Below the pieces are notes generated by a model. The model had not been told where the DNA came from. It was given only the letters and a program-made list of their open reading frames with translations, and did no database searches. A program made the position numbers and the translations under genes. A stretch of 64,000 nucleotides of DNA from Nitrososphaerota archaeon (GTDB taxonomy: Archaea > Thermoproteota > Nitrososphaeria > Nitrososphaerales > Gagatemarchaeaceae): the NCBI GenBank assembly GCA_027887045.1, contig JAPCJH010000001.1, positions 496,001-560,000 on the forward strand, read 5' to 3'. Shown in pieces: positions 1 to 64,000 of this stretch; the first letter of the stretch is position 1, and the number at the start of each line of letters is the position of its first letter.

Positions 1-3
1 GGT

Positions 4-360
4 ATGAGTTCACAACAGGTTGACATGAAAGAGATCCAGAGACAGGTCTCGAAGATCGTTGACCCCGAGGTAGGCATTCCCATAGTCGAAATGAACCTGA
101 TTGACAAGTTGGAGGTTAAGGAAGGGGTGGTAGATGTGCAGTATCACGCAACTACCCAGTACTGCCCGCCAGTTTTCGCCCTAAAGATTTCACAGGACCT
201 GAAGAGTGGAATCCAGTCCGTGAGTGGAGTCAAAGACGTTCGAGTGGTGGTCACGGGCCACTACTTCGCAGATGCGATCAATAGGCAGGTCAACAAGTCC
301 TCCGAGCCAGCGATGCAACCGGAAGCAACGCCAAAACAGCAGGTCAAGCCACTAGAGTAA
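4..360 (+). CDS. MIP18/DUF59 family Fe-S cluster assembly protein
   Basis: A 118-residue protein of the MIP18 (DUF59, SufT/PaaD-like) family, whose members help deliver iron-sulfur clusters to target proteins. The family hallmark DPEVGIPIVEMNLI sits at residues 20-33. A single conserved-looking cysteine lies in the YCPP motif at about residues 53-56, the position of the reactive cysteine in the family. The last 25 residues are polar and rich in Pro and Gln and are probably a flexible tail. The gene starts three bases into the window, so an upstream start cannot be excluded. Its 3' end overlaps the convergent regulator gene by 17 bases. The family call is solid; the client proteins are unknown. 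Confidence 0.82.
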   Translation: MSSQQVDMKEIQRQVSKIVDPEVGIPIVEMNLIDKLEVKEGVVDVQYHATTQYCPPVFALKISQDLKSGIQSVSGVKDVRVVVTGHYFADAINRQVNKSSEPAMQPEATPKQQVKPLE

Positions 361-967
361 GCGCTGCCGAAAGAGCGCCCAAGACCGAAGAGATTTCGTC
401 GTCCGAGCCGCTCACAATTATGATGTCGCCGTCCTTCGGCGCCAATTCCTTCCTTATGGTTTTCCACGCGGAACTCGGGAAGTCTCTCTCGCAGTCGTCC
501 GAACCTTGGGGCATCGTGAAGCGGCTCTTCCGAATTGCGAATGTGGTCGCTCCCGAAGCGCCTATCTTTATGGCGGCATCCCTTTGCAATATGCCATTTG
601 TGACCTTCTTAGTGGTCCTCCTAAGGAGAACGGCAGTCTGACTTCGCCCCATTGTGAGTTCCGACGCCCCGAGCGAGACGGGCCCAGATAGTCTCTCACG
701 GATTGATTCGTAGACACGCTCTCCGGCCTTTGTTAGGTAACTGCCTGACGCGCTACTTCTCAGGTAGCCGTCTTGCCTGAGCTTCTTTAGAATGGTCCGT
801 ATCGCCCCCCCACCCACACCGACTCTGCTCGCGAGCGCTTGTCGACCAATAATCTTGGTGTCGCCAGTGACAAGTAACACCAAAACAACATGTGGATCCG
901 AGAAGCTCGGCGCGGGGCCTCTCTCCTTTTTGTTGATCGACTTCAAGAGTTTGGTGACAGCGGACAA
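344..967 (-). CDS. Winged-helix transcriptional regulator, DUF4443-like
   Basis: A 207-residue cytoplasmic protein. Residues 25-80 form a winged helix-turn-helix (IIGRQALASRVGVGGGAIRT, then a wing ending GSYLTKAGERV). The C-terminal half (about 95-207) is a compact alpha/beta domain ending in GDIIIVSGSDD and is probably a ligand-binding domain; I recognise it only loosely as DUF4443-like. The start is TTG, chosen because a TATA-like element (TTAGAT, positions 993-1000 read on the minus strand) lies about 27 bases upstream. It is divergent from a vitamin-uptake-like operon whose promoter carries a perfect palindrome, so I infer that it represses that operon in response to the transported vitamin. 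The ligand is unknown. Confidence 0.65.
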   Translation of the reverse strand: MSAVTKLLKSINKKERGPAPSFSDPHVVLVLLVTGDTKIIGRQALASRVGVGGGAIRTILKKLRQDGYLRSSASGSYLTKAGERVYESIRERLSGPVSLGASELTMGRSQTAVLLRRTTKKVTNGILQRDAAIKIGASGATTFAIRKSRFTMPQGSDDCERDFPSSAWKTIRKELAPKDGDIIIVSGSDDEISSVLGALSAALTLVA

Positions 968-1039
968 ACAATCCTGAGGGTCATCCCGTCGGCTTATCTA
1001 ATTTGCTAAGGAAGCTGGTGCAGGACGCTTCTTGGAATG

Positions 1040-1066
1040 CTTATAGGCTGGATGGATTATCCAGCC
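1040..1066 (+). promoter_or_regulatory. TATA element and perfect 8-bp inverted-repeat operator
   Basis: CTTATAGG at 1039-1046 is a TATA-like element. Immediately downstream, GGCTGGAT (1046-1053), a 5-base spacer and ATCCAGCC (1059-1066) form a perfect inverted repeat. The dyad lies between the TATA element and the GTG at 1070, so a bound dimer would block the transcription start of a leaderless mRNA. The likely binder is the divergent winged-helix protein at 344-967. Confidence 0.55.
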
Positions 1067-1069
1067 AGC

Positions 1070-1654
1070 GTGGAAACGCGGGATGCTGCAGTTATCGCCG
1101 TCTTCTCGGCGTTGATTGTGGGTTCAAATTTTGCGCTGGCGAACGTTCCAAATGTTAAGCTTCTAGATACGCTCGTCTTTGTGTCAGCCTATGTCTTCGG
1201 ATTTGAGGTGGGTGCATCAGTGGCTGTACTTTCTGAGTTCACATGGAGCTTGGTAAGTCCTTGGGGGATGGCAGGCTACATAACCCCCCTCCTAATCGTT
1301 GGAGAGCTCCTCTTCGCGTTCGCAGGGTCAATTGTATCCAAGCTATGGAGAGTTGATTCCAAAGCATTCTCCCGTAACAATCTGTTCTTCGGTGGGATCC
1401 TCGCAACTTGCGCGTTCCTCTGGGACTTCGAAACAAACTTAGGAACCGCGCTGATTTCTTTTTGGCCAAATCTGACTCTGAGCGGAATCGTTGTCACTGA
1501 GCTGCTCGGCACCCCGTTCATGCTATTTCACGAAGTGAGCGATTTTCTGTTGGGAACGTTCTTCGCGCCCGTGATAATTCTCATCTTGCCGCGAATAGTC
1601 GCGAGGAGGCGTGGCGGACCATTAACCGTCTTGAGAACTGAGGGCAAAAATTGA
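1070..1654 (+). CDS. ECF-transporter S-component-like integral membrane protein
   Basis: A very hydrophobic protein of 194 residues with about six membrane segments, resembling substrate-binding S components of energy-coupling-factor vitamin transporters. Such proteins typically begin with a short basic or acidic stretch followed by RDxAxIAxFxAL; here METRDAAVIAVFSALIVGSN gives this pattern. I chose GTG at 1070 over the in-frame ATGs at 1037 and 1052 because a TATA element at 1040-1046 fits a leaderless start at 1070, and because the upstream residues do not look like part of an S component. Its stop overlaps the next start (TTGA). No ECF ATPases or T component lie in the window, so a shared module elsewhere would be needed. 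Substrate unknown; vitamin uptake is inferred. Confidence 0.6.
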   Translation: METRDAAVIAVFSALIVGSNFALANVPNVKLLDTLVFVSAYVFGFEVGASVAVLSEFTWSLVSPWGMAGYITPLLIVGELLFAFAGSIVSKLWRVDSKAFSRNNLFFGGILATCAFLWDFETNLGTALISFWPNLTLSGIVVTELLGTPFMLFHEVSDFLLGTFFAPVIILILPRIVARRRGGPLTVLRTEGKN

Positions 1655-2328
1655 CGGAGAGGAGCAGTCTCTATGGCGTGGCAACCGTTGCAATTGCAGT
1701 GATCATTGTCTCTGCCTCGGTGGGTGCCTTTTACTACTTCCAGTATAGCTACGAAATCTCAAACAACGAAAAACTTGTTCGGGAGTTGAATGACAGTGGT
1801 TCTGCTTACGCTGGGCTGGCATCCAACTATAATGGACTCCTTTCGAAGTACAACGAGAGCGTGTCACTACTGTCCCGTTCCATCTCTGTCATGAATACGA
1901 GCGAGAGAGTCTATGGTGAAGCAAGCCGCGAACTCAGTGCTCTATGGCAGGAATACCTAGCTTTGAAACCCGCCTCGACAACCCTTCTCCACAATGATGT
2001 TCTGATTGAGTTTGAGAACGGATCAAGGACGTGGTTCAACAACACGGCGATTCAGCCAGGGTGGAACCTCTACGTGGAGACGGTGGTTTTGACGAAAGGA
2101 AATATGGGGGCGCAATGGTTCCCGCAGTACGGGTCTCATCTTGTCAAATCGCTCTTTGGGGCTAGTAGCACTCAAACAAAGTTTTGGTTCGTTTGGTCCT
2201 ACAATCAGACAACATCTTGGCAGCTCGCCTCTGCGGGGAGCGACCAGCTAATCGTGTTCAATGCGTCGCAGTATGCGTGGACCCTATGCGGGGTGGACCA
2301 ATCCTTCAATCCGACATGCAAGCCGTGA
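1651..2328 (+). CDS. Membrane-anchored extracytoplasmic protein with coiled coil and DUF4430-like C-terminus
   Basis: A 225-residue protein. Residues 8-30 form an N-terminal membrane anchor. Residues 38-100 are predicted coiled coil, with recurring small and charged residues and several N-glycosylation sequons (NDS, NES, NTS). Residues 115-220 are a beta-rich domain ending in FWFVWSYNQTTSW and AWTLCG, which resembles DUF4430, the domain found at the C-terminus of vertebrate cobalamin-binding transcobalamin. The gene overlaps the S-component-like gene by four bases, so the two are translationally coupled. I infer that this protein captures a ligand outside the cell and hands it to the membrane partner. 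The DUF4430 match is by eye and tentative. Confidence 0.55.
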   Translation: MTERSSLYGVATVAIAVIIVSASVGAFYYFQYSYEISNNEKLVRELNDSGSAYAGLASNYNGLLSKYNESVSLLSRSISVMNTSERVYGEASRELSALWQEYLALKPASTTLLHNDVLIEFENGSRTWFNNTAIQPGWNLYVETVVLTKGNMGAQWFPQYGSHLVKSLFGASSTQTKFWFVWSYNQTTSWQLASAGSDQLIVFNASQYAWTLCGVDQSFNPTCKP

Positions 2329-2332
2329 AGTT

Positions 2333-3466
2333 CTATCTAAGGGGAGAGAACGAGACGACTCCTTGAACTCTTCCAACGCCCTTCGCCAGGGACGACCAGG
2401 AATCCCCACCGTCCGAGCTGGAATAGACCTCTCCAGTCGTCGTCCCGAAGTATAGGCCAGCTTGGTCCAAGCCATCTGTCGACATTCCATCACGTAGCAC
2501 ACATGTGTGGACGTTCTTTGGAAGCCCATCCGTCAGCTTCTCCCACGTGTTGCCTCCATCGCCGCTGCGATAGACCGCGAGCTCCTTCTTGATGCAACTG
2601 TTGTGAGTCTTACAGATTCCTTGGAAAGCTGGAACAACATAAAGTCCCTCTGCCCCGCCCTCCACCAAAGCGATTGGGAATCCGTGCCGCAACGCATTCG
2701 CGGGGCTTCTGTCAGTCCAAGACTTGCCTCCGTTCGCGGAGCTGTAGACGCCGCAGTGATTTTGTTGGTAAACCTTGTTTGTATCAGTCTGAGAAATGAC
2801 CAATTTATGCGTGCAAGAGTGAACGGTGTTCAGGTGTTCGCGGAGTTCCCTCGCCTTCTTGCTGCTCGGGATGTCGGGAGCCTGAGACCCCGCCCCTACG
2901 GGACATGCTTGCATCACGCCGTCCTGGAGTAAGCTCCAACTTTTTCCGCCATCTTCGCTTCTGTACGGTCCCTTCCCCGAAGCTATGATGTAGAGTCGCT
3001 TTCCGTTTTTCGGGTCAACCCTGACTGTATGAATGCACAGCCCGGTTGTGCCAAAGGCCCAATCGATCCCCCACTCGCTGCGTTTTGGAGCAGTGTGTAG
3101 GCCTGTGACCTCTTCCCATTCCTCCCCAGCATCGGTCGAACGGAACAAATGACCGTAGTGGGTTCCTGCATAGAGCACGTTAGGATCCTTAGGATCCACC
3201 GCAACCGTCCAGGTCTTTCTTACGTTCAATCCCCTGCTCACTGATTTCCAAGTCTTCCCCAAGTCTTTGGAAACGAAGACTCCCTCGGTGAGGGTAGCGG
3301 CGTAGATCCTGTCATCTTCCGTCGAATAAGCGAAGTTGTTGACACTCTCGCCTCTGAGGAATGACGATGATTTCGTCCAACTCTTGCGGGACGACGTCGA
3401 TGATAACAGAAAACCACCGTCAGTAGTTCCGACGGCTACGAATACGCTGCCAGCGGCACGCGTCAT
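2333..3466 (-). CDS. BNR/Asp-box repeat beta-propeller protein
   Basis: A 377-residue protein with at least six Asp-box motifs of the form S-x-D-x-G-x-[TS]-W: SKDLGKTW, STDAGEEW, SEDGGKSW, SANGGKSW, SGDGGNTW and SSDGGDSW. These turn motifs recur once per blade in sialidase, VPS10 and photosystem-assembly (Ycf48) type beta-propellers. There is no signal peptide or membrane segment, so the protein appears cytoplasmic, which is uncommon for Asp-box proteins. Several cysteines (QACPVG, HSCTHK, GICKTHNSC) cluster in blades 4-5. The AAATAA-type element at about 3487-3498 (minus strand) fits a leaderless start at 3466. The catalytic residues of sialidases are not evident, so an enzymatic function should not be assumed; the role is unknown. 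Confidence 0.7.
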   Translation of the reverse strand: MTRAAGSVFVAVGTTDGGFLLSSTSSRKSWTKSSSFLRGESVNNFAYSTEDDRIYAATLTEGVFVSKDLGKTWKSVSRGLNVRKTWTVAVDPKDPNVLYAGTHYGHLFRSTDAGEEWEEVTGLHTAPKRSEWGIDWAFGTTGLCIHTVRVDPKNGKRLYIIASGKGPYRSEDGGKSWSLLQDGVMQACPVGAGSQAPDIPSSKKARELREHLNTVHSCTHKLVISQTDTNKVYQQNHCGVYSSANGGKSWTDRSPANALRHGFPIALVEGGAEGLYVVPAFQGICKTHNSCIKKELAVYRSGDGGNTWEKLTDGLPKNVHTCVLRDGMSTDGLDQAGLYFGTTTGEVYSSSDGGDSWSSLAKGVGRVQGVVSFSPLR

Positions 3467-3540
3467 ACCGTACTCTCGGGGAGGACTGAACTAAATAACG
3501 ATTCTTATTGCGAATGAGTTTGGAATCTAGACGATCGCCT

Positions 3541-3555
3541 CAAGCAATTTGCTTG
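3541..3555. promoter_or_regulatory. Perfect 15-bp palindrome between divergent genes
   Basis: CAAGCAA-T-TTGCTTG is fully symmetric. It lies in the 153-base region between the divergent Asp-box gene and the indoleamine dioxygenase gene, about 65 bases upstream of the latter's start, and looks like a dimer-binding operator. The binding protein is unknown. Confidence 0.4.
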
Positions 3556-3619
3556 TCCTTGGTAAGTAACAACAACATGAGCGCTCCCAAGACTAGCAAA
3601 AAGGAATCAATTCAAAGCC

Positions 3620-4816
3620 TTGAAATATTCTTCCCCTCGTCGAAGGCGTGTGAGCCGTCTCGTTTCGACACTCTCGTTTGATACTTTCCAAATATCGAGA
3701 GAAAGGGGCTTCCTACCAGATAAGGACCCAACGTGGACCTTTGGAGGTGATGCGGACCCACGGCTTAAGCATCTGGAGTCGTTGGGAAAGGAACTTCCGG
3801 AGCTCCTCGAGCGCGGCCGTCTGAGACCCATCATCAATCGATTGGATCTGATTCCCCCAGACATCTTTGAAGTTCTCGAGAATGACGAGTTGATCATGGC
3901 GGCGAGAATCTATGCGTTCTTGATAAGCGGCTATGTTCACCAAGTGGGTAAATCCAAGGTCTCAGAGATCCCGCGAAGTGTCGCGGTCCCATTTAGCAGG
4001 ATATCCAAGAGGCTGGGCCGCAAATATCCTATACTCTCCTACGATTTGTATTGTCTCAACAACTGGCGAAGGGTCGATCCGAAAGGGCCAATCAGCCTCG
4101 AAAACATGGACACGATCCAGAAGTTTGTCAGGCTGAAGGACGAGCCGTGGTTCATCCTGGTTCACACCGAAATTGAACGAAAGGCCGCGCCCGCTTTGAC
4201 GGCGGCGGGGAGGATTCAGCAGTCGGTCGCAACGAAAGATGCTCCTGGGTTGAAATCGGCGCTCGATGCGGTGTCCAGAGCTCTTTCTGACATGATATCA
4301 ACTCTCAGGAGAATGCCTGAGGGGAACAGCCCTGAGGTCTATGCGTTTAGCTTCAGACCTTATATCCAGATGTTTCAGGATATTCAGTACGGAGGAGTTC
4401 CGGAGCTCGGACACATGCCAACCTTTAGAGGAGAAACCGGCGCGCAGAGTTCGATTGTTCCATCGCTCGATGTGGCTCTTGGCGTGAAGCATCAGAGAAC
4501 CGGTCTCACCGACTACGTCAAGGATATGCGCAACTACATGCCGAAGCCCCACAGAGAGTTTATCAGAGCTCTCGAAGAGAATGAAAGACTTCGGCCCCTG
4601 AGGAAGCATCTGCTGAAACTTGCAAAGGACGACTTGAACAGATCCTATGATTCGTGTCTCCAGAAAATGCTCCAGTTCAGAGAAAAGCACCTTGAATTTG
4701 CGGTCACTTACATCCAAAACAAGGTCCCCGACGACAGCGGGACGGGTGGCACACCATTCATGAAATGGTTGGCTCAGCTGAGGGACGAGACTGAGAAGCA
4801 CAAGATTGCGAACTAG
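3620..4816 (+). CDS. Indoleamine 2,3-dioxygenase family haem protein
   Basis: A 398-residue protein, close to the usual length of indoleamine 2,3-dioxygenase (about 400). Family motifs appear in order: FQISRERGFLPDKDP near residue 23; the GETGAQSSIVPSLDVALGV segment (about 273-291), matching the GGSAxQSS segment of the active site; MRNYMPKPHREF (about 306-317); FREKHLEFAVTYI (about 353-365), whose His is the proximal haem ligand; and GTGGTPFMKWL (about 374-384), the GTGGT loop. Known members open the indole ring of L-tryptophan to N-formylkynurenine using O2 and haem. No formamidase or kynureninase lies nearby. The start is TTG; no strong TATA element is seen. The HEAT-repeat gene follows nine bases later, so the two may be co-transcribed. 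The family call is firm; the substrate is inferred. Confidence 0.88.
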   Translation: MKYSSPRRRRVSRLVSTLSFDTFQISRERGFLPDKDPTWTFGGDADPRLKHLESLGKELPELLERGRLRPIINRLDLIPPDIFEVLENDELIMAARIYAFLISGYVHQVGKSKVSEIPRSVAVPFSRISKRLGRKYPILSYDLYCLNNWRRVDPKGPISLENMDTIQKFVRLKDEPWFILVHTEIERKAAPALTAAGRIQQSVATKDAPGLKSALDAVSRALSDMISTLRRMPEGNSPEVYAFSFRPYIQMFQDIQYGGVPELGHMPTFRGETGAQSSIVPSLDVALGVKHQRTGLTDYVKDMRNYMPKPHREFIRALEENERLRPLRKHLLKLAKDDLNRSYDSCLQKMLQFREKHLEFAVTYIQNKVPDDSGTGGTPFMKWLAQLRDETEKHKIAN

Positions 4817-4825
4817 CTGCAGAGG

Positions 4826-5200
4826 TTGGCTAGTTTTAAGATGGGGAAGAAGGACGAATATCAGCATGAACTAAGGCCACTCATAGATAGTTCTCTGGAG
4901 ACTGGAGGTTACGGCGTGCTGGAGACGTACCTCGTCCCCCAAAGTAAGTTGTCCGGTCCCAGAGCAAATCTGGAACTCCTTGAAGTGTTTTCTGAGGAAG
5001 TCGATAAGCTTGGGCCTTCGAAGAGAAGTGAGGCATGGCAGCTTTGTGTGTCCCTTTCTCGTACAGAATCCCATTTCAGCGATCCAAGAGAATTTGTTGC
5101 GGTGTGTGGAACAGCTTCACTCGGCAAGATTGGAGGATCGGACACGTACTTCAAAAAGTCCCTCAGACTGCTCAGAGAACTCTCTCACGATAAGAGATGA
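4826..5200 (+). CDS. HEAT-repeat protein, N-terminal half (apparently frameshifted gene)
   Basis: A 124-residue reading frame beginning MASFKMGKKDEYQHEL. It lies nine bases after the dioxygenase gene; an ATG at 4841 (MGKKDEY) is an equally good start. The sequence is helical (PGPRANLELLEVF-like segment SGPRANLELLEVFSEEV, then REFVAVCGTASLGKI) and stops inside a HEAT repeat at LLRELSHDKR. The following frame resumes with RVREAVAIALQKL. Adding one G after position 5199 would read HDKRWRVREAVA, which is a textbook HEAT-repeat helix junction. I therefore regard this and 5197-5640 as halves of one gene of about 270 residues. Function unknown; HEAT proteins are scaffolds or, in the AlkD subgroup, DNA glycosylases. 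Confidence 0.6.
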   Translation: MASFKMGKKDEYQHELRPLIDSSLETGGYGVLETYLVPQSKLSGPRANLELLEVFSEEVDKLGPSKRSEAWQLCVSLSRTESHFSDPREFVAVCGTASLGKIGGSDTYFKKSLRLLRELSHDKR

Positions 5201-5640
5201 GAGTCCGAGAGGCTGTCGCCATCGCCCTGCAGAAGCTTATTCGGGCGAGGTCGAGCGAGACGTTGGGCTCGTTGGTGAGCTGGATCAATGACGAAGACTG
5301 GCTTGCAATGAGGGCGGTCGCGGCAGGTGTAGCTGAACCGGTACTGATGAAGGGCGAAACGCCGCGGAAATCGCTCGAACTGCACAGAAAGATAATCGTG
5401 AAGGTGGCCGAAGGCAGTGACAGGAAGTCGGAAGAATTTAAGATCCTCAGGAAAACCCTAGGCTATTCCCTGAGCGTCGTGACGGTGGGATCGCCTGGTG
5501 AAGGATTCAAGTGTCTTCGTCAGCTCGTGGGCAGGAAGGATCCCGACCTGGATTGGATTGTGAAAGAGAACCTCAAGAAGGACAGGCTCATCAGGGGATT
5601 CCTTCGGGAAGTGACCAAGTTGAACGAATTGCTTTCCTAG
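5197..5640 (+). CDS. HEAT-repeat protein, C-terminal half (apparently frameshifted gene)
   Basis: A 147-residue frame that overlaps the preceding one by four bases (ATGA). It begins in the middle of a HEAT repeat (VREAVAIALQKLI) and continues with helical repeats including DEDWLAMRAVAAGVAEP, RKSEEFKILRKTLGYSLSV and DLDWIVKENLKKDRL. The in-frame TAA at 5191-5193 means it cannot extend upstream without a frame change. Either the overlap is a genuine translational coupling, or a one-base deletion (biological or sequencing) separates it from its N-terminal half; the repeat logic favours the latter. No catalytic residues can be assigned. Confidence 0.6.
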   Translation: MRVREAVAIALQKLIRARSSETLGSLVSWINDEDWLAMRAVAAGVAEPVLMKGETPRKSLELHRKIIVKVAEGSDRKSEEFKILRKTLGYSLSVVTVGSPGEGFKCLRQLVGRKDPDLDWIVKENLKKDRLIRGFLREVTKLNELLS

Positions 5641-5710
5641 CTTGTTTTGATTCAACAACGGCGCGGTACTTGAATCGTTTAATAGCGCGCTCCCGACAAA
5701 GTTTCAGGGA

Positions 5711-6268
5711 TTGACCGCGGACACGAGGTTTTGTCACAGATGCGGAACAGCACTTCCAGATGGCGCAACTTTCTGCCCCAAATGTGGCACTCCTGTCTTA
5801 GTCGGAGAATCCGCTTCGCCGGCTACCGCGCCACAAGGATACAGATACAGACACGAAAAGCGTGAGAAGAATGAAAAACGAGAGAAGCACGAGAAAAGCG
5901 AGAAGGGAGAGAAGGGCAGAAGCGGCGACCTGACCGGGCCGGTCGTCGGCGGCCTCATACTTATCTGGCTTGGAGTAACCTTCTACCTGGAGCAAATCGG
6001 CTACTTATCGAGTAGCATCTGGTGGGCTTACTTCATCTCTGGGCTGGGTGCGATTCTGGTCTTCCAGGGCGTTCTTATGTACTCGCGGGGAAGGCGTGGA
6101 ACCGGTCCCGTCATCGGAGGAGCAATCCTCATCTTCCTCGGTTTGACCTCCATTGCGAACTACCAGTTCAATTTCCAGGGAGACTTTTGGCCACTAATAC
6201 TGGTCGCCCTTGGCGTTGCCGTAATCGTAGGGGGAATCTCGTCACGTCGGCGGGTGCCGTCTCCCTAA
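5711..6268 (+). CDS. Zinc-ribbon membrane protein with charged linker
   Basis: A 185-residue protein. Residues 7-29 hold a double CxxC zinc ribbon (CHRCG and CPKCG). Residues 47-70 are a highly charged repetitive linker built of K-R-E-K and EKxEK units. From about residue 78 onward there are four membrane segments in two pairs, each beginning with the G-P-V-I/V-G-G motif, a layout seen in LiaF/DUF5668-type proteins. The start is TTG; TTTAATA at 5678-5684 lies 27-33 bases upstream, consistent with a leaderless mRNA. The 3' end overlaps the convergent GH3-like gene by four bases. The zinc ribbon would face the cytoplasm. Function unknown; membrane sensing or stress response is a guess. Confidence 0.7.
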   Translation: MTADTRFCHRCGTALPDGATFCPKCGTPVLVGESASPATAPQGYRYRHEKREKNEKREKHEKSEKGEKGRSGDLTGPVVGGLILIWLGVTFYLEQIGYLSSSIWWAYFISGLGAILVFQGVLMYSRGRRGTGPVIGGAILIFLGLTSIANYQFNFQGDFWPLILVALGVAVIVGGISSRRRVPSP

Positions 6269-7419
6269 GACCACCGAGCTGAAATGAGATTAAAGAGGTT
6301 GTGCTCCAAGACGGTCAGCGTCCTCGCCCTTCCGAAGACCCTGAAGTAACCTTTCCCCAAAGATTCGACCAGGTCCCCGATGTCGTACCTAGGTAGCATA
6401 GAGGTAGATACAACGACCCGGCCCCACTCGTTCGGTTTCATTTCGTGAAACATCCTCAAGCCTCTGCTTGTTGCGACCTCGAACAAGTAAACGTCGTAGT
6501 TCGGGGAAACATATGGAAGGTCATCAAGCTGTTGACAGAACACCCCCTCGGTCGCAGTGTACATCTCGACGACTGGAGCAGGGCCGTAAAAATGTTGCAG
6601 AATCGACTTGTACTTTGTTTGAATCTTTGCCACGCTCGTGCAGAACAAAGCCCTCGGTTTCCACTTGCTTTTCGGTAACAAGCCGTACTTCCGTCGGACG
6701 AAATTTGCGAATGACACCATTACAGGGGTGACCCCGATCAGGCTTCCAAGGTCCACTTCGCTGGCTCTCTCATATACGAGTTCGAACCTTCTTTCCCAGT
6801 CGTGTCTCGTAGTCCCGCCGCCGAGGGAGTCGATTTCTTCTTGCCTCGGGACTAGCCTTGCACCCCGCAATTCTGGATTCAGCTTCGCGTATGTTCCCGA
6901 ACTGTAGCCGTATGGGACGCAACCCGAGGGCGACTCGAACTGGTAAACCTCTGAGGGGAAGTTTAAGTTCAGCACGGCATTCTCGAGCACTTCGGGATTT
7001 TTCTTGAGAGCGAAGTTGACGACGGCCCGGGCGCCGACGGATAGTATCTGAGACAGGTGAGTCTCTGTCGCTGGGATTACTTTCGGTTTCCCCGTCGAAC
7101 CGCGCGTCATGACCCATCGGACTGCGGGTTCAGGAAGCAGCACGGCATAGTTCCCCGCCTTCACTTGGTCGAAGCAGGAGAGAAGCGATTGATAGCTGGT
7201 CACGGGAAAAGATGCACGGTATTCCTCGATGGTCTCTATTCGATCTGCCCCGTATCTCTGACCGTATTCGCTCTTGGCGTAGCCTTCGAGTAAGCTGCTT
7301 AGTGTCTTCTGCTGACTTCCGACCGGATCCGCAAGTGAGGTATACCACGGCTCAACGATTTGGCCAAGGAGAGAACGGAGAAAGCTTGAGTTCACGGATT
7401 CCTCTCGTCCTGCACCCAA
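6265..7419 (-). CDS. GH3-like acyl-adenylating enzyme, C-terminally short
   Basis: A 384-residue protein of the GH3 branch of the ANL adenylating superfamily. Landmarks: the phosphate-binding loop MTRGSTGKPKVIP (about residues 103-115), YTATEG (about 294-299), which contributes to adenine and acyl binding, and YDIGDLVE (about 348-355), whose Asp contacts the ribose of AMP. Plant GH3 enzymes join amino acids to acyl hormones through acyl-adenylates; bacterial and archaeal relatives are mostly uncharacterised. Full-length relatives are roughly 500-600 residues, and here the protein ends shortly after the GRARTL hinge, so the mobile C-terminal domain is absent. The start is TTG. Adenylate formation without the C-terminal lid is possible but the second half-reaction is uncertain. 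Confidence 0.7.
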   Translation of the reverse strand: MGAGREESVNSSFLRSLLGQIVEPWYTSLADPVGSQQKTLSSLLEGYAKSEYGQRYGADRIETIEEYRASFPVTSYQSLLSCFDQVKAGNYAVLLPEPAVRWVMTRGSTGKPKVIPATETHLSQILSVGARAVVNFALKKNPEVLENAVLNLNFPSEVYQFESPSGCVPYGYSSGTYAKLNPELRGARLVPRQEEIDSLGGGTTRHDWERRFELVYERASEVDLGSLIGVTPVMVSFANFVRRKYGLLPKSKWKPRALFCTSVAKIQTKYKSILQHFYGPAPVVEMYTATEGVFCQQLDDLPYVSPNYDVYLFEVATSRGLRMFHEMKPNEWGRVVVSTSMLPRYDIGDLVESLGKGYFRVFGRARTLTVLEHNLFNLISARWS

Positions 7420-7473
7420 CGCAAACGGCGAGGCGCGAGTGCTTAATTAGGTGAAACTTGCAATGCGGAACGC

Positions 7474-7755
7474 TTGGCAAAGAGGGGTTTCACGATCGAC
7501 ACGGGGAAGGAGAAAATAGACGTGGAAGGACATGAGCACCGAAATGTCGCCGTCAAGTACTTGATGAAAAGGAGGCGGAGCTTGCTTTTCACCAAGGATC
7601 CCGGCAAAGTCGAGAAGCTCTGGACCGAATTACCAGCGCACGTCAAAATCATCGGGAAACAAGTCGCAAAAGCGTACAATGTAAAATGGGAGCGCGTGAG
7701 TACGGGCGAATTCGCCGGGGCCAAATTCACCTTCACACTAGAGGAAGCGGCGTAA
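7474..7755 (+). CDS. Conserved small basic protein of unknown function
   Basis: A 93-residue protein rich in Lys and Val with alternating hydrophobic strands (MAKRGFTIDTGKEKIDVEG, then YLMKRRRSLLFTKDPGKVEKLWTEL). The TTG start lies about 27 bases after GCTTAATTAG (7440-7449), a good TATA-like element. The zincin gene follows six bases downstream, so the two form an operon. I do not recognise a domain. Confidence 0.6.
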   Translation: MAKRGFTIDTGKEKIDVEGHEHRNVAVKYLMKRRRSLLFTKDPGKVEKLWTELPAHVKIIGKQVAKAYNVKWERVSTGEFAGAKFTFTLEEAA

Positions 7756-7761
7756 ACCTCG

Positions 7762-8145
7762 GTGGGCGCAGAGCCTGGCGACGAGTTCAAGGCAGCGGTG
7801 GTGGCCTACGTACTTGACTCCAAACCAGAAGAAGCAATCGAAATCCTAAGCCGATTCTACAGGGTTGATGAGCCTAAGCTTGGAGTGGGAGTGTTCAGGA
7901 AGCATTCAAAGGGAGTGAGGGCCGTCTACTCAGGCGACAGGAAGGAGATTCTCGCCGCACGAAGGGAGTATCTTTACGACCCATTCGTGATAATCCATGA
8001 GTTCTATCATCATCTGAGATCCTTCGATGGGAAGCATAGAGGGACCGAAAAGAACGCGGACAAATTCGCGTCGGAGTTCATCTTGGCCTTTAACCGAGTC
8101 GTCTCAAGGTTTGCCGATGTTTCGACGAGGAAATCGAGAAGCTAG
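7762..8145 (+). CDS. Small HExxH zincin-like metalloprotease
   Basis: A 127-residue protein with HEFYHH at about residues 76-81, an HExxH zinc site, followed by EKNADKFASEF (about 93-103), where the Glu or Asp could provide the third ligand. The E..A..FA spacing is typical of ImmA/IrrE-type (M78) peptidases, but no DNA-binding domain is present, so this would be a minimal version. No signal peptide is visible, so it should be cytoplasmic. The start is GTG, six bases after the preceding gene. An anti-repressor role is known for ImmA; nothing in the neighbourhood identifies a substrate here. Confidence 0.6.
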   Translation: MGAEPGDEFKAAVVAYVLDSKPEEAIEILSRFYRVDEPKLGVGVFRKHSKGVRAVYSGDRKEILAARREYLYDPFVIIHEFYHHLRSFDGKHRGTEKNADKFASEFILAFNRVVSRFADVSTRKSRS

Positions 8146-8157
8146 GATACCAAAAAG

Positions 8158-8173
8158 ACCCGGCAAACCGGGT
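8158..8173 (+). terminator. Stem-loop after the zincin gene
   Basis: ACCCGG-CAAA-CCGGGT forms a perfect 6-bp stem with a 4-base loop 13 bases after the stop codon. There is no immediate U-tract, although GTATTTCTCAGTCTTTAATA follows. It could terminate transcription or stabilise the 3' end. Confidence 0.4.
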
Positions 8174-8193
8174 GTCCAACGTATTTCTCAGTC

Positions 8194-8351
8194 TTTAATA
8201 AATAGACGGCCGTCAGAGCCCGCCCACATCAGACCACACCAACACTGATGAAGTCCGGAGTAATCTCTGGCTAGCCCGCACGTGTGTCTCCTTCCCAGGG
8301 AGGCCTCGACTTTCATGCTGCAGAGATTGTCGCGCTGGTCGAGAGTCTGCA
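8194..8351 (+). ncRNA. Candidate structured non-coding RNA with its own TATA element
   Basis: The 245 bases between the zincin gene and the convergent dinB gene hold no convincing reading frame. TTTAATAAATA (8194-8204) is a strong TATA-like element. About 25 bases downstream begins a run of dyads: CATCAG/CTGATG (8227-8232 and 8245-8250), AG-CCGGAG/CTCTGG-CT around a UAAU loop (8252-8272), CCT..AGG around 8290-8303, and TGCAGA/TCTGCA (8319-8324 and 8346-8351). This arrangement suggests a short folded transcript on the plus strand. It does not fit tRNA, SRP RNA or RNase P RNA as far as I can judge. The 3' end is not defined. Confidence 0.35.
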
Positions 8352-8390
8352 ACGCTCAATGAGTCGTGATGGTCATATTAGCACCACCCC

Positions 8391-9476
8391 TCAGGCCCAC
8401 TTATCTAGCGAGGAGGGTTGGGTCTCCTCTCGACGGAGTTTTGATGCCCGAACTCCGACCAGCCGCACCGCCCTTGTGTGGTGCTCGAAACCCCTCAGCA
8501 GAGAATGGACTGTCTCTATGACCAATTTGAGGTCGTCGGAATAATCAGTGAAAGATTTCTCGGTCGTGTGTGTCTCGAAACCGACGAACCTTATCTTGAC
8601 GCCGATTGTCCTGTATTGAAGGCTACCTTGTTTCAACCGCTTCACCAGCTCTCGGGCAAGGCTCTCGGCTGCTTGGATAACGTCAGGGAAGTTCTCGACG
8701 TCCTTCTTGAAGGTCCTCTCAGAATTCATGGATTTTGGAACTTCCCTGCCCCGGACCTCAATCATCTCTTCGCCGTGAACCACGCCCCAGAGCCAGACCC
8801 CGTTTTTCCCGAACCACTTCACGAACTCCTTCCCAGGAACCACTTGCATCTGTGAGATCTTGGTTATGTTTCGATGATCTAGAAACTCTCTCGTCTTCTT
8901 ACCGACCCCAGGGATGACTGAAACGGGCAGAGGCGCTAGGAATTCTTCAGTTTTGCCCCATGGAACCAAGGTTAAACCGTCTGGCTTGTGAAGGTCCGAA
9001 GCAATCTTGGCGGCGGATTTGTTTTCGGCGATACCGATTGAACTGGTTAGTCCCTCAGTCTGTACAAGTTCCTCTTTGATGTTCCGAGCCAAAGCCTTCG
9101 CGTCTTCGCTGCTGTTGACTCGTGAGCTTACGTCGAGGAAAGCTTCGTCGATTCCGACCTGTTCGAAGCGGTCTGAGCGGCTACTCAACATGTCCATGAT
9201 GCGTTTTGATACTGTAGTATACTTGGACATGTTCGGACGCAGGTACACTCCTTCTGGGCAAAGTTTGAACGCTCTCGAGATTGGCATCCCAGACCTGAGT
9301 CCGGCTTTTCTCGCCTCGTACGAGCACGTCACTACTACACCCCTCCCAGCCCCTTCTTCGGGGTCGGCCCCAATGACTACGGGTTTTCCTTTCAGCGACG
9401 GATTGTCCCGTACTTCGATCGAAGCGTAGAAGGCATCTATGTCTACGTGGAAGACGGTTCGTAGGTTTTGAGGCAT
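8391..9476 (-). CDS. dinB: Y-family DNA polymerase IV (translesion)
   Basis: A 361-residue Y-family polymerase, the usual length of archaeal Dbh/Dpo4. The catalytic motif FHVDIDAFYASIE (residues 8-20) supplies the first metal-binding aspartates, and IDEAFLDVSS (about 104-113) the remaining Asp-Glu pair. The thumb HhH region reads LPVSVIPGVGKKTREFL, followed by a little-finger domain with the RTIGVKIRFVGFETH strand. Such enzymes copy past damaged bases with low fidelity. The very C-terminus lacks an obvious PCNA-binding peptide of the QxxLxxFF type. It starts at ATG and is followed 12 bases upstream by the DUF72 gene on the same strand. A second predicted damage-tolerance polymerase lies at 30379-32775. 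Confidence 0.95.
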   Translation of the reverse strand: MPQNLRTVFHVDIDAFYASIEVRDNPSLKGKPVVIGADPEEGAGRGVVVTCSYEARKAGLRSGMPISRAFKLCPEGVYLRPNMSKYTTVSKRIMDMLSSRSDRFEQVGIDEAFLDVSSRVNSSEDAKALARNIKEELVQTEGLTSSIGIAENKSAAKIASDLHKPDGLTLVPWGKTEEFLAPLPVSVIPGVGKKTREFLDHRNITKISQMQVVPGKEFVKWFGKNGVWLWGVVHGEEMIEVRGREVPKSMNSERTFKKDVENFPDVIQAAESLARELVKRLKQGSLQYRTIGVKIRFVGFETHTTEKSFTDYSDDLKLVIETVHSLLRGFEHHTRAVRLVGVRASKLRREETQPSSLDKWA

Positions 9477-9488
9477 CGTTGCAGAACT

Positions 9489-10310
9489 CTAAAATTCCGC
9501 AAGGCTCTGTTGTCTTTGACCTTGACCCGCTTGTGGAGGCTGCTTCCAGTCTGATTCCATCATTCCGAGAAGCCTCCTGAACTCGTTTGCTGATTCAGGC
9601 CCGAATCCTGCGAAGTGGTTATTGAAGAAAACAAAACCAGTGTCGAATGAATCGGATTTCATCTCCATCCTCTCTGCCCAGCGTTTCATGTCTTCAGACT
9701 TGTCCTTCTGGATTCCCGTAAATTCGGTGATATCTCTGTCGCCGACCAACCGAAGGTACGCGAAGGGCGCGGTCACTTCAGGTGGAGTTTCAAGGTACTG
9801 ATTTAGTGACCAGGCCATGGCCACGTTGTTCTTCTCCAGAAGCTTGTACGTGGCCGGATTGAACCATGATTTGTGCCTGAACTCGATGGCGTGCTTGAAT
9901 TTGGGGTCGAGGGCGCTCACGAACTCCTTCATCAGCTTCTCATGCTTCTCGACCTTGATAGAAGGTGGGAGCTGCGCCACAATTGGCCCTAATTTATCCC
10001 CCAGTTTGTTTACAATCCCATAGAAGTACGCAAGAGTCCCTTCGAAGTTCTCCAGTTTGTTGTCGTGGGTGATCTTCTTGGGGAGTTTCGGAGCGAAAAG
10101 GAACCCGTCCGGGGTATTCCTCTTCCATTGCTCAATCATGAAGGGGGAGGGGATTCTGTAAAAGCTCGAGTCGATTTCTACGCAATCGAAGAATCGAGAG
10201 TAGAACTTCAGGTATTCCCCCGCCGCGAGCTCGCGCGGGTAGAATGCGCCCGACCAATCTTTGTACGACCATCCGCTGCACCCGATTCGCACTTTGTCTT
10301 TCGCGGACAA
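9489..10310 (-). CDS. DUF72 (YecE-like) TIM-barrel protein
   Basis: A 273-residue DUF72 protein. Family signatures are IGCSGWSYKDWSGAFYP (residues 9-25), YSRFFDCVEIDSSFYRIP (about 37-54), the AIEFRHKSW motif (about 141-149) and YLRLVGDRD (about 184-192), all placed as in the TIM-barrel fold. The biochemical role of this widespread family is unsettled; a metal-dependent nuclease or isomerase has been suggested from its fold. The start is TTG; the element CTTATTAG (10335-10342, minus strand) fits a leaderless message. The tail of about 20 residues rich in Gln and Pro is not part of the domain. It lies in line with dinB and may be co-transcribed. Confidence 0.88.
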   Translation of the reverse strand: MSAKDKVRIGCSGWSYKDWSGAFYPRELAAGEYLKFYSRFFDCVEIDSSFYRIPSPFMIEQWKRNTPDGFLFAPKLPKKITHDNKLENFEGTLAYFYGIVNKLGDKLGPIVAQLPPSIKVEKHEKLMKEFVSALDPKFKHAIEFRHKSWFNPATYKLLEKNNVAMAWSLNQYLETPPEVTAPFAYLRLVGDRDITEFTGIQKDKSEDMKRWAERMEMKSDSFDTGFVFFNNHFAGFGPESANEFRRLLGMMESDWKQPPQAGQGQRQQSLAEF

Positions 10311-10355
10311 GAATTGGAAGAGCGGTGCGTCTTTCTAATAAGGCTGGTGCGATCT

Positions 10356-10514
10356 TTACAGACCGACGGCCGACCAAACGTCTTCGTCGCTGTCCAATTC
10401 TGTGTAGCCGCAACGGTCGCATCGTTTCCCCGTCAGCGAGACTTTGTTTGCTCCGCCCCCCACCATTCTTTCATACTCAAGCATCTGGCCAGCGTGGCAT
10501 CTTTCGCAGATCAA
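10356..10514 (-). CDS. Small zinc-ribbon protein
   Basis: A 52-residue protein starting at TTG (10512-10514): MICERCHAGQMLEYER, then KRCDRCGYTELD. Two CxxC pairs about 33 residues apart are expected to hold one zinc ion. An in-frame TGA just upstream limits the start. The gene lies between DUF72 and the divergent Drg gene. Small ribbon proteins of this type are common in archaea and often bind nucleic acid or ribosomes, but no function can be given. Confidence 0.68.
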   Translation of the reverse strand: MICERCHAGQMLEYERMVGGGANKVSLTGKRCDRCGYTELDSDEDVWSAVGL

Positions 10515-10615
10515 ATCTTGAGAACCGAGTTTCGGAGGTCAGTTTTGAATCTTTGTTGCCTCGGCGTAGGATTCCTAATATATCCACCAAGGATTCTCTT
10601 GGGAAACGGTCCGAA

Positions 10616-11713
10616 TTGGGAATTCCCGAGAAAATCAAGAAGATTGAAGAAGATATTCACAAGACCCAGGTCAATAAGAAGACAGAACATCACGTAGGGC
10701 TACTGAAGGCGAAACTCGCCAAACTGAAGCGGGAGATGGAGGAGCAGCAGTCGAGGCGTTCGGGGAGTTCGGTCGGGTTCGACGTGAAAAAATCTGGAGA
10801 CGCCACCGTGGTCCTGGTCGGGCTCCCGAGTGTTGGGAAGTCGACGCTGCTCAACAGGCTGACTAACGCAAAATCGAAGGTCGCCGCCTACCAATTCACT
10901 ACCCTCGAGGTTGTTCCGGGAGTTATGGATTACAAAGGCGCAAGAGTCCAGATATTGGACCTCCCAGGAATCATCAAGGGAGCCTCATCCGGAAGAGGAC
11001 TCGGAAAACGTGTTCTCTCAGTGGCTCGCAGCGCGGACCTGATCTTGTTCGTAATAGACGTGTTTCAACCCGAAGCGAGAGACATCCTCATAAACGAACT
11101 ACACAATATTGGGATCAGGGTCGACCAGGAACCGCCCAATGTGGTGATCGAGGAGACCGGCGGGGGAGGAATATCTGTTGTTTCGCCGATGAAACTCACG
11201 AAAATGAGCGAGGATCTGGTCAAGGATGTTCTGCGCGTCTACGACATGAATAGCGCGCGTGTGATGATTCGGGAGGACATAAATGACGAGCAGTTGGTGG
11301 ACGTCATCCTCGGGAGCCGGGCATATATCCCGTCACTGACGGTCATGAACAAAATCGACCTCGTAAACGCTGGTTTCACAAACGAGTTGACCAACCGACT
11401 TCGATATGAATTCGTTCCAATATCTGCTGAGACGAACTTGAATGTAACGGCACTCAAGGAGGAACTGTACAAGAAGCTGGATTTCATCAGGATTTACATG
11501 AGGCGACGGAGGGGGGACACAGATTTTGAAGAACCTTTGATCGTGAGAGGTGGTTCGACAGTGCTGGAGGTCTGCAACAAGGTGCATAGGAGGATGAAGG
11601 ATGAATTCAGGTACGCGCAGATCTGGGGAAGAAGCGTCAAGTTCGGCGGACAAAAAGTTGGTTTAAGTCATCATCTGATGGACGAGGACGTAATTACACT
11701 CGTCACGAACTAA
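10616..11713 (+). CDS. Drg/Rbg-type translation-associated GTPase
   Basis: A 365-residue OBG-family GTPase of the Drg/Rbg subgroup. An N-terminal helical region (IPEKIKKIEEDIHKTQ and following) precedes G1 VGLPSVGKST (about 66-75), switch residues around TTLEVVPGVM, G3 LDLPGIIKGASSGRG (about 108-122), the inserted S5D2L-like region, G4 NKID (about 244-247) and a C-terminal TGS domain ending GQKVGLSHHLMDEDVITLV. Drg proteins bind ribosomes or polysomes. The reading frame is open well upstream, but TTG at 10616 is preferred: CTAATATAT (10575-10583) is placed for a leaderless transcript and family homology begins there. Confidence 0.92.
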   Translation: MGIPEKIKKIEEDIHKTQVNKKTEHHVGLLKAKLAKLKREMEEQQSRRSGSSVGFDVKKSGDATVVLVGLPSVGKSTLLNRLTNAKSKVAAYQFTTLEVVPGVMDYKGARVQILDLPGIIKGASSGRGLGKRVLSVARSADLILFVIDVFQPEARDILINELHNIGIRVDQEPPNVVIEETGGGGISVVSPMKLTKMSEDLVKDVLRVYDMNSARVMIREDINDEQLVDVILGSRAYIPSLTVMNKIDLVNAGFTNELTNRLRYEFVPISAETNLNVTALKEELYKKLDFIRIYMRRRRGDTDFEEPLIVRGGSTVLEVCNKVHRRMKDEFRYAQIWGRSVKFGGQKVGLSHHLMDEDVITLVTN

Positions 11714-11737
11714 ATGTCGATACGGGCGTAGCGTGAG

Positions 11738-12715
11738 ATGACTACATCAGAATACGTAATTGATGTCAAAGATCTGACCAAGCGGTTTGGTGAAAAGATG
11801 GCAGTGGAAAACGTCACGTTTAACACCAAACGGTCAGAGGTCTTTGGATTCCTGGGTCCGAACGGCGCGGGAAAGACCACCACGATCAAGATGCTGACGA
11901 CGCTGCTCCCACCCACCTCAGGAACCGCATCGGTACTCGGATTCGACCTCAAGACGCAGGGGAGGAAGATACGAGAGCGAATTGGGGTCGTCCAGCAACA
12001 GGATAGCTTCGACCAAGGACTCAACGTCGAAACGAGCATGGAGGTATATGGGCTCATCTGGGATGTTCCAAAGAAACTTCGCAGAGATAGGATTGACGAA
12101 CTGATCGAGAGGTTTGGAATGCACGACTTTAGGAAACTCGCCACACTGGATCTCTCGGCGGGACAGCGTCGGAGACTTCAAGTTGCGAGGGAGTTCATCC
12201 ACGACATGGACCTTTTGTTCTTGGACGAGCCCACCGTCGGTCTCGACCCGATTGTTAGGCGGAATGTGCTGGATTACATCAAGGACAAGGTGAAGGATGG
12301 ACTGACGATTTTCTTTACCACGCACATTCTCGAGGAAGCGGAATATCTGTGCGACAGAATCGCCGTGATAAACCAGGGACGGATAATCCAGATTGATACA
12401 CCTGGGAATCTGAAAAGACGATTCGGGAGCGCGAAAGCGGTCGAGTTCAACCTTCAGGAGGAAAGCCCACCAGGGTTCGTAGAAAATATCTCGTCGCAGG
12501 AATCAATTTCCAGCCTAACTTACGACAAGTCAACGAAGACCTACAGGACAACCACGAGCCGACCTGAGCTAGTAATTCCTGAAATCTACCGGATAGCGGA
12601 CAGGTTCCGGCTCACCATTTCATCAATCTTCATCGCCCAGGCAACTCTGGAAGACGCGTTCATCAACATGGTCACCGAGGACGACAAGGAAACTAAGGGG
12701 AGGGAGACGGGATGA
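11738..12715 (+). CDS. ABC-2 type exporter, ATP-binding subunit
   Basis: A 325-residue ABC ATPase of the DrrA/CcmA class. Walker A GPNGAGKTTT is at about residues 40-49, the Q-loop at VVQQQDSF, the signature LSAGQRRRLQ at about 140-149, Walker B LLFLDEPT at about 160-167 and the H-switch TTHILEEAEYL at about 198-208. The C-terminal extension of about 90 residues (from AVEFNLQEE) is the regulatory domain common in DrrA-like subunits. The next gene, its membrane partner, overlaps by four bases (ATGA). Related systems export drugs, lipids or polysaccharide; the cargo here is unknown. Confidence 0.92.
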   Translation: MTTSEYVIDVKDLTKRFGEKMAVENVTFNTKRSEVFGFLGPNGAGKTTTIKMLTTLLPPTSGTASVLGFDLKTQGRKIRERIGVVQQQDSFDQGLNVETSMEVYGLIWDVPKKLRRDRIDELIERFGMHDFRKLATLDLSAGQRRRLQVAREFIHDMDLLFLDEPTVGLDPIVRRNVLDYIKDKVKDGLTIFFTTHILEEAEYLCDRIAVINQGRIIQIDTPGNLKRRFGSAKAVEFNLQEESPPGFVENISSQESISSLTYDKSTKTYRTTTSRPELVIPEIYRIADRFRLTISSIFIAQATLEDAFINMVTEDDKETKGRETG

Positions 12716-13476
12716 ACGTGTACTTGAGGCTGGTCTACCGCAATCTTAGGGCAAACCTGGACAAGATTTCCCTCTTTTTCGAACTGATCTTCCCGCTCTT
12801 CTTCGTCTTCGTGCAGGGCTATGCCCTGAACGGCATCGTCCCACCGTTCGAGTTGGGGAACGGCGTCGTCATAAGCTACAGTCTCTTCCTCGCAGCGGGT
12901 GCGGTAACTCTTACCGTAATCAACGCGGGAACTAATGCGGGGACACAACTGTGGTACGACAGAAAGAACGGGATGTTTGAGCAAATTCTGATGGGGCCGT
13001 TCACCAGGGCCCAATACATCCTGAGCATAATCATCGCGACCCTTGTGATAGGGATTGGGGGGTCGCTCCTGGTGTTCCTGCTCGCCTTCCCTGTGCTCGG
13101 CGCATCGATCTCCCCGACCATCCAAGGGGCCGCTTTGTTCGTTCTGGCTCTGATTTTGGGCACGATGTTCTTCGGAGCATTCGCCATCGCATTGTCTGTA
13201 GGTTTGAAGTCGTCGGAGACGTTTCAAATCGTCTCCACTTTCGCTTTCTTCGTCTTCTTGTTTACCTCGACGGTATTTTTCCCAGCAACGAAGGCGCCCC
13301 CGGCCATAGAAACTGTGAGCCTTCTGAATCCGCTGACCTACGTCACAGACATCTTCAGGGCGGGGTTATTCAACGCGGCAACCCCGCTCGTCTCTTTGGA
13401 GCTCGGCGTTCTTGTCGTAGAAGCCGCCGTGATGTTCGTCATAGCCGTTCTTGCATTCAGAAGAATACGAGTATGA
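12712..13476 (+). CDS. ABC-2 type exporter, membrane subunit
   Basis: A 254-residue integral membrane protein with six predicted helices and the ABC-2 permease layout: an N-terminal amphipathic stretch (MNVYLRLVYRNLRANLDK), a large loop between helices 1 and 2 carrying LWYDRKNGMFEQILMGPFTR, which is the family motif before the coupling helix, and the late PLTYVTDIFRAGLF motif. It is translationally coupled to the ATPase gene by an ATGA overlap, so both subunits are made together. Cargo unknown. Confidence 0.9.
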   Translation: MNVYLRLVYRNLRANLDKISLFFELIFPLFFVFVQGYALNGIVPPFELGNGVVISYSLFLAAGAVTLTVINAGTNAGTQLWYDRKNGMFEQILMGPFTRAQYILSIIIATLVIGIGGSLLVFLLAFPVLGASISPTIQGAALFVLALILGTMFFGAFAIALSVGLKSSETFQIVSTFAFFVFLFTSTVFFPATKAPPAIETVSLLNPLTYVTDIFRAGLFNAATPLVSLELGVLVVEAAVMFVIAVLAFRRIRV

Positions 13477-13540
13477 TCCCGCAGCCAGATCGATGCTAGA
13501 GGTGGCAGGGATCGATTTCAGAACCTCGGGAGAATCATGG

Positions 13541-14584
13541 CTAGACCTCACCACGGGCAACAATGGGAGACCCGTCAACCGCGAGGGTCCCACGTCGCAG
13601 GATTCCGACGAACCCAAACCCGCTAATTGCTATGGATCCCTCGACAAACCTGTCGAGTCCTAAACCGAAACCGAGCTTGTCATTCAGCCCGATGGTGAGA
13701 AGAGAAAGGGCCCTATTACTTTCCTCGACCGACTTCAGGATTTCGTCGACCATCCGAGTCGGCTTCCCGCTCGACCAGTTCGTCAGCCTGCCATTGTCGA
13801 ATTCAAGGGTCAGGTCTTCCGCAATCCCGAGTCTGGTGAGGGAGGGCGAGAGCTTGATCTTGCCCCTCGCGGAAGTCCTCTCTACCTCTTTGGAGACAAA
13901 TCCTGGAGGAAGGTAAGTCATGTTCTGACCACTTGCACGGTCCGCAGCGTCGACCACGCCGTCCTCGAGTTCCGTCTCCCCCTTGAGTCTGAACCTGAGT
14001 TCCCCGCCTTCGGACTTGATGGCTACCGACGCGCCGTCCTGGAGTCTTTCCAAAACCTTTACGCCCTTCGAGCGGACACGTTTGAAGTCGGCCAGACTGG
14101 CTCGTAGCTGAGCTGTGGCCACGTCCCGCACACTCTTTCCCAAGTATCCTGCGAGATCTTTGCCGATGTAACCGAAGCTTAGGCGCACTCCTCTGAGATG
14201 CGCCTTCTCGGCTGCCGCATACCAGGCGTCGTTATACCGAGTTGCTTTTGAGTATTCCTCGCGCGTAATCCGTTTGTAATACGAACCAAGGGGTGGACCG
14301 GGGATGAATACGTAAGCGTCCGATGCAGCGAGCAGTCCATATTCGTGCTTACCCATCTGGCCCAGAACTTTTCTGGGTGTTTTCCTGACGCCGTCCACGT
14401 AAGTGTTTTCGTCTTCGAAAATCATGATCGGAATGCACCCGATTCTCCTAGCTAGTTTGACGACTTCACGGGCGATTGGCAGACCGCTGTTCCAGGTTTC
14501 AACTGTGATTGTTTCTCCCTTCTTGACTCTGAGGGATTCATTGAGTAATCTTGATGCGACTTCTGAGTAGAGGCTACCAGCCAT
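13541..14584 (-). CDS. M29-family aminopeptidase-like protein, metal site degenerate
   Basis: A 347-residue protein similar to M29 (aminopeptidase T, COG2309) throughout: KKGETITVETWNSGLPIARE at the N-terminus, DAYVFIPGPPLG in the middle and LLTIGLNDKLGFG near the C-terminus. Active M29 enzymes bind two metals with Glu, His and Asp residues in the C-terminal part, typically in GTxHxAxG and SxxHxD. Here the corresponding segments read GSIAISGFG and GTLAVDG, so both histidines appear lost while one Asp remains. I infer a non-peptidase or strongly altered member. An ATG start at 14584 with TTTAATA about 27 bases upstream suggests an expressed leaderless gene rather than a decaying one. Confidence 0.75.
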   Translation of the reverse strand: MAGSLYSEVASRLLNESLRVKKGETITVETWNSGLPIAREVVKLARRIGCIPIMIFEDENTYVDGVRKTPRKVLGQMGKHEYGLLAASDAYVFIPGPPLGSYYKRITREEYSKATRYNDAWYAAAEKAHLRGVRLSFGYIGKDLAGYLGKSVRDVATAQLRASLADFKRVRSKGVKVLERLQDGASVAIKSEGGELRFRLKGETELEDGVVDAADRASGQNMTYLPPGFVSKEVERTSARGKIKLSPSLTRLGIAEDLTLEFDNGRLTNWSSGKPTRMVDEILKSVEESNRALSLLTIGLNDKLGFGLGLDRFVEGSIAISGFGFVGILRRGTLAVDGSPIVARGEV

Positions 14585-14684
14585 TGCGCCCGTTTGAAAT
14601 TCGGGATATTAAAGTGGTTGACGCCCTCTGTCGCCCGTAGAAATCTTTAGAAAATTCAATATTGTCTCTACCGAGAGCGGAGGC

Positions 14685-15152
14685 TTGAAATCGTCCACGA
14701 ACGCCACGATAAGAAACTCGGCTAGCGGGCCCCCTCAATACTGCGTCTTCTGCAAAATCGTTGACGGGAGACTTCCGTCGTATGTCGTCTACCAGGATGA
14801 GAGCCACATCGCCTTCCTGGACATAAATCCATTTTCGAAGGGACACACTTTGGTTTGTCCCAAGAGGCACGGGGAGACTATGTGGGACATGGATGAGGCA
14901 GAAATAGGCGGGCTCTTCAGAGTCGCGGCTAAGGTTTCGAGGGCGGTCGTGACCGGGGTTCATGCTGACGGCTTTAGGTTCATCCAGAACAATGGTGAAG
15001 CGGCGAATCAGGTTGTCGCGCACGTTCACGTGCATGTTATTCCGGTGATGTTCGAGGATAAGGGTCGGTTTATGGGGAGGAAGAGTCTCTCGAATGAAGA
15101 AATGATGGAAACGGCCCAAATAATCCGTGCCGCATTGGCGAACCTCGTCTGA
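14685..15152 (+). CDS. HIT-family nucleotide hydrolase/transferase
   Basis: A 155-residue HIT protein. The histidine triad HVHVHVIP (about residues 113-120) provides the nucleophilic His. CVFC near residue 20 is half of the zinc site common in prokaryotic HIT proteins, and the second part falls in PKRH. HIT proteins hydrolyse AMP-lysine-like or dinucleoside polyphosphate substrates. The first 16 residues are a polar, Ser/Asn-rich leader not needed for the fold. The start is TTG at 14685; a translation start closer to the CVFC motif cannot be excluded. It is divergent from the M29-like gene and convergent with the CAP-domain gene. Confidence 0.9.
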   Translation: MKSSTNATIRNSASGPPQYCVFCKIVDGRLPSYVVYQDESHIAFLDINPFSKGHTLVCPKRHGETMWDMDEAEIGGLFRVAAKVSRAVVTGVHADGFRFIQNNGEAANQVVAHVHVHVIPVMFEDKGRFMGRKSLSNEEMMETAQIIRAALANLV

Positions 15153-15178
15153 TTCTACGCAAACGGAGCTTCTGGGAC

Positions 15179-16345
15179 TCACACATTCACGAATACAGAG
15201 ATGGTTGTAATCGAGGAATTCGTGCTTGACCCGGTCATCATGTACAGGGTATACACCCCGGCGCCGTCTTTCTGAATGAAATCGATCATCGGAAATGCGA
15301 CGTCTACCTGAGTCGCCGAGTATTTCCAGGTTGTGGCGTAGACCGTCACTGCTCCGGGGAAGTACTTGCAAGAAACGGTGCACGGGGGAAGAACACCCCC
15401 AACCGCGGTCCCCGAGTCATATTCGTGTCCCCCAGCATTAAGCTGGGCCACCGATTCTGGTGAAGGTGTTGGGTCGTAGAAGACCCCGATGTCCATCACC
15501 TGAGCATCCCTCAGAGGGGTTCCAGTAAACTGCACGACGTAATTCGGGTTCACCGAGAAATTCAGATCAATATAGTAAGTTTCGAAGTCTTCAACGAAGT
15601 AAACGTGCGTGGTGTCATAGGCAACCCCGATTGAAACGCGATTATGCATTCCAGTCAAGATGTTATCCCTGTGCCCGTTGTTGCAGCAGATGGAGTCGTT
15701 ATACATCATCTGCGATTCCAATGTCGAGATCGTCCCCTCTACGTCCCGTACGCTGAAATAATGGGGGCCGCTCCAAGCCTCAAAGGCGATATTTTCGGCC
15801 ATACTTCCTCTCCCTCCGAGCAGGGAGTATCGCATGTAGGGTTTGTATCCCTGAGTGTCGATATGGCTGAAGTAGCGGAAATAGAGCATCGAATCGGCGT
15901 GTTGTTGACCTGATTTGATCGGGCTCAATGTTACGGGGGACAAGCCGAATTTGGCTCTGTCTTGATTGATTAACGAGAGGGAGTAATTGGCCAGCGTGGC
16001 GTACGTCGGAGGAAAGGTGATGTTGGACCCGCTCCCGTTGATCGTTGGAGAGTACACGACGTAGGAAAGAGCGGTCTGATTGCTGGAACTTGTTGAGCTC
16101 GTCGATTGTGGCAGGTTAGTCGTAATTCGCCCGAGTAACGAATTGGTGTCATTGACGAGCCTTGCTGGTAGATTGGGTGCAAAGGTCGCTATCCCCGCCA
16201 AGACGATCAAGAGACTTATCACAATTGCAAGAACCGCCACCCAGTTGGTCCCCCTCTTGGGAACCTCTTCCACTGTTCTTGTCCTCACCACCCCTGACGA
16301 TGATTTCGGAAGGGGAAACGCTCTCAGTCGGGTCGACGCGCGCAA
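15179..16345 (-). CDS. Membrane-anchored CAP (SCP/PR1) domain protein
   Basis: A 388-residue protein. Residues 34-56 form a signal anchor (VAVLAIVISLLIVLAGIATF), followed by a Ser/Thr/Asn-rich spacer with many glycosylation sequons. The CAP domain spans about residues 118-245: LINQDRAKFGL, QQHADSMLYFRYFSHID, MAENIAFEAW, GHRDNIL and RVSIGVAYD. These supply the His and Glu residues of the CAP cavity. The remaining 140 residues are beta-rich and unassigned, with a CTVSCKYF cysteine pair. YkwD-like CAP proteins occur in bacteria and some archaea and act outside the cell; their biochemical role is poorly known. The TTG start is the longest option. Confidence 0.85.
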   Translation of the reverse strand: MRASTRLRAFPLPKSSSGVVRTRTVEEVPKRGTNWVAVLAIVISLLIVLAGIATFAPNLPARLVNDTNSLLGRITTNLPQSTSSTSSSNQTALSYVVYSPTINGSGSNITFPPTYATLANYSLSLINQDRAKFGLSPVTLSPIKSGQQHADSMLYFRYFSHIDTQGYKPYMRYSLLGGRGSMAENIAFEAWSGPHYFSVRDVEGTISTLESQMMYNDSICCNNGHRDNILTGMHNRVSIGVAYDTTHVYFVEDFETYYIDLNFSVNPNYVVQFTGTPLRDAQVMDIGVFYDPTPSPESVAQLNAGGHEYDSGTAVGGVLPPCTVSCKYFPGAVTVYATTWKYSATQVDVAFPMIDFIQKDGAGVYTLYMMTGSSTNSSITTISVFVNV

Positions 16346-16512
16346 TTAGCTCCTACCGCTTTGAAGACTTGGGGCGTATGACTTGAACCCTCTGTTTTGA
16401 ACAAACGATTGTGGCCGCTTCCCCGAACTGTTCAAGACAATTTGATGGGCAGTGCTGAGAAGAGGATTCATAATATAGAATCTTGAGCCCACTGAACGCA
16501 GGCTTCCTGGCG

Positions 16513-16917
16513 TTGAAGACCAAGTTCGTCTACGTAGGGATCCGGGTAACGGACATGGCCAAGTCCATCGATTTCTACACAAAAGTACTCGGGATGAAGA
16601 TGGTTGGCAAGAGCAGAATCGAGGCAACGAAAGGGGATGTCGTAACGCTCGCTTATGATGAACAAGAGTTCTCCCTTGAACTCAACCATTATGACAACGA
16701 CAGCCCGTTCAACACGAGATATCTGGTCGGGGAAGGTTTGGACCATCTCGCTTTCGGTGTCAAAGACCTAGACCAGGCGGTGGCGGATGCGAAACGCGCT
16801 GGGTATCCGGTGGTACAGCAGCTTAAGACCGCGAGCAGCAGGTGGCTCTATGTTCAAGATCCAGACGGGATTTGGATCGAGCTCTTCGATCGGGTTGATT
16901 TCTGGGGTAGTCAATAA
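16513..16917 (+). CDS. VOC/glyoxalase-family protein
   Basis: A vicinal-oxygen-chelate protein of 134 residues (MKTKFVYVGIRVTDMAKSID from the TTG at 16513). Two beta-alpha-beta-beta-beta units are visible: VGIRVTDMAKSIDFYTKVLGM with its partner FSLELNHY, and LDHLAFGVKDLDQAVADAK ending in QDPDGIWIELFDR. Likely metal ligands are the His in LDHLAFG and the two Glu residues in FSLELNH and WIELFD, the pattern of lactoylglutathione lyase-like enzymes. A frame start at 16483 exists, but TAATATA at 16471-16477 would place the transcript start downstream of it, so 16513 is preferred. It is followed closely by the Cys-rich winged-helix gene. Confidence 0.85.
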   Translation: MKTKFVYVGIRVTDMAKSIDFYTKVLGMKMVGKSRIEATKGDVVTLAYDEQEFSLELNHYDNDSPFNTRYLVGEGLDHLAFGVKDLDQAVADAKRAGYPVVQQLKTASSRWLYVQDPDGIWIELFDRVDFWGSQ

Positions 16918-16945
16918 ATATCCCTTCAGACAGATTCTGCCTGAT

Positions 16946-17179
16946 TTGAGACTGAACTGTTGCTGCGTTAGCACCTCCCGACAAGATGAATGTGTTCAGC
17001 TCACAGAAAGGGAAGCTTCGGTCTGCGAAAGGATTTGCGAGAGTGTCGCTCCAATTTCCTTCACTGAGATAAAGGATTTACTTGCCTTGCATCAAGAAGT
17101 CCTCTCGAGAGTGCTTCGTAGGTTGCAGGTCCACAAATTGGTAGAAAAAGTTGAAGGGAAGTACCGAAGAAGAGTGTAG
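16946..17179 (+). CDS. Cysteine-rich winged-helix protein, possible metal sensor
   Basis: A 77-residue protein starting at TTG 16946 (MRLNCCCVSTSRQDEC). Residues 34-77 form a minimal winged helix (ISFTEIKDLLALHQEVLSRV, then LVEKVEGKYRRRV). Six cysteines (5, 6, 7, 16, 27 and 31) lie in the N-terminal part, before the recognition helix. CAATAAATAT at 16912-16921 is placed 25-34 bases upstream, which supports a leaderless start here rather than an earlier one. The metallothionein-like peptide follows 45 bases downstream on the same strand. ArsR/SmtB sensors use clustered cysteines to detect Zn, Cd, Cu or As(III), so metal sensing is an inference from composition and context. Confidence 0.6.
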   Translation: MRLNCCCVSTSRQDECVQLTEREASVCERICESVAPISFTEIKDLLALHQEVLSRVLRRLQVHKLVEKVEGKYRRRV

Positions 17180-17224
17180 TCAATAATTACCCCAGCCCGC
17201 CTAGTTGTGGGGAGAGGTGATCGC

Positions 17225-17311
17225 ATGAGCTGTTCTTGCTGCGGACCTTGCTGTTGTGCTGGCGAGTGCTGTAGAAACTCCGAGAACTCAAACCGGGCCC
17301 CTAGCGCATAA
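17225..17311 (+). CDS. 28-residue metallothionein-like peptide
   Basis: The reading frame ATG 17225 to TAA 17309-17311 encodes 28 residues, eight of them cysteine, all in the first 16: MSCSCCGPCCCAGECC. The rest is polar (RNSENSNRAPSA). The clustered CxCC, CCC and CC motifs are those of metallothioneins, which bind Cu(I), Zn or Cd as thiolate clusters. Translation is supported by one of the few strong Shine-Dalgarno sequences in the window, GGAGAGGTGA at 17211-17220, four bases before the ATG. A possible stem CCCCA/TGGGG (17190-17194 and 17208-17212) partly covers it. It lies directly downstream of a Cys-rich winged-helix gene. It is far shorter than most known metallothioneins. Function is inferred, not shown. 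Confidence 0.6.
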   Translation: MSCSCCGPCCCAGECCRNSENSNRAPSA

Positions 17312-17329
17312 TCCAATGTCATGCGTGAC

Positions 17330-18709
17330 CTAGCGGGACCGTGGGCGTGCGAGGGATTGGTTCCGTGATGTCCGCTCCCGAAACAGATAGTAGACAAGCC
17401 CAGCCGCCAGAAACGAGATGAAATAGCTGAAATCGGCTCCACCGAACCAGCCAGAGAGCGCACCTACTACGGGCCCTGTGTAGGTTGGTAGAACCATGAA
17501 CGGGATGGATAATAATATCGCTACAAAGTAGATTCCAAGGGTAGTCCAATCGAACGACTTCGTTCTGCTCAGCGATTCCACGGTTGTGCGCTTCACGACG
17601 AAGAAATCGATCAGGACAATCGCGAGCCAAGGCATAATCCAATAGTCCAGTATCAGTAAGAAGCTTTCGTAAAACGTCTCAAAATTTGTGCCTCCCAAGA
17701 TTGACAGTGCGAGTCCAATAGATCCGCCCGCCACCACTGTTATCCAACGCTTGACCCTGACGTCAAGAACCAGGGCGGAAAGCGAATTCGTGTAGATGTT
17801 CAGGGCGTTGGCTGCCATCGCTCCCAGGACGATTGCGATCAGCGCCAGTGGCCCAAGGGTCCCAGCGAAATCGTTGAGCGCTCCGAAGAAATCCCGGGAA
17901 TTCAAGGTCAGGCTTCCAATAATAGCACCAATAGTTTCCACCGCGAAGGATGCCAAAGCTCCTCCGACAAGGGCATAGGTTGCGATCTTTCTCTTGGAAG
18001 TGGAGGCGGGGAGATACCTAGAGTAGTCCGAGGCGTAAGGGGACCAGCTCATTATGTACGAAAACGACACTGCCAAGACAACGCCCAAAGAGCTCAGGGC
18101 CGCCGAGCCAACTGAGCCTCCCGGAGGTACGAACGCGACAGCTTGGTTCAAGTGGGGGACCGTAAGGACAAAGATCCCAAGGAAGAGCAATCCCAGAACG
18201 ATTGACATGGCCTTTTCGAATAGCTGAATGAAGTCGTGGCCATAGACTGCTATCAGGACCTGAACGCCCACTAGGACGGTGGCACCCACATAGAAGTTGA
18301 AGTTCGGAACCATTGCCTGAATCGCCTCTGTGCCAAGGATCGTGTTGACGCTAAACCAGCCGATAGTGCTAATCCAGTTTAGTCCTCCTACGACATAGTT
18401 ACCCTTCCGTCCGAATGAGCTTCGTGAGGAGAACATCTGTGGGAAGCCCAGCTTCGGACCCATGGCCGCTGACAGCCCCACCATGATGCCTCCAAGTAGG
18501 TTCCCGACGATTAGCACAGGAACGGCTTGAAGAACGGTCAGATGAAAAACAAGGACGGACAACACTCCAATGACATAATCAGCCACGGTTAGGTTGGCTG
18601 CGAACCAGAGAGTAAAGACCCGCCCTGCGGAGCCGTGCCTCTCCTCATCTGGAATGTGCTCGATTCCATACTTCTCGAGAGAAACTGGCTTGTCAGCAGC
18701 GTCGCTCAC
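17330..18709 (-). CDS. NCS1-family nucleobase/allantoin-type permease
   Basis: A membrane protein of 459 residues from GTG 18709 (MSDAADKPVSLEKYGIEHIP) with about 12 membrane segments, typical of the NCS1 (purine-cytosine permease, FCY/FUR-like) family. Landmarks are the conserved entry IPDEERHG before helix 1, FSSRSSFGRKGNYVVGGLNW in the helix 2-3 region and the MSWSPYASDYSRYLP motif around helix 6, typical of cation-coupled NCS1 carriers. The frame is open further upstream, but that sequence (Arg-rich, no similarity) is unlikely to be translated. Substrates of relatives include cytosine, uracil, hydantoin and thiamine; none can be picked here. It converges with the metallothionein-like gene. 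Confidence 0.85.
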   Translation of the reverse strand: MSDAADKPVSLEKYGIEHIPDEERHGSAGRVFTLWFAANLTVADYVIGVLSVLVFHLTVLQAVPVLIVGNLLGGIMVGLSAAMGPKLGFPQMFSSRSSFGRKGNYVVGGLNWISTIGWFSVNTILGTEAIQAMVPNFNFYVGATVLVGVQVLIAVYGHDFIQLFEKAMSIVLGLLFLGIFVLTVPHLNQAVAFVPPGGSVGSAALSSLGVVLAVSFSYIMSWSPYASDYSRYLPASTSKRKIATYALVGGALASFAVETIGAIIGSLTLNSRDFFGALNDFAGTLGPLALIAIVLGAMAANALNIYTNSLSALVLDVRVKRWITVVAGGSIGLALSILGGTNFETFYESFLLILDYWIMPWLAIVLIDFFVVKRTTVESLSRTKSFDWTTLGIYFVAILLSIPFMVLPTYTGPVVGALSGWFGGADFSYFISFLAAGLVYYLFRERTSRNQSLARPRSR

Positions 18710-18802
18710 GATGTCTCGGTGACGCCGCCAGCGGAAGCTGTAAATGTTTCCCCATGGGTTTGTGTTTGACGTAATATAGCAGCTTCTCCTCCCACGCAAG
18801 GA

Positions 18803-19207
18803 ATGAAGACGCGGACGATTCGGCAGACTGTGAACTTCAAAGCTGACCCTCACGACGTCTACGAGTTGCTCATGGATTTCGAGCTACACTCCAAGTTTAC
18901 GGGTTCAAAAGCGACGATAAACAGAGAAATCGGCGGGAAGGTAGAAGCGTACGACGGATACTTAGAGGGATCAAATAAAGAGCTCATCCCCGACAAGAAA
19001 ATCGTTCAGAAATGGAGGGGAAGCGACTGGCCTGAGGATTGGTGCTCTACCGCCACTTTCCAATTCAAGAAGGCGCCGAAGGGCACCAAGATGATATTCG
19101 TCCAGACGGGTGTTCCCGACAATGAATATCAGTCGACAAGTGAGGGCTGGGTTGAATACTATTGGGAAAGGATGTCGCAGACCCTCTCGAAGAGAACCCG
19201 AAATTAG
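18803..19207 (+). CDS. START/SRPBCC-family protein (AHSA1-like)
   Basis: A 134-residue SRPBCC-fold protein similar to the AHSA1 (activator of Hsp90 ATPase-like) subgroup. The N-terminal strand and helix read IRQTVNFKADPHDVYELLMD, followed by KFTGSKATINREIGGKVEAYDGYLEG, the long meander IVQKWRGSDWPEDWCSTATF and the C-terminal helix EGWVEYYWERMSQTL. The fold has a deep ligand pocket; functions vary and cannot be predicted. GTAATATAG at 18770-18778 places an ATG leaderless start at 18803, divergent from the NCS1 permease. Confidence 0.85.
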   Translation: MKTRTIRQTVNFKADPHDVYELLMDFELHSKFTGSKATINREIGGKVEAYDGYLEGSNKELIPDKKIVQKWRGSDWPEDWCSTATFQFKKAPKGTKMIFVQTGVPDNEYQSTSEGWVEYYWERMSQTLSKRTRN

Positions 19208-19281
19208 ACCACGAAGCGGGCACCTTCAGTCACGTTGGTGAGGTCTTATTAAGCTGGAAACGATTGAAAACCAGCTGAAAC

Positions 19282-19449
19282 TTGGAATTGGATCGAGAGA
19301 ATCGGGACATGAAGTGTCCCAAGTGCGGTCGCTTTGCCCTTAAAGCGAAAGAAACCGAAGTCAATTGTAGTTTTTGTGGCTACGAGTTGAAACCTGGCGA
19401 GGTTGACAAGTTCCGACTCTACCAGATGTTGAAAAAGGATCGTACCTGA
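19282..19449 (+). CDS. Small zinc-ribbon protein
   Basis: A 55-residue protein: MELDRENRDMKCPKCGRFAL then VNCSFCGYELKPGEVDKFRL. CPKC and CSFC give a four-cysteine zinc ribbon. TTATTAAG at 19246-19253 fits leaderless translation from TTG 19282; TTG 19288 and ATG 19309 are in-frame alternatives. It follows the SRPBCC gene and ends three bases before the convergent MFS gene. Function unknown. Confidence 0.7.
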   Translation: MELDRENRDMKCPKCGRFALKAKETEVNCSFCGYELKPGEVDKFRLYQMLKKDRT

Positions 19450-19452
19450 CGT

Positions 19453-21096
19453 TCACTTCGATTCCGTTGAAAAATCGGTAGATTGAGGCTTCTTTGCGCC
19501 CCACTCTCCGGACGGTGCCTCATTCCTCGCCGCAACCTGTTGTTTCATAGAACCGGTTATGAAGAGGGCAGCAACTACTGTGGCTACCGAAACCGCGAAA
19601 CCCGCCCAGAACAACGGTATCACGGATTGAGTGAATGCGTCTCTCAGCGCTGGCACGAATGGCGCCACCTCTGGTCGAGCCTTGATTACTTGCGCGAGTG
19701 CAGAAGGAGTTGCGAGAATCTGGCCGATTAGATTCGGATCGCTGAGGAACGAGCTTGCCTGAACCCTGCTCTGTTCGGGGACGAGCTGCAGGATTTTGCT
19801 CAACTGTCCGCTAAAGGCGTTCGCTTGAATCGTTCCCAGGATTGCCAGCCCAATCGTGCCGCCCAAGTTTCCCATGAATTGTGCCAGCGAAGATGCGACG
19901 CCAATCTGGCTTCTGTCGACGGAATATTGTATCGCCAGGACGATTGTGGCAAAAGTCAACCCTATCCCGAAGCCGGCCAAGGCTACCTTTTCAAAAAGAT
20001 CCGGAAGGGGCGAAGTGGACGTTATCGAAGTGAGCAGGTAGATTCCCGCCGTCATTATCGCACATCCCGCCACGACTATACCGCGATACTCCCTCCGAGT
20101 GCCAAGCTGCCCGCCGAGGATTGCCCCAACGATCAACGGGAGAGTGAAAGCGTACACGACGTTTCGGCCATCGTTTACCGACCCTCCCAAGCCAGTCTGC
20201 ACCAAGAGGGGAACGTAACTGATGATCGCGTAAAATGACACGCCCCTTAGAAATGCTACCGCGGACGACGAGGAAACCGTCCTAATTCTGAACAACGAAA
20301 GCGGAATCACTGGTTCCACGGCCCTCCTTTCTACGATGACGAAGGCGCCGAACAGACCCGCTGCAGAGGCGAAGAACACCGCTTCTTGCCAAGAATACCA
20401 TGAGAAGGTCGACCCGCCATTCAGGAAGCCCACCATCAGGAGAACAATCCAAGCGGTCAGAGTGGAGATGCCCAGCCAGTCGAGAGTCCTCGCCGCATCT
20501 TTTGCTATGTTTTCCTTGAGTCCCATGCGAATAATGACTAATGAAACCACGCCCAATGGGAGATTAATGTAGAACACCCATCTCCAATCTATGGCTTGGA
20601 CCAGATAGGAGCCGACAGATGGACCGAGCACAGATGAAATGCCGAAGACGCTCGCAAAGATCCCCTGCACCCTCCCACGGAGGCTCGGGGGGAATACTAC
20701 GCCAACTACCGCAATAGCGACGGGGAAAAAGGCGCCACTGCCGATACCCTGCACGGCCCTGAACACGATCAACTGGTAAATGTTTTGAGAGAGACCAGAC
20801 AGAATCGACCCCACCATGAAGATCAAAAGGCCCAAAACGAAGAATCTCCTGCGACCGTACAAGTCTGAAAGTTTGCCGAAGATTGGCATAGACACGGTCT
20901 GGGTAAGGATGTAAGCACTGAATACCCACGCGTAGACGCTCAACCCACCTAAGTCGGCGATGATTGTGGGACCAGCCGTCGCTACAATTGTCTGGTCCAT
21001 CGCTCCGAGAAGAAGCCCCGTCATCAGCCCTACGATGATGAGAATCGTTGTCCTTCTGGGGGGAGCCTGGACCGCAAAACTGGATGGATTGTTCAA
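19453..21096 (-). CDS. DHA2-type (14-TM) MFS drug/proton antiporter
   Basis: A 547-residue MFS exporter with 14 membrane segments, the layout of the DHA2 (EmrB/QacA) family. Motifs: LLLGAMDQTIVATAGPTIIA in helix 1 (motif D1), GKLSDLYGRRRFFVLGL in the loop between helices 2 and 3 (motif A) and GSGAFFPVAIAVVG (motif B region). The C-terminal 30 residues are cytoplasmic and polar. Relatives expel lipophilic cations or other toxic organics by proton exchange. The TTG start has AATAAATA about 25 bases upstream (21118-21126, minus strand). No regulator gene is adjacent. Confidence 0.93.
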   Translation of the reverse strand: MNNPSSFAVQAPPRRTTILIIVGLMTGLLLGAMDQTIVATAGPTIIADLGGLSVYAWVFSAYILTQTVSMPIFGKLSDLYGRRRFFVLGLLIFMVGSILSGLSQNIYQLIVFRAVQGIGSGAFFPVAIAVVGVVFPPSLRGRVQGIFASVFGISSVLGPSVGSYLVQAIDWRWVFYINLPLGVVSLVIIRMGLKENIAKDAARTLDWLGISTLTAWIVLLMVGFLNGGSTFSWYSWQEAVFFASAAGLFGAFVIVERRAVEPVIPLSLFRIRTVSSSSAVAFLRGVSFYAIISYVPLLVQTGLGGSVNDGRNVVYAFTLPLIVGAILGGQLGTRREYRGIVVAGCAIMTAGIYLLTSITSTSPLPDLFEKVALAGFGIGLTFATIVLAIQYSVDRSQIGVASSLAQFMGNLGGTIGLAILGTIQANAFSGQLSKILQLVPEQSRVQASSFLSDPNLIGQILATPSALAQVIKARPEVAPFVPALRDAFTQSVIPLFWAGFAVSVATVVAALFITGSMKQQVAARNEAPSGEWGAKKPQSTDFSTESK

Positions 21097-21190
21097 GATT
21101 GCTGCACTCGAAAACCCAGTTATTTATTCACGCTTAATATTGATGGGTTCTAATGGATATTCGCTCGCCTTTTCCAGTCCCGGGCCCTAA

Positions 21191-21622
21191 TTAGTTCCGC
21201 TGGACTATCTTGTCAATCTGAACTGCGTCGCTCTTCTTGTACGATAGTTCTTCGATTTTTTGGTGGTAGCTTTCTTCGTCCAGCTCATTGGCTCGGACCA
21301 TGACTCGCGCTCCCTGATCATCCTCAAGAAGGCTGAACGTTACCTTCAGTGCGAACGTGTGTCCTGCCGCCCTCGCACTTTCAAAGTCGGAATCCCATCT
21401 GACGACGCCGTTGGGAAACTTGTATTCGAGCCATTTCAGAAACTCTGGAAGCTTGGTCAAGGTGAAATCGTACGAATCGGGCCGAGTGGGCCCTTTCGAA
21501 TAGATTGTTATCGTGGTTCTCCCCAAATCCTGACTTGATAGTAGCTCCTCTATCGTTTTCCGTTCCGCGCCGACCGAACTGAGCGCGACTCTCAACTCTT
21601 CGTTTTGGCTTGTTGCTGTCAT
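21191..21622 (-). CDS. Conserved protein of unknown function
   Basis: A 143-residue soluble protein with a helical N-terminus (EELRVALSSVGAERKTIEELL), a beta-rich centre (RTTITIYSKGPTRPDSYDFT, LEYKFPNGVVRWDSDF) and a polar C-terminal helix. Secondary structure resembles small alpha/beta or SRPBCC-like folds but no signature is clear. It lies 29 bases downstream of the core MetE gene on the same strand and is probably in its operon, so a link to methionine or cobalamin metabolism is possible but unproven. Confidence 0.55.
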   Translation of the reverse strand: MTATSQNEELRVALSSVGAERKTIEELLSSQDLGRTTITIYSKGPTRPDSYDFTLTKLPEFLKWLEYKFPNGVVRWDSDFESARAAGHTFALKVTFSLLEDDQGARVMVRANELDEESYHQKIEELSYKKSDAVQIDKIVQRN

Positions 21623-21651
21623 CTCTGTCGAATCCTATCTTCCAGATGAAT

Positions 21652-22797
21652 TTAGTTGTACATCTTCCTGAGCATTTGTGCGGCATCGGTTTGCGAGCGA
21701 AGCTTAGCGTACGCGACATGTCTACTTACGACCGGCCATGGTCTTCCTGAGGCGAAACCACAATCGGGATTCAAGGTAATCTTGTCGAACTCGAAAGCCT
21801 TAGATGCTTTTCTTACTCTTGAGACAATTTCCTGCGCTGTTTCAATCCTTGGATTCTTCACATCAATTATGCCAAGCCCGACCTCTCCTTCCCATGGGTG
21901 CTCCTTGAAGACGTCGAAATTACCTGCTCTTTTCGTCGCGTATTCCAGGACCAATTGGTCGGCATTCATCTCGAGAATCTCATCAATCATGTTCTCATAC
22001 CCCCCGTGAGACAAGTGGGCCTCGTCGGCCGGCCAGTTGCCTCTGCAAATATGGACCCCCACTTTTATTCCTCTTAATCCCTTGATTGTCTTGTTTATGA
22101 GCTCGACAGAAATCTTTCGAAGTTCTTCCATATCTGTCGCCCTCCACTGGTTCAGAGCCATTAACCACCGGGTGTACCGGTAGTCGACGAAGTTGCCAAT
22201 GGCAGGCTCGTCGAGCTGGACAAATGAAGCTCCAGCCTCACGGAGCGCCATAATTTCTTCACGGAGCATTCGTGTCAAGTCGTTGAATGCGGCCTCAGGG
22301 GTCGGATAGAATGGACCGGACTTGACCTTGTTCCAAGAATTAATCAAAAGGGTAAAGGGTCCAATGATCGGCGCCTTGACCTTCTTATCCGTGTATCTCT
22401 TAGCGAACGTGATTTCGTCGGCAACCAACGGGGCGGTTCTGTTGATTTTTCCGACAATTACGGGATTACTAATTATCCCGATCGGGAGGTTCATGTCGTC
22501 TACGAATTTCCGTGCTTCAGGAGTCATCAGCTCGGTCGCAGATATCATTCTGAACGATGATATGCGTTCAGCAACGAAAGCGAGGAAGCTGAATCTACGC
22601 TGCTCGCCATCAGAAATTTCGTCCAAACCAGTCAGCTCTTGCTCCTTGATTGCGAGTCTGACGGCGTCGTCGTAGTAGGAAATAAGTTGTGAATCCGTAA
22701 GCTCGCCCCTCTCGTGCTGTTCTATTCCGTCAATCAGCCATTCTGGCCTGGGAAGGCTCCCCACGACTGAAGTCGGAAAGAGTTCGTTTTCCCCCAT
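21652..22797 (-). CDS. Core MetE-type methionine synthase (catalytic domain only)
   Basis: A 381-residue protein matching only the C-terminal barrel of cobalamin-independent methionine synthase. Features: SVVGSLPRP (about residues 9-17), SFVQLDEPAIGN (about 191-202, substrate-binding Asp-Glu), VHICRGNW (about 243-250) with the zinc ligands His and Cys, and NPDCGFASG (about 341-349) with the second Cys ligand. It lacks the N-terminal half of full MetE and therefore the folate-binding duplication. In other organisms such core MetE enzymes take the methyl group from methylcobalamin or a corrinoid protein rather than from folate triglutamate; that use here is inferred. It could thus depend on the vitamin taken up by the 1-2.3 kb cassette. 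Confidence 0.85.
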   Translation of the reverse strand: MGENELFPTSVVGSLPRPEWLIDGIEQHERGELTDSQLISYYDDAVRLAIKEQELTGLDEISDGEQRRFSFLAFVAERISSFRMISATELMTPEARKFVDDMNLPIGIISNPVIVGKINRTAPLVADEITFAKRYTDKKVKAPIIGPFTLLINSWNKVKSGPFYPTPEAAFNDLTRMLREEIMALREAGASFVQLDEPAIGNFVDYRYTRWLMALNQWRATDMEELRKISVELINKTIKGLRGIKVGVHICRGNWPADEAHLSHGGYENMIDEILEMNADQLVLEYATKRAGNFDVFKEHPWEGEVGLGIIDVKNPRIETAQEIVSRVRKASKAFEFDKITLNPDCGFASGRPWPVVSRHVAYAKLRSQTDAAQMLRKMYN

Positions 22798-22840
22798 AAG
22801 TTTCGGCTTCTATGACCACGATAAAAGAATTCTATTGATG

Positions 22841-24463
22841 TCATCCGTTTTGAACGACATATATGCCGGCGAGATATCCGAACGTGATGCAGGGACCGAG
22901 TGTCGCCCCCGAAGCTGCATATCCTGGGCCCATCACACTCGCTGCATTATTGCCAGCAGCGTAAAGACCTGGAATCGGTTTGTTTCCCGAGTCTAGAACT
23001 TGACCTTTGTGGTCTGTGAGAAGTCCACCCTTCGTCCCGATGTCCCCCGCGAGGAGTCTGATGCCGTAGAAGGGAGGTTCTGAGATCTTCCCGAGCGTCG
23101 GATTTCGGGCGCTCGGATCTCCCCAGTGTCTGTCATACAAACCGCGGCCTCGGTGGAATTCGGGGTCGAATCCGTCAGCTACGAACTGGTTGAATCTCTT
23201 GACTGTTGTTTCGAGATTGTCAATGTTGATACGTAGCTTGCTCGCCAAGCCGCGAATCGAGTCCGCGCTGGCAACCCACCTCGGAGCCGGCCGACCGGGG
23301 GGCGTGTTAACGAACCAGTACTTCCGCCGGTGGTTAGAGTCGAAGATCAGGAAACTGGGAATATTGTCGCGCTCGTATGTTTCTGGGTTTACCAGAAGCA
23401 TGACTTTCGTCAGGTCGTTGTAGTTCATTGATTCGTTCGCGAATCGCTTGCCCGCTCTGTTGACCATGATCGAGCCCGGGAGTGTTCGTTCGCTGGTCAC
23501 CAGCCACCCTCGTTTATCGTTTGGCCTCAAGAGTAGAGTGAACCACCAGGCTTCGTCCATCAGCGCGGTGGTTGCCCCTACCCCCGTGCCCATCCTGATC
23601 CCGTCTCCGGTGTTTGTGTCACAGCCCGCTGAATTTTCTGATGGAGCTTGGAGATACCGTTTCTTCATGGACAAGTTCCATTCAAAACCCCCCGCGGCAA
23701 GGATGACTCCTAACTTTGCCCATATTGTCCTCGTTGTTTTGCGTGCACGTGCTACAACTCCCATTACGCGGCGCCTGTCAGTAAGCAGACGGGTGGCTCG
23801 GTGTTCGAGAAGCAGAGGAACCCTGCGGTCGAACAGAGCTTTTCTCAAAGAGCCTATCAGCGCTTCCCCAAAAGAGAGAGTTGTTGGTTTCCTCCGCCTG
23901 AGTTCTGGGACTTCCTCTCCCCGCATTATCTTCTCGAACTCGAGGGATGTCGTGTGGATTCCGCCATCCGTGTGGTACTGCGGATTCTGTCTGAGGTGTT
24001 TGAATTCGGATCCGAGAAGCAAACCGTCAAAGAGGCCTGGATCGAGGGTTCGACCGCCCTTCGAGGCGCCCGGCCACTCAGGGTGGTAATCTGGCAGGTC
24101 TTCCCTGAGCTTGGGCCGCAGGAGAGTCTTCTCTACGAGGAAATCTAAGGCACGTGGAGCGTTCTCCACGAATGATTCAATGAGTTTTGTGTCGACCCTC
24201 CCCAGGGTTAACCTCTTCAAGTATAGTAGAGTGGATGATTTGGAATCTTTTATCCCCGCCTCCTGCTCGAACTCATTGTTTGGGATCCAAAGCTGCCCTC
24301 CAGAGAGCGCCGACGATCCGCCATACTTGGCGCTCTTCTCGAGAACCACTACGCTGGCCCCTTGTATTGAAGCGGACAGCGCTGCGGCCAGAGCACTGGC
24401 TCCCGAGCCAACAACCACGACGTCGAACTCGGTCGATCTCGTGATTCGTCTCGCGCGAGACAC
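22841..24463 (-). CDS. FAD-dependent dehydrogenase, ketosteroid dehydrogenase/fumarate reductase-like
   Basis: A 540-residue flavoprotein. The N-terminal dinucleotide fold reads FDVVVVGSGASALAAALSAS, followed by VVVLEKSAKYGGSSALSGGQ (about residues 35-55). The C-terminal FAD segment is GLYAAGNNAASVMGPGYAASGATLGPCITFGYLAG. The overall pattern is that of FAD_binding_2 enzymes related to 3-ketosteroid delta-1-dehydrogenase and fumarate reductase. Such enzymes insert or remove double bonds next to carbonyls. GTG 24463 is chosen because a symmetric TTTAA element at 24494-24500 fits a leaderless start; residues upstream are Arg/Pro-rich and not homologous. Substrate unknown. Confidence 0.85.
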   Translation of the reverse strand: MSRARRITRSTEFDVVVVGSGASALAAALSASIQGASVVVLEKSAKYGGSSALSGGQLWIPNNEFEQEAGIKDSKSSTLLYLKRLTLGRVDTKLIESFVENAPRALDFLVEKTLLRPKLREDLPDYHPEWPGASKGGRTLDPGLFDGLLLGSEFKHLRQNPQYHTDGGIHTTSLEFEKIMRGEEVPELRRRKPTTLSFGEALIGSLRKALFDRRVPLLLEHRATRLLTDRRRVMGVVARARKTTRTIWAKLGVILAAGGFEWNLSMKKRYLQAPSENSAGCDTNTGDGIRMGTGVGATTALMDEAWWFTLLLRPNDKRGWLVTSERTLPGSIMVNRAGKRFANESMNYNDLTKVMLLVNPETYERDNIPSFLIFDSNHRRKYWFVNTPPGRPAPRWVASADSIRGLASKLRINIDNLETTVKRFNQFVADGFDPEFHRGRGLYDRHWGDPSARNPTLGKISEPPFYGIRLLAGDIGTKGGLLTDHKGQVLDSGNKPIPGLYAAGNNAASVMGPGYAASGATLGPCITFGYLAGIYVVQNG

Positions 24464-24493
24464 GGTTGACCCTCTACGTGGAACTTGGTTCGG

Positions 24494-24500
24494 ATTTAAG
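24494..24500. promoter_or_regulatory. Shared TATA element of a divergent promoter
   Basis: ATTTAAG is nearly symmetric and sits 26-32 bases from both the GTG at 24463 (minus) and the TTG at 24526 (plus). One AT-rich element may therefore serve two leaderless transcripts in opposite directions, tying expression of the flavoprotein and the hydrolase. Confidence 0.4.
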
Positions 24501-24525
24501 CAAGCGCAGCGCTCCGAAGAGGCTT

Positions 24526-25146
24526 TTGGCGGAGACATTTGATAACAAGAGTCTCACTCTGGAAGGTGGCATCACCATTGGTCTTCGGGATGAGGGCAGC
24601 TCTGACGTCGTCATGGTGCTCTTGCATGGACTGGATGCCCACTCCGGGTCATGGCGTAGGACGGTCCCTTATTTTGTCGGAAAAATCAGGGTGATCGCCC
24701 CCTCGCTTCCCCCGACCTTTGTGCTGGGAGAACGACTCCCGGTGTCACGCTATGTTTCGTTCGTCGAGGAACTGTTCTCGAAGCTCAAAATCACGACCGC
24801 CCAAGTTGTTGGCCATTCAATGGGAGGCTGGGTGGCTTTGAGATTCGCTCTGAGGAATCCTGAATTGGTAGGGTCGTTGGTGTTGGAAGACACGGCGGGG
24901 GTTTCAACCAATGGAAATCTCGTCGGGGGAAAAGTTGGGAAAGATGAGCTTGCTAGGATAAGCGCGAGGACTTTGGTGGTATGGGGCAAAGAAGACGTAC
25001 TCTTCCCGCTGAGTATCGCCTACTCGGTGCACAGGGCAATCAATGGGAGTGTTCTGGCGATAGTGGAAGGGGCCGGGCACGTACCCCACTGGGAACAACC
25101 AGAGCAGTTCAACCGCGTTGTGGAGAAATTTCTCATGTTGAAATAG
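24526..25146 (+). CDS. Alpha/beta-fold hydrolase
   Basis: A 206-residue hydrolase from TTG 24526 (MAETFDNKSLTLEGGITIGL). The oxyanion strand is VVMVLLHGLDAHSGSWRR, the nucleophile elbow GHSMGGWVAL, the acid KEDVLFP and the catalytic His GHVPHWEQP, giving a Ser-Asp-His triad. It is slightly shorter than typical (about 250-280), with a small cap. The shared AT-rich element upstream favours this start over 24466. Its neighbour is a flavin dehydrogenase, so the two may act in breakdown of the same compound; that is inference from the divergent promoter only. Confidence 0.85.
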   Translation: MAETFDNKSLTLEGGITIGLRDEGSSDVVMVLLHGLDAHSGSWRRTVPYFVGKIRVIAPSLPPTFVLGERLPVSRYVSFVEELFSKLKITTAQVVGHSMGGWVALRFALRNPELVGSLVLEDTAGVSTNGNLVGGKVGKDELARISARTLVVWGKEDVLFPLSIAYSVHRAINGSVLAIVEGAGHVPHWEQPEQFNRVVEKFLMLK

Positions 25147-25229
25147 GCCGCCTAGGAATCGTGATTTGCTAACAATCCTGGTGGGGGGTTAATTCAGGCT
25201 GATTTGGTAACGTCTAGTGTACTTACTTG

Positions 25230-25280
25230 GTAGTCAGCTACTACTAACTATATATTCCAGAGTCCCCACGGTTTCCGTGG
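25230..25280 (+). promoter_or_regulatory. Thioredoxin promoter: TATA element flanked by two dyads
   Basis: CTATATATT (25248-25256) is a clear TATA element. GTAGT-CAGCT-ACTAC (25230-25244) lies just upstream, at the TFB recognition position, and CCACGG-TTT-CCGTGG (25266-25280) overlaps the expected transcription start. Both dyads could bind regulators; the second could also form a 5' hairpin. Confidence 0.45.
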
Positions 25281-25291
25281 TGAATTAGTAA

Positions 25292-25627
25292 TTGAACAAA
25301 AGTCCTATGATTCACGTGGGCGACAAGGAGTTCGAAGATCAGGTACTCAAATCGGATGTCCCCGTAGTGGTAGACTTCTACGCCGATTGGTGTGGGCCTT
25401 GCAGGATGGTTGGCCCCCTAATGGAACAGCTCTCCGATGAGTATTCTGGCAAGGCGAAGTTTGTCAAGGTCGATACCGACAGTAACCCCGAACTCACGTC
25501 GAAGTATGGAATAATGAGCATTCCCACGGTGATGGTCTTCAAGAACGGTACTGTGAAAGATACAGTTATTGGTGTCGCTCCTGCCCCCGTCTACAGGCAA
25601 AAGATCGAAGGAACTCTGCGTGCCTAG
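25292..25627 (+). CDS. trxA: Thioredoxin
   Basis: A 111-residue thioredoxin. The redox motif is WCGPC (about residues 33-37) in VVDFYADWCGPCRMVGP, the buried Asp precedes it and the cis-Pro is in MSIPTVMVF (about 77-85). It reduces disulfides in target proteins with electrons from a thioredoxin reductase, which is not in this window. TTG 25292 and ATG 25307 are both possible starts. The gene stands alone with its own dyad-rich promoter, suggesting regulated expression. Confidence 0.95.
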   Translation: MNKSPMIHVGDKEFEDQVLKSDVPVVVDFYADWCGPCRMVGPLMEQLSDEYSGKAKFVKVDTDSNPELTSKYGIMSIPTVMVFKNGTVKDTVIGVAPAPVYRQKIEGTLRA

Positions 25628-25640
25628 TCCTTTGCGGGCG

Positions 25641-26393
25641 TCAGCGAAGGTCCCCCAGCTTCTGATTTTCTCTCATGAGCGAGAGCATTTCGTCAAAGAA
25701 ACCTAAGACGACCCGCCGAAATTCCTGGTCTCCCCACCCCGGCTTCGCCTCTTCGTAGAAATTTTGTAAAGAATCGAATTTTGCGGGAGTGTCGTCGCTC
25801 ATCATCGACAAGAAGACCCTGTTCTTCGATGCCATTTCACTTCTCTCGTCATAGAGTGAGTGCCGCTTGAGGGACGCAATCGCGAAGGCGTTTCTCGCGA
25901 GGAGCGCAGCGTCTGAAGTCGGGTCCCCTGTGGGCCGATCGGTGACCCACCCCGCAAAGAACCTTTGCGCCAATTTGTACTCTTTCTCATTCATCACCGA
26001 AAACACCACGTCATCGGCCAAAATGTTTTGGAGATGATTGAAGGCTTCCACCATGTATTCGCTTTCCCTTTCATTAAGTCCATCCTTCTCATTGAGGCTT
26101 GCAAGGGCCTGTTCAATGATTTCGTGTTTGTGGGACGGGGCTCCCCGCTCCGTGAAGTAGATGTGAGAAAGTTCGTGCAGGACTAAGCCTCCTAACATCT
26201 CTGAATCAAGAGCCCAGTCGGCTATCACGATTTCGTGAACCGAACCGTCCTGCCTGGCGTATCCCATTATGGAAAGATTCGGGTCTACAGTGATGTTCAC
26301 CTTGGAATTGATGTCAAAACCTGCATTCTTCATGCGTTGCAGAGCCCATTCGAGTACCTGTTTTAGCGACTGATCTGATTTTCCGATTGACAA
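25641..26393 (-). CDS. HExxH metallopeptidase-like protein
   Basis: A 250-residue protein from TTG 26391-26393 (MSIGKSDQSLKQVLEWALQR). GLVLHELSHIYFTERGAPSH holds the HELSH zinc site, and LQNILADDVVF further on provides acidic residues that could be the third ligand. The layout resembles archaeal DUF5781-type putative peptidases. It is soluble and lacks a signal. The start is set by GTTAAATG at about 26420-26428 on the minus strand; the longer frame to 26534 overlaps the neighbouring gene and is not homologous. Substrate unknown. Confidence 0.65.
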   Translation of the reverse strand: MSIGKSDQSLKQVLEWALQRMKNAGFDINSKVNITVDPNLSIMGYARQDGSVHEIVIADWALDSEMLGGLVLHELSHIYFTERGAPSHKHEIIEQALASLNEKDGLNERESEYMVEAFNHLQNILADDVVFSVMNEKEYKLAQRFFAGWVTDRPTGDPTSDAALLARNAFAIASLKRHSLYDERSEMASKNRVFLSMMSDDTPAKFDSLQNFYEEAKPGWGDQEFRRVVLGFFDEMLSLMRENQKLGDLR

Positions 26394-26424
26394 TGGTAAA
26401 CCACCGAGTCGATTCCTTCCGCAT

Positions 26425-26919
26425 TTAACGTTTGATTGTGCCAAACTCGTTCCATTTCTCGGCGAGAGTGTCTCTGACGGGCTTGTAGACATCCGTGTAG
26501 AACCTGGCCTGCGATAGAAGGACCTGAGCGTCATACTTTTTCATCAAGTCCAGAGCGTCTTCCCAGGCGCTCGGGAAAGTGCCGTTGAATCTTGTGATGA
26601 TTTGTTTGTCAAAGTCGGTCTCGCTCTGGATCTTCCCCCCTATGGTGAACCTTGCTTTGCCGACTTTGTTATCTCTGTACGCGATTTCGTCGCCGAGCGC
26701 GTACACGTTTGCTTGCTCGTCCGAGACTCCCCTCCCAACGCGGCTTGGAACTCCAGAAACCCCCGGCTTCCCCCTGAAACCTCTTTTCGCGGCGGCGTAA
26801 AAGATGGCGCGGTTCAGTCCCCAAGAATAAGCCTCCTCTTTGCTGAGCCCCAGAGCGAAAGCGCGCGCTGCTTGCAGCGTAGCCATGACGCAGAACCTGT
26901 TGACGGCCGGCAACAGCAT
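26425..26919 (-). CDS. Conserved archaeal protein of unknown function
   Basis: A 164-residue protein beginning MLLPAVNRFCVMATLQAARA. It contains AFALGLSKEEAYSWGLNRAI (helical) and later GDEIAYRDNKVGKARFTIGG, a beta-rich patch. No catalytic motif is recognised. I recall similar unnamed proteins in Thaumarchaeota, but cannot confirm this here. The ATG at 26919 has GGAGAGAG upstream; a TATA-like element at 26937-26944 would also allow ATG 26886 (MATLQAARAF) with a short leader. It precedes the zincin-like gene on the same strand. Confidence 0.6.
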   Translation of the reverse strand: MLLPAVNRFCVMATLQAARAFALGLSKEEAYSWGLNRAIFYAAAKRGFRGKPGVSGVPSRVGRGVSDEQANVYALGDEIAYRDNKVGKARFTIGGKIQSETDFDKQIITRFNGTFPSAWEDALDLMKKYDAQVLLSQARFYTDVYKPVRDTLAEKWNEFGTIKR

Positions 26920-27018
26920 AAACTCTCTCCTCGGCGTTATATTCGTTCTTGCAACACCGCAGGTCTGACGCGAAAAAATAAACGGAGGATGAGGAGCCAT
27001 TGGCCCCTCTTGATTGAG

Positions 27019-28203
27019 CTACTTCCTTGCCTTGATCGTCACGAACACACTAACGGCAGACACGGCAACGGCGACGGCGGCGATTCCCGCGAAAATGAGA
27101 ATCGTGTTGTTTGAGACGCTTTGGTCAGTGGTTCCAGAGAAAGACGAAATCTGTGGCGTCTGATAGATTTGTGGAACTACTCCCTGCGTCACCGCCGGAT
27201 TCCCCGATTGTGCCTGTAGTTGCTGGACTTGGTCAGCTGGTACTCCGCCTGCGGTGTTTGCTATCGTGCCCGCGGTTCCTGAGACCCCGGGAACAACACC
27301 CGTGCTTTTTGCACCGTACGGGTAGGCCCAGTAGTTCGGCTGTTGGAAGCGCAGTGTCAAGCTGGCGCTCGCTTGCGGAGGCAGCACAAGTGTCGAGGCT
27401 GCCAGGCCGACGTATGAGGGTTGCCAGTAGACCGTCACGTTGATTTTCTCACCGCCGACGGTGGTCTGGACTGTTGTCTCTTTTTGCGGAAGTTTTACCT
27501 GTAGCCAATCCCACGCACTAACTTCGACCGGCACACTTGGGACGACGAGGTGTGCGACTCCGCCCTTCCCGGTTTGGCTCCACATGACCAAGTGATTGTC
27601 CCCGCCGTTCCACCAATAGGAACCGCCGACGATTGACGCGGACACCGAGGCGCCAATGGCTTCCGTGCCGTTCAGAAACTTGGCTGAAATCGTGATGTTG
27701 GACGTCGGGAGACTCGAGAATGGCTTGGTGCTGATCTCTAAGTTGGTGGGTCCGCTTATGTCTTTGTCCATGTACCCGTATTCAACCGCTGGCGCGCTCC
27801 AATAACAAGGAGGCATAATCGCTGCTCCCAGAGTGGCTGAAGCGCCTGCTGAAGCGTATGGATAGCAGATCGATGAGGTTTCTTGGAGTGCGGTTACGGT
27901 GAACAGGTAGGTCGCAGCAGGGAGCTCGAACGAGGTGACTGGATAACGTGTGTTGGAGGTAGCTACGAGAGAACCAGAGGAGTTGTAGGTCGATACCTGG
28001 TACGTGGCGTTAAGATTCGTGGTGGTTGTGATGTTTATTTGGACAGCATTGTAAGAAAGACTGGTTTTGTTGGCGTTGGCGAGGGCAACTCCGCCACTGC
28101 CCAAGAGGAGTGCCCCGAGCATCAAAGCTGCCAAAGTTCCAGATGATCTGAGGTGTCGTCTGAAGTACGACTTCTTTACTATTCGGTTCAATTTTTTCTT
28201 CAC
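27019..28203 (-). CDS. Secreted cell-surface glycoprotein with C-terminal anchor
   Basis: A 394-residue protein from GTG 28203. The N-terminus is very basic (MKKKLNRIVKKSYFRRHLRS) followed by a hydrophobic signal (TLAALMLGALLLGSGGVALA). The ectodomain is rich in Ser, Thr, Asn and Val with many N-x-S/T sequons (NIT, NAT, NSS, NKT) suited to AglB glycosylation, and contains beta-sandwich-like stretches. A Gln/Pro/Ala-rich stalk precedes a C-terminal membrane helix (ILIFAGIAAVAVAVSAVSVF) and a short basic tail. This is the design of archaeal surface or S-layer-associated proteins. Partner and role unknown. GGATTATGC at about 28228 could be the TATA element. Confidence 0.7.
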   Translation of the reverse strand: MKKKLNRIVKKSYFRRHLRSSGTLAALMLGALLLGSGGVALANANKTSLSYNAVQINITTTTNLNATYQVSTYNSSGSLVATSNTRYPVTSFELPAATYLFTVTALQETSSICYPYASAGASATLGAAIMPPCYWSAPAVEYGYMDKDISGPTNLEISTKPFSSLPTSNITISAKFLNGTEAIGASVSASIVGGSYWWNGGDNHLVMWSQTGKGGVAHLVVPSVPVEVSAWDWLQVKLPQKETTVQTTVGGEKINVTVYWQPSYVGLAASTLVLPPQASASLTLRFQQPNYWAYPYGAKSTGVVPGVSGTAGTIANTAGGVPADQVQQLQAQSGNPAVTQGVVPQIYQTPQISSFSGTTDQSVSNNTILIFAGIAAVAVAVSAVSVFVTIKARK

Positions 28204-28250
28204 CGCAATGTTATGGGAGGGAGTTCGCATAATCCTACGCAATGAAACGT

Positions 28251-28271
28251 CTGTTCTGTAATCCAGAACAG
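28251..28271. promoter_or_regulatory. Perfect 8-bp inverted repeat in a divergent intergenic region
   Basis: CTGTTCTG-TAATC-CAGAACAG is exactly symmetric in its arms. It lies about 50 bases upstream of the surface-protein start and about 130 bases upstream of the alkA start, without a U-tract, so it looks more like an operator than a terminator. Confidence 0.5.
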
Positions 28272-28399
28272 GGAATGCGTATTCAGGAAAGCCCCTCCTT
28301 GAGCTCTGAGGCGATCTGCCAGCCCCGAACGTAGGGGGGTTGCAGACGACCCAGCCGGACGGACCGATTTACAACGGTTATCCTTTTACGGTGGGGAAA

Positions 28400-29047
28400 A
28401 TGGGTTCTGAAGATTCTTTGTCGTTCCCGAACATAGGAGAGCCCCAAACGTTCCGGAGTGGGGTCGAACACGTCTCGAAAGTCGATCCGAAGATTGCGAG
28501 ATTAACTTCGGAACGCGGATTGATTGAGTTCCGGGCGGGAGGAGACCCTTTCGAGTCCCTTGTCGAAGCCATAATCTCGCAGCAGCTCAACGGACGAGTG
28601 GCACGGACTATCTTTGAGAAGTTGAAGCAACTGATGCATTCCAAGCCTATCGATCCTTTCGTGCTGAATGCGGTCCCTTCGTCCAAGCTTCGGAAAGTGG
28701 GTGTTTCCCCCCAGAAAATTCGTTACCTGAAGGACCTGAGCTCGAGGGTCGTTGGGGGTCGATTGGACCTCCGCGGCCTTAAGAACAAGCCCGACGACCA
28801 GGTAGTTCAGATCTTAGACGAGGTTAAGGGGATTGGTCCGTGGACGGCCCAAATGTTTCTCTTGTTTACTCTCGGTCGACCGGATGTTCTTCCTGTGGAC
28901 GACCTGGGGATACAAGTCTCTGTGCGGAGGGTCTACTCCCTGCGCAAGCTCCCTAGACCCGACAAGATCAGGAAGATCGCCAAGGACTGGCATCCCTTCT
29001 GCTCCGTAGCGGCACTATACCTCTGGCAGGCGAAAGAAGCTCGGTAG
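28400..29047 (+). CDS. alkA: DNA-3-methyladenine glycosylase II (AlkA family)
   Basis: A 215-residue HhH-GPD glycosylase. The helix-hairpin-helix is LDEVKGIGPWTAQMFLLFTL (about residues 150-169), followed by GRPDVLPVDDLGIQ, in which the second Asp of VDDLG is the catalytic residue. It lacks the iron-sulfur cysteines of the MutY/Nth group. It excises alkylated purines to start base-excision repair. The frame opens at 28340, but GATTTACAAC at 28365-28374 fits the ATG at 28400. The MFS gene starts six bases after its stop. Confidence 0.9.
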   Translation: MGSEDSLSFPNIGEPQTFRSGVEHVSKVDPKIARLTSERGLIEFRAGGDPFESLVEAIISQQLNGRVARTIFEKLKQLMHSKPIDPFVLNAVPSSKLRKVGVSPQKIRYLKDLSSRVVGGRLDLRGLKNKPDDQVVQILDEVKGIGPWTAQMFLLFTLGRPDVLPVDDLGIQVSVRRVYSLRKLPRPDKIRKIAKDWHPFCSVAALYLWQAKEAR

Positions 29048-29053
29048 GTTGCG

Positions 29054-30343
29054 TTGGAGAGGGAAATGAAGCCCTCTGATGGCGACAAGGCCAAGTCACC
29101 TAGCTGGTTCTATGCTATGCTTCCGGCGGCGATTGCGACTGGGCCGGTAGGAACGCTAATTCAGCTGTACGTCCTTGAGCTGCACGGCAGCGTGCTGGAT
29201 GTCGGGTTGGTCACGAGTGTATTCAACGCCGTCAGCATCCCAGCTGCGATAATCTGGGGGTACGTCACCGACAGGTTCCATAACAGGAAAGCGATAGTAG
29301 CTGCCAGTTCGCTAGCCATCTCCGGGAATCTCATACTGTTACTCCTGCTGAATACAATCTCCGGTGTGGCCATCCTCTACGGATTGTTTTCTTTGCTCAC
29401 CGCGGCGTCAGCCACCCCGCTCAACCTGCTCGTGATGGAGACCTCACCCAAGTCGCATTGGGCGACTGCGTTCGCGAGATTCTCCATGGTGAGCAGTATT
29501 GGGAATACCATAGGATTTCTCATCGGGTCAGTTTGGCCCACCCTCTTCCCTCTCCAACTTCTTGTCGTCCCTCTCTCGTTACTATCGGCAGCATCGGCGA
29601 TTCTTTCCGTGATCTTGATACGTGAACCAAGTTTCGTCTTCGAAGGCGAAATAATTGCCATGCAGAAGAGGAGCTTTTACCAGAGATTGTTGGTACTCCC
29701 ACTCGTATTCCTGCGGGTTCCGGGGGCGACTGACTTCAGGGCGGTTTTCAAGGGATTGAGGTATCAACTCACCGGGCAACTCCCGATCCTATACTTCTCA
29801 ATCTTCGCTTTCTACTTCTCGAGCGGAGTGTTCAACACTTCGCTGACCCCGTCGCTCAAGGTCGCGGGATCGACCGAAGGCGAAATCTTCCTCGTAAGTC
29901 TTCTAGGGGTGGCTGTTCAGACCGCTTCTTTCTATTTTGCGGGGCCATACATTGAGCGCAGAACGTTGCGTGTGGCGGCTCTGGGGGGTCTCGCGCTGAG
30001 AGCTGTCTGTTACGGTCTGATTGGATTGGGCGCGGCTTTCCTGACGGGGACTCCATACCTCGCGACCACGCTGGGGCTTTACCCTCTCGCTTCAGGACTT
30101 GCGTTCGCGACCTACTACACTGCTTCGAACACGATGGTATTCAACATGCTCGGGGCTAAGCGTCAAGGTTCGAGGCTAGGAGTGTACAGCGCTTTGGTTG
30201 GGGTCGCGGTTACAGTTGGATCATTGGTATCTGGTTTCACTTCGTTCTATCTCGGTTTCGCAGTGACCTTTGTCGTTTCCGCTCTCGCGCTCGTTCTTGC
30301 GGCCGCTCTGACTTCTTTGATTAGCGACAAGCCGTCCGGATGA
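29054..30343 (+). CDS. MFS transporter (12-TM)
   Basis: A 429-residue transporter with about 12 membrane segments. The first domain holds GTLIQLYVLELHGSVLDVGL and the loop GYVTDRFHNRKAIVAAS, a version of MFS motif A (GxxxDRxxRR). The second domain includes LGAKRQGSRLGVYSALVGVAVT. The start is TTG and lies six bases after alkA, so the two are likely co-transcribed, although no shared function is evident. Substrate unknown; efflux is as likely as uptake. Confidence 0.85.
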   Translation: MEREMKPSDGDKAKSPSWFYAMLPAAIATGPVGTLIQLYVLELHGSVLDVGLVTSVFNAVSIPAAIIWGYVTDRFHNRKAIVAASSLAISGNLILLLLLNTISGVAILYGLFSLLTAASATPLNLLVMETSPKSHWATAFARFSMVSSIGNTIGFLIGSVWPTLFPLQLLVVPLSLLSAASAILSVILIREPSFVFEGEIIAMQKRSFYQRLLVLPLVFLRVPGATDFRAVFKGLRYQLTGQLPILYFSIFAFYFSSGVFNTSLTPSLKVAGSTEGEIFLVSLLGVAVQTASFYFAGPYIERRTLRVAALGGLALRAVCYGLIGLGAAFLTGTPYLATTLGLYPLASGLAFATYYTASNTMVFNMLGAKRQGSRLGVYSALVGVAVTVGSLVSGFTSFYLGFAVTFVVSALALVLAAALTSLISDKPSG

Positions 30344-30378
30344 GTCTGGGTCTGTTGTATCTACGCGCACTCGATATC

Positions 30379-32775
30379 CTAGCTCGTCCTCATTCCAAGT
30401 TCATTCAACAGGTCTTTCCTGCCTAGTCCGAATGGCTCTAACAGAGAGGCAACCCCTCTGATTAGTAGTTCGCAGTAGTGATTCTTATCATACGTTACCG
30501 ATTCGTCGAGAAGTTCGGTGGGGCGTACTCTCAGTTCCTGGACTTTCGACCTGTAGTTTGTGACTAGGTAGGAAACGGATTGTCCAGCCATGAGTGCGAG
30601 TCCCTCCTCGGCGAGCTGTCTGACCGCCGAAACGTGCGCCAGGTTGCTCTTGTATTCATCTGCGTTGCGCGAAAGCCCGTTGATGATGACTACGTCGGAG
30701 ATGGAAACTTTGCCGCTCCAGATTAGCTCTATGTAGGCCCTAAAAATGGCGAGAGCCTCTGGTAGCAGTTTCCTGACCCCCGCGACATTCTCTGCGTTTG
30801 CGAGGAGTTCTAGTATCTCGGTCTGGCAATCGGATACCAGCTTTATCGTGTCGCGCCTCCTCGCTTCTATCCCCCTGATTTTCATCGAGCCATTCTGAAA
30901 GATGCCGAAGTACCGGTTCAGAACCGGGACGTCCTCGTGCATCCTGCTCGGTAGGAAGGCGATCCATTTGTAGATGCCATCGAAGGAGACCGGGAAGTCC
31001 ATCTCGCGTTTTATCTCATCGCGCAGCGCTTCGAAATCCTCTCTCTTTGCTCGCGGTTTCGTGACCCAGAGCGAATCGACGATCCCGTGGACAACTTCGA
31101 ATCCTCGTCTTTCGGCAATTCGGACAGTCTGTAAAAGTATCTGTCTGGCAAAGGCGCAGACCGAAATATGACAATCTATCAAACCGAACTTCGCGTTTCT
31201 GTAACTTAGATAGCCGAAACTGCAGACCAAGATTCCCTTCAGGGCCTCGACTCTTGACCGGTAGACCTTGGCGAGTCGCGCGTCTTCCGTTTGTTTGTTC
31301 AACCGTTTGTACGCGATTCTCTTGTAAAGTATCGGCTCCAGACTCCGTGGGATGACCCCTTTCCTCTTCTCGCATAGATTGTATCCTACATCGGGAACCT
31401 TGTGAATCGAGTCTGGACAACATCTGCAGAGGACCGTCTCGGCGCTGATGTTGTATTTCTTCATGATGAACGGGAACAACGAAGTGAAGTCGAGCTCCCC
31501 GACTTGGTCGTGGACCCCAACTTTTGGTTCGTAGATGAAGCCGCCCCTGTCGCCGAGTAGTAGCGTTCTCCCCGTCTTCGGGACCTCGGCCCGAGTGGGC
31601 TTCCATGGAATCAAGAGATTGTCCTTGAACGCGATGTAGGCTTGCATACTGCTCAAACACTTCCCTATAGACGCCCTGCTCCCCTTGTGAATCGGCATTC
31701 TGCAGAGCCTGACAACTTCGAAGAGTCCATTGAGTCCACACTCTGAATAAACGAAGAAATTCTCCGCGTCGAGGTTTATCCTGCCGTAGATTTGGTGGGA
31801 GGTCGGTGTATGCAACACCCTATTGTAAGCCCAATATGACGTGCCCCTCTTCGTTAACCGCCTGAGCGGGACGGGGTCACGCCCGAGTAGCAGTCGATCT
31901 GAGATGCCGTTGACATATGCGCGTTCGGCCAAGTAGTGAGTAGTGAAGTCGTCTCCGCGTTCGATGAACAGGAGGTCGGGGTCCAGTTCCCCTATCTTTC
32001 TGACCAGATCGAGAAGCTTCCCCTGCTCCGTGCCTTCTGCTATCTCGACGACCCGATTGCTCGTCCTGAGTTCTATCCGTTTTATGGCGTCGGCAAAGCT
32101 TGGTATGGCCCTTGAAGCCTCGACCTCAACCTTCAGGTTGGCTTCTCGCAGAGGGGGCAACGTGTAATCGGTTGCCATGTTGGAATCGAGAAGACCCCAC
32201 TCGATCACGTCCCCGTCCTTGACCGCCCTGACCTTGGCAAGGGGAAACAAGTCTTTCTCGATGAAGTAGACCTGCCCCGGGAGGAGGTCGGCGTTGTAGA
32301 TTCGGTATTCTTCTGGACCAGTGCAGACCTCTATTGTCTTGGCGAGCTTTTCTGCTTGATTGGCGTTCTTTAGGAGCAGTTTCAGGACCTGGCGTTCTTG
32401 GTGGTCGAAGACGTGCTCGCGTTTCATCACGTATTCAGACGATGCGATGAAAGACTGAACGTCGCTCCTTTTTGTGAGATAGTCGAGACTGGACCTGCTA
32501 TCGGCCGAAACGTAGACCGTGTTATTCCATCTGTCAGTCAGACGGACGGCTTCGCCGTCAGCTTTCTTTACCCAGACGACCATCTCTCCCGGGATAGCGT
32601 AGGCGTCTAGAATCCAACCTTCGACTTCCGATTTTCCACCTCCGCTCCGAGGTGTTTGAGTTCCGTTTCTAGCGCCGTGATACGCTCCTCCTGAACGAGC
32701 AGAACTGAAAGAAAGAAAGGTTCGACCAGGTAGGGCTTCTTGGAGGACTCTATCGCTTCCGTGTACTTCCAGCAT
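30379..32775 (-). CDS. Divergent family-B DNA polymerase (PolB2/Dpo2-type, exonuclease lost)
   Basis: Up to 798 residues; homology begins at WILDAYAIPGEMVVWVKK, about residue 54. Motif A is ELDFTSLFPFIMKKYN and keeps the catalytic Asp. Motif B is KGILVCSFGYLSY, with Lys kept and the Asn of NSxYG replaced by Cys. Motif C is VVHGIVDSLWV, where the usual GDTDS has become GIVDS, so one of the two Asp residues remains. The Exo I region reads VEVEASRA without D-x-E, so proofreading is lost. These traits match archaeal PolB2/Dpo2, linked in Sulfolobales to error-prone damage tolerance. The start is unresolved: the only upstream in-frame start is ATG 32775, deep inside the preceding gene; ATG 32583 would cut conserved residues. 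Confidence 0.82.
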   Translation of the reverse strand: MLEVHGSDRVLQEALPGRTFLSFSSARSGGAYHGARNGTQTPRSGGGKSEVEGWILDAYAIPGEMVVWVKKADGEAVRLTDRWNNTVYVSADSRSSLDYLTKRSDVQSFIASSEYVMKREHVFDHQERQVLKLLLKNANQAEKLAKTIEVCTGPEEYRIYNADLLPGQVYFIEKDLFPLAKVRAVKDGDVIEWGLLDSNMATDYTLPPLREANLKVEVEASRAIPSFADAIKRIELRTSNRVVEIAEGTEQGKLLDLVRKIGELDPDLLFIERGDDFTTHYLAERAYVNGISDRLLLGRDPVPLRRLTKRGTSYWAYNRVLHTPTSHQIYGRINLDAENFFVYSECGLNGLFEVVRLCRMPIHKGSRASIGKCLSSMQAYIAFKDNLLIPWKPTRAEVPKTGRTLLLGDRGGFIYEPKVGVHDQVGELDFTSLFPFIMKKYNISAETVLCRCCPDSIHKVPDVGYNLCEKRKGVIPRSLEPILYKRIAYKRLNKQTEDARLAKVYRSRVEALKGILVCSFGYLSYRNAKFGLIDCHISVCAFARQILLQTVRIAERRGFEVVHGIVDSLWVTKPRAKREDFEALRDEIKREMDFPVSFDGIYKWIAFLPSRMHEDVPVLNRYFGIFQNGSMKIRGIEARRRDTIKLVSDCQTEILELLANAENVAGVRKLLPEALAIFRAYIELIWSGKVSISDVVIINGLSRNADEYKSNLAHVSAVRQLAEEGLALMAGQSVSYLVTNYRSKVQELRVRPTELLDESVTYDKNHYCELLIRGVASLLEPFGLGRKDLLNELGMRTS

Positions 32776-32900
32776 CTAGCAAGAAGTTTGCGCCCCACCT
32801 CTCGGTCATCCTCCCTCAAAGCGTCCAGAAACGGGCGCCAGCTATCGAGCTCGTCCTTCAGGAGCCTTACGACTACGTTTGGGTCAGCGAACGTCGTCAA
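32607..32900 (-). CDS. Small helical protein B of the PolB2 cassette
   Basis: A 97-residue, almost entirely helical protein (VVVRLLKDELDSWRPFLDAL, then FFLSVLLVQEERITALETEL). Aligned by eye with its upstream neighbour it shares E-x-x-SW-x-x-F-x-x-x-L, a Y/A-containing middle helix and a Q-x-x-R-I/V-x-x-L ending, so the two are tandem paralogues. It ends inside the N-terminal coding region of the polymerase, and a GGAGGTGG ribosome-binding-like stretch lies near its end. Its gene overlaps the next one by 17 bases. Small proteins of this kind accompany Dpo2 in Crenarchaeota. Function unknown; a bridging or loading role is a guess. Confidence 0.65.
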   Translation of the reverse strand: MTTFADPNVVVRLLKDELDSWRPFLDALREDDREVGRKLLARCWKYTEAIESSKKPYLVEPFFLSVLLVQEERITALETELKHLGAEVENRKSKVGF

Positions 32901-33156
32901 GCTCTAACCTGGTCTCTTCTATTCCCCGTGCGATGTCCTCGACTCTTCTCGCCTGCGCAAATATGATTGCCATGAGCATCCCCTCGAACCTGACAGGCCT
33001 GGCAGCATTGGAAGAGGCGGAGCAGTAGGTTCTCGCCTCGTTGAACAACTTGTCGAGTATCCTTCGCGCGCCAGGGTTCAGGGACTTCCTGAAAGAACCC
33101 CAGCTTGAGATTTCAGCTTCCAGAGCTAATCTGAAGGATGGGATCGTCCTACCCAT
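32884..33156 (-). CDS. Small helical protein A of the PolB2 cassette
   Basis: A 90-residue helical protein (SFRLALEAEISSWGSFRKSL, middle helix KLFNEARTYCSASS, then MLMAIIFAQARRVEDIARGI). It is a tandem paralogue of the 97-residue protein that follows. It overlaps the RecA-like gene by eight bases and the next gene by 17, so all four genes of the cassette are tightly coupled. No enzyme motif is present; a protein-protein interaction role beside the polymerase is plausible. Confidence 0.65.
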   Translation of the reverse strand: MGRTIPSFRLALEAEISSWGSFRKSLNPGARRILDKLFNEARTYCSASSNAARPVRFEGMLMAIIFAQARRVEDIARGIEETRLELDDVR

Positions 33157-33940
33157 ATTTCGTCACCTTGAGAGGCGACAATAGCAGCTGGTTGTAGCTT
33201 GGATCGCCCATCTCCGTAATCACTTCGACAGGCGCCCTCGACGGATGCTTCAGAAGCCTCGCCGTCAGTCTGTTCTCCTGTTCGAGAAACTCGGCCTCGA
33301 CGTTGCAGCAGTAGTCGGCGAAGAGTTTCAGATGTTCGGGGACGCCAGCTGCTGTCATGACTATCGGGATTTTTCTTCGCTCGCTGATTCTGCGGATTGT
33401 CGCAGTGATTTTGTGCATCAGCCGCTGCGCTTCGGCCTCTTCGACATCTTGATTGAAGAGGCTGAAGATGTCTGATACGACAAGGAGCCTCGGGTCGTGA
33501 CGGGAGAAAACCGCCGAGGAATCTCTGCAGACGAGCTGTTTGAGTTCGTAGGGGGTGAAAGCCCTCGATACTATCAATTTGCCCAGTGCCCCGTCTAGGT
33601 CGATTCCATTTTCGCGCGCGATGGAAGTGAAGAGATAAACGTCGAATCCGTTTCCCCCATCAATGAAGAACGCCTTCCCATTGAGACCGCCCGACCGCTC
33701 CGGGAGTTGGGTTCTCACGCAGTAGCTCTCTGCCGCGCACAGGCGGATACCAGACCCGCTGATGAGCACCACTGAATCGGATTTCAGGCCGCCTATCAGC
33801 CTGTCCACCAAGTCAATCTGCGATAACAGGCCGAGGAGAGTGAAAGCGCTGGTGAACTTGTTTTCTTTCTTGATGCGCGCGGCAGCTGGTTGCGGCTCCA
33901 TGAGCTGGTGTGATACTTGAATAACTGTCCCTGACTTCAT
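33149..33940 (-). CDS. Degenerate RecA/RadA-like protein of the PolB2 cassette (ImuA-like)
   Basis: A 263-residue protein with RecA/KaiC-fold topology. The Walker A position reads VVLISGSGIRLCAAE, so the P-loop Gly residues are partly kept but the Lys-Thr/Ser is missing. FFIDGGNGFDVYLFTSIARE and LIVSRAFTPYELKQLV match the RadA segments after the P-loop, and RLLVVSDIFSLFNQ is a Walker B-like strand. It is therefore probably unable to hydrolyse ATP normally. It leads the operon, as does ImuA before the error-prone bacterial polymerase DnaE2. A TTTATA element about 27 bases upstream of the ATG marks the operon promoter. Confidence 0.72.
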   Translation of the reverse strand: MKSGTVIQVSHQLMEPQPAAARIKKENKFTSAFTLLGLLSQIDLVDRLIGGLKSDSVVLISGSGIRLCAAESYCVRTQLPERSGGLNGKAFFIDGGNGFDVYLFTSIARENGIDLDGALGKLIVSRAFTPYELKQLVCRDSSAVFSRHDPRLLVVSDIFSLFNQDVEEAEAQRLMHKITATIRRISERRKIPIVMTAAGVPEHLKLFADYCCNVEAEFLEQENRLTARLLKHPSRAPVEVITEMGDPSYNQLLLSPLKVTKYG

Positions 33941-33964
33941 GCAGAAGTCGCTTGCGACTGGACC

Positions 33965-33984
33965 TATAAACTCGAATTGAGTTT
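33965..33984 (-). promoter_or_regulatory. PolB2-cassette promoter: TATA box inside a palindrome
   Basis: On the minus strand TTTATA (33965-33970) lies about 27 bases before the ATG at 33940. The inverted repeat AAACTC-GAATT-GAGTTT (33968-33984) overlaps it and the adjoining TFB site. A repressor here would exclude TBP and TFB. The regulator is not identified. Confidence 0.55.
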
Positions 33985-34124
33985 AGGGCGGGTTTCGACG
34001 GTGAGGGGGGTCTGAAAGTACTCAGTTCATTTTTTCGTCCAGGCGTCCCCCAAGGTGTATCGGGGGGATAGATTTCGTATGCGATAGTCTTAAGAATCTC
34101 CTTCCGCATTACTCTTCGAGAACA

Positions 34125-35033
34125 TTGAGCAGGTCAAGCCTTACTTCTGAACGGGAAACGTCTAAGGAACGAGCCCCCGAAGTCGTTCAAATCGACGTCT
34201 CCAAGGTTTTTGCGGGCAAGATTAATGTGAGAAGGAGCCCCGGAGACGTGGGAGACCTTGCCGACTCCATCCGAGTGAAAGGCATTCTGGAGCCGGTGAT
34301 CGTGAGACCAGTCGGGGCCCGCTATGAGGTTGTGGTGGGGTCGAGGAGACTCGAAGCCGCAAAGGTCGCTGGACTCAAGAAGATTCCTGTAATCGTCAGA
34401 CCCATGACGGATGAAGAGGCCATAATTATTTCTCTGATTGAGAACATACAGCGCCGCGACATTGAACCAGAAGAAGAGTACGACTCCTTGGTGAATCTAA
34501 GAAGGCTGAACCCCCAGTCCTACGGCACGATCGAACAGCTTGCTAGGGCGATTGGCAAATCACGGAAGTATGTTGAGGACCACATGAACGCGGTCGAGAC
34601 CGTTAGGAACATCCGAAAGGAGACCAAGGCCGACATTACGGTCAAACAATCCCCCGGCCTCGCCGAGAGGAGGGAAGGCGCACTTCCTGTGAAACATGCG
34701 ACTTTCCTTCACCGAGCGCAAGAAGCACCGACAGTTCAGCGGCTTCCTCAAAGAGAACGTTCTGAAAAGTTGAGAGAACTCGCGGAGACCATTGCGCCCC
34801 TAACCCAACCCGAAGCGGAGAACGTCGTTAGCCACTTTGTCATGTCGCCCCAAAGATCGGTCGAACGCATTGCGAATGAAGCCTCCTCTCTGCACGCTGT
34901 CAAGTTCGAAATTCTTCTTGATCCAAGGGTCGCTGATGCGCTGAGGAAAGCCGCTGCGGACAGAAAGAGCACTATGGAGGCCATCGCGTCGTTGGCTCTG
35001 CACTCGTGGTTGAGACAGCAAGGATACTCTTAG
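34125..35033 (+). CDS. ParB-like DNA-binding protein
   Basis: A 302-residue protein. The N-terminal ParB/Srx domain (about residues 20-115) includes VVVGSRRLEAAKVAGLKKIP and LIENIQRRDIEPEEEYDSL, the CTP-binding and box II segments of ParB. A helix-turn-helix follows at about 128-148 (GTIEQLARAIGKSRKYVEDH). The C-terminus (VKFEILLDPRVADALRKAAA) resembles a ribbon-helix-helix or dimerisation helix. Most archaea of this group carry several ParB-like proteins with roles in partition or transcription. The TTG start has AGTCTTAAGAA upstream. It is divergent from the PolB2 cassette, so regulation of it is conceivable. Confidence 0.85.
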   Translation: MSRSSLTSERETSKERAPEVVQIDVSKVFAGKINVRRSPGDVGDLADSIRVKGILEPVIVRPVGARYEVVVGSRRLEAAKVAGLKKIPVIVRPMTDEEAIIISLIENIQRRDIEPEEEYDSLVNLRRLNPQSYGTIEQLARAIGKSRKYVEDHMNAVETVRNIRKETKADITVKQSPGLAERREGALPVKHATFLHRAQEAPTVQRLPQRERSEKLRELAETIAPLTQPEAENVVSHFVMSPQRSVERIANEASSLHAVKFEILLDPRVADALRKAAADRKSTMEAIASLALHSWLRQQGYS

Positions 35034-35116
35034 TCAGAGAAATAGTACATTTCGCGGATTCTGATCTTAATCTTTTAAAGAACCGAACGAAGTCGGCGTT
35101 TTCGCGGTCACACATC

Positions 35117-36439
35117 ATGTTAGATTCACTGAGAGATGGGCTCCAGAAGGCCTTGCAGAAACTCGTTGGAGCGTCGGCGGTCGATGAAACCGTCGTGAAA
35201 GAATTCGTCAGAAATCTTCAGAGAACGCTGATTCAAGCGGACGTCAGCGTGAAGCTCGCCCTGAGCCTGACGGAGCGAGTCCAGAAGAGAGCCCTTGAAG
35301 AGAAACCTCTCGGTGGAATCACCCGCAAGGACCAGATAGTCACGATACTGTACGAAGAACTTGCCAAGCTCCTTGGCGGCGAAGGAGGCCTCCAACTCGA
35401 CAGGAACAAAGCGAACGTGATTGTCATGCTGGGCATACAGGGCTCGGGGAAGACGACCACGACGGGGAAGCTGGCGAGGTACTTCACTAAACGTGGGCAC
35501 AGAGTAGGGCTTGTAGCGGCAGACACCTTCAGACCGGGAGCCGTAGCGCAGCTGAAGACAATAGCAGGTACTATCGGAGTCGAAATTTACAGTGACGAAA
35601 AAGAGAGAGACTCCATTAAGATAGCCAAGGCAGGGAAGAAACATTTTGAGTCGACGAAGAACCTGATCATTATCGACACAGCGGGCAGACATAAGGAAGA
35701 GAAGGGTCTCCTGGACGAAATGAAAAAAATCGTATCGGAAGTGAAACCTGATGTCAATATTCTCGTCATTGACGGAACGATAGGCCAGCAAGGATACAAT
35801 CAAGCTCTTGCGTTTCACCAAACATCTCCCGTCGGCGGTATCATCGTTACAAAACTCGACGGTGCAGCTAAGGGAGGTGGAGCTCTCGCCGCGGTCGCTG
35901 CTACCGGAACCAGAATCCTCTACATAGGGACTGGCGAAAGAGTCGACGACCTCGAGGAATTTTCGGGTACTAGGTTCGTCGGAAGATTGCTTGGAATGGG
36001 CGACATCAAGGCGCTCATTGAGATGGCAAAGCAGGCTGAAGTCGTGGTTGACGAGAAGCAAGTCAAGCGGATGATGTCCGGGAAGTTGACGATGGATGAC
36101 CTCTTGGCCCAATTCGAGCAACTGAAGAAGTTTGGGTCGTTCAAGAAGGTCGTCGAACACATACCTGGTGTTTCTGGTTCAGTGAAGACGGAGGACCTTG
36201 AGAAAGCAGAGGACAGGGCCAAGGTCTACAAAGTGATCATCCAATCGATGACGAAGGTGGAGAGAGAGAATCCCGACAAAATCAACGCGCCGAGGATAAA
36301 GCGGATTGCTTTCGGATCGGGGACCACCGAGAAGGACGTCCGCGAGCTACTCACGCGCTATAAGCAGACGAAGAATCTGATGAAGTCAGGAAAGAACCGT
36401 GAGTTCAGGCAGCTAATGAGGAGGATGGGTGGGCAATAG
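35117..36439 (+). CDS. srp54: Signal recognition particle GTPase SRP54
   Basis: A 440-residue SRP54/Ffh. The N domain ([20 protein letters not shown]) is followed by the G domain: G1 [16 protein letters not shown] (about 105-120), [23 protein letters not shown] (about 187-196) and [15 protein letters not shown] (about 245-259). The Met-rich M domain includes [20 protein letters not shown] and [14 protein letters not shown]. It binds signal sequences emerging from the ribosome and docks with FtsY. The frame is open from 35006, but homology and TTTTAAA (35073-35079) favour ATG 35117 with a short leader. Confidence 0.97.
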
Positions 36440-36440
36440 C

Positions 36441-37541
36441 GTGCCCGACACGCTTCAGAAATTCGGGCTCTGCCGAAGGTGCCTGCTCAGACAGGGGAAT
36501 AGTGCACGGTTCCAACAGATACCAGCGGCAAAATGCTTCATCTGCCGCGGTTTGACTTCGAAGCTTCTTGCCTTTGCGAAATGGGCCGCGAGCAAGGGTC
36601 GTGCTTACGAATACCGTACCTTTTCAATCGGTTTGACTCTCCCAGAAGGGGTTCAGGAGAGGGAGGATGAGCTCAGGGCGGAGTCCAAGATCAAAGGATT
36701 TGAAACGATAAAGTCTGAGATGTCCAGAATCATTTCGAGAGAAATATCAAGATTAACCGGAAAACGTGTCGACAAGATGACGCCGGAGCTCATGGTACTT
36801 CTTAATCTTCAGGACCACAAGATCACACTGACGTCCAGGCCCGTGTTCCTATACGGTAGATACACGAAACCTGAAGGTCTCTCCCAGCGAAAAGAAAGAT
36901 GTCCTCACTGCGGCGGTAGAGGATGCGAAGTCTGCAAAGAAACGGGATTCGACCTGAAAACAAGTGTCGAAGTGGTGCTGCAGAGAAAACTCGGTTCGGC
37001 GCTGGAATCCGACGGCGTGCGGATCACCTGGATGGGAAGTGAGGACGCGGAGAGTTTGGTTCATCCACCTGGGAGACCCTTTATCGCCGAAGTGAAAAAC
37101 CCAAAGAAACGGGGGGTCCCTAAACGGTTGTTCGCAAGAACCGGGAAGGGTGAAGTTCAGATCTCGCATATCCGGACTCTCCTTGGAAAGCCGACGAAGC
37201 TTCCGAGCTTCAAATTCAGGGCCAGGGCCTACATCGAACCGACGAACAAAATTTCGCCGCGCGATCTGAGGGCCTTGAATCTGGGAATGAACAGAGTGAC
37301 GGTTGAGTTTCAGAGGCCGCAGCAAAGACCGATCTACCGGACGGTATACAGCGTCAGAGGGAAGCTGGCTGGCGACGAGGTGGTCGTTGACATCGAGATG
37401 GACGGTGGACTCCCGGTGAAGAGATTCGTAAGTGGAGAAGCTGTCTCACCGTCCCTTTCGGAAGTCTTAAAAACGGAGTTGAAATGTCGCAAGTTCGATA
37501 TTTACAGGGTATCTGAAACGAGTGAATTGGAATTTGCCTAA
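36441..37541 (+). CDS. pus10: tRNA pseudouridine synthase Pus10
   Basis: A 366-residue Pus10, which makes pseudouridine 54 and 55 in the T-loop of archaeal tRNA. The N-terminal zinc site has CRRC and CFIC (KFGLCRRCLL, AAKCFICRG), followed by the THUMP-like region, and a second CPHCGGRGCEVC cluster. The catalytic Asp is in GSEDAESLVHPPGRPFI, followed by AEVKNPKKRG; the RTVYSVRGKL segment is the conserved late motif. The GSED form is the one I associate with Thaumarchaeota. GTG 36441 lies one base after the SRP54 stop; GTG 36429 is an overlapping alternative. It is cotranscribed with L21e. Confidence 0.93.
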   Translation: MPDTLQKFGLCRRCLLRQGNSARFQQIPAAKCFICRGLTSKLLAFAKWAASKGRAYEYRTFSIGLTLPEGVQEREDELRAESKIKGFETIKSEMSRIISREISRLTGKRVDKMTPELMVLLNLQDHKITLTSRPVFLYGRYTKPEGLSQRKERCPHCGGRGCEVCKETGFDLKTSVEVVLQRKLGSALESDGVRITWMGSEDAESLVHPPGRPFIAEVKNPKKRGVPKRLFARTGKGEVQISHIRTLLGKPTKLPSFKFRARAYIEPTNKISPRDLRALNLGMNRVTVEFQRPQQRPIYRTVYSVRGKLAGDEVVVDIEMDGGLPVKRFVSGEAVSPSLSEVLKTELKCRKFDIYRVSETSELEFA

Positions 37542-37818
37542 GTCTCACGGTTACAGGAGAAGGACGCGTGCGCTGCTGAAGATCAAACAAGCGCAGGGAT
37601 TGAGCAGCCTTCTAAGAGAATATTCTCCGAAGGACCGAGTCGTCATCAAAATTGATGCCTCCCAGGTAAAAGGGATGCCTCATAGGAGATTCAACGGACT
37701 CGTCGGTGTTGTGACGAGCGTCGACAGACGAGTTCTAACGATAGATGTCCCCGTCGGAGAGAAGATAAAGACAGTCACAGCCAGGAAAGAACATGTTTTC
37801 CCGCTGAGGACCGCCTAA
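37534..37818 (+). CDS. rpl21e: Ribosomal protein L21e
   Basis: A 94-residue L21e starting at TTG 37534 (MPKSHGYRRRTRALLKIKQA). The family motifs KSHGxRRRTR, GLSSLLREYSPKDRVVIKID and GMPHRRFNGLVGVV are intact. It is part of the 50S subunit. The gene begins inside the end of pus10 and its stop overlaps the start of the next gene (TAATG), so translation of this string is coupled. Typical archaeal order L21e, Rpb4, DUF655, KsgA follows. Confidence 0.97.
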   Translation: MPKSHGYRRRTRALLKIKQAQGLSSLLREYSPKDRVVIKIDASQVKGMPHRRFNGLVGVVTSVDRRVLTIDVPVGEKIKTVTARKEHVFPLRTA

Positions 37819-38144
37819 TGTCAGATAAACAACAGAAGAAAGTCCTGAGTATACCGGAAGCCAACCAGATCCTCCAGAAAATCGATGTCGAGAAGGCCGA
37901 CCAAATTCAAAAGAGAACTCTCGACTACACCACCAAGTTTTCAAAGAGCACCCCCGAAGAAGCGAAGAAGATGAGGAAAGAGCTTGAGACCGAAGCCGGG
38001 CTAAGCCAAGAGGAAGCGGTCGAAGTAGTGAACATTATGCCGAAGACCCTGGAAGAACTGAGGACTTTCACCTCAGGTTGGAGGAAGCTACTCCCGACTG
38101 AAACCCTAGAGAAGATTCTGAAAATTCTTCAAACCCGCAAGTAA
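37818..38144 (+). CDS. rpoF: RNA polymerase subunit Rpb4 (RpoF)
   Basis: A 108-residue archaeal Rpb4/RpoF. Helical segments KKVLSIPEANQILQKI and the HRDC-like C-terminus (LSQEEAVEVVNIMPKTLEEL, LETLEKILKIL-type end) define the family. With Rpb7 (not in this window) it forms the stalk of RNA polymerase that helps open promoters and binds nascent RNA. Starts one base inside the L21e stop. Confidence 0.95.
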   Translation: MSDKQQKKVLSIPEANQILQKIDVEKADQIQKRTLDYTTKFSKSTPEEAKKMRKELETEAGLSQEEAVEVVNIMPKTLEELRTFTSGWRKLLPTETLEKILKILQTRK

Positions 38145-38204
38145 GGGTCAAGATTAAATAGACTCGACCGCCAAAAGGCGACGAGAGTTCGTAGAGGATA
38201 AACC

Positions 38205-38258
38205 ATGAGCGCCCTAGATGCGATTGGTAACCCACGGAGAATATCTTATTTCATCTAA
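38205..38258 (+). other. Possible 17-codon leader peptide frame
   Basis: The interval 38145-38286 has no annotated gene. GATTAAATA (38152-38160) is TATA-like, a stem CTCG-AC-CGCC-AAAA-GGCG-A-CGAG lies at 38163-38185, and GTAGAGGAT precedes an ATG at 38205 with a 17-codon frame (MSALDAIGNPRRISYFI). It might be a leader for the DUF655-ksgA-trmJ genes or chance. ATCTTATTTC nearer DUF655 could be a separate promoter. Confidence 0.2.
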
Positions 38259-38286
38259 GTAGCCTCTGGAGAGCGAATCTCTGATA

Positions 38287-38844
38287 ATGCTTCCTGCTGA
38301 CAAGAAATACGAGGAATTTGCCTATGTTCTCGACTTCATACCACGAGGAAAGTCCCTCGTAATCAAGGGGAGGGAGGGACCTATAGTCCAGGCGATCGGG
38401 GAGCAACGGCTCACCCTGTTGGAACTATTGGCAGTTGACAACCAGAATTTCGAACCGGGTGAGAAAGTCAGGATTGGAAAGGAGGGGAGAGAGAAGATCG
38501 TCAGCGTTCTCGGAAAACTCTCTTTCGAGGAGTTGACCCCAGAGGCGAGGAGTTCGCTCTCCGAGGTTGTGGAAAGGATTGTGAAATCTAATGAATCCAA
38601 ATACGTCGCATATTTCAACGAGCTCCAGCCTCTAACTCCGCGCCTGCACGGGCTTGAGTTGATTCCGGGGATCGGGAAGACTTTCATGAAGCAGATTGTC
38701 GAAATCAGAGAAAAGGAACCTTTTGTCAGCTTCGAGGACCTGCAAGAGAGAGTAGGTCTCAGAGAGCCCGCTAAGCTCATCGCCAAACGAATTGTTGAGG
38801 AACTTTCTGGCGGCTCGAGAATCAATCTATTCGTCAGGAAATGA
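38287..38844 (+). CDS. DUF655 putative RNA-binding protein
   Basis: A 185-residue DUF655 protein. The N-terminal beta-barrel domain (YVLDFIPRGKSLVIKGREGP) precedes a helical linker and a helix-hairpin-helix repeat region (LELIPGIGKTFMKQIVEIRE, FEDLQERVGLREP). The family sits between Rpb4 and KsgA genes in many archaea and is predicted to bind RNA, perhaps in ribosome biogenesis. Its stop overlaps the ksgA start by four bases (ATGA). Confidence 0.93.
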   Translation: MLPADKKYEEFAYVLDFIPRGKSLVIKGREGPIVQAIGEQRLTLLELLAVDNQNFEPGEKVRIGKEGREKIVSVLGKLSFEELTPEARSSLSEVVERIVKSNESKYVAYFNELQPLTPRLHGLELIPGIGKTFMKQIVEIREKEPFVSFEDLQERVGLREPAKLIAKRIVEELSGGSRINLFVRK

Positions 38845-39566
38845 AGCGCCGAAGACTCGGCCAGCACTACCTAGTCGACCGAGGCGTTGTGAAGAGAATA
38901 CTCGACCTGGCTTGCATTCAGGATGGCGAGCGGGTGCTGGAGATAGGAACGGGGAAGGGAGTTCTCACTACGGAGCTCGCAAGAATCTCCAGCAACGTGG
39001 AAGCCTACGAAGTAGATAGGCAGAACTATCTTGCTACGAGGAGACGTGTTGATGTGTCACGAGTTCAGCTTCACCCGGAGGATGCCTTTCAAGCCAAGCC
39101 GCTCTTTGATGTACTCGTTTCAAGCCTCCCTTACTCGCAGTCGGCGGGATTTATTGAGTGGCTCAGTGGAATGACATATAACCGTGGAATCGTGATCCTG
39201 CAGGAGGATTTCGTCCAGAAGATAACCGCGAAGCCTGGGAGCAAGAACTATAGGGGGATCTCGGTGCTTGCTCAAATATCAGCCGAAATCGTTCCTCGGG
39301 ACCGAGTCGAACGGGCCTCATTCAGTCCACCTCCACGGGTGGATTCGCGTCTAGTCTTCCTCAGGCCAAGAACCAGGCTCGAGAAGACAGAAATCATCTC
39401 GATCAAACGGTTGTTTTCCTTGAGAAGACGGAGGCTGCTCTCGGCTGCTAGAACGTTTGGAATGGATTCCAAACTCGTGCAATCATATGCCGTTGACCTC
39501 AGAGTATACCAACTAACTCCGCATCAGGTCCACGAGCTTGTGAAACTGTCGCTGGGGGCAGGATAG
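38841..39566 (+). CDS. rsmA: 16S rRNA dimethyladenosine transferase KsgA/Dim1
   Basis: A 241-residue KsgA, which dimethylates the two adjacent adenines near the 3' end of 16S rRNA. The start LGQHYLVDRGVVKRI, SAM motif I VLEIGTGKGVLTTEL (about residues 31-45) and the catalytic loop SSLPYSQSAGFIEW (about 93-106) are present. The catalytic loop has Ser where most members have Asn in NLPY. FSPPPRVDSRLVFLRP is the conserved C-terminal domain entry. Coupled to DUF655. Confidence 0.95.
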   Translation: MKRRRLGQHYLVDRGVVKRILDLACIQDGERVLEIGTGKGVLTTELARISSNVEAYEVDRQNYLATRRRVDVSRVQLHPEDAFQAKPLFDVLVSSLPYSQSAGFIEWLSGMTYNRGIVILQEDFVQKITAKPGSKNYRGISVLAQISAEIVPRDRVERASFSPPPRVDSRLVFLRPRTRLEKTEIISIKRLFSLRRRRLLSAARTFGMDSKLVQSYAVDLRVYQLTPHQVHELVKLSLGAG

Positions 39567-39577
39567 GAGTCAGAGGT

Positions 39578-40285
39578 TTGTTGGACCACATCTCGGTTGC
39601 GCTGGTTGAACCAGAATATCCAGTAAACGTTGGCTATGTCGCTCGACTTCTCAAGAACTTCGGCGTTCCCAAGCTATACTTCATCAACGCGAAAATCGAC
39701 CTGTCGGTCGCCTCGATTTACGCATCACATGGTGCAGACGTCCTGGACTCAGCAGAGTGTGTCGACTTCGGCGAGCTGAGGAGACGCCATGAATTGCTTG
39801 TTGCGACCAGCGCCGTACGAGCTCGAAGAAAGGGGAACGTGGTAAGGAGGAGCGTCAGGCTGGAAAAGGCGGCTTCATACGTGCGAGCCTCTCGGAGCGC
39901 TTCCTTGGTACTGGGAAGAGATACGACCGGTCTAACAAATGAGGAGATAAAGTTGTGCGACATAGTCACGACGGTCGATACGGGCGCCCCGTACAACACA
40001 TTGAACGTCAGTCATGCGGCTGCTATCATGCTCTACTTGATCTACAGGGGGCGCCTTAGAAGCAGGATTCCCTCTAAGGAGTCCAGGGATATATTCGGCC
40101 GTCAACTCTACGACCTTGCTCTGGCGACAGGTTTCAGGAAGCACAAGAGGATTGGCCTCAAGCAAGCGATTAAGCGGATCGCCGCGACTTCCCAACTGAC
40201 AGAGCAAGAATTGTTTCTAATGACTGGTATTTTCAGAAAGGCAATTGGGATGGGAGAGAACGATCACCCACGAACGAAGACGTAG
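39578..40285 (+). CDS. trmJ: SpoU/TrmJ-family tRNA ribose methyltransferase
   Basis: A 235-residue SPOUT methyltransferase of the TrmJ type, which methylates the ribose of nucleotide 32 in tRNA. Motif 1 is VEPEYPVNVGYVARLLKNFG (about 10-29), motif 2 SLVLGRDTTGLTNEE (about 110-124) and motif 3 APYNTLNVSHAAAIMLY (about 137-153), which builds the knotted SAM site. A C-terminal helical domain follows. TTG start, 11 bases after ksgA. It overlaps the convergent TrmG10 gene by 22 bases. Confidence 0.92.
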   Translation: MLDHISVALVEPEYPVNVGYVARLLKNFGVPKLYFINAKIDLSVASIYASHGADVLDSAECVDFGELRRRHELLVATSAVRARRKGNVVRRSVRLEKAASYVRASRSASLVLGRDTTGLTNEEIKLCDIVTTVDTGAPYNTLNVSHAAAIMLYLIYRGRLRSRIPSKESRDIFGRQLYDLALATGFRKHKRIGLKQAIKRIAATSQLTEQELFLMTGIFRKAIGMGENDHPRTKT

Positions 40286-41466
40286 ACGCCCCTCTTGACC
40301 CACCTGGTGCTTTCGAAGGACAGTCTCACGGGGTAGTCGAACGTAGCCCCGCGCGGCTGAAATTCTGATAGGCCGAGCTCTCTCGCACCGTCCAAAATTA
40401 TGTATACTTCGTCCCCGTTCAACGCTTGAACTACGGGAACAACGATGACCAGCCTCCCTCCCCGCTTCAGCACACCTGCGACAGATCGAAGCGATTTTGA
40501 GTAGACTTCGCTTGCCTGATTCACCATCCCCTTCGCTTGCCTTAGTGTGGGCCGCGAGTGGATTTTCGGCAGGAGGATGGGTTCCGTGACAACGCCGTCA
40601 ACCATTGCTCCGTTCAGCACTCGCGGAATATCTCTCGCATCCCCTTGTTCTACTCGGAATGCGCCGAGCCGGGCAGACCCTTCCTGACCCTGCAACCAAC
40701 TTAGATTCTCTTGGGTCTGCCTAATTCTGTTGGGCCCCCGGTCAATCCCAATACAATTAAGGGATTGCAGCATACCTTCGGCTAAGATGGTTCCGGACCC
40801 GCAAAAGGGATCTAGAAGAGATTGTCCGGGGGACAAGGAGGCCAGATTTACAAGTGTCCGGGCCAATCTGGGGGACAGAGATATGGAAGGACTTGGCACC
40901 GGCTTCTCGGTCCCCAACCGTCTGTCCAAATCGTGCGCTGGGACATACGCAGTTGCACCCAGATGGTATCCTTCATATGACGGAACGCACACAAAATCGA
41001 CTGATCGTCTGGAGATGACGTCGTCCGCGGACAGTTCCTGGTTTTGGGGCCGGAGGAGACGAGACTTCCTGAAACCGAGTGCACGAATCCCTTCATGGAG
41101 GCTCGTGACGACATCGTCGTATACACTCGCGTCACTGTTAGCGCAGTATAGACTCAGTGAAAAGTTGGACAATTCGTTCGTGTGTTGGAGTACCTTGCCG
41201 AGGAACTCGTTCACGTTCCCTTGGGCGTCATTGGGCCGAACGAAAGTGACCGGACAAGCATACTTGTGAATCCCTCCGAGCTTCGGGACGGCCTCAGTCG
41301 TTAGGGTGTCAAAGTTCAGAAGACTCGCCCTGTCGCAAAGGACTCGGATACTGCGAAGACTGCCGGACAGAACAGAGTAGGCTTCCAAGCGGGAGAGGTC
41401 GCCGAAGGCTTGCACTATGATTGCCAGGCGAGAGTCCAACAGACGTTTGTCGAGGATGAAAGGCAA
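40264..41466 (-). CDS. THUMP-domain tRNA guanine-10 methyltransferase (TrmG10/Trm11 family)
   Basis: A 400-residue protein of the TrmG10/Trm11 family. The N-terminal 150 residues form the THUMP-like RNA-binding domain. The methyltransferase domain has LDPFCGSGTILAEGML (about residues 218-233, motif I) and CIGIDRGPNRI. The catalytic motif reads VVTEPILLPKI rather than the usual NPPY/DPPY, a form seen in some Trm11-type enzymes. The enzymes make N2-methyl or dimethylguanosine at tRNA position 10. Converges with trmJ. Confidence 0.85.
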   Translation of the reverse strand: MPFILDKRLLDSRLAIIVQAFGDLSRLEAYSVLSGSLRSIRVLCDRASLLNFDTLTTEAVPKLGGIHKYACPVTFVRPNDAQGNVNEFLGKVLQHTNELSNFSLSLYCANSDASVYDDVVTSLHEGIRALGFRKSRLLRPQNQELSADDVISRRSVDFVCVPSYEGYHLGATAYVPAHDLDRRLGTEKPVPSPSISLSPRLARTLVNLASLSPGQSLLDPFCGSGTILAEGMLQSLNCIGIDRGPNRIRQTQENLSWLQGQEGSARLGAFRVEQGDARDIPRVLNGAMVDGVVTEPILLPKIHSRPTLRQAKGMVNQASEVYSKSLRSVAGVLKRGGRLVIVVPVVQALNGDEVYIILDGARELGLSEFQPRGATFDYPVRLSFESTRWVKRGVYVFVRG

Positions 41467-41558
41467 TTTTTCGAAACATGGGGATCATGCTTAATATAAG
41501 GTCGCACCGCTATGGTCATGCTTTTAGGCCCGTTTGTCTCCGGATTTCAGACGTTCGA

Positions 41559-41965
41559 TTGCGTCACCGTTTCATCTTTCTGGCCCTAGTCATAATTGCG
41601 GGAACCGCCATCGTTTCTTGGGCGGCAACTCAGCGGTTCTTTTGTTGTCCTGATTTTACAAGCAACAACCAAGTTTCAGCTAACGTAATATCGTGTTCTC
41701 CCTCAATCAGCGACGAGGTTGCGCGCTAGAAGTGCAGGCTCTTGGATCAACTGACGTGTCCACAACAAACAATTGTTCGCTCTCGTTTTCGGGAACTCGT
41801 TTTCAAGGCATAGTGTCAAACGGAGGGACAATCAGGGCAGGGTCTAGCCTTTCTGGCGTGACCTGCACTGTCGCGGGACATGCAGCTTCAGCTGGCTCTG
41901 AAGTCCTTTGCTCCTTGACCCTTTCAAATGGGGGCGTAGTCGCTTTCTCGGGGACATCCTCTTGA
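41559..41965 (+). pseudogene. Pilin-like or secreted Cys-containing protein, split by a frame change
   Basis: Two overlapping frames look like one gene. The first runs from TTG 41559 to the stop at 41729: LRHRFIFLALVIIAGTAIVSWA is a signal-like or pilin-like membrane segment, then FFCCPDFTSNNQVSANVISC. The second (from GTG 41693 to 41965) continues GCALEVQALGSTDVSTTNNC and ends with Ser/Gly/Thr-rich strands carrying two more Cys. Joining them near position 41697-41702 gives a single membrane-anchored beta-rich protein of about 130 residues. GCTTAATATAAGG at 41485-41497 is a good TATA element. A real frameshift, a sequencing error or two coupled genes are all possible. Confidence 0.45.
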
Positions 41966-42141
41966 CGCTATTCCAGAGGAATACCCCTCCTTGTTGAACT
42001 GGGTTCTTATCTAGACGTCTCGCGATTGCGATGATCCGGTCAGCCGCAACATGACACCGTGCTAAAGTGGGCTGTGCACACAAGTCATCGTGAAGATTAA
42101 TTAGGAGTGCTTGACGCGCTGCTAAATCGAGGACGAGATTT

Positions 42142-42651
42142 TTGCATGGCAAGAACTACCGGGAAGTTAAAAGTATGGCATACACACGGAAAGAGTTCGC
42201 GCCCGGTGCGCCGAACTCGAAGGTCGCCCGTTTCACAACGGGGAAGAATAGATCTGATTATGCATATGTCCTTCAGTTGATTTCTGAGGGGAGGGTTCAG
42301 ATTAGACACAACGCTCTCGAAGCGGCAAGGGTGGCCTGTAACAAGAAACTCGCTCTTCTTGGCGAAGACAATTACTTTCTCGTAGTAAAGACGTATCCGC
42401 ACATAATTTTGAGAGAAAACAAGATGATAGCCACGGCTGGAGCAGACAGGCTCCAGGAGGGGATGAGAAAGGCTTTCGGCAAACCGATTGGCCTGGCTGC
42501 CAGAGTCGACATAGGAAGCCCAATCTTGGAGCTGAGAGTGAAAGCCGAGAACCTCGAAGTCGGGAAAACGGCGATGAAAGCAGCTACTTCGAAACTTCCG
42601 ATGAAGACGAAAATCAAGGTAATACCCCTAGAGAATCCGATCGCCCAATGA
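42142..42651 (+). CDS. rpl10e: Ribosomal protein L10e (L16 family)
   Basis: A 169-residue L10e (universal uL16). The start TTG 42142 gives MHGKNYREVKSMAYTRKEFA, matching the conserved N-terminus; the internal ATG 42175 would delete it. Later motifs include KAFGKPIGLAARVDIGSPIL, the uL16 core, although the sequence is somewhat divergent. It lies in the 50S subunit near the A site. AGATTAATTAGG at 42093-42104 is the likely TATA element. It overlaps dph2 by four bases. Confidence 0.93.
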   Translation: MHGKNYREVKSMAYTRKEFAPGAPNSKVARFTTGKNRSDYAYVLQLISEGRVQIRHNALEAARVACNKKLALLGEDNYFLVVKTYPHIILRENKMIATAGADRLQEGMRKAFGKPIGLAARVDIGSPILELRVKAENLEVGKTAMKAATSKLPMKTKIKVIPLENPIAQ

Positions 42652-43685
42652 CCGTTTGGATTAATGAGGAGAAGGTGTTCTCTCTCATAGAAGAGAAGAA
42701 ACCTCGAGGAATCGTGCTTAACGCGCCGGGCGGGCTTCTCAAACAGACTCGTGGGTTGATGGACAAGATCAAAGAAAGATATGGGATCCCCAGCGTGCTC
42801 GTGGGCGATTCGTGTTTCGGCATCTGTGATACCGTCGACAACGAGGTTGAGAAGCTTGGCGCAGACATGGCTCTCCACATAGGACACAACGCCGTGGTCC
42901 AAACAGTGGGTGACTACACTTATTTGATCGATGCGGTCGACGACGTCAAGTTCGATGGTGTCTTGAACACCGCAATCCCTCTCATGAAAGAGTTTCACAA
43001 GATCGGACTTGTCACCTTCAGCCAACACCTCAACGAGCTGGAATCAGCGAAGGCGACGTTGGAAGACGCTGGTTTCGAAGTGAAGATCGGGCGAAAGAAC
43101 AATCTGTTGCTGGGGAGTCAGATCTTCGGTTGTGATTTCTCGACGATTCACCCGCTACGAAACGAGGTGGATGCATTTTGCTTTCTGGGGCAGAGTGAAT
43201 TCCATGTGGTGGGGCTTGCGTTGGCGACTGGTAAGCCGACGTATATGCTCGATCCCTATCTCCAAGAGGTCACAAACATGGAGGAAGCTGCAGAGGAGAG
43301 GAGGAAGAGAGCCATCCTCGCGGTCTACAAAGCGCTGGATGCTAGGACAATTGGAGTAATTACCGGGCTGAAGGAAGGCCAGAGGATGATAGGAAGGAGC
43401 AGATGGATTACCAAGAGGCTCGAGATGCATGGTAGGAAGGTTCTTCAGTTAGCAATGAGAGAGATAACACCTGAAAGACTGGCTCCTTATAGAGACGTGG
43501 ACGCATTCATCCAGACCGCTTGTCCTCGGATTTCCATCGACGGTTTTACATTTGACAGACCGGTTCTCTCGATACCCCAAGCAGACGCGCTGGTCAGGTT
43601 GATGGACGGAAAGGAAATTGGGGATTTCCTGGAAAGGCCCAAGTGGATCGAGCTGACCGTAGGGCTGCTGCCGAGGAGAAGGTAG
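42648..43685 (+). CDS. dph2: Diphthamide biosynthesis enzyme Dph2
   Basis: A 345-residue archaeal Dph2. The three cysteines that bind the unusual 4Fe-4S cluster are visible: GDSCFGICD (about residues 59-67), GSQIFGCDFS (about 156-165) and TACPRISIDG (about 285-294). The enzyme cleaves SAM to a 3-amino-3-carboxypropyl radical and modifies a histidine of elongation factor 2. Starts four bases inside the L10e gene and ends directly at the Csl4 start, so the three are coupled. Confidence 0.94.
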   Translation: MTVWINEEKVFSLIEEKKPRGIVLNAPGGLLKQTRGLMDKIKERYGIPSVLVGDSCFGICDTVDNEVEKLGADMALHIGHNAVVQTVGDYTYLIDAVDDVKFDGVLNTAIPLMKEFHKIGLVTFSQHLNELESAKATLEDAGFEVKIGRKNNLLLGSQIFGCDFSTIHPLRNEVDAFCFLGQSEFHVVGLALATGKPTYMLDPYLQEVTNMEEAAEERRKRAILAVYKALDARTIGVITGLKEGQRMIGRSRWITKRLEMHGRKVLQLAMREITPERLAPYRDVDAFIQTACPRISIDGFTFDRPVLSIPQADALVRLMDGKEIGDFLERPKWIELTVGLLPRRR

Positions 43686-44258
43686 ATGTCGAGCACCCGT
43701 GATTCAAAGGCTCTCCCCGGCGACAAGCTGGCGGTGGTGGAGGAATTCCTCCTTGGGAAGAACGTGTACGAGCAATCTGGGTCAGTCAGAGCGCTTCTGG
43801 TCGGAAAGGTCAAGGTCGACCAATCAAAGGGTGAAATATCGGTGTACCCGGTGAAGATCGCTAGGACCCCTGCCTTGGGGGATCTGGTAACCGGGCAGGT
43901 CGAAGCGGTCCAAACGAGCTCGGCTGGGATTCGAATCTATTACATTAATGGCAAACCAACCGACCAGGGGTTTTCCGGGATGCTTTTGATGCGGGGGGAA
44001 CCAGGCGGCAGGGGAGCTAGGAGAAGAACGTATGTGAAACTCGGTGACATAGTACGCGCGAGCGTGTCTAGCACGCTTAATGGAATCATCCAACTCTCAA
44101 TCGACAACGAAAGGACGGGGGTCGTCTTTGCGAAATGCAGTAACTGTGGGAGGCCCTTGACGCGAGGAGGAAGCTACAGGGCCAAATGCGATGAATGCGG
44201 CAACGTTGAAGAAAGAAAATTCGCGAACGACTTCGGGCAGTTCCCTATTCAACCATAA
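43686..44258 (+). CDS. csl4: Exosome RNA-binding subunit Csl4
   Basis: A 190-residue Csl4. An N-terminal domain (LPGDKLAVVEEFLLGKNVYE) precedes the S1 domain (GDLVTGQVEAVQTSSAGIRI, GDIVRASVSST) and a C-terminal zinc ribbon (CSNCG, CDECG at about 151-175). It caps the archaeal exosome and recruits RNA and DnaG. No gap to dph2. The other exosome subunits are not in this window. Confidence 0.93.
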   Translation: MSSTRDSKALPGDKLAVVEEFLLGKNVYEQSGSVRALLVGKVKVDQSKGEISVYPVKIARTPALGDLVTGQVEAVQTSSAGIRIYYINGKPTDQGFSGMLLMRGEPGGRGARRRTYVKLGDIVRASVSSTLNGIIQLSIDNERTGVVFAKCSNCGRPLTRGGSYRAKCDECGNVEERKFANDFGQFPIQP

Positions 44259-44291
44259 TTTTATTAACTTAACCCCGAAGGGCCGAACAAG

Positions 44292-44579
44292 ATGCAGATA
44301 CAGACGTCTCATGAAGACGATAAGGGTTTTACGGTCGAGATAGTCGGAGAGGACTACTCTCTGGCTGAAATCGTGCATCATGAGCTGCTCGACGAGAAGA
44401 GCGTTACCTTCGCCGGGGTCGTTCCGCCTCATCCACTTATCAAAAAGCTTGTGCTCAAGGTCAGAGCCCAAAGAATCAAACCGGAGAAGGCGTTTGCAAG
44501 TAGCGTCGAGAGGGCGGCTGACACGGCGCACGACCTCATGGAGACCATCACCAAGGCGCTTGGTGGTGAATCCGACTGA
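44292..44579 (+). CDS. rpoL: RNA polymerase subunit Rpb11 (RpoL)
   Basis: A 95-residue RpoL with the characteristic GEDYSLAEIVHHELLDEKSV and AGVVPPHPLIKKLVLKVRAQ segments. It pairs with the Rpb3 homologue to start RNA polymerase assembly. TTTTATTAAC at 44260-44269 is an excellent TATA element for a leaderless ATG at 44292. Its stop codon overlaps the CTG start proposed for TFS. Confidence 0.96.
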   Translation: MQIQTSHEDDKGFTVEIVGEDYSLAEIVHHELLDEKSVTFAGVVPPHPLIKKLVLKVRAQRIKPEKAFASSVERAADTAHDLMETITKALGGESD

Positions 44580-44920
44580 AGTTCTGCCCCAAATGCGGAA
44601 CCCGCCTTCAACTGAAGCAGGTGAAATCTCAGAGAGGTGTTTCGATCACCTACTTGTGTGCGAACTGCGGGTACGCGAACAAGGCCGGAAAGAGCGTCGT
44701 GCAGACGACGGAAGAGGAATTGTCTGCGGCTGCTCCGATAAAGGTGGTCGGAGATAAAGAGAGCAAGCTGAACACGCTTCCCACAACTAAAATCGACTGT
44801 CCAAAATGCGGTCACGATGAAGCGATGTGGTGGATGCTGCAGACAAGAAGCGGCGACGAACCTCCAACGCAGTTCTACAGATGCTTGAAGTGCAATCACA
44901 CCTGGCGTAGCTATTCCTAG
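44576..44920 (+). CDS. tfs: Transcription elongation/cleavage factor TFS, apparent CTG start
   Basis: A 114-residue TFS, the archaeal TFIIS/Rpb12.2-type factor that rescues backtracked RNA polymerase. The N-terminal ribbon is KFCPKCGTRLQLKQ with the partner CANCGYAN, and the C-terminal ribbon is CPKCGHDEAMWW with FYRCLKCNHTW. The acidic loop TRSGDEPPTQ carries the Asp-Glu pair that stimulates RNA cleavage. In this frame an in-frame TGA at 44567-44569 lies just upstream, and the only codon able to start before the first CxxC is CTG at 44576, which overlaps the RpoL stop as CTGA. GTG 44621 would remove the first ribbon half. Confidence 0.88.
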   Translation: MKFCPKCGTRLQLKQVKSQRGVSITYLCANCGYANKAGKSVVQTTEEELSAAAPIKVVGDKESKLNTLPTTKIDCPKCGHDEAMWWMLQTRSGDEPPTQFYRCLKCNHTWRSYS

Positions 44921-45474
44921 AACTCGTCGGTCGTTTGTACGATCACGGCCTCGCCATTTGCCACCAAGACGTCCACATTCGCGGAGGGGACCAAGGCCAA
45001 GTCCTGGGGCTTGAAGGGTCCGTACCTCTTCAGGTCGAATCCCATTATCTCAGTGACGGGCTTCAGGAAGCGCACGGTGATGCTCTTTCCCATCTCGGCC
45101 TTGTAAGCGATCCCGAGGATTGACGATTGCCCGCTCGCAACCGCCTGCAAGAATGCTGTTTTCCTCGATTCGAACAAATCTTTCGCGGAACAGATGTGCC
45201 TTTCCTCGGGGAGGAGCTGCTGTATCGTCCCTTTCGAATTCGCTTTTCTGAGCCTGGCGTTTAGCAGCATCTCGACCATCCCGGAAATCATTTCGTTCTG
45301 TCTCACGATCAACCTGTTTGTAATCTCAGAGTTGTTTGAATTCGCTGTCCTCCTCAGACTCTGCATATAGGCTGCGACTCTTGAGTACAAGTCGGAGGGG
45401 ACATATGCTAGCCTTTCTGATTGTTCTTCCAAGTCGAGTTGTCGCCGCAATCCCTCGATTACGCTTTCAGGCAA
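44917..45474 (-). CDS. gins: GINS complex subunit
   Basis: A 185-residue archaeal GINS protein. The N-terminal helical A domain includes VPSDLYSRVAAYMQSLRR and the C-terminal B domain reads ITVRFLKPVTEIMGFDLKRY, GPFKPQDLALVPSANVDVLV. It is the Gins51/Sld5 arrangement (A then B). GINS joins MCM and Cdc45/GAN in the replicative helicase. It lies four bases after priS, and priS, gins and pcna form the usual archaeal replication cluster. It overlaps the convergent TFS gene by four bases. Confidence 0.88.
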   Translation of the reverse strand: MPESVIEGLRRQLDLEEQSERLAYVPSDLYSRVAAYMQSLRRTANSNNSEITNRLIVRQNEMISGMVEMLLNARLRKANSKGTIQQLLPEERHICSAKDLFESRKTAFLQAVASGQSSILGIAYKAEMGKSITVRFLKPVTEIMGFDLKRYGPFKPQDLALVPSANVDVLVANGEAVIVQTTDEF

Positions 45475-45477
45475 AAA

Positions 45478-46596
45478 TCACGCGACCTCCCCCAGACCTC
45501 TGGCGAGCATGTAGACGGCGGCGAAGGTGGGGATAATCACGTTTTCGGACTCGAATGGGCCGAACTTCATTCCTTTCAACTTGAATTCGGGGGAGAACTT
45601 AACCCTGATCGAGGCCCGGTCGTCCGGCAGCACCACGGGGTCACTTCGAGGGTCGAAACTGTCCTGCGGGTCAACCCTCATCTTCAGCATGCCCGAGGTT
45701 CCGTGGAGGGTCCCAGCCATGCGGAATACTCTATGGATATCCGTGGTAACTGACGGGTCGATTCGGGCAGCCTGACTCTTGACGCTCTCATCTATTACAC
45801 GCTGCGTGATGTTCTTCTTCGGGGACTTGATAGGGCTGTTGTCTTTGTCTGCGGAAAGAACGTACTTGCTCAATCGCCGAGCCCATCCGTAGTCTTCCTC
45901 TGAGCCGGGTCCCTGAGCGAGCGCCCGCTTCAAGGAAGCGAGGAAAACCTGGGAAAAGGCTGTTCCAGAGCCGCGCAGGTATTCCGAGATGTCGCCCCTT
46001 GCTGCCGAGTTCAGTCGATTGAATCTTGCGTCGTACACGTGCAGGTGGTAGCCCCGGTTCCCGGAGAAGTAGGCTTTGATGTTTTCCCTAATCACTCCGA
46101 AATCCTCTGTGAGGAAAGCAACCAGCCTGAGCAGGTGACTCTTAGCCGCGCCCAGACAAACGTCGCAAACATTGTGCAATTCGACCGTGTTGGCTCCCTC
46201 GCATTTGGGGCATCTGGCCGGTCTCGGAATTCGGGCGTTGGTGCCGCACTCTTCGCAGTACCACACATCGTGCTTTTTCTTGCAATCGGTCGGGATGTCA
46301 TTCGCGTCTATGTCGAATATCAGCTCGGCGCCTTTCCACCCCTTTTCTTCCATAGGTAGAGTCGGAACGTCGTAGAAGGCGTTGGAAGAGTAGATAGAAG
46401 ACGGAGCCTGCCTCACGATTTCCGCTATCAACTCTCCGGGGTTCTTGAAAGACAGATGGCGGACCATGGTTCCCCCAAAGGGCGTGTACCCGAACTCTCT
46501 CTCTTCCATCTTTGTCGGGAACTCGATCCCTTCAGGATTCCTGAAGTAGTATTCCTTGTAAGTCGTCCTGAGGAATCTCAGAGTATCAGCGTTCAT
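45478..46596 (-). CDS. priS: DNA primase catalytic subunit PriS
   Basis: A 372-residue PriS. The metal-binding motif ELIFDIDANDI (about residues 90-100) carries the catalytic aspartates, the zinc-binding segment YCEECGTNARIPRPARCPKC lies after it, and SGNRGYHLHVY (about 181-191) is the nucleotide-binding SGxxGxHxH motif. RMAGTLHGTSGMLKMRV is the late conserved segment. It makes primers together with PriL, which is not in this window. Confidence 0.95.
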   Translation of the reverse strand: MNADTLRFLRTTYKEYYFRNPEGIEFPTKMEEREFGYTPFGGTMVRHLSFKNPGELIAEIVRQAPSSIYSSNAFYDVPTLPMEEKGWKGAELIFDIDANDIPTDCKKKHDVWYCEECGTNARIPRPARCPKCEGANTVELHNVCDVCLGAAKSHLLRLVAFLTEDFGVIRENIKAYFSGNRGYHLHVYDARFNRLNSAARGDISEYLRGSGTAFSQVFLASLKRALAQGPGSEEDYGWARRLSKYVLSADKDNSPIKSPKKNITQRVIDESVKSQAARIDPSVTTDIHRVFRMAGTLHGTSGMLKMRVDPQDSFDPRSDPVVLPDDRASIRVKFSPEFKLKGMKFGPFESENVIIPTFAAVYMLARGLGEVA

Positions 46597-46796
46597 TCCA
46601 TATCATGGCTTCCGAATATGGTAAGAAGCTGGTCGTATTTTTACCCCTTGATTCGTGGTCCATCGTGATACCCTGAGGGCCCCGAATCTTTGCGCTTGCC
46701 AAGATCGGTTCAATGTTCCTCGAACAGTTTCATCGAGCCAATCGAGCGGGGAGGAAATCTCGACCAATCTTTATTATCTGTCGGTGGTGAGCCTCA

Positions 46797-47570
46797 TTGA
46801 AGGCGAACCCCGAGGATTTGTTTCTGGCTAAGACTGCTAGTGCGTCTGAATGGAAAGCCGTCTCTTCGGCCATCAAGACGCTGGTTGAAGAAGCTACGTT
46901 TGAAGCGACGAGCGAAGCTCTTTCGTTCAGAGCGATGGACCCGTCCCACGTCGCTTTGGTGGATCTCCTGTGGCCGAACGTTTCATTCGAGCGTTACGAA
47001 TGCGACAAGCCGTTCAAATTCAGCCTCAGGGTCGAGGACTTTGTCAAACTGATCGGTCGGAGCGACACGAAGGACAGCGTGGAGATCTCTTCCACAGAGG
47101 AAGACATGATCATGATGAAATTCATGAATGGGTACAAGAGGGAGTTTACCATCCATTTGATTGAGAGTTCCGCCGCGACTGCGCCGCTACCGAAGTTGGA
47201 ATTTGACACAAAGATTTCGCTCACCAAGAGTGTATTCGAGAAGGTCCTGAGTGACATTTCGGTGGTCTCCGACCAGGTGACCATCCAAGCTGCAAACGAC
47301 AAACTTTCGTTCTCTGGAAAGAGCGACATCGGCGCTGCGTCTGTTCAGCTTGACAAGACAGGTGCTGACATTCTTGAGCTTCAGGTCAAGGCTGAGAGCA
47401 AAGGGACCTACAATATCGACTACCTTTTGGCGATTACCAAGGCGATCTCGACCGCGGACACGCTTACCTGCGAATACTCGTCGAAAAAACCTGTTAAGCT
47501 TGATTTCAAGTTGAACGAGCAGGGCGCGAGAATCCACTATTTCTTGGCCCCGCGGGTGAGCTCGGACTAG
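46797..47570 (+). CDS. pcn: Sliding clamp PCNA
   Basis: A 257-residue PCNA with two similar domains: FEATSEALSFRAMDPSHVAL (about residues 34-53) and a late IDYLLAITKAISTADTLTCE segment, ending in the family C-terminus HYFLAPRV. It encircles DNA and binds polymerases, ligase and nucleases. TTTATTAT at 46771-46778 fits a leaderless TTG at 46797. Upstream, 46597-46796 holds only the two divergent promoters and an imperfect dyad CCATAT/ATATGG (46598-46621). Confidence 0.96.
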   Translation: MKANPEDLFLAKTASASEWKAVSSAIKTLVEEATFEATSEALSFRAMDPSHVALVDLLWPNVSFERYECDKPFKFSLRVEDFVKLIGRSDTKDSVEISSTEEDMIMMKFMNGYKREFTIHLIESSAATAPLPKLEFDTKISLTKSVFEKVLSDISVVSDQVTIQAANDKLSFSGKSDIGAASVQLDKTGADILELQVKAESKGTYNIDYLLAITKAISTADTLTCEYSSKKPVKLDFKLNEQGARIHYFLAPRVSSD

Positions 47571-47643
47571 GGCAGCCTCATTTGTCATAACCAACCTTAA
47601 AAACTAGAGAAAACTCGGGATTTCACGCTTCTGGTGTTCATAG

Positions 47644-47922
47644 TTGAAATTTCCAAAAGAGATGAGAACGTTCTGTCCGAGTTGTAAGAAACACACGTTG
47701 CATTCGCTCTCGCTCTACAAGAAAGGGAAGGAACGTGCGTCGTCGTGGGGCGCGAGGCGGCAAGCCGGTAGAAAGCGTGGCTACGGAGGTCAGAAATTTC
47801 CAGAGTTGATTCGAACGGCTAAAACGACCAAGAAGGCCACTTTGAAGCTCAAATGTAAGGAATGTAACAAAGAAGTTATGAGGAAGGGAATCAGATTGCG
47901 AAAGGCAGAGATTGTGCAGTGA
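47644..47922 (+). CDS. rpl44e: Ribosomal protein L44e
   Basis: A 92-residue L44e: MKFPKEMRTFCPSCKKHTLH, the basic loop YKKGKERASSWGARRQAGRK and CKECNKEVMRKGIRLRKAEI. Two CxxC pairs bind zinc. TTG start; its stop overlaps the S27e GTG (GTGA). Located in the 50S E-site region in known structures. Confidence 0.97.
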   Translation: MKFPKEMRTFCPSCKKHTLHSLSLYKKGKERASSWGARRQAGRKRGYGGQKFPELIRTAKTTKKATLKLKCKECNKEVMRKGIRLRKAEIVQ

Positions 47923-48116
47923 AGAAAAGTAGAGATCCCATACCGAAGCCGGCGAGCAGCTTCTTCCTCGTCAAGTGTCCCGACTGTGGGGAAGAGAGAG
48001 TTGTGTTCTCTTCATCAACCAAAGAAGTTGGTTGTCGCGGGTGTGGCAGAAAGCTGTCTGAGAGCAGAGGCGGGAAGGCCGTCATCCTCGGCCCAATCGT
48101 CAAGCGGCTAGACTGA
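47919..48116 (+). CDS. rps27e: Ribosomal protein S27e
   Basis: A 65-residue S27e: FFLVKCPDCGEERVVFSSST and VGCRGCGRKLSES give the four-cysteine zinc ribbon, followed by GGKAVILGPIVKRLD. It is a small-subunit ribosomal protein. GTG start overlapping L44e by four bases; aIF2-alpha follows with its own TATA-like element. Confidence 0.97.
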   Translation: MKKSRDPIPKPASSFFLVKCPDCGEERVVFSSSTKEVGCRGCGRKLSESRGGKAVILGPIVKRLD

Positions 48117-48163
48117 TAGCGCGAAACCCCTATTAGCCGTAGCTTGGTCGGGATTCAAAGACC

Positions 48164-48967
48164 ATGATTTCAGACCAGGTCATGCCAGAACCCGGTGAGA
48201 TAGTGATTTGCACTGTAAGAGAAATCACCTCTCACGGAATCTACGTCAACCTTGACCAATACAACGCAATGAATGGGTTCCTCCACGTATCAGAAATCTC
48301 GACGGGTTGGGTCAGGAACATCGACAGGGTGGCGAAACCGCAACAGAAACTGGTCCTGAAAGTCATAAGGGCCGACAGATCGAGGAAGGAAATAGATCTT
48401 TCACTAAGACAGGTCACAAACGAAGAAAGACGCGCCAAGATAATTGAATGGAAGCGGGACGAAAGGGCACACGCGATAATGAACGGGGTGAAGAAGAAAG
48501 CGAACCTAGACGATGCGCAGCTCAGGGAATACATCAAGAAGATGGAAGAGCAGTCGGGAACGCTCTATCAGGCACTCGAGAACGCCGCGAAAAGGAAGGA
48601 GAAGGTCCTCGAACCCCTCGGGTTCCCCCCTGCTGTAGTCAGCGCCATCGTCGAGAGCGCCACTGAGAAGATTATCCCGCCGAGATATGAAGTCGGCGCC
48701 ATCGTGGAACTATCTTCGAGAGCTCCTGACGGCGTGGAGCAAATCAAAAAGATCCTTACGACCGCTGAATCTGCCTCCTCAACAGCAGAAATCAAGATCA
48801 CGTACGCTGGAGCGCCCCGCTACAGAGTCAGGGTGACCGCGGACGACTACAAGCAGGCCGAGAAGGTGATGACAACCGTTCTAGAAAAGATAAAGGATGG
48901 GGCTGGGAAACGCGGGGAATTCAACGCCAAGCGCGAAATATCCAGAAAATATGGGGGCCCTTCTTGA
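48164..48967 (+). CDS. aif2a: Translation initiation factor aIF2 subunit alpha
   Basis: A 267-residue aIF2-alpha. The N-terminal S1 domain reads GEIVICTVREITSHGIYVNL with SEISTGWVRNI, a helical domain follows, and the C-terminal alpha/beta domain (KITYAGAPRYRVRVTADDYK) binds the gamma subunit. With beta and gamma it delivers initiator tRNA. The ATG is preceded by CCCTATTAG about 30 bases upstream. It overlaps Nop10 by four bases. Confidence 0.96.
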   Translation: MISDQVMPEPGEIVICTVREITSHGIYVNLDQYNAMNGFLHVSEISTGWVRNIDRVAKPQQKLVLKVIRADRSRKEIDLSLRQVTNEERRAKIIEWKRDERAHAIMNGVKKKANLDDAQLREYIKKMEEQSGTLYQALENAAKRKEKVLEPLGFPPAVVSAIVESATEKIIPPRYEVGAIVELSSRAPDGVEQIKKILTTAESASSTAEIKITYAGAPRYRVRVTADDYKQAEKVMTTVLEKIKDGAGKRGEFNAKREISRKYGGPS

Positions 48968-49128
48968 GAAGCCTATTGTTGAAGTGTCCAGAGGGGCACG
49001 GCTACACGCTCAGGCAAGAATGCTCGGTTTGCGGAAAGCAGACCATCACAGTCCACCCCGCAAAGTACTCGCCCGACGATAAGTACGCCAGGTACAGAAA
49101 CCCCCGCGTCTATCAGGATTCAGAGTGA
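48964..49128 (+). CDS. nop10: H/ACA ribonucleoprotein subunit Nop10
   Basis: A 54-residue Nop10: LLLKCPEGHGYTLRQECSVC, then GKQTITVHPAKYSPDDKYAR and YRNPRVYQ. The CxxxxxxY...CxxC zinc site and PAKYSPxDKYxxYR motif are diagnostic. It supports Cbf5 in RNA-guided pseudouridylation. TTG 48964 overlaps the aIF2-alpha stop (TTGA); TTG 48976 is an alternative. aIF2-alpha followed by Nop10 is a common archaeal order. Confidence 0.95.
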   Translation: MRSLLLKCPEGHGYTLRQECSVCGKQTITVHPAKYSPDDKYARYRNPRVYQDSE

Positions 49129-49159
49129 ATTACTGCCGGTGGAGCTGCTCAGCGTCCCG

Positions 49160-51526
49160 CTAGGCCACCTGGTAAATCAAAATGCTGTAGAAGCAGCTTA
49201 TGGGTTGAGAGCTAGTGCCGCCGCATGGGACTGGGCTCGCCAGGCTCGGCGAAGAATAAGCGATCCTGAACGGCCCGGGGCCATCCTTCGGAAAATTGAA
49301 GGTGGAAGGATAATTGAAGGCTTCGATAGGTGGTGCCGTTCCCCCGTTGGATGTTTGCTGTTGCTGATATGTCGGCGACACCGTCGCCGTATTAGAGGTC
49401 GATGTCACCACGTAGCCAGCTTGGGTGAACGGGAGCATCTGGCCGAAGAGCGTGTTGGAAACCGCCTGGGGAGTGAGGTTGAAGTCGTCTTGAGAGGGGC
49501 AGCTGGCACTAACGGTTGCGCATTCCAAGTAGTCTGATTCGTTCAACCCACCTATCCTGATGAACCATTGCTTCTTGCTCTCGTCCCCTCCGCCAGCGGT
49601 GAACCCGCTGCCCGCAGGAACCTGCAGCACGTAGTACTGTTGACCGTTAAGCGGGACGACGCTACCGACTAGGAATAACAAGATGTACGCAGGGCGCCCG
49701 TCCGCCATCTTTTTGGCCATCTGATGCGCGACGGTGACGTTGGACATGAACATGCGTCCTATCTGGGCTATCCTTGTTCCGTTCAGCGTCGCGTTGTCAG
49801 CGACTGACGTTCGGTTGCCCATGACTGTCAACCAATACCCATAGTCCCACCAAGCGATTACGACCGAGTTCTTCGGTGTGTCGTCCCTGACCCACTGAAG
49901 GGCTTGAATCCAGTCATTGAACTGCGACCTCGAGAACACCGTAGCACCGTTCGCGATGCTCACCCCCGAGTCCGCGGGGCTCTGGTCGCAGATGTATGGA
50001 TTCGTGGAGCTGCACGGGGCGGGGTTCGGTATCCAGTATATGCTGGCCGGAAACGCGATGAGCGCGATTATGGCAACCGAATATACGACGCGCATCTCGT
50101 TCTTCGTCGTATATGCTTGCTTTTTCTTCACCAAAGGAGTCGCCCCAGGTTTGACGATTGAAAATGCCAACTCCGCAAAACCGATCCCGGCCAGGAGCGC
50201 TAACGCTATGGATGAGTAGACCAGGAGTCGAGAGAACGCAGCGGAGATGTATAACCCCGTAAGCCCGATTACGAGAGCGTAGGTAGTCGCTACGCTCTTT
50301 CGTCTCAACGCCATGATAGCACCGAACACGCCGAGGAATAGCAGGATGAGATAGGCGGAGAAGTAGTCCCCACCTGTAGGGATGAAATGCTCCGCCACGG
50401 ACTGGACGAGCGGGTTTCCACTCCTAGCGAATGGGTCAATCGCTGAAAGATAACGCACGCTTATGGTCCCGACCAATCCGAAGCTGGTGATCGCCAGCCC
50501 GGCGAGGACGAAACCGAAGAGGAATTTGCCCAGCGTCTGCCTGTATTCGCTCGGGCGCACCCAAGACTTCGACCATTGGGCCAGCAAGACAAACAGTGTT
50601 CCACCGAGAAGAGCAATTCCCGCTGGATTTGTTACTATGCTTACGCCTGGCCTTGGGAAAATCGCGCTCCCGAAGAGCGCCGTCGCTGTGAACACGAGAA
50701 TCGCGGGCGTGAGATTCGTGAGGTCTATGTCCAAGAAGGGCAGCACGAGGAACACCAGCCCAAATGCCAGATTGAAATACAACGAACCGCCCCACGCGGT
50801 GTTTGCGTAGCCTATGAGAAGGCCAGCAATCGTCGCTCTGAAAAATCTGCCCCTGGCCTTCATCTCACTATCGAAGAGCGTCAAAAACAAGTAGCTGGCG
50901 GCTGTGAACAGGAAGATGGCTAGGGGTTCTGACTTGAACCAGCCGAGATTTCCTCTCTCGATCAGAGGTGGGGAGACAGCCACCATGAGAGCTGCGAAGA
51001 GACCTGCCGCGTCTCCGGCTATCCTTCTGACCAGTAGATAGAACAGAATAGCCGTGAACGCACCCAAGAAGACGGGGAGAAGGACAAGAAAGTCGTAAAG
51101 AGTCATCTGGAGGCCGAACACCGTCGTCAGAAAGAGATAGACAGTCGCCCCCGCGAGCTGAAGCCCGTCCTGGGAGGTCGCAGCGACGTCCCGGCCGTTG
51201 GGGAACCAGGTGGTTATGTCGTGCCAGTAGAAATACCCCTGTTGGGTATGACAGACGGTTAGAACGTCAGCTCCGCAGTTCGCCGGGTTGTTGAACAGAG
51301 CGTAATAGAGTCCGTGCTGCTGGGCTAGAGTAACGACGTGTTGGGCTGCATAATAATCGTAGTACGGGTCGAATTCGTTGAGGTAGAAGCCGTACTTGGC
51401 AGGGAAAGCCCTAATCAATATTGAAATAGAAAAGACACTAACGAGGACGATCGCGATCATTACGGTCCGTCTTGATATTGTGGGACGCTTCACCCCGCGT
51501 CTGATTGTATCAAGTGAGAAACGCAT
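49160..51526 (-). CDS. aglB: Dolichyl-phosphooligosaccharide-protein glycotransferase AglB
   Basis: A 788-residue STT3/AglB. The first 60 percent contains about 12-13 membrane segments; the metal site DPYYDYYAA (about residues 57-65, DxD-type) lies in the first extracellular loop. The soluble part carries WWDYGYWLTVMGNRT (about 564-578), the WWDYG motif that recognises the +2 Thr/Ser of the sequon. It transfers a lipid-linked glycan to Asn residues of secreted proteins, which fits the sequon-rich surface proteins in this window. Converges with nop10. ATG start. Confidence 0.95.
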   Translation of the reverse strand: MRFSLDTIRRGVKRPTISRRTVMIAIVLVSVFSISILIRAFPAKYGFYLNEFDPYYDYYAAQHVVTLAQQHGLYYALFNNPANCGADVLTVCHTQQGYFYWHDITTWFPNGRDVAATSQDGLQLAGATVYLFLTTVFGLQMTLYDFLVLLPVFLGAFTAILFYLLVRRIAGDAAGLFAALMVAVSPPLIERGNLGWFKSEPLAIFLFTAASYLFLTLFDSEMKARGRFFRATIAGLLIGYANTAWGGSLYFNLAFGLVFLVLPFLDIDLTNLTPAILVFTATALFGSAIFPRPGVSIVTNPAGIALLGGTLFVLLAQWSKSWVRPSEYRQTLGKFLFGFVLAGLAITSFGLVGTISVRYLSAIDPFARSGNPLVQSVAEHFIPTGGDYFSAYLILLFLGVFGAIMALRRKSVATTYALVIGLTGLYISAAFSRLLVYSSIALALLAGIGFAELAFSIVKPGATPLVKKKQAYTTKNEMRVVYSVAIIALIAFPASIYWIPNPAPCSSTNPYICDQSPADSGVSIANGATVFSRSQFNDWIQALQWVRDDTPKNSVVIAWWDYGYWLTVMGNRTSVADNATLNGTRIAQIGRMFMSNVTVAHQMAKKMADGRPAYILLFLVGSVVPLNGQQYYVLQVPAGSGFTAGGGDESKKQWFIRIGGLNESDYLECATVSASCPSQDDFNLTPQAVSNTLFGQMLPFTQAGYVVTSTSNTATVSPTYQQQQTSNGGTAPPIEAFNYPSTFNFPKDGPGPFRIAYSSPSLASPVPCGGTSSQPISCFYSILIYQVA

Positions 51527-51554
51527 TCTGGAGCGCCGGTCCCTTTAGGCTATA

Positions 51555-51977
51555 TTAATGGTGCTCTGTACTTGTGGCAATCGTGGCGAGATGTTTTGCG
51601 TAATCGGCGGGACCGAGCAAGGCGCTCCTTTCGGATTGATAGTCGGATGGTTTGAGTTCCAGAATCCATCCTTCCACGTAAGGAGACTTGTTGACTAGCT
51701 CCGGATGCGAATTGAGTTCCTCGTTCAACTTGACGATGATCCCAGAAAAGGGCGAGTACAACTCTGAGACGGCTTTGATCGATTCAACAGTCCCGAAAAC
51801 CGTGAATTGGGCGAGCGATTCTCCGAGCTTCGGTAGCGAGACGTAGACCACGTCGTTGAGTGTCTTGGCCGCGTAGTCAGTTATTCCGACCCTGACTCTG
51901 CCGTTCAGACGACGCGCCCACTCATGCTCTCTTGAGTAGAGAAGGTCTTCGGGGATTTCATAATCTCCTGCTACCAA
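51555..51977 (-). CDS. gcvH: Glycine cleavage system H protein
   Basis: A 140-residue GcvH. The lipoyl-lysine is in ESIKAVSELYSPFSG (about residues 74-88), within the typical hairpin. DLLYSREHEWARRLNGRVRV and SPYVEGWILELKPSD flank it. It carries the aminomethyl group between the glycine decarboxylase and GcvT. The gene follows gcvT by 28 bases. gcvP and a lipoyl-dehydrogenase are not in the window. Confidence 0.95.
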   Translation of the reverse strand: MVAGDYEIPEDLLYSREHEWARRLNGRVRVGITDYAAKTLNDVVYVSLPKLGESLAQFTVFGTVESIKAVSELYSPFSGIIVKLNEELNSHPELVNKSPYVEGWILELKPSDYQSERSALLGPADYAKHLATIATSTEHH

Positions 51978-52005
51978 TTCGCTAGTGGGTCCTCTGGAAG
52001 TTATT

Positions 52006-53121
52006 TTATCGTTCCCTTAGGCGCTTCCAACCGTAAAGGCTTTCGTCATAAAAAGGGGGTTTGACAATTTTCGCGCCGACTAGAGATTCTCTGACCTTCA
52101 CTCGGACGGGATGACCAATCTCTTGATCTTCGTCCTTCAGGTAGCCTAATCCGATTCCTTTTCTTAGTATTGGCGAGAAGCTTCCACTAGTTATCTCTCC
52201 TATTTTCTCGGCGCTCTCGGCATAGACCTCGAAACCGGATCGCGGAATCTTCTCATCCAGAACTATACCTCGTCGTTTCCTTTCTGGCTTCCTTCCCGCC
52301 CCAACGTCAAGAGCCTCTTTGCCTACAAACTCGTGCTTGTCGTTACTGATTACCCAGGCCAACTCCGCTTCGTACAGGCTATATTCCTCGGTTATGTCCG
52401 ACCCATACAATGGGTAACCCGCCTCTATACGGAGCGAATCCCTCGCCCCGAGGCCGCATGGGGTCGCGGTGTTTGCGAGCTCTTTCCAGATCTCCAGTGC
52501 GGGCTCGGGATTGGCCATGCCTACTTGGTGGATTATGATTTCGAAACCGTCCTCCCCCGTGTAACCTGTCCTCGATATAGTTGCCTCGCGATCCCTGACG
52601 AACGTTGCGATATTTCTGAACCTCTTCAGTCCGTCAAGATTTATCGAAACCAAAGTCGAAAGCGTATCCTGTGCGTGCGGACCTTGAACCGCAATCATGG
52701 TCGACGCCGAGGTCGTGTCCGACATACGCACGTCGTATCCTCTGGAATATGCTCTCATGTGGTCAAAATCTTTCTCTGTGTTGGCGGCGTTAACTACCAG
52801 AATGTAGTTGTTGGGGCTAATTTTCAAAGCAATGAGGTCGTCGATGATGCCTCCTCGTTCGGTCAGGAAAAGTGTGTAGAAAGATTTGCCAGATGGCTGG
52901 CTGGAAGCAGTGGTGGGAAGCAAGCGATCAAGAAACCTGTCGGAATCTGGTCCTTCAACCACTATCCTTCCCATATGGGAAACGTCGAAAATCCCGGCCG
53001 TGTTTCGCACAGCAAGATGCTCGTCCGAAATGCTCGTATACCACAGTGGCATCTCGTATCCTGCAAATTCTGTGAGATTGGCTGTGCCCTTATGAAATCC
53101 GAAAAGGGGAGTGTGCTTCAA
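52006..53121 (-). CDS. gcvT: Glycine cleavage system T protein (aminomethyltransferase)
   Basis: A 371-residue GcvT: MKHTPLFGFHKGTANLTEFA, FDVSHMGRIVVEGPDSDRFL and SRTGYTGEDGFEIIIH (about residues 179-194) are hallmarks; RDSLRIEAGYPLYGSDI binds the folate. It transfers a methylene group to tetrahydrofolate or an archaeal pterin and releases ammonia. It is the first gene of the gcvT-gcvH pair; AT-rich element 53145-53154 lies 24-33 bases upstream of the ATG and is shared with cofE. Confidence 0.95.
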   Translation of the reverse strand: MKHTPLFGFHKGTANLTEFAGYEMPLWYTSISDEHLAVRNTAGIFDVSHMGRIVVEGPDSDRFLDRLLPTTASSQPSGKSFYTLFLTERGGIIDDLIALKISPNNYILVVNAANTEKDFDHMRAYSRGYDVRMSDTTSASTMIAVQGPHAQDTLSTLVSINLDGLKRFRNIATFVRDREATISRTGYTGEDGFEIIIHQVGMANPEPALEIWKELANTATPCGLGARDSLRIEAGYPLYGSDITEEYSLYEAELAWVISNDKHEFVGKEALDVGAGRKPERKRRGIVLDEKIPRSGFEVYAESAEKIGEITSGSFSPILRKGIGLGYLKDEDQEIGHPVRVKVRESLVGAKIVKPPFYDESLYGWKRLRER

Positions 53122-53144
53122 CCCGAAACAACCCCTCGGGATTC

Positions 53145-53154
53145 TTTATTTAAA
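53145..53154. promoter_or_regulatory. Shared TATA element of divergent gcvT and cofE
   Basis: TTTATTTAAA lies 24-33 bases from the gcvT ATG (53121, minus) and from the cofE TTG (53178, plus), the right distance for leaderless mRNAs on both sides. Confidence 0.45.
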
Positions 53155-53177
53155 CGGGCAAAGGAATTCAGTCATCC

Positions 53178-53963
53178 TTGATTTCTATGTTTGCCGCGAA
53201 AGCGCCCCGAATGAACGGGACGTTTGACCTGGTAGAGTTGGTCGACGATCTGGTGGGGGGGAAATTGTTGGCGGGCGACATAATTGTTGTCTCGAGCAAG
53301 TTTGTCGCAATCTCCGAGGGCAGGATAGTCGCCCTAAGGACGGTCCGCCCCGGGCCTCTGGCCAAGGCGCTCTCTGGGAAACTTGGCGTATCTCCGCAGA
53401 TGTGTGAACTAGTGGTCAGAGAGTCCGACGAGATTCTGGGGGGAGTGCCAGGGTTCATTCTTGCAACAAAGGAGGGATTATTGACTCCCAACGCTGGTAT
53501 CGATAAATCGAACATCGACCACGGAAAGGTAGTGCTCTATCCGCGCAGACCCCTAGAATCTGCCTCCCTTCTTCGCGACGCGATCAAGTTTCGGAGGGGT
53601 ATAGATGTGGGTGTCGTCATCTCCGATAGTCGGCTGATGCCTACGCGTAAGGGCACTGTTGGGGTCGCACTAGCGGCGGCCGGGCTGGAAGGGATTCGTG
53701 ATTTGCGCGGAAACAGCGACCTGTTCGGGAACATTCTCAGAGTAACCTCGCAAGCATTAGCTGACGACCTTACTTCCGCGGCTCAGCTACTTATGGGGGA
53801 GTCGGATGAAGCCACCCCGTTGGTCGTTATCAGGGGGATGGGCAGGCAACTAGTAAACGGGAAGCTGTATGACATGAGGGATTTTGCCATAAACAGCGAG
53901 CAGTGTGTGTACCTGAGAAGCCTTGGATATTCGACTAGGAGAAAGACCCGTCGATCTTTCTGA
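53178..53963 (+). CDS. cofE: Coenzyme F420-0:L-glutamate ligase CofE
   Basis: A 261-residue CofE, which adds glutamates to coenzyme F420 with GTP. Motifs: GDIIVVSSKFVAISEGR (about 32-48), LTPNAGIDKSNIDHGKVVLYP (split here as LTPNAGIDKSN and HGKVVLYP), and the metal-binding VVISDSRLMPTRKGTVGVAL (about 143-162). F420 is used by many archaea as a two-electron carrier. TTG 53178 fits the TATA element at 53145; ATG 53187 is an alternative. No other F420 genes lie nearby. Overlaps the small zinc-ribbon gene by 29 bases. Confidence 0.94.
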   Translation: MISMFAAKAPRMNGTFDLVELVDDLVGGKLLAGDIIVVSSKFVAISEGRIVALRTVRPGPLAKALSGKLGVSPQMCELVVRESDEILGGVPGFILATKEGLLTPNAGIDKSNIDHGKVVLYPRRPLESASLLRDAIKFRRGIDVGVVISDSRLMPTRKGTVGVALAAAGLEGIRDLRGNSDLFGNILRVTSQALADDLTSAAQLLMGESDEATPLVVIRGMGRQLVNGKLYDMRDFAINSEQCVYLRSLGYSTRRKTRRSF

Positions 53964-54117
53964 CATCAATCCTGAATCTGTCCGGAATGAGTTTGACTCC
54001 ACATTTGCGACACTTGTAACCGGAGGCCTTGAGGATGTCGTTCGGGGAGCGTAGGTCGAACCCCGAATAGAGAGTATTGCCGCATTTTAGACAGGCTACT
54101 TCGTACGTCAAATGCAC
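53935..54117 (-). CDS. Small zinc-ribbon protein
   Basis: A 60-residue protein: VACLKCGNTLYSGFDLRSPN then GYKCRKCGVKLIPDRFRI. Two CxxC motifs separated by about 25 residues bind one zinc ion, and the protein is otherwise short. CTTTTAAG at 54137-54144 (minus strand) is the TATA element. It converges with cofE (29-base overlap) and is divergent from the topoisomerase. Function unknown. Confidence 0.75.
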   Translation of the reverse strand: MHLTYEVACLKCGNTLYSGFDLRSPNDILKASGYKCRKCGVKLIPDRFRIDVRKIDGSFS

Positions 54118-54240
54118 GGGGTGTCGTTCGTCGACTTAAAAGCCTACCAAATAATCAAACCCGCTTCGGTTCGCCGCAACTCACGATTGTTTAATAGAGA
54201 AAGAGAGCCTCGCGATATCCAGGGAAGCGAGGATTGGGTT

Positions 54241-56355
54241 TTGGTTATTGATTCTTCCAAGAAAGCAGGGCATACACTGGTAGTATGTGAGAAACCTGAC
54301 GCCGCTAAGCGGATTGCTGAAGCACTAGCCCAAGAAGCGATCCAAGTGGTGAGCGTGGAGGGGGTAACGGCCTTCCGTTTCAAAAACGGAACCGAGTCTT
54401 TCGTAGTGTGCGCCGCCCAAGGGCACATCTACGCGATTTCGGATACGATTCAGGAAAGGTCGGTATACCCAGTCTTTGACATCGAATGGTTCCCAAATCA
54501 CCTCGTCGAAAAGGATGCCGAATACGCGAGAAGGAGGATAGAATCGATACGGAGGCTCAGCGAAGGGGCTCAAAAATTCGTGAACGCTTGCGATTACGAT
54601 ATAGAAGGAGAAACTATTGGGTATAACGTTCTAAGGTACGCGTGTGCAGGACAGCAAAACAGTGCTCTAAGGGCCAAGTTTTCAACCCTGACAAAGGACG
54701 AATTAGTCCGCTCTTTCAGGGAAGCGAAAGTGGCGGCCAACGGGAATCTGGCGATAGCAGGTCGCACGCGACATGCGGTGGACTTCGCTTGGGGTGTGAA
54801 CCTGTCCAGAGCATTATCGCAGGCTCTAATGAACACCAGGGGGAGGTACCGAACGATCAGCATGGGGCGAGTCCAAGGACCGACGCTCTCCTATGTCGTC
54901 GATCGAGACGTAGAAATCGGGACTTTTGTCCCGCGACCGTACTGGGCCGTCAAGGGTACGTTCGATCACGCCGGCGTCAGAGTCGAAGCAAACTACAGCA
55001 AAGACATCCTCTGGAACAAGAGTGAGGCAGACGCCGTCCGGACGGAGTGTGACAATCGGGACGGGGTCGTAAGTCGTGCGTCAGTGGAAACATCCACGGA
55101 TCCACCGCCGCCCCCCTTCAATGTGGGCGATCTTCAGAAGGAGGCTTACAGAGTCTTCCGGTTCTCCCCCAGTAGGACCCTCCAAATCGCGGAGCGCCTC
55201 TATCTTGGCGCGTTGATTTCCTATCCGAGGACGGGCAGTCAGAAGCTTCCGCCTTCGATAGGTTACAGGAAAATATTGAATGGAATCGCCAAGATCAGTC
55301 AATATTCTGGAGACGTGGGTGAGCTACTTGCGGGCGACCTCACACCAAGGGAGGGCACGCAGGCGGATTCGGCTCATCCTGCAATCTACCCGACGGGAGA
55401 ATCTCCCCGAAGACAACTCCAGTCATGGGAGGCGCAACTGCTCGAGCTGATAATCAGAAGGTTCCTTTCGGTCTTTGGAAAACCAGTGCTTATGGAAAGG
55501 GCGAACCTAACAATCTCTGTCGGTGATCATGATTTCGTATCAATTGGCAGAAGGACTTTGAAAGAGGGATGGATGAAATATTACGGAAAATATGTCAAGC
55601 CAGAGGATTCCCGGCTTCCTCCCTTGAAAGAAGGTGATGAATTGAAGATGATCGCCATCGATTATGCGGAGAGACTCCAAAGGCATCTCCCTAGATATAA
55701 CCAGAGTACCCTGCTTGAAAAGATGGAGCGCGAGAAGTTAGGAACCAAAGCCACTAGAGCCGAGATCATCACGACGCTCATCAACAGAGGGTACTTGGTG
55801 GGGGAGAGCTTGGAGGCCACCGACCTAGGTTTCACTGTGATCGAAACTATGAAAAAACACAGCCCTTCTGTCATATCGACAAAGCTGACCCGCGACACCG
55901 AAGAAAGACTCGAAGCAATTGAGATGGGCAAGGAGGATGTGACTAGGTTGAATAGGGAAACACTGGAAGTCCTTTCCGAAAGTCTGATGGCCATGAAGGC
56001 CAACGAAGTCTCGATAGGAATTAACCTTGACCAATCAGTCCTTGCAACACTTTCCACTCAGAATACGCTAGGTCCTTGCCCAGTATGCGAGGCTGGGAAG
56101 CTGATAATGATACGTTCCAGGACAACTCACAAGAGGTTTGTTGGTTGTACCAACTACCGGAACGGCTGCAGGGCCTCTGCCCCCCTGCCGCAGCGGGGGG
56201 TCATCAAGACAACGAGCGCGCCGTGCCGTTACTGTGCATGGCCAATTATATACGTCAGAACGGGGCGGATGCCTTGGAGACTGTGTGTTAATGTTAGCTG
56301 TCCAGGAAAGGCGGGCAGGAGAAATGAAGTGCAAACTGTGCAGAAGAGACGCTGA
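54241..56355 (+). CDS. topA: DNA topoisomerase I (type IA)
   Basis: A type IA topoisomerase of 704 residues from TTG 54241 (MVIDSSKKAGHTLVVCEKPD). The TOPRIM domain has the Glu of VVCEKPDAAKRIA and the DxDxE of NACDYDIEGE. The catalytic Tyr is in GALISYPRTGSQKLPPS. At the C-terminus are a zinc finger (CPVCEAGKLIMIRS to GCRAS) and a second one (CRYCAWPIIYVRTG to SCPG). It relaxes negative supercoils. The frame is open to 54112, but TTTAATAG at 54189-54196 and homology favour 54241. The CxxC small-protein gene begins inside its end. Confidence 0.94.
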   Translation: MVIDSSKKAGHTLVVCEKPDAAKRIAEALAQEAIQVVSVEGVTAFRFKNGTESFVVCAAQGHIYAISDTIQERSVYPVFDIEWFPNHLVEKDAEYARRRIESIRRLSEGAQKFVNACDYDIEGETIGYNVLRYACAGQQNSALRAKFSTLTKDELVRSFREAKVAANGNLAIAGRTRHAVDFAWGVNLSRALSQALMNTRGRYRTISMGRVQGPTLSYVVDRDVEIGTFVPRPYWAVKGTFDHAGVRVEANYSKDILWNKSEADAVRTECDNRDGVVSRASVETSTDPPPPPFNVGDLQKEAYRVFRFSPSRTLQIAERLYLGALISYPRTGSQKLPPSIGYRKILNGIAKISQYSGDVGELLAGDLTPREGTQADSAHPAIYPTGESPRRQLQSWEAQLLELIIRRFLSVFGKPVLMERANLTISVGDHDFVSIGRRTLKEGWMKYYGKYVKPEDSRLPPLKEGDELKMIAIDYAERLQRHLPRYNQSTLLEKMEREKLGTKATRAEIITTLINRGYLVGESLEATDLGFTVIETMKKHSPSVISTKLTRDTEERLEAIEMGKEDVTRLNRETLEVLSESLMAMKANEVSIGINLDQSVLATLSTQNTLGPCPVCEAGKLIMIRSRTTHKRFVGCTNYRNGCRASAPLPQRGVIKTTSAPCRYCAWPIIYVRTGRMPWRLCVNVSCPGKAGRRNEVQTVQKRR

Positions 56356-56545
56356 ACAGCCGTCATCACTCTGCACGTACCATAACCAAGCGAGGGACTC
56401 CCTGAATGAGGGATATCGTGCTTGGAATGGTGCGTATGGTGGGTTGGCCTGGGATGAATATCTCGAGAGAATTAAGCGCAACCCAGAGACGGGGCAGTGG
56501 GTTAAAGAAGTGGCGGAGCTCATGGGAAACAACGGACATGATTAA
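56324..56545 (+). CDS. Small CxxC protein of unknown function
   Basis: A 73-residue protein: MKCKLCRRDAEQPSSLCTYH then GAYGGLAWDEYLERIKRNPE and QWVKEVAELM. CxxC plus CxxH near the N-terminus forms a small zinc site and the rest is helical. GGAGAA precedes the ATG by two bases. It overlaps topA by 32 bases and the next gene by eight, so all three are likely co-transcribed. I recall similar unnamed proteins in Thaumarchaeota; function unknown. Confidence 0.7.
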   Translation: MKCKLCRRDAEQPSSLCTYHNQARDSLNEGYRAWNGAYGGLAWDEYLERIKRNPETGQWVKEVAELMGNNGHD

Positions 56546-56930
56546 GCGAACCATCGAGTCGGTCCTCGGCAGGATTCAGAAAGTTGAGAGGTCGATCGCT
56601 AGACGCGGCCTGCTCTCGAATGCGGGACGCTGGGTGCAACTCCTGTACATCTTGGCTCTTGTACTTTTTGCTGGTGGTTTGATAAACGCCACCGTCCAGC
56701 CAGTCAATCAGAACTTTGTCATATTCCCTGGAAGGGGAGCGCAATCAATTTCTGAAACTGTGATAAATTCATTTGCGATTCTTCTTGGCGCCGCTGGAGT
56801 GTATGTGACGTACCTCAGCGGCAGACAAACCACCAAGCCGAGGATGGTGAACTTTTATCTTATTCTTGCCCTAATGCTCATCGGAAGCGCGATGTACATA
56901 GGAATTTACGTGTACAGCTCTAAGGGTTAA
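56538..56930 (+). CDS. Three-helix membrane protein of unknown function
   Basis: A 130-residue protein from ATG 56538 (MIKRTIESVLGRIQKVERSI). A basic amphipathic N-terminus is followed by three membrane segments at about residues 32-52, 72-95 and 105-126, and ends IGIYVYSSKG. No catalytic motif. It overlaps the previous gene by eight bases (ATG inside the end) and the convergent gene by 11 bases. The role is unknown. Confidence 0.65.
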   Translation: MIKRTIESVLGRIQKVERSIARRGLLSNAGRWVQLLYILALVLFAGGLINATVQPVNQNFVIFPGRGAQSISETVINSFAILLGAAGVYVTYLSGRQTTKPRMVNFYLILALMLIGSAMYIGIYVYSSKG

Positions 56931-57537
56931 GAGAAACGGAGAAGGCCTCCCCACTCCAAGCAGTCCCCCGCGTGCATTCGAACGACAGGGTATGGTCCGA
57001 TAGTCGCACCGAAACTGTTTGGTCTCCCAGCTTGCGGAAGGTTCGCTTCCCTATCTGCTCCTTTATTGAAGGATCTCTTGCGTACAGCGTCGCGAATATC
57101 GATTGAGGCCGGGTACGGGCGATCATAGAGAGGAGGGCAGAAATGAATGTGAGTTTCTTCATCGCAGACTTAGATTCGGTGGAATTCAGTGAGTGGAACA
57201 CGGTGTTCAGATTATCGATCAAGATTGCGTCTGATGTCGCTCCGTGAACTAGAGACCTGGTTAACCAGTAGTCGATTCTTTGTTCTGGGAGCGGGACCGA
57301 GAGTGTCGCTCTGCTCGCAAATTGGTCACTGGCGTCGCTGCCTATTTGGGTTGCCTCAGAGCTGTAGAGAGCGTCGCTGTCAAGCACCAGAGGGCGCAGC
57401 TTCATAACCTCCAAACACCCGAGAAGAAACCGCGCGAGTTCGATGTTGACCGCCCTGCTCCCCACCACGAGCACGGTCGACTTGGTCTTCAGGGGCCTGA
57501 GAAACGCAAAAGCCTGTCTTGCGGTGGGAAGACTCAT
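56920..57537 (-). CDS. RecA-fold-like protein without a P-loop
   Basis: A 205-residue protein from ATG 57537 (MSLPTARQAFAFLRPLKTKS). The fold order resembles a small RecA/RadB-like ATPase: a strand VLVVGSRAVNIELARFL where a P-loop would lie (no GK[ST]), a long strand-helix region (RPLVLDSDALYSSEATQIGS) and a Walker B-like AILIDNLNTVFHSLNS, then a helix rich in Ser and Arg (ISALLSMIARTRPQSIFATL). An upstream ATG at 57561 exists but is too close to the TATA-like TTATAG at about 57563-57570. It is divergent from a RuvC-like gene by about 45 bases. The nucleotide site is degenerate, so ATP hydrolysis is doubtful. Confidence 0.55.
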   Translation of the reverse strand: MSLPTARQAFAFLRPLKTKSTVLVVGSRAVNIELARFLLGCLEVMKLRPLVLDSDALYSSEATQIGSDASDQFASRATLSVPLPEQRIDYWLTRSLVHGATSDAILIDNLNTVFHSLNSTESKSAMKKLTFISALLSMIARTRPQSIFATLYARDPSIKEQIGKRTFRKLGDQTVSVRLSDHTLSFECTRGTAWSGEAFSVSLNP

Positions 57538-57582
57538 TAGTGCGCCGTGCGACGGATTCATCTATAAGATAAGGGGTGTCTG

Positions 57583-58191
57583 GTGGGCCAAGTCTGCGTC
57601 GCGACCTCTGATGGACGGGCGTATTATTTCATGGCGTCGAGGCTGCGAAGGATGGGAATCTCATTCCTAAGCATAACGCCGTCAGAGGTGGAGTTAGGGA
57701 CCCCTGATTTGATACTGACCACAAAGAAGGAAGCGGATCTTTTCAAAGGGGATATCCTCATTGTTGAAGACTTGGATGATAACCCAGTAATCATGAAGGG
57801 GCAGTTGCTCGCGCATCTCGCGGACAAAGGAAACGCGGAGCTGCTCCTGGGAATCGACCCGGGTGCTAGGATGGGATTGGCGGTTTTTTATGACGGAGCA
57901 GAACTCACCTCTCAGACTTTCAGTTCAAGAAGTCTGTTGTGTGAGACGGTCTATGAACTTGTCAGTCGAATACCCTGCTCACGTTCAGTGGTTAGGATAG
58001 GTGACGGTGAACCTCGTCTCTCGTCCTGGCTGGCTTTGAAGATTCATGAAAACCTTCCGAAGACAACGGTCGAAATTGTCGACGAATCTGGAACGTCTGT
58101 TCGCAATCCCAAATACAAGGGACTCCCTAGGGACCAGAGCGCGGCAGCTAGGATAGCGTTCAGAAGAGGAAAGATCCGTGCCGCGTCCTAG
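57583..58191 (+). CDS. RuvC/YqgF-like RNase H-fold protein
   Basis: A 202-residue protein. After an N-terminal region (ATSDGRAYYFMASRLRRMGI, then ELGTPDLILTTKKEADLF) the RNase H fold begins with LLGIDPGARMGLAVFYDGAE (about residues 87-106), whose Asp matches the first catalytic residue of RuvC-like resolvases. VRIGDGEPRL follows, and PRDQSAAARIAFRRG (about 184-198) has the final conserved Asp with a following Ala-Arg pattern. It may be a Holliday-junction resolvase or a nuclease of RNA. GTG start. Overlaps the convergent helicase gene by four bases. The family call is tentative. Confidence 0.6.
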   Translation: MGQVCVATSDGRAYYFMASRLRRMGISFLSITPSEVELGTPDLILTTKKEADLFKGDILIVEDLDDNPVIMKGQLLAHLADKGNAELLLGIDPGARMGLAVFYDGAELTSQTFSSRSLLCETVYELVSRIPCSRSVVRIGDGEPRLSSWLALKIHENLPKTTVEIVDESGTSVRNPKYKGLPRDQSAAARIAFRRGKIRAAS

Positions 58192-60059
58192 CCGAGTTCA
58201 AATCCCGTAACCATCTCTTCGATTTCCGCTCGGGAGAAATCCCCCCTGCGGATATCGTGCTTCATCCATGATGGCATCAGCTCAATGATTGTATGGGAAT
58301 CGAATCTGGAGTCGAGAAGGAAAACCATTCCTCTCTTCCCAGGATTCCTCAGGTGTCTCCCAGCAGCCTGGAACGCCTTTCTAAGGGCTGGAAGCAGAGA
58401 CAAGAGCAGGTAGGAATCTCTGACGCCGACTTGTTTGAGATAGGCATATTCGGCGTAGAGTGTCGGAGTTGGAGGCGGCAAGGACAAACCCACGACGACG
58501 GATACGTCCATGAGGTCGCCCCTGAAGTCCTCGCCTTCTGAGAATCTTCCTCCTTGGACGGCGAGCAAAACGGGGCGTCTAGCGCTTTTGAACATCTCCA
58601 TTAGTTCGTTCGCTTCTTGATTGGAAAGGCCACGATTTTCGGAGACCACGATCCTGTCTGTGAGTCGCCCGTTGATTTCGTCTGACACTGACCGTAGGAT
58701 TGCGTACGACGGAAAGAAAATGCCAGCACCTCCCTTGACAGCGTCCATGATGGAAAGAAGCTTGAAGGTGATCTTGCGATACATCTCTGGGTTGCGCGAT
58801 TTGAATTTTGACGTCACCCCGACGTCTATGACCGTTCGCACCGTGATCGGCATAGTTGCTTGGCTCCTGAACACCTCGACGGCCGGGATGTCCATCCCAA
58901 TCGATTGGAGGAATACCTTTGATGGATTAATCGTCGCCGAGAGGAGGACGGTGCTGTAAAACTCCGTGATTGACTTTGCGAATCTTTCGCCAGGGTTCGC
59001 ATTGGTCAGACTGAGCCCACCTTCTGATGTCGTGAGAACCATCTCTTGGTTTGCTAGGGTTGAGGCCAGTGAAAGCAGGAAGGCCCCAACCTTGAGCACT
59101 GAAGCGGGTAGAATCTTCTCTGCTGCGACAGCATACCAGGCGGCTCCTGCGCACGTCGTGAGTTCGAGTGCCAGGTTCGACAACCAGACATCGTCTTTCT
59201 CTTTGGTTATCGACCTTACAAATGACTCCTTGTTGATGTACCATCCCTTGGATTCCCCTAAGAAGGTCTTGAAGCGACGGTCGAGTTCGCGGAGCGAACT
59301 TGCGAGATTCTCAAGAGACAGGGCTTCGGCTTCCGCCACCGCGGTTGCCAGGGTCTCCGGGCTCACGGATGTTGTGGACATGCTCCGCATCACCTCGCGT
59401 AGGTTGTGGGCTTCGTCAAGTATGAGTAAGCTCCCGGGCATGCTGCAGTTGGTGCTGCTGAGCAGAAGAGATTTCGCAGCGTCGTCAAACAGGTAGTGGT
59501 ATGGTATGACGACCACCTCCGCGCCCGACATCGCGAGTTTCGAGAGTTCATAAGGGCAAACATGCAGTCTCTCTCCCCTTTCTAGCAGATCGTTGTGTGC
59601 GGGTACGTGAAACGAAATGGTGTCTGCGAGGTTCCTCACTTCGGGGCCAAGCAAACTCAGATTCATGAAATACGAGCAGAGATTATTTGAGACGTTGAAA
59701 TTGCAGTACCATTTGAAAGAGCTTTGTGGGACGCTCATGTTGGAACTTTTCTTGAGTAGGCAATAATCGAATTTAGAGAATAACGCCGCCGCCCTGAGAG
59801 TCTTCGTCTGCTGCAACCGAGAAATTTCTTCCGTGACGCGCTGGACTTCGCGCTTCGTTCTACACGCGTAAATGATCTTCAATTGTAGCTCATCTGCAGC
59901 GCAAAGAGTTCCGCAGAGTACGGCCGCAGTCTTGCCCAATCCGCTCATCGCTTCAGCCACCAAGAATCGTCTTGCCTTGCAAGCTTCGTAGACGTGAGAT
60001 GCCAATTCGCGTTGGCCTGGACGGAAGTCGCTGTACGAGAAATATTCTTCCAGTCTCAC
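58188..60059 (-). CDS. xpd: XPD/Rad3-family DNA helicase with Fe-S cluster
   Basis: A 623-residue SF2 helicase. Walker A is AMSGLGKTAA (about 37-46), the DEAH box is LLILDEAHNLRE (about 212-223) and motif VI lies in FQAAGRHLRNPGKRG (about 562-576). Four cysteines in the Fe-S domain are in FDYCLL, KWYCNF, NNLCSYF and LHVCPYE, spanning about residues 99-170. Archaeal XPD unwinds DNA 5' to 3' and acts in repair. GTG 60059 is set by CTAAAATAGG (60080-60089, minus strand). The start region has two palindromes (see separate entry). Confidence 0.92.
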   Translation of the reverse strand: MRLEEYFSYSDFRPGQRELASHVYEACKARRFLVAEAMSGLGKTAAVLCGTLCAADELQLKIIYACRTKREVQRVTEEISRLQQTKTLRAAALFSKFDYCLLKKSSNMSVPQSSFKWYCNFNVSNNLCSYFMNLSLLGPEVRNLADTISFHVPAHNDLLERGERLHVCPYELSKLAMSGAEVVVIPYHYLFDDAAKSLLLSSTNCSMPGSLLILDEAHNLREVMRSMSTTSVSPETLATAVAEAEALSLENLASSLRELDRRFKTFLGESKGWYINKESFVRSITKEKDDVWLSNLALELTTCAGAAWYAVAAEKILPASVLKVGAFLLSLASTLANQEMVLTTSEGGLSLTNANPGERFAKSITEFYSTVLLSATINPSKVFLQSIGMDIPAVEVFRSQATMPITVRTVIDVGVTSKFKSRNPEMYRKITFKLLSIMDAVKGGAGIFFPSYAILRSVSDEINGRLTDRIVVSENRGLSNQEANELMEMFKSARRPVLLAVQGGRFSEGEDFRGDLMDVSVVVGLSLPPPTPTLYAEYAYLKQVGVRDSYLLLSLLPALRKAFQAAGRHLRNPGKRGMVFLLDSRFDSHTIIELMPSWMKHDIRRGDFSRAEIEEMVTGFELG

Positions 60060-60060
60060 C

Positions 60061-60089
60061 CGAATATATTCGCGATGCCTATTTTAGGC
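60061..60089 (-). promoter_or_regulatory. Promoter of the XPD gene with two palindromes
   Basis: CGAATATATTCG (60061-60072) is a perfect 12-bp palindrome one base upstream of the start codon, and GCCTA-TTT-TAGGC (60077-60089) is a second, overlapping the TATA element. Together they could form tandem operator sites around the transcription start. Confidence 0.4.
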
Positions 60090-60094
60090 CCTAT

Positions 60095-61387
60095 TCAATT
60101 TGAGATTCCACTCATATATTCTTCGTTGTTTAGGAGCGCTTTCGTCGCTCTGGAGACTCTGCCACGGTACTCGCTCGTTGTGTACACGCGGACTGCGTCC
60201 ATGAAACCGATGATAGAACCCGCGAGCGGGAGCTTGTCGATTGGGGTGCTTTCGTGCCGTCTCTTCCGTCCGAAGTCTGAGAAAAGGATAACAGCCCGTA
60301 GGGACTCTCTGGAAGATGTGTAGGGTACAGAAGGTGTCGTCGGAACGTCTAGGTAGATGTACATGGGGTCGACTTTGGCTTTCTCCGCTAAGTCGAGAAC
60401 CACCCGGGTCCTCACGCTCGCTTTGTCAAAGATTTGTTCCACGATGCGGTCGCGCCGCTGGATTACACGCTCGAAAACGCACTTGACAAGCCTCCTATCT
60501 CTGAAACCTTTTGCGAGTCTCCTCGCCTCTTGGAGGTCGGATGATTTTGCGTCCAAGCTCGTCAATCGTTGAAGAACCGTCTCGTCGGTGAGTTCCAGAT
60601 ACTTCCCGAATACAGATAGGTCGGTCAACTCCAGCTCTCGGTCTGCCAGTGCCATGGCGTGCACTAGCATCAACTCAGCAGCCCTGACTGTCCTGTGAAA
60701 GTACACGGCCTTGAACATTTCGTATCTCGCTATCAGAAGAGCTTCGAAGGCGTAAACCGCAGCCTGATCAAGTGCTAGGTGTTTGTTGATGACGTCAAGG
60801 GAATCGATGATGCGGTGAATGTCGACCTTCCCATACTCGACGCCCGTGAAGTAAGAATCCCTCAGGAGATAGTCCATTATATCGGCACTGAGTCCTCCAG
60901 CTATGATCTCGTTCATGAATCGAGGTTTACTGGCTTGCTTCCCAACACAGAACTCGGACATCTTGTTCGAGGAATAACCGTTTTTCTCAAGTATGTCCTT
61001 CAACGGAGTCTCGAGTATCATCCTCTGAGAGATGTCTTCATGGGTCGTGTTCGTCTTCTCGGCCAAGACCTCTTCATAAATGTGAGAGAATGGCCCGTGT
61101 CCTACGTCGTGCAATAGGGCGGCAAGTCTAATGGCTTGAATTTCCTCTTTCTCTATGCCTATCCTGTTGGCGAGGGATTCGGCTATCAGTCCGGCGACGT
61201 ACATCGCTCCGACGACGTGGTCAAAGCGTGTGTGGACCGCTCCGGGATAAACTAGGTAAGCTCCTGCCAGCTGGTGGATGCGCCTTAGCCTCTGGACAAA
61301 CGGCGAGTCGATTAGTTCACGTTCGACCTCGGTAATCTTGATGTAGCCGTGGACAGGGTCGCGGATTTCTGCCACGGGTTTCAGCAT
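60095..61387 (-). CDS. HD-domain (SAMHD1/dGTPase-like) phosphohydrolase
   Basis: A 430-residue HD protein. PVAEIRDPVHGYIKITEVER opens the family, TRFDHVVGAMYVAG has the first His, and LLHDVGHGPFSHIYEE (about 105-120) is the HD motif. ADIMDYLLRDSYFTGVEYG (about 185-203) supplies the last Asp. This is the dNTP triphosphohydrolase/SAMHD1 pattern. Start ATG 61387 fits the CCTCTTAAG element at 61411-61418; the longer frame has no homology. In relatives the enzyme degrades dNTPs or cyclic signalling nucleotides. It lies downstream of tmk, both being nucleotide-pool genes. Confidence 0.88.
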   Translation of the reverse strand: MLKPVAEIRDPVHGYIKITEVERELIDSPFVQRLRRIHQLAGAYLVYPGAVHTRFDHVVGAMYVAGLIAESLANRIGIEKEEIQAIRLAALLHDVGHGPFSHIYEEVLAEKTNTTHEDISQRMILETPLKDILEKNGYSSNKMSEFCVGKQASKPRFMNEIIAGGLSADIMDYLLRDSYFTGVEYGKVDIHRIIDSLDVINKHLALDQAAVYAFEALLIARYEMFKAVYFHRTVRAAELMLVHAMALADRELELTDLSVFGKYLELTDETVLQRLTSLDAKSSDLQEARRLAKGFRDRRLVKCVFERVIQRRDRIVEQIFDKASVRTRVVLDLAEKAKVDPMYIYLDVPTTPSVPYTSSRESLRAVILFSDFGRKRRHESTPIDKLPLAGSIIGFMDAVRVYTTSEYRGRVSRATKALLNNEEYMSGISN

Positions 61388-61413
61388 CAACTTGCGATCT
61401 GTGACCCCGTTTC

Positions 61414-62040
61414 TTAAGAGGTTTGGCCGCTCTTGGGCAACAAGCCTTCGAGGGCGCGCATAATCGATTCGTGAATCGTGTTTATGTCCCCCGTTCCTGA
61501 AACGACAAACCATCCGAACTTCTCTGCGAGCTGGCGATAGAATTCTGCCACCCGCTCTTGCAACTTCAAATCGCTTTCGTATTTGTCCTTCCCCTCACCT
61601 CTCCTGTGCACCACTTTTGAGGGGTTCGCGTCCAACAGGATTACTTTGTCGGTTTTAGGTAGTCCATCTTCCAGATGGCGGAGCCAATCGAGGGGAAGTC
61701 CGTTTGCCATCCCGTATGCAAGATTCGATTCCGTGTACCTGTTTACGATCAGAACTTCGCCGGTTGAGAGCCATTTCGCCATGTCCTCGCGTCGTTCCCA
61801 TCGGTTTGCGGCGAATAGCATGTGCCCCACCCAGGGGGAGTAATTTCGTGTCCCCGCCAAAAAATTCTTGAGCTCCATTCCGAGGACAGTAGTGTAATCT
61901 GGAAAGCTTATGATCCTGCAGTGAATTCCTTTCGAGCGTAACCATGCTTCGAGGAGCGTGCTCTGTGTACGCTTTCCGGCAGCGTCTATTCCTTCGATTC
62001 CGATAAGAATCCCTGTTTTCGAATTCTCGACCGATGCCAT
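61414..62040 (-). CDS. tmk: Thymidylate kinase
   Basis: A 208-residue TMP kinase from ATG 62040 (MASVENSKTGILIGIEGIDA). The P-loop is GIEGIDAAGKRTQS (about 14-27), the DR/NR motif is VNRYTESNLAYG (about 103-114), and the lid region (HRRGEGKDKYESDL) is Arg-rich. It phosphorylates dTMP. GGAATTTAGG (62058-62067, minus strand) fits ATG 62040. Neighbours: DUF2070 upstream, HD hydrolase downstream. Confidence 0.9.
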   Translation of the reverse strand: MASVENSKTGILIGIEGIDAAGKRTQSTLLEAWLRSKGIHCRIISFPDYTTVLGMELKNFLAGTRNYSPWVGHMLFAANRWERREDMAKWLSTGEVLIVNRYTESNLAYGMANGLPLDWLRHLEDGLPKTDKVILLDANPSKVVHRRGEGKDKYESDLKLQERVAEFYRQLAEKFGWFVVSGTGDINTIHESIMRALEGLLPKSGQTS

Positions 62041-62103
62041 TGATGCTGCTGACCCTAAATTCCTTTCCCAGTTGAATCTTGGCATTGCTGTAACGCGTCG
62101 TTA

Positions 62104-63867
62104 CTATAGAATCGCCAGAGCGGTCAAAAGCGCGAGGGTGGGCAAAGCGAATTTTAAGTATCTTTTCGCGAACGCTGAGCTGCGTAGGGTAATCGAGGCA
62201 AATTCGCTTATTGCTTCAGCCCCCAGAACAGGCATGGTCGAAGTCAGGTCAGACACCCCATACTTGTTTTGTGAGAGACGAGTCTCCGCGATTTTTGCGA
62301 GTTTGACAGCGGTGTCTGCTATGGTTGAAATTTGGGTTCGTTCTCCCAGCGCGTAGTACCCACGATCTATGGTGAGCCCACGCGCCGCCAAGTTGTGGGT
62401 GTCTGATGTACAGAGGTCCATTAGTTTGAAACCGGCCTGGGTCAATTCATTTGAGAGTGATTCTCGCACGCCGGTAGCTGCATTGTTTGAGTCTGCCATT
62501 ACGAGGACCCACTTGGAACTTTTGACAGCGAAGAGCAAGACGCCGATTCCTGCGTCGCTTACATCTTCTTGGTGGTCGAATTCGATCTCGGAAGAATGCG
62601 CAAAGCCGGTTCTGAATTCCTCCTCTCTCTCCACTCTGATCTGAGAAAAAATATTGCGCCAGGCGACCTCGTCAGTCACCCGAATTTGTTCTCTTTGATT
62701 GTTGATTGAATTGTGGGCGTCTACCACTGAAACGTCAAACCCGGCCTCTTTAGCCAGAGAGGAAAGTTTTTCCTCCACGTTCAAATCAATGTCGTCGGTC
62801 CCGCGGGGAGATGAAGTGAGTATCAAGAGGAGGTAGTCCCCGAACCCCACCGAGCAAGCGGTGGTGTTCTTGATTTTGTGGATGACCGGCCCGCGCATCT
62901 CCGAAGGGGTATGATTTGCCTCGACCGAAGCGGCAAAAGTTGCAACCAAATCCACGTATCTTCCGGTGGCCGATTGTGTGGCGAGATTTCTTTCATGTCC
63001 ACCAGGCCTGTGAAGGGTGAGGGCTACGGCGTTATTCTGCTTGAATCTTCTGAATAGCAAACCGGGCAGGTTGTAGCTACCTACGGGATAGAATGGACCC
63101 GGGTGAATCCCTGGCAGAACAAGGTAGAATGCACCGGTTGGCCCGGCGAACTTCATGACCCGTGTCGTGATATTTGCTTCTTGTGTGTACGAATCCAAAG
63201 TGTTCTCAAGGTCTTCCGGGTGCTCGGCTACCCATGTCTTTAGGAAGGCTTGGAATATCGTGATAGACCGGTCCCCCCTTTCAGTTTTGATTCTGTTTAG
63301 GCCAATCACTAGACACAGGGATATCAGAATGGTCAGTGTGCCTAGTCCGAGGACCTTCGGTTGTGGGGTGTAGTTGAATCCAGAAAGGAAGAAGAAACCC
63401 GTCATGACTATAATCGGATGGATTGTAGCTGACGCTATGGAGACCGCCGTTTCTCTTATGAAAGCGCCGTTCATTATTATCAACTCGAAACCTGACGCCA
63501 AGAAAGCTCCATAGGAGACACCGGCAACGAAAGTTCCCGGGTTCCCGATTGCTAAAGAGTATCCCAGACCAAAGGCGGAAGACAAAATCCATATCGTGTT
63601 GGCGGCCAGGACGACCGCGAGAACCCTTCGAAGAGAGGCTATCGACGAAGAGTCAACTGATTTCGCGGCTAATCGAAGCAAGAACGCTGAGATGAAGGAT
63701 GCCGCAATCGTGTAAAGGATGAGGATTGGTTGTGCTTGTGCATCGTCTGCAGCGATCACAAGAAGTGCTCCCGAGAGAATTACGTAGAGCGAGAGTACAG
63801 GTAGCGAAGGTAATGTGAAGAGATGTCGATATCTGCGGGCTAGCTCCTCCGCGGAAGAGTCGGACAG
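62104..63867 (-). CDS. DUF2070 integral membrane protein, apparent CTG start
   Basis: A DUF2070 protein of 587 residues from CTG 63867: MSDSSAEELARRYRHLFTLP, then a second membrane segment. About five N-terminal membrane helices precede a large soluble domain with the conserved GIHPGPFYPVGSYNLPGLLF (about residues 258-277), LHRPGGHERNLATQSATGRY and VVDAHNSIN, whose His and Asp residues could bind metal. A last membrane helix lies at the C-terminus. No ATG, GTG or TTG occurs between the upstream stop and 63759, and the conserved ARRYRHLF segment lies before 63759, so CTG 63867 is preferred over GTG 63759. GGTGG lies eight bases before it. Function unknown. Confidence 0.8.
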   Translation of the reverse strand: MSDSSAEELARRYRHLFTLPSLPVLSLYVILSGALLVIAADDAQAQPILILYTIAASFISAFLLRLAAKSVDSSSIASLRRVLAVVLAANTIWILSSAFGLGYSLAIGNPGTFVAGVSYGAFLASGFELIIMNGAFIRETAVSIASATIHPIIVMTGFFFLSGFNYTPQPKVLGLGTLTILISLCLVIGLNRIKTERGDRSITIFQAFLKTWVAEHPEDLENTLDSYTQEANITTRVMKFAGPTGAFYLVLPGIHPGPFYPVGSYNLPGLLFRRFKQNNAVALTLHRPGGHERNLATQSATGRYVDLVATFAASVEANHTPSEMRGPVIHKIKNTTACSVGFGDYLLLILTSSPRGTDDIDLNVEEKLSSLAKEAGFDVSVVDAHNSINNQREQIRVTDEVAWRNIFSQIRVEREEEFRTGFAHSSEIEFDHQEDVSDAGIGVLLFAVKSSKWVLVMADSNNAATGVRESLSNELTQAGFKLMDLCTSDTHNLAARGLTIDRGYYALGERTQISTIADTAVKLAKIAETRLSQNKYGVSDLTSTMPVLGAEAISEFASITLRSSAFAKRYLKFALPTLALLTALAIL

Positions 63868-63882
63868 GAAGAAGCCACCAGG

Positions 63883-64000
63883 TCAGCGGAATAGCTGATT
63901 GATCACCAAGGACGATATTATCAGTGCGATGGAAAGCGCTAGGACGATTTCGGGTTTAATCTTGACTCCCTGGGTTTCTTCATTGAAGAATGTGAGTAGA
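63883..64000 (-). CDS. secG: Sec61-beta/SecG preprotein translocase subunit (partial)
   Basis: The C-terminal 38 residues run from the window edge to TGA 63883-63885: LLTFFNEETQGVKIKPEIVL followed by a membrane helix (ALSIALIISSLVINQLF). The FFNEET...KIKPEIVL motif before a single C-terminal transmembrane helix is the pattern of archaeal Sec61-beta/SecG. The N-terminus lies outside the window. It stands 15 bases before the DUF2070 gene, with which it is probably co-transcribed. Confidence 0.8.
   Translation of the reverse strand, partial: LLTFFNEETQGVKIKPEIVLALSIALIISSLVINQLFR

Follow-up and report, generated by a model that had tools for sequence, protein, structure and literature searches.

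Introduction

The fungal Cu-metallothioneins of the Neurospora type and mycobacterial MymT are very short peptides in which cysteine is the main ligand. Among arsenic resistance genes, aqpS-arsC operons are examples of control by ArsR. Another such example is arsR2M of Halobacterium NRC-1 (PMC3600143). In the cyanobacterial systems SmtB-SmtA and AzuR-NmtA, a metallothionein is paired with an ArsR/SmtB repressor, and derepression by metal is the model (PMC8790569). Pairing a metal sensor with a metallothionein is an established arrangement; here, we describe an archaeal locus in which both parts come from families that are undescribed in the libraries and open-access papers we searched. Our search of the open-access literature, with subscription journals outside its coverage, returned nothing on "archaeal metallothionein" and no description of a regulator-peptide system of this type.

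The locus lies in a stretch of 64,000 nt (G000:C1:496001-560000), hereafter the window, from a 1.2 Mb genome that is 55.6% complete. The source organism belongs to the Gagatemarchaeaceae, or Thaumarchaeota Group I.1c, which are non-ammonia-oxidising archaea of acidic soils (PMC10640624). We compared the locus across 46 genomes of this family. The original prediction described a miniature metallothionein, a Cys-rich winged-helix protein and a preceding glyoxalase-family gene as a compact unit for metal sensing and buffering. Our analysis suggests that the locus is probably a two-gene metalloid-defence unit in which the regulator would release its DNA boxes on As(III) and the peptide would scavenge As(III), and that in relatives the unit is part of an arsenic regulon.

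Table 1. Features of the locus, with positions in the window, and examples of the peptide in relatives
Feature	Position	Strand	Basis
VOC/glyoxalase gene	16483-16917	+	PF00903, 2.2e-21
Box 1, GTCAATAAATA; predicted operator fused to a TATA-like promoter element, regulator gene	16910..16920	+	conservation
77-aa Cys-rich winged-helix regulator; TTG start, stop TAG at 17177-17179	16946..17179	+	ORF, AlphaFold2
Box 2, GTCAATAATTA; predicted operator/promoter of the mini-peptide	17179..17189	+	fixed spacing in relatives
Shine-Dalgarno sequence, GAGGTGATC	17214..17222	+	sequence
28-aa mini-metallothionein-like peptide, MSCSCCGPCCCAGECCRNSENSNRAPSA; ATG start	17225..17311	+	ORF, conservation
Permease-like ORF, next gene after the peptide	17330-18853	opposite to peptide	
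Peptides of relatives: MACCGCGCCEGCCNEEKKEE, MVCCCCGCCSQGCCSSEKQSGPQGERL			
Peptide of Thermoplasmata: MEEEKKKSCGCCECCDCPTECC			
Peptide of Caldarchaeum: LDCPCCGLCPCCDPPF			
Further peptides of relatives: MDHCCPDCCPYCCPP, VDYHCPSCCPFCCCPP			

Results

A Cys-rich mini-ORF is conserved behind the regulator gene

The original prediction of a 28-residue peptide with eight cysteines in its first 16 positions and a strong Shine-Dalgarno sequence was confirmed. The cysteines occupy positions 3, 5, 6, 9, 10, 11, 15 and 16, there is no aromatic residue or His, and the Shine-Dalgarno sequence just before the ATG is complementary over 9 nt to the consensus 3' end of archaeal 16S rRNA. The peptide fits the sequence criteria of a metallothionein (small, very Cys-rich, with CC, CxC and CxxC motifs and few or no aromatic residues), so we call it mini-metallothionein-like; binding of metal by the peptide is predicted. 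Pfam searches with five of the peptides returned no family at E ≤ 10, profile power being low at such length, and the gene is too small for ordinary gene finders.

We observed a Cys-rich mini-ORF directly 3' of the regulator gene in 16 of the 24 regulator copies in the family, the other eight having no peptide. Peptides of 15–22 aa with 6–8 cysteines also occur in Calditenuaceae, Caldarchaeum, HR02, JZ-1 and one Thermoplasmata MAG; over all relatives, the number of cysteines ranges from 6 to 12, and a few peptides contain F, Y or H. Looking for loss of the Cys pattern and the Shine-Dalgarno sequence in relatives that keep the regulator, we instead found an ORF of the expected kind (ATG, GTG or TTG start, at least six cysteines, at +36 to +56 from an exact downstream box) at 24 of 31 distinct regulator loci, the window included, as compared to 5 of 6200 dinucleotide shuffles. 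The CC-rich core, the Shine-Dalgarno sequence (GGTG to GGAGGTGA, in most relatives), the box and the spacing are kept. By contrast, the exact spacing of the cysteines and the ATG drift, with TTG or GTG starts in many relatives and no canonical start found at the expected place in a few (L007, L018 and L094).

Seven of the 31 loci have no such ORF. At L092, the second box precedes arsM in place of the peptide. At three Thermoplasmata loci, the second box leads into a protein of 85–93 aa (L101:4556-4837, L104:5066-5323 and L106:8215-8481) with CC and CSCFDK motifs rather than a mini-peptide, with a weak match to Fer4_19 in L106 only; at L105, a similar protein seemingly lies behind a box 5' of the regulator. 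At L103, the second box is followed by a 370-aa protein (8270-9382) with MtrA-like and pterin-binding (DUF4346) parts and with CxC and CxxC motifs. The Cys ORF of L094 is shorter and has no canonical start, and L023 looks decayed.

We also searched 398 genomes of the phylum with a degenerate DNA pattern (box, GGTG and TGYTGY) and discarded the result, which consisted mostly of chance matches; the clear peptide matches fell in genomes that also have a short regulator. At six loci (L005, L009, L010, L012, L018 and L021), an Alba-like chromatin protein is encoded 3' of the peptide, by a gene with a TATA-like element of its own, TTTATAG.

The same box precedes the regulator and peptide genes

Box 1 is an 11-mer that lies 36 nt 5' of the TTG of the window's regulator and overlaps the stop codon of the VOC gene, whose last codons (agt caa taa) make up part of it. 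Over all loci, the distance from box 1 to the regulator start is 30–49 nt. Of the 41 regulator loci compared, 34 have an exact box 1, including all 24 family copies and, outside the family, loci of Caldarchaeum, HR02, JZ-1 and one Thermoplasmata member.

A second copy, box 2, with the sequence GTCAATAA, is found where the regulator gene ends, in the window 46 nt before the ATG of the peptide. Twenty-five loci combine an exact box 2 with a Cys peptide, whose start lies at +39 to +53 from the box, mostly at 45–46. Usually, box 2 shares bases with the regulator stop codon (...SQ* or ...GQ*, from gtcaaTAA); at L008, L013, L018, L102, L107, L108 and L109 it lies 15–67 nt inside that gene, with the distance to the peptide kept. 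Among the family copies, 15 have both the peptide and an exact box 2, two have one without the other, and seven have neither (hypergeometric p ~2e-4). The spacing held even inside the regulator gene, together with this co-occurrence, indicates that box 2 belongs to the peptide.

Read against the usual geometry of archaeal promoters, the AATAAATA part of the box can act as a TATA element. Transcription of the regulator gene and of arsM (34–37 nt from the box) would then begin at the start codon or close to it, giving leaderless mRNAs, and that of the peptide gene a few bases before its Shine-Dalgarno sequence. With a promoter-like box of its own in front, the peptide gene is probably transcribed apart from the regulator gene, and not with it as an operon. 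The box lacks palindromic symmetry and does not readily suggest a dimeric repressor; activation by the regulator is a less likely alternative to repression.

The predicted regulator is a small winged-helix protein outside the families of Pfam and NCBIfam

The regulator is, as originally described, a 77-residue winged-helix protein with six cysteines encoded upstream of the peptide. The cysteines are at positions 5, 6, 7, 16, 27 and 31. The AlphaFold2 model, of a monomer only, has a mean pLDDT of 80.6 and a winged-helix fold (helices 21–32, 39–46 and 50–62; strands 66–69 and 72–75); it consists of a bare winged helix and a disordered Cys-rich N-terminus, with no helix after the wing. Homologues with 46–58% identity are present in 23 of the 46 family genomes, in 24 copies. 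More distant members occur in other Nitrososphaerales, in Candidatus Caldarchaeum, Calditenuaceae, HR02 and JZ-1 (Caldarchaeia-like), and in Thermoplasmata. Seven residues (F39, H49, Q50, E51, R55, R59 and Y73) are invariant in 39 regulator sequences from three phyla, H49, Q50, E51, R55 and R59 being those in the predicted recognition helix. Cys 27, in the first helix, hardly varies. Cys 31 and an N-terminal CC are frequent among the regulators of Nitrososphaerales; the Caldarchaeia-like regulators instead have cysteines in the wing and the C-terminus.

We found no family above cut-off for the regulator in Pfam or NCBIfam. The best Pfam match was MarR_2 (20.3 bits, cut-off 27), the ArsR/SmtB model NF033788 scored 12.6 bits against a cut-off of 55, and PF01022 gave no match. 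A sequence-profile search of the PDB returned no match, and a Foldseek search of the PDB with the model returned none at E ≤ 0.001, the best being generic winged helices (MotA, Zur, TtgV and MexR). IMG/VR viral contigs contained no relative. We therefore did not file the regulator as an ArsR: its score lies below the ArsR/SmtB cut-off, no other family is matched above its cut-off, and the dimerisation helix after the wing is absent from the monomer model. Among the phylum-wide matches that we inspected, the short regulators (L144-L148 and L155) have box 2 and a peptide. Winged-helix matches of 180–250 aa were rejected as members, those inspected having no Cys peptide behind a box. Regulators that have no peptide often carry a Cys tail of their own (RSLCLCCCC in L022:1477-1719, QGKCDC in L004 and L017, SLCTC in L024), as if the role of the peptide had moved into the regulator.

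The upstream glyoxalase gene is a loose neighbor

The glyoxalase gene that was expected to precede the pair is present, with a PF00903 match, but we excluded it from the unit. The VOC gene scores 16.9 bits against the C-As lyase ArsI (NF041414; cut-off 116), and a glyoxalase is close upstream of the regulator in only 3 of the 24 family loci: in the window, in G002, where a VOC relative is immediately 5' of the regulator, and ~1 kb 5' of one copy in G015. A secreted-looking CAP/SCP-like protein adjoins the unit in the window (15179-16345, minus strand).

The box precedes arsenic genes in relatives

Across the 46 family genomes we found 39 sites with the exact 11-mer, as compared to 4 for the reversed control. 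Twenty-four of these sites lie before the regulator, seven before arsM, three before aquaporins followed by arsC, and five elsewhere. The family has eight arsM genes with at least 70% identity and a standalone start; in seven, an exact box lies at 34–37 nt, and in the eighth (G007) the equally distant box has one mismatch. An arsM of 43% identity in G029 also has a one-mismatch box, at 34 nt. At two loci outside the matches from the family genomes, arsM is preceded by box 2 itself (L092) or by a box (L096). The identity of ArsM is supported by matches to NF008823 (1.5e-76; 257.5 bits, 5 under cut-off) and to arsenite methyltransferases in the PDB (1.2e-31), and by cysteines in GCGSP, NCVINL and CIAGA. 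The three boxed channels belong to the aquaporin family (MIP), and the ArsC encoded behind each is of the LMW type, with C-X5-R and a later Cys pair.

An arsM of at least 70% identity is present in 8 of the 23 genomes with the regulator as compared to 0 of the 23 without it (p = 0.004, kinship ignored). ACR3 mostly occurs in genomes that lack the regulator: 2 genomes have both it and the regulator, 21 the regulator only, 11 ACR3 only and 12 neither (p = 0.007, kinship ignored), such that the two occur together in 2 of the 34 genomes that have either. We observed no copper ATPase or other metal transporter directly behind the boxes that we inspected. One of the five sites elsewhere, in G037:C11 (L074:4113, minus strand), has GTCAATAAATA before a gene for a SelT/SelW/Rdx-like protein, with acr3, arsC and an ArsR-like gene as neighbors; no regulator copy was detected in G037.

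Since arsM and aquaporin followed by arsC are the only recurrent other box-bearing genes, the element is probably arsenic, and not Cu, Zn or Cd as the original prediction had implied. All arsenic genes behind boxes are in species other than that of the window. We found no arsM or ACR3 in the window's genome (55.6% complete), and in many relatives, including the complete genome G018, neither a close arsM nor a further exact box; hence, we infer arsenic by association from other species.

Discussion

We propose that the regulator works like an ArsR although it is not one, and that it probably belongs to a new archaeal family of metalloregulators, small proteins with a winged helix. At rest, the regulator would occupy GTCAATAAATA / GTCAATAAxTA, where the box overlaps the TATA elements of the regulator and peptide genes, with transcription blocked. 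As(III), and possibly also Sb(III), would be captured by C5–C7 and C16 together with C27 and C31 of the first helix. The regulator would then let go, giving two short mRNAs, one for the regulator that is probably leaderless and one for the peptide with its Shine-Dalgarno sequence, and the eight thiolates of the 28-aa peptide would scavenge As(III). In relatives, the regulator would also control arsM and aquaporin followed by arsC, making the peptide one module of an arsenic regulon. The conserved pair, which recurs with both boxes in three archaeal phyla, is consistent with the metal sensing and buffering unit that was first suggested, but the glyoxalase is not part of it and its two genes probably give two transcripts. 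Overall, the regulator-peptide pair looks like an overlooked arsenic defence system.

An alternative that is unlikely, yet deserves some weight, is that the peptide acts as a carrier, standing in for glutathione by presenting an As(III) thiolate to ArsM, ArsC or the channel, or that it buffers the regulator. A carrier would fit the box common to arsM and the aquaporin in relatives, the tiny size and stand-alone transcription of the peptide, and the Cys tails of several peptide-less regulators (GKCDC, CLCCCC and CTC); however, peptide-bearing species often have no ArsM, and sequestration is simpler. We consider it improbable that the unit senses and binds Cu(I), Cd, Zn or another soft metal, with arsenic genes having joined the regulon in some lineages only. 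All-Cys, His-free mini-peptides do resemble fungal Cu-metallothioneins of similar size, and many genomes, the complete G018 among them, have the regulator and peptide without a close arsM, ACR3 or another exact box. Against a soft metal, arsenic genes alone recur behind the box besides the unit itself, no copper ATPase or metal transporter follows the inspected boxes directly, and boxed arsM recurs in loci outside the family search (L092 and L096).

Two further explanations are very improbable. The short ORF with its single-amino-acid runs could be a cysteine-sensing leader peptide that attenuates a downstream gene, but the next gene in the window is on the opposite strand, leaving nothing for the peptide to lead into; moreover, downstream genes vary among relatives, the Alba-like next gene in several of them has its own TATA-like element, and Rfam gave no match of meaningful score on 16400-17500. 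Nor are the long TGC/TGT codon stretches likely to be a non-coding TGY trinucleotide run, since the peptides mix TGC and TGT (119:79), their interspersed G, P, S and A, stop, Shine-Dalgarno sequence and box-to-start spacing recur across phyla, and third codon positions differ ~2 times as often as first or second positions (296 vs 139 and 153, in pairs picked by amino acid identity and therefore biased).

A broader proposal is about as likely as not: that these loci form an undescribed arsenic regulon of three archaeal phyla, with a non-ArsR regulator family acting at a TATA-fused box and, as core effector, a mini-metallothionein of 15–30 aa, perhaps the first in archaea, that replaces ACR3 efflux in many members. 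If this is true, arsenic biology would gain a class of genes below the size limit of the usual gene callers, archaea would gain a metallothionein-like peptide with its own regulator, and an 11-base signature would allow the whole regulon to be read from uncultivated genomes. Experiments could then also address how abundant soil Thaumarchaeota that neither oxidise ammonia nor have ACR3 survive arsenic, and whether 15–28 residues are enough for a peptide to buffer a metalloid.

Like SmtB-SmtA and AzuR-NmtA, the locus would place a metallothionein gene under a small winged-helix metalloregulator, both predicted here. By contrast, its regulator scores under the ArsR/SmtB cut-off and is modelled without a helix behind the wing, its peptide matches nothing in Pfam and is roughly half as long, and its box is non-palindromic and TATA-like, with arsM, aquaporin and arsC as the linked genes. 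ArsR-controlled ars operons resemble the proposed regulon in placing arsM, arsC, aquaporin or ACR3 under a regulator that responds to arsenic, as we infer here; they differ in that the regulator described here is not an ArsR and its targets, a mini-peptide among them, are dispersed and tied together by a common box. As compared to the Neurospora-type Cu-metallothioneins and MymT, the archaeal peptides have no testable sequence homology, belong to another domain of life and are likely to bind another element.
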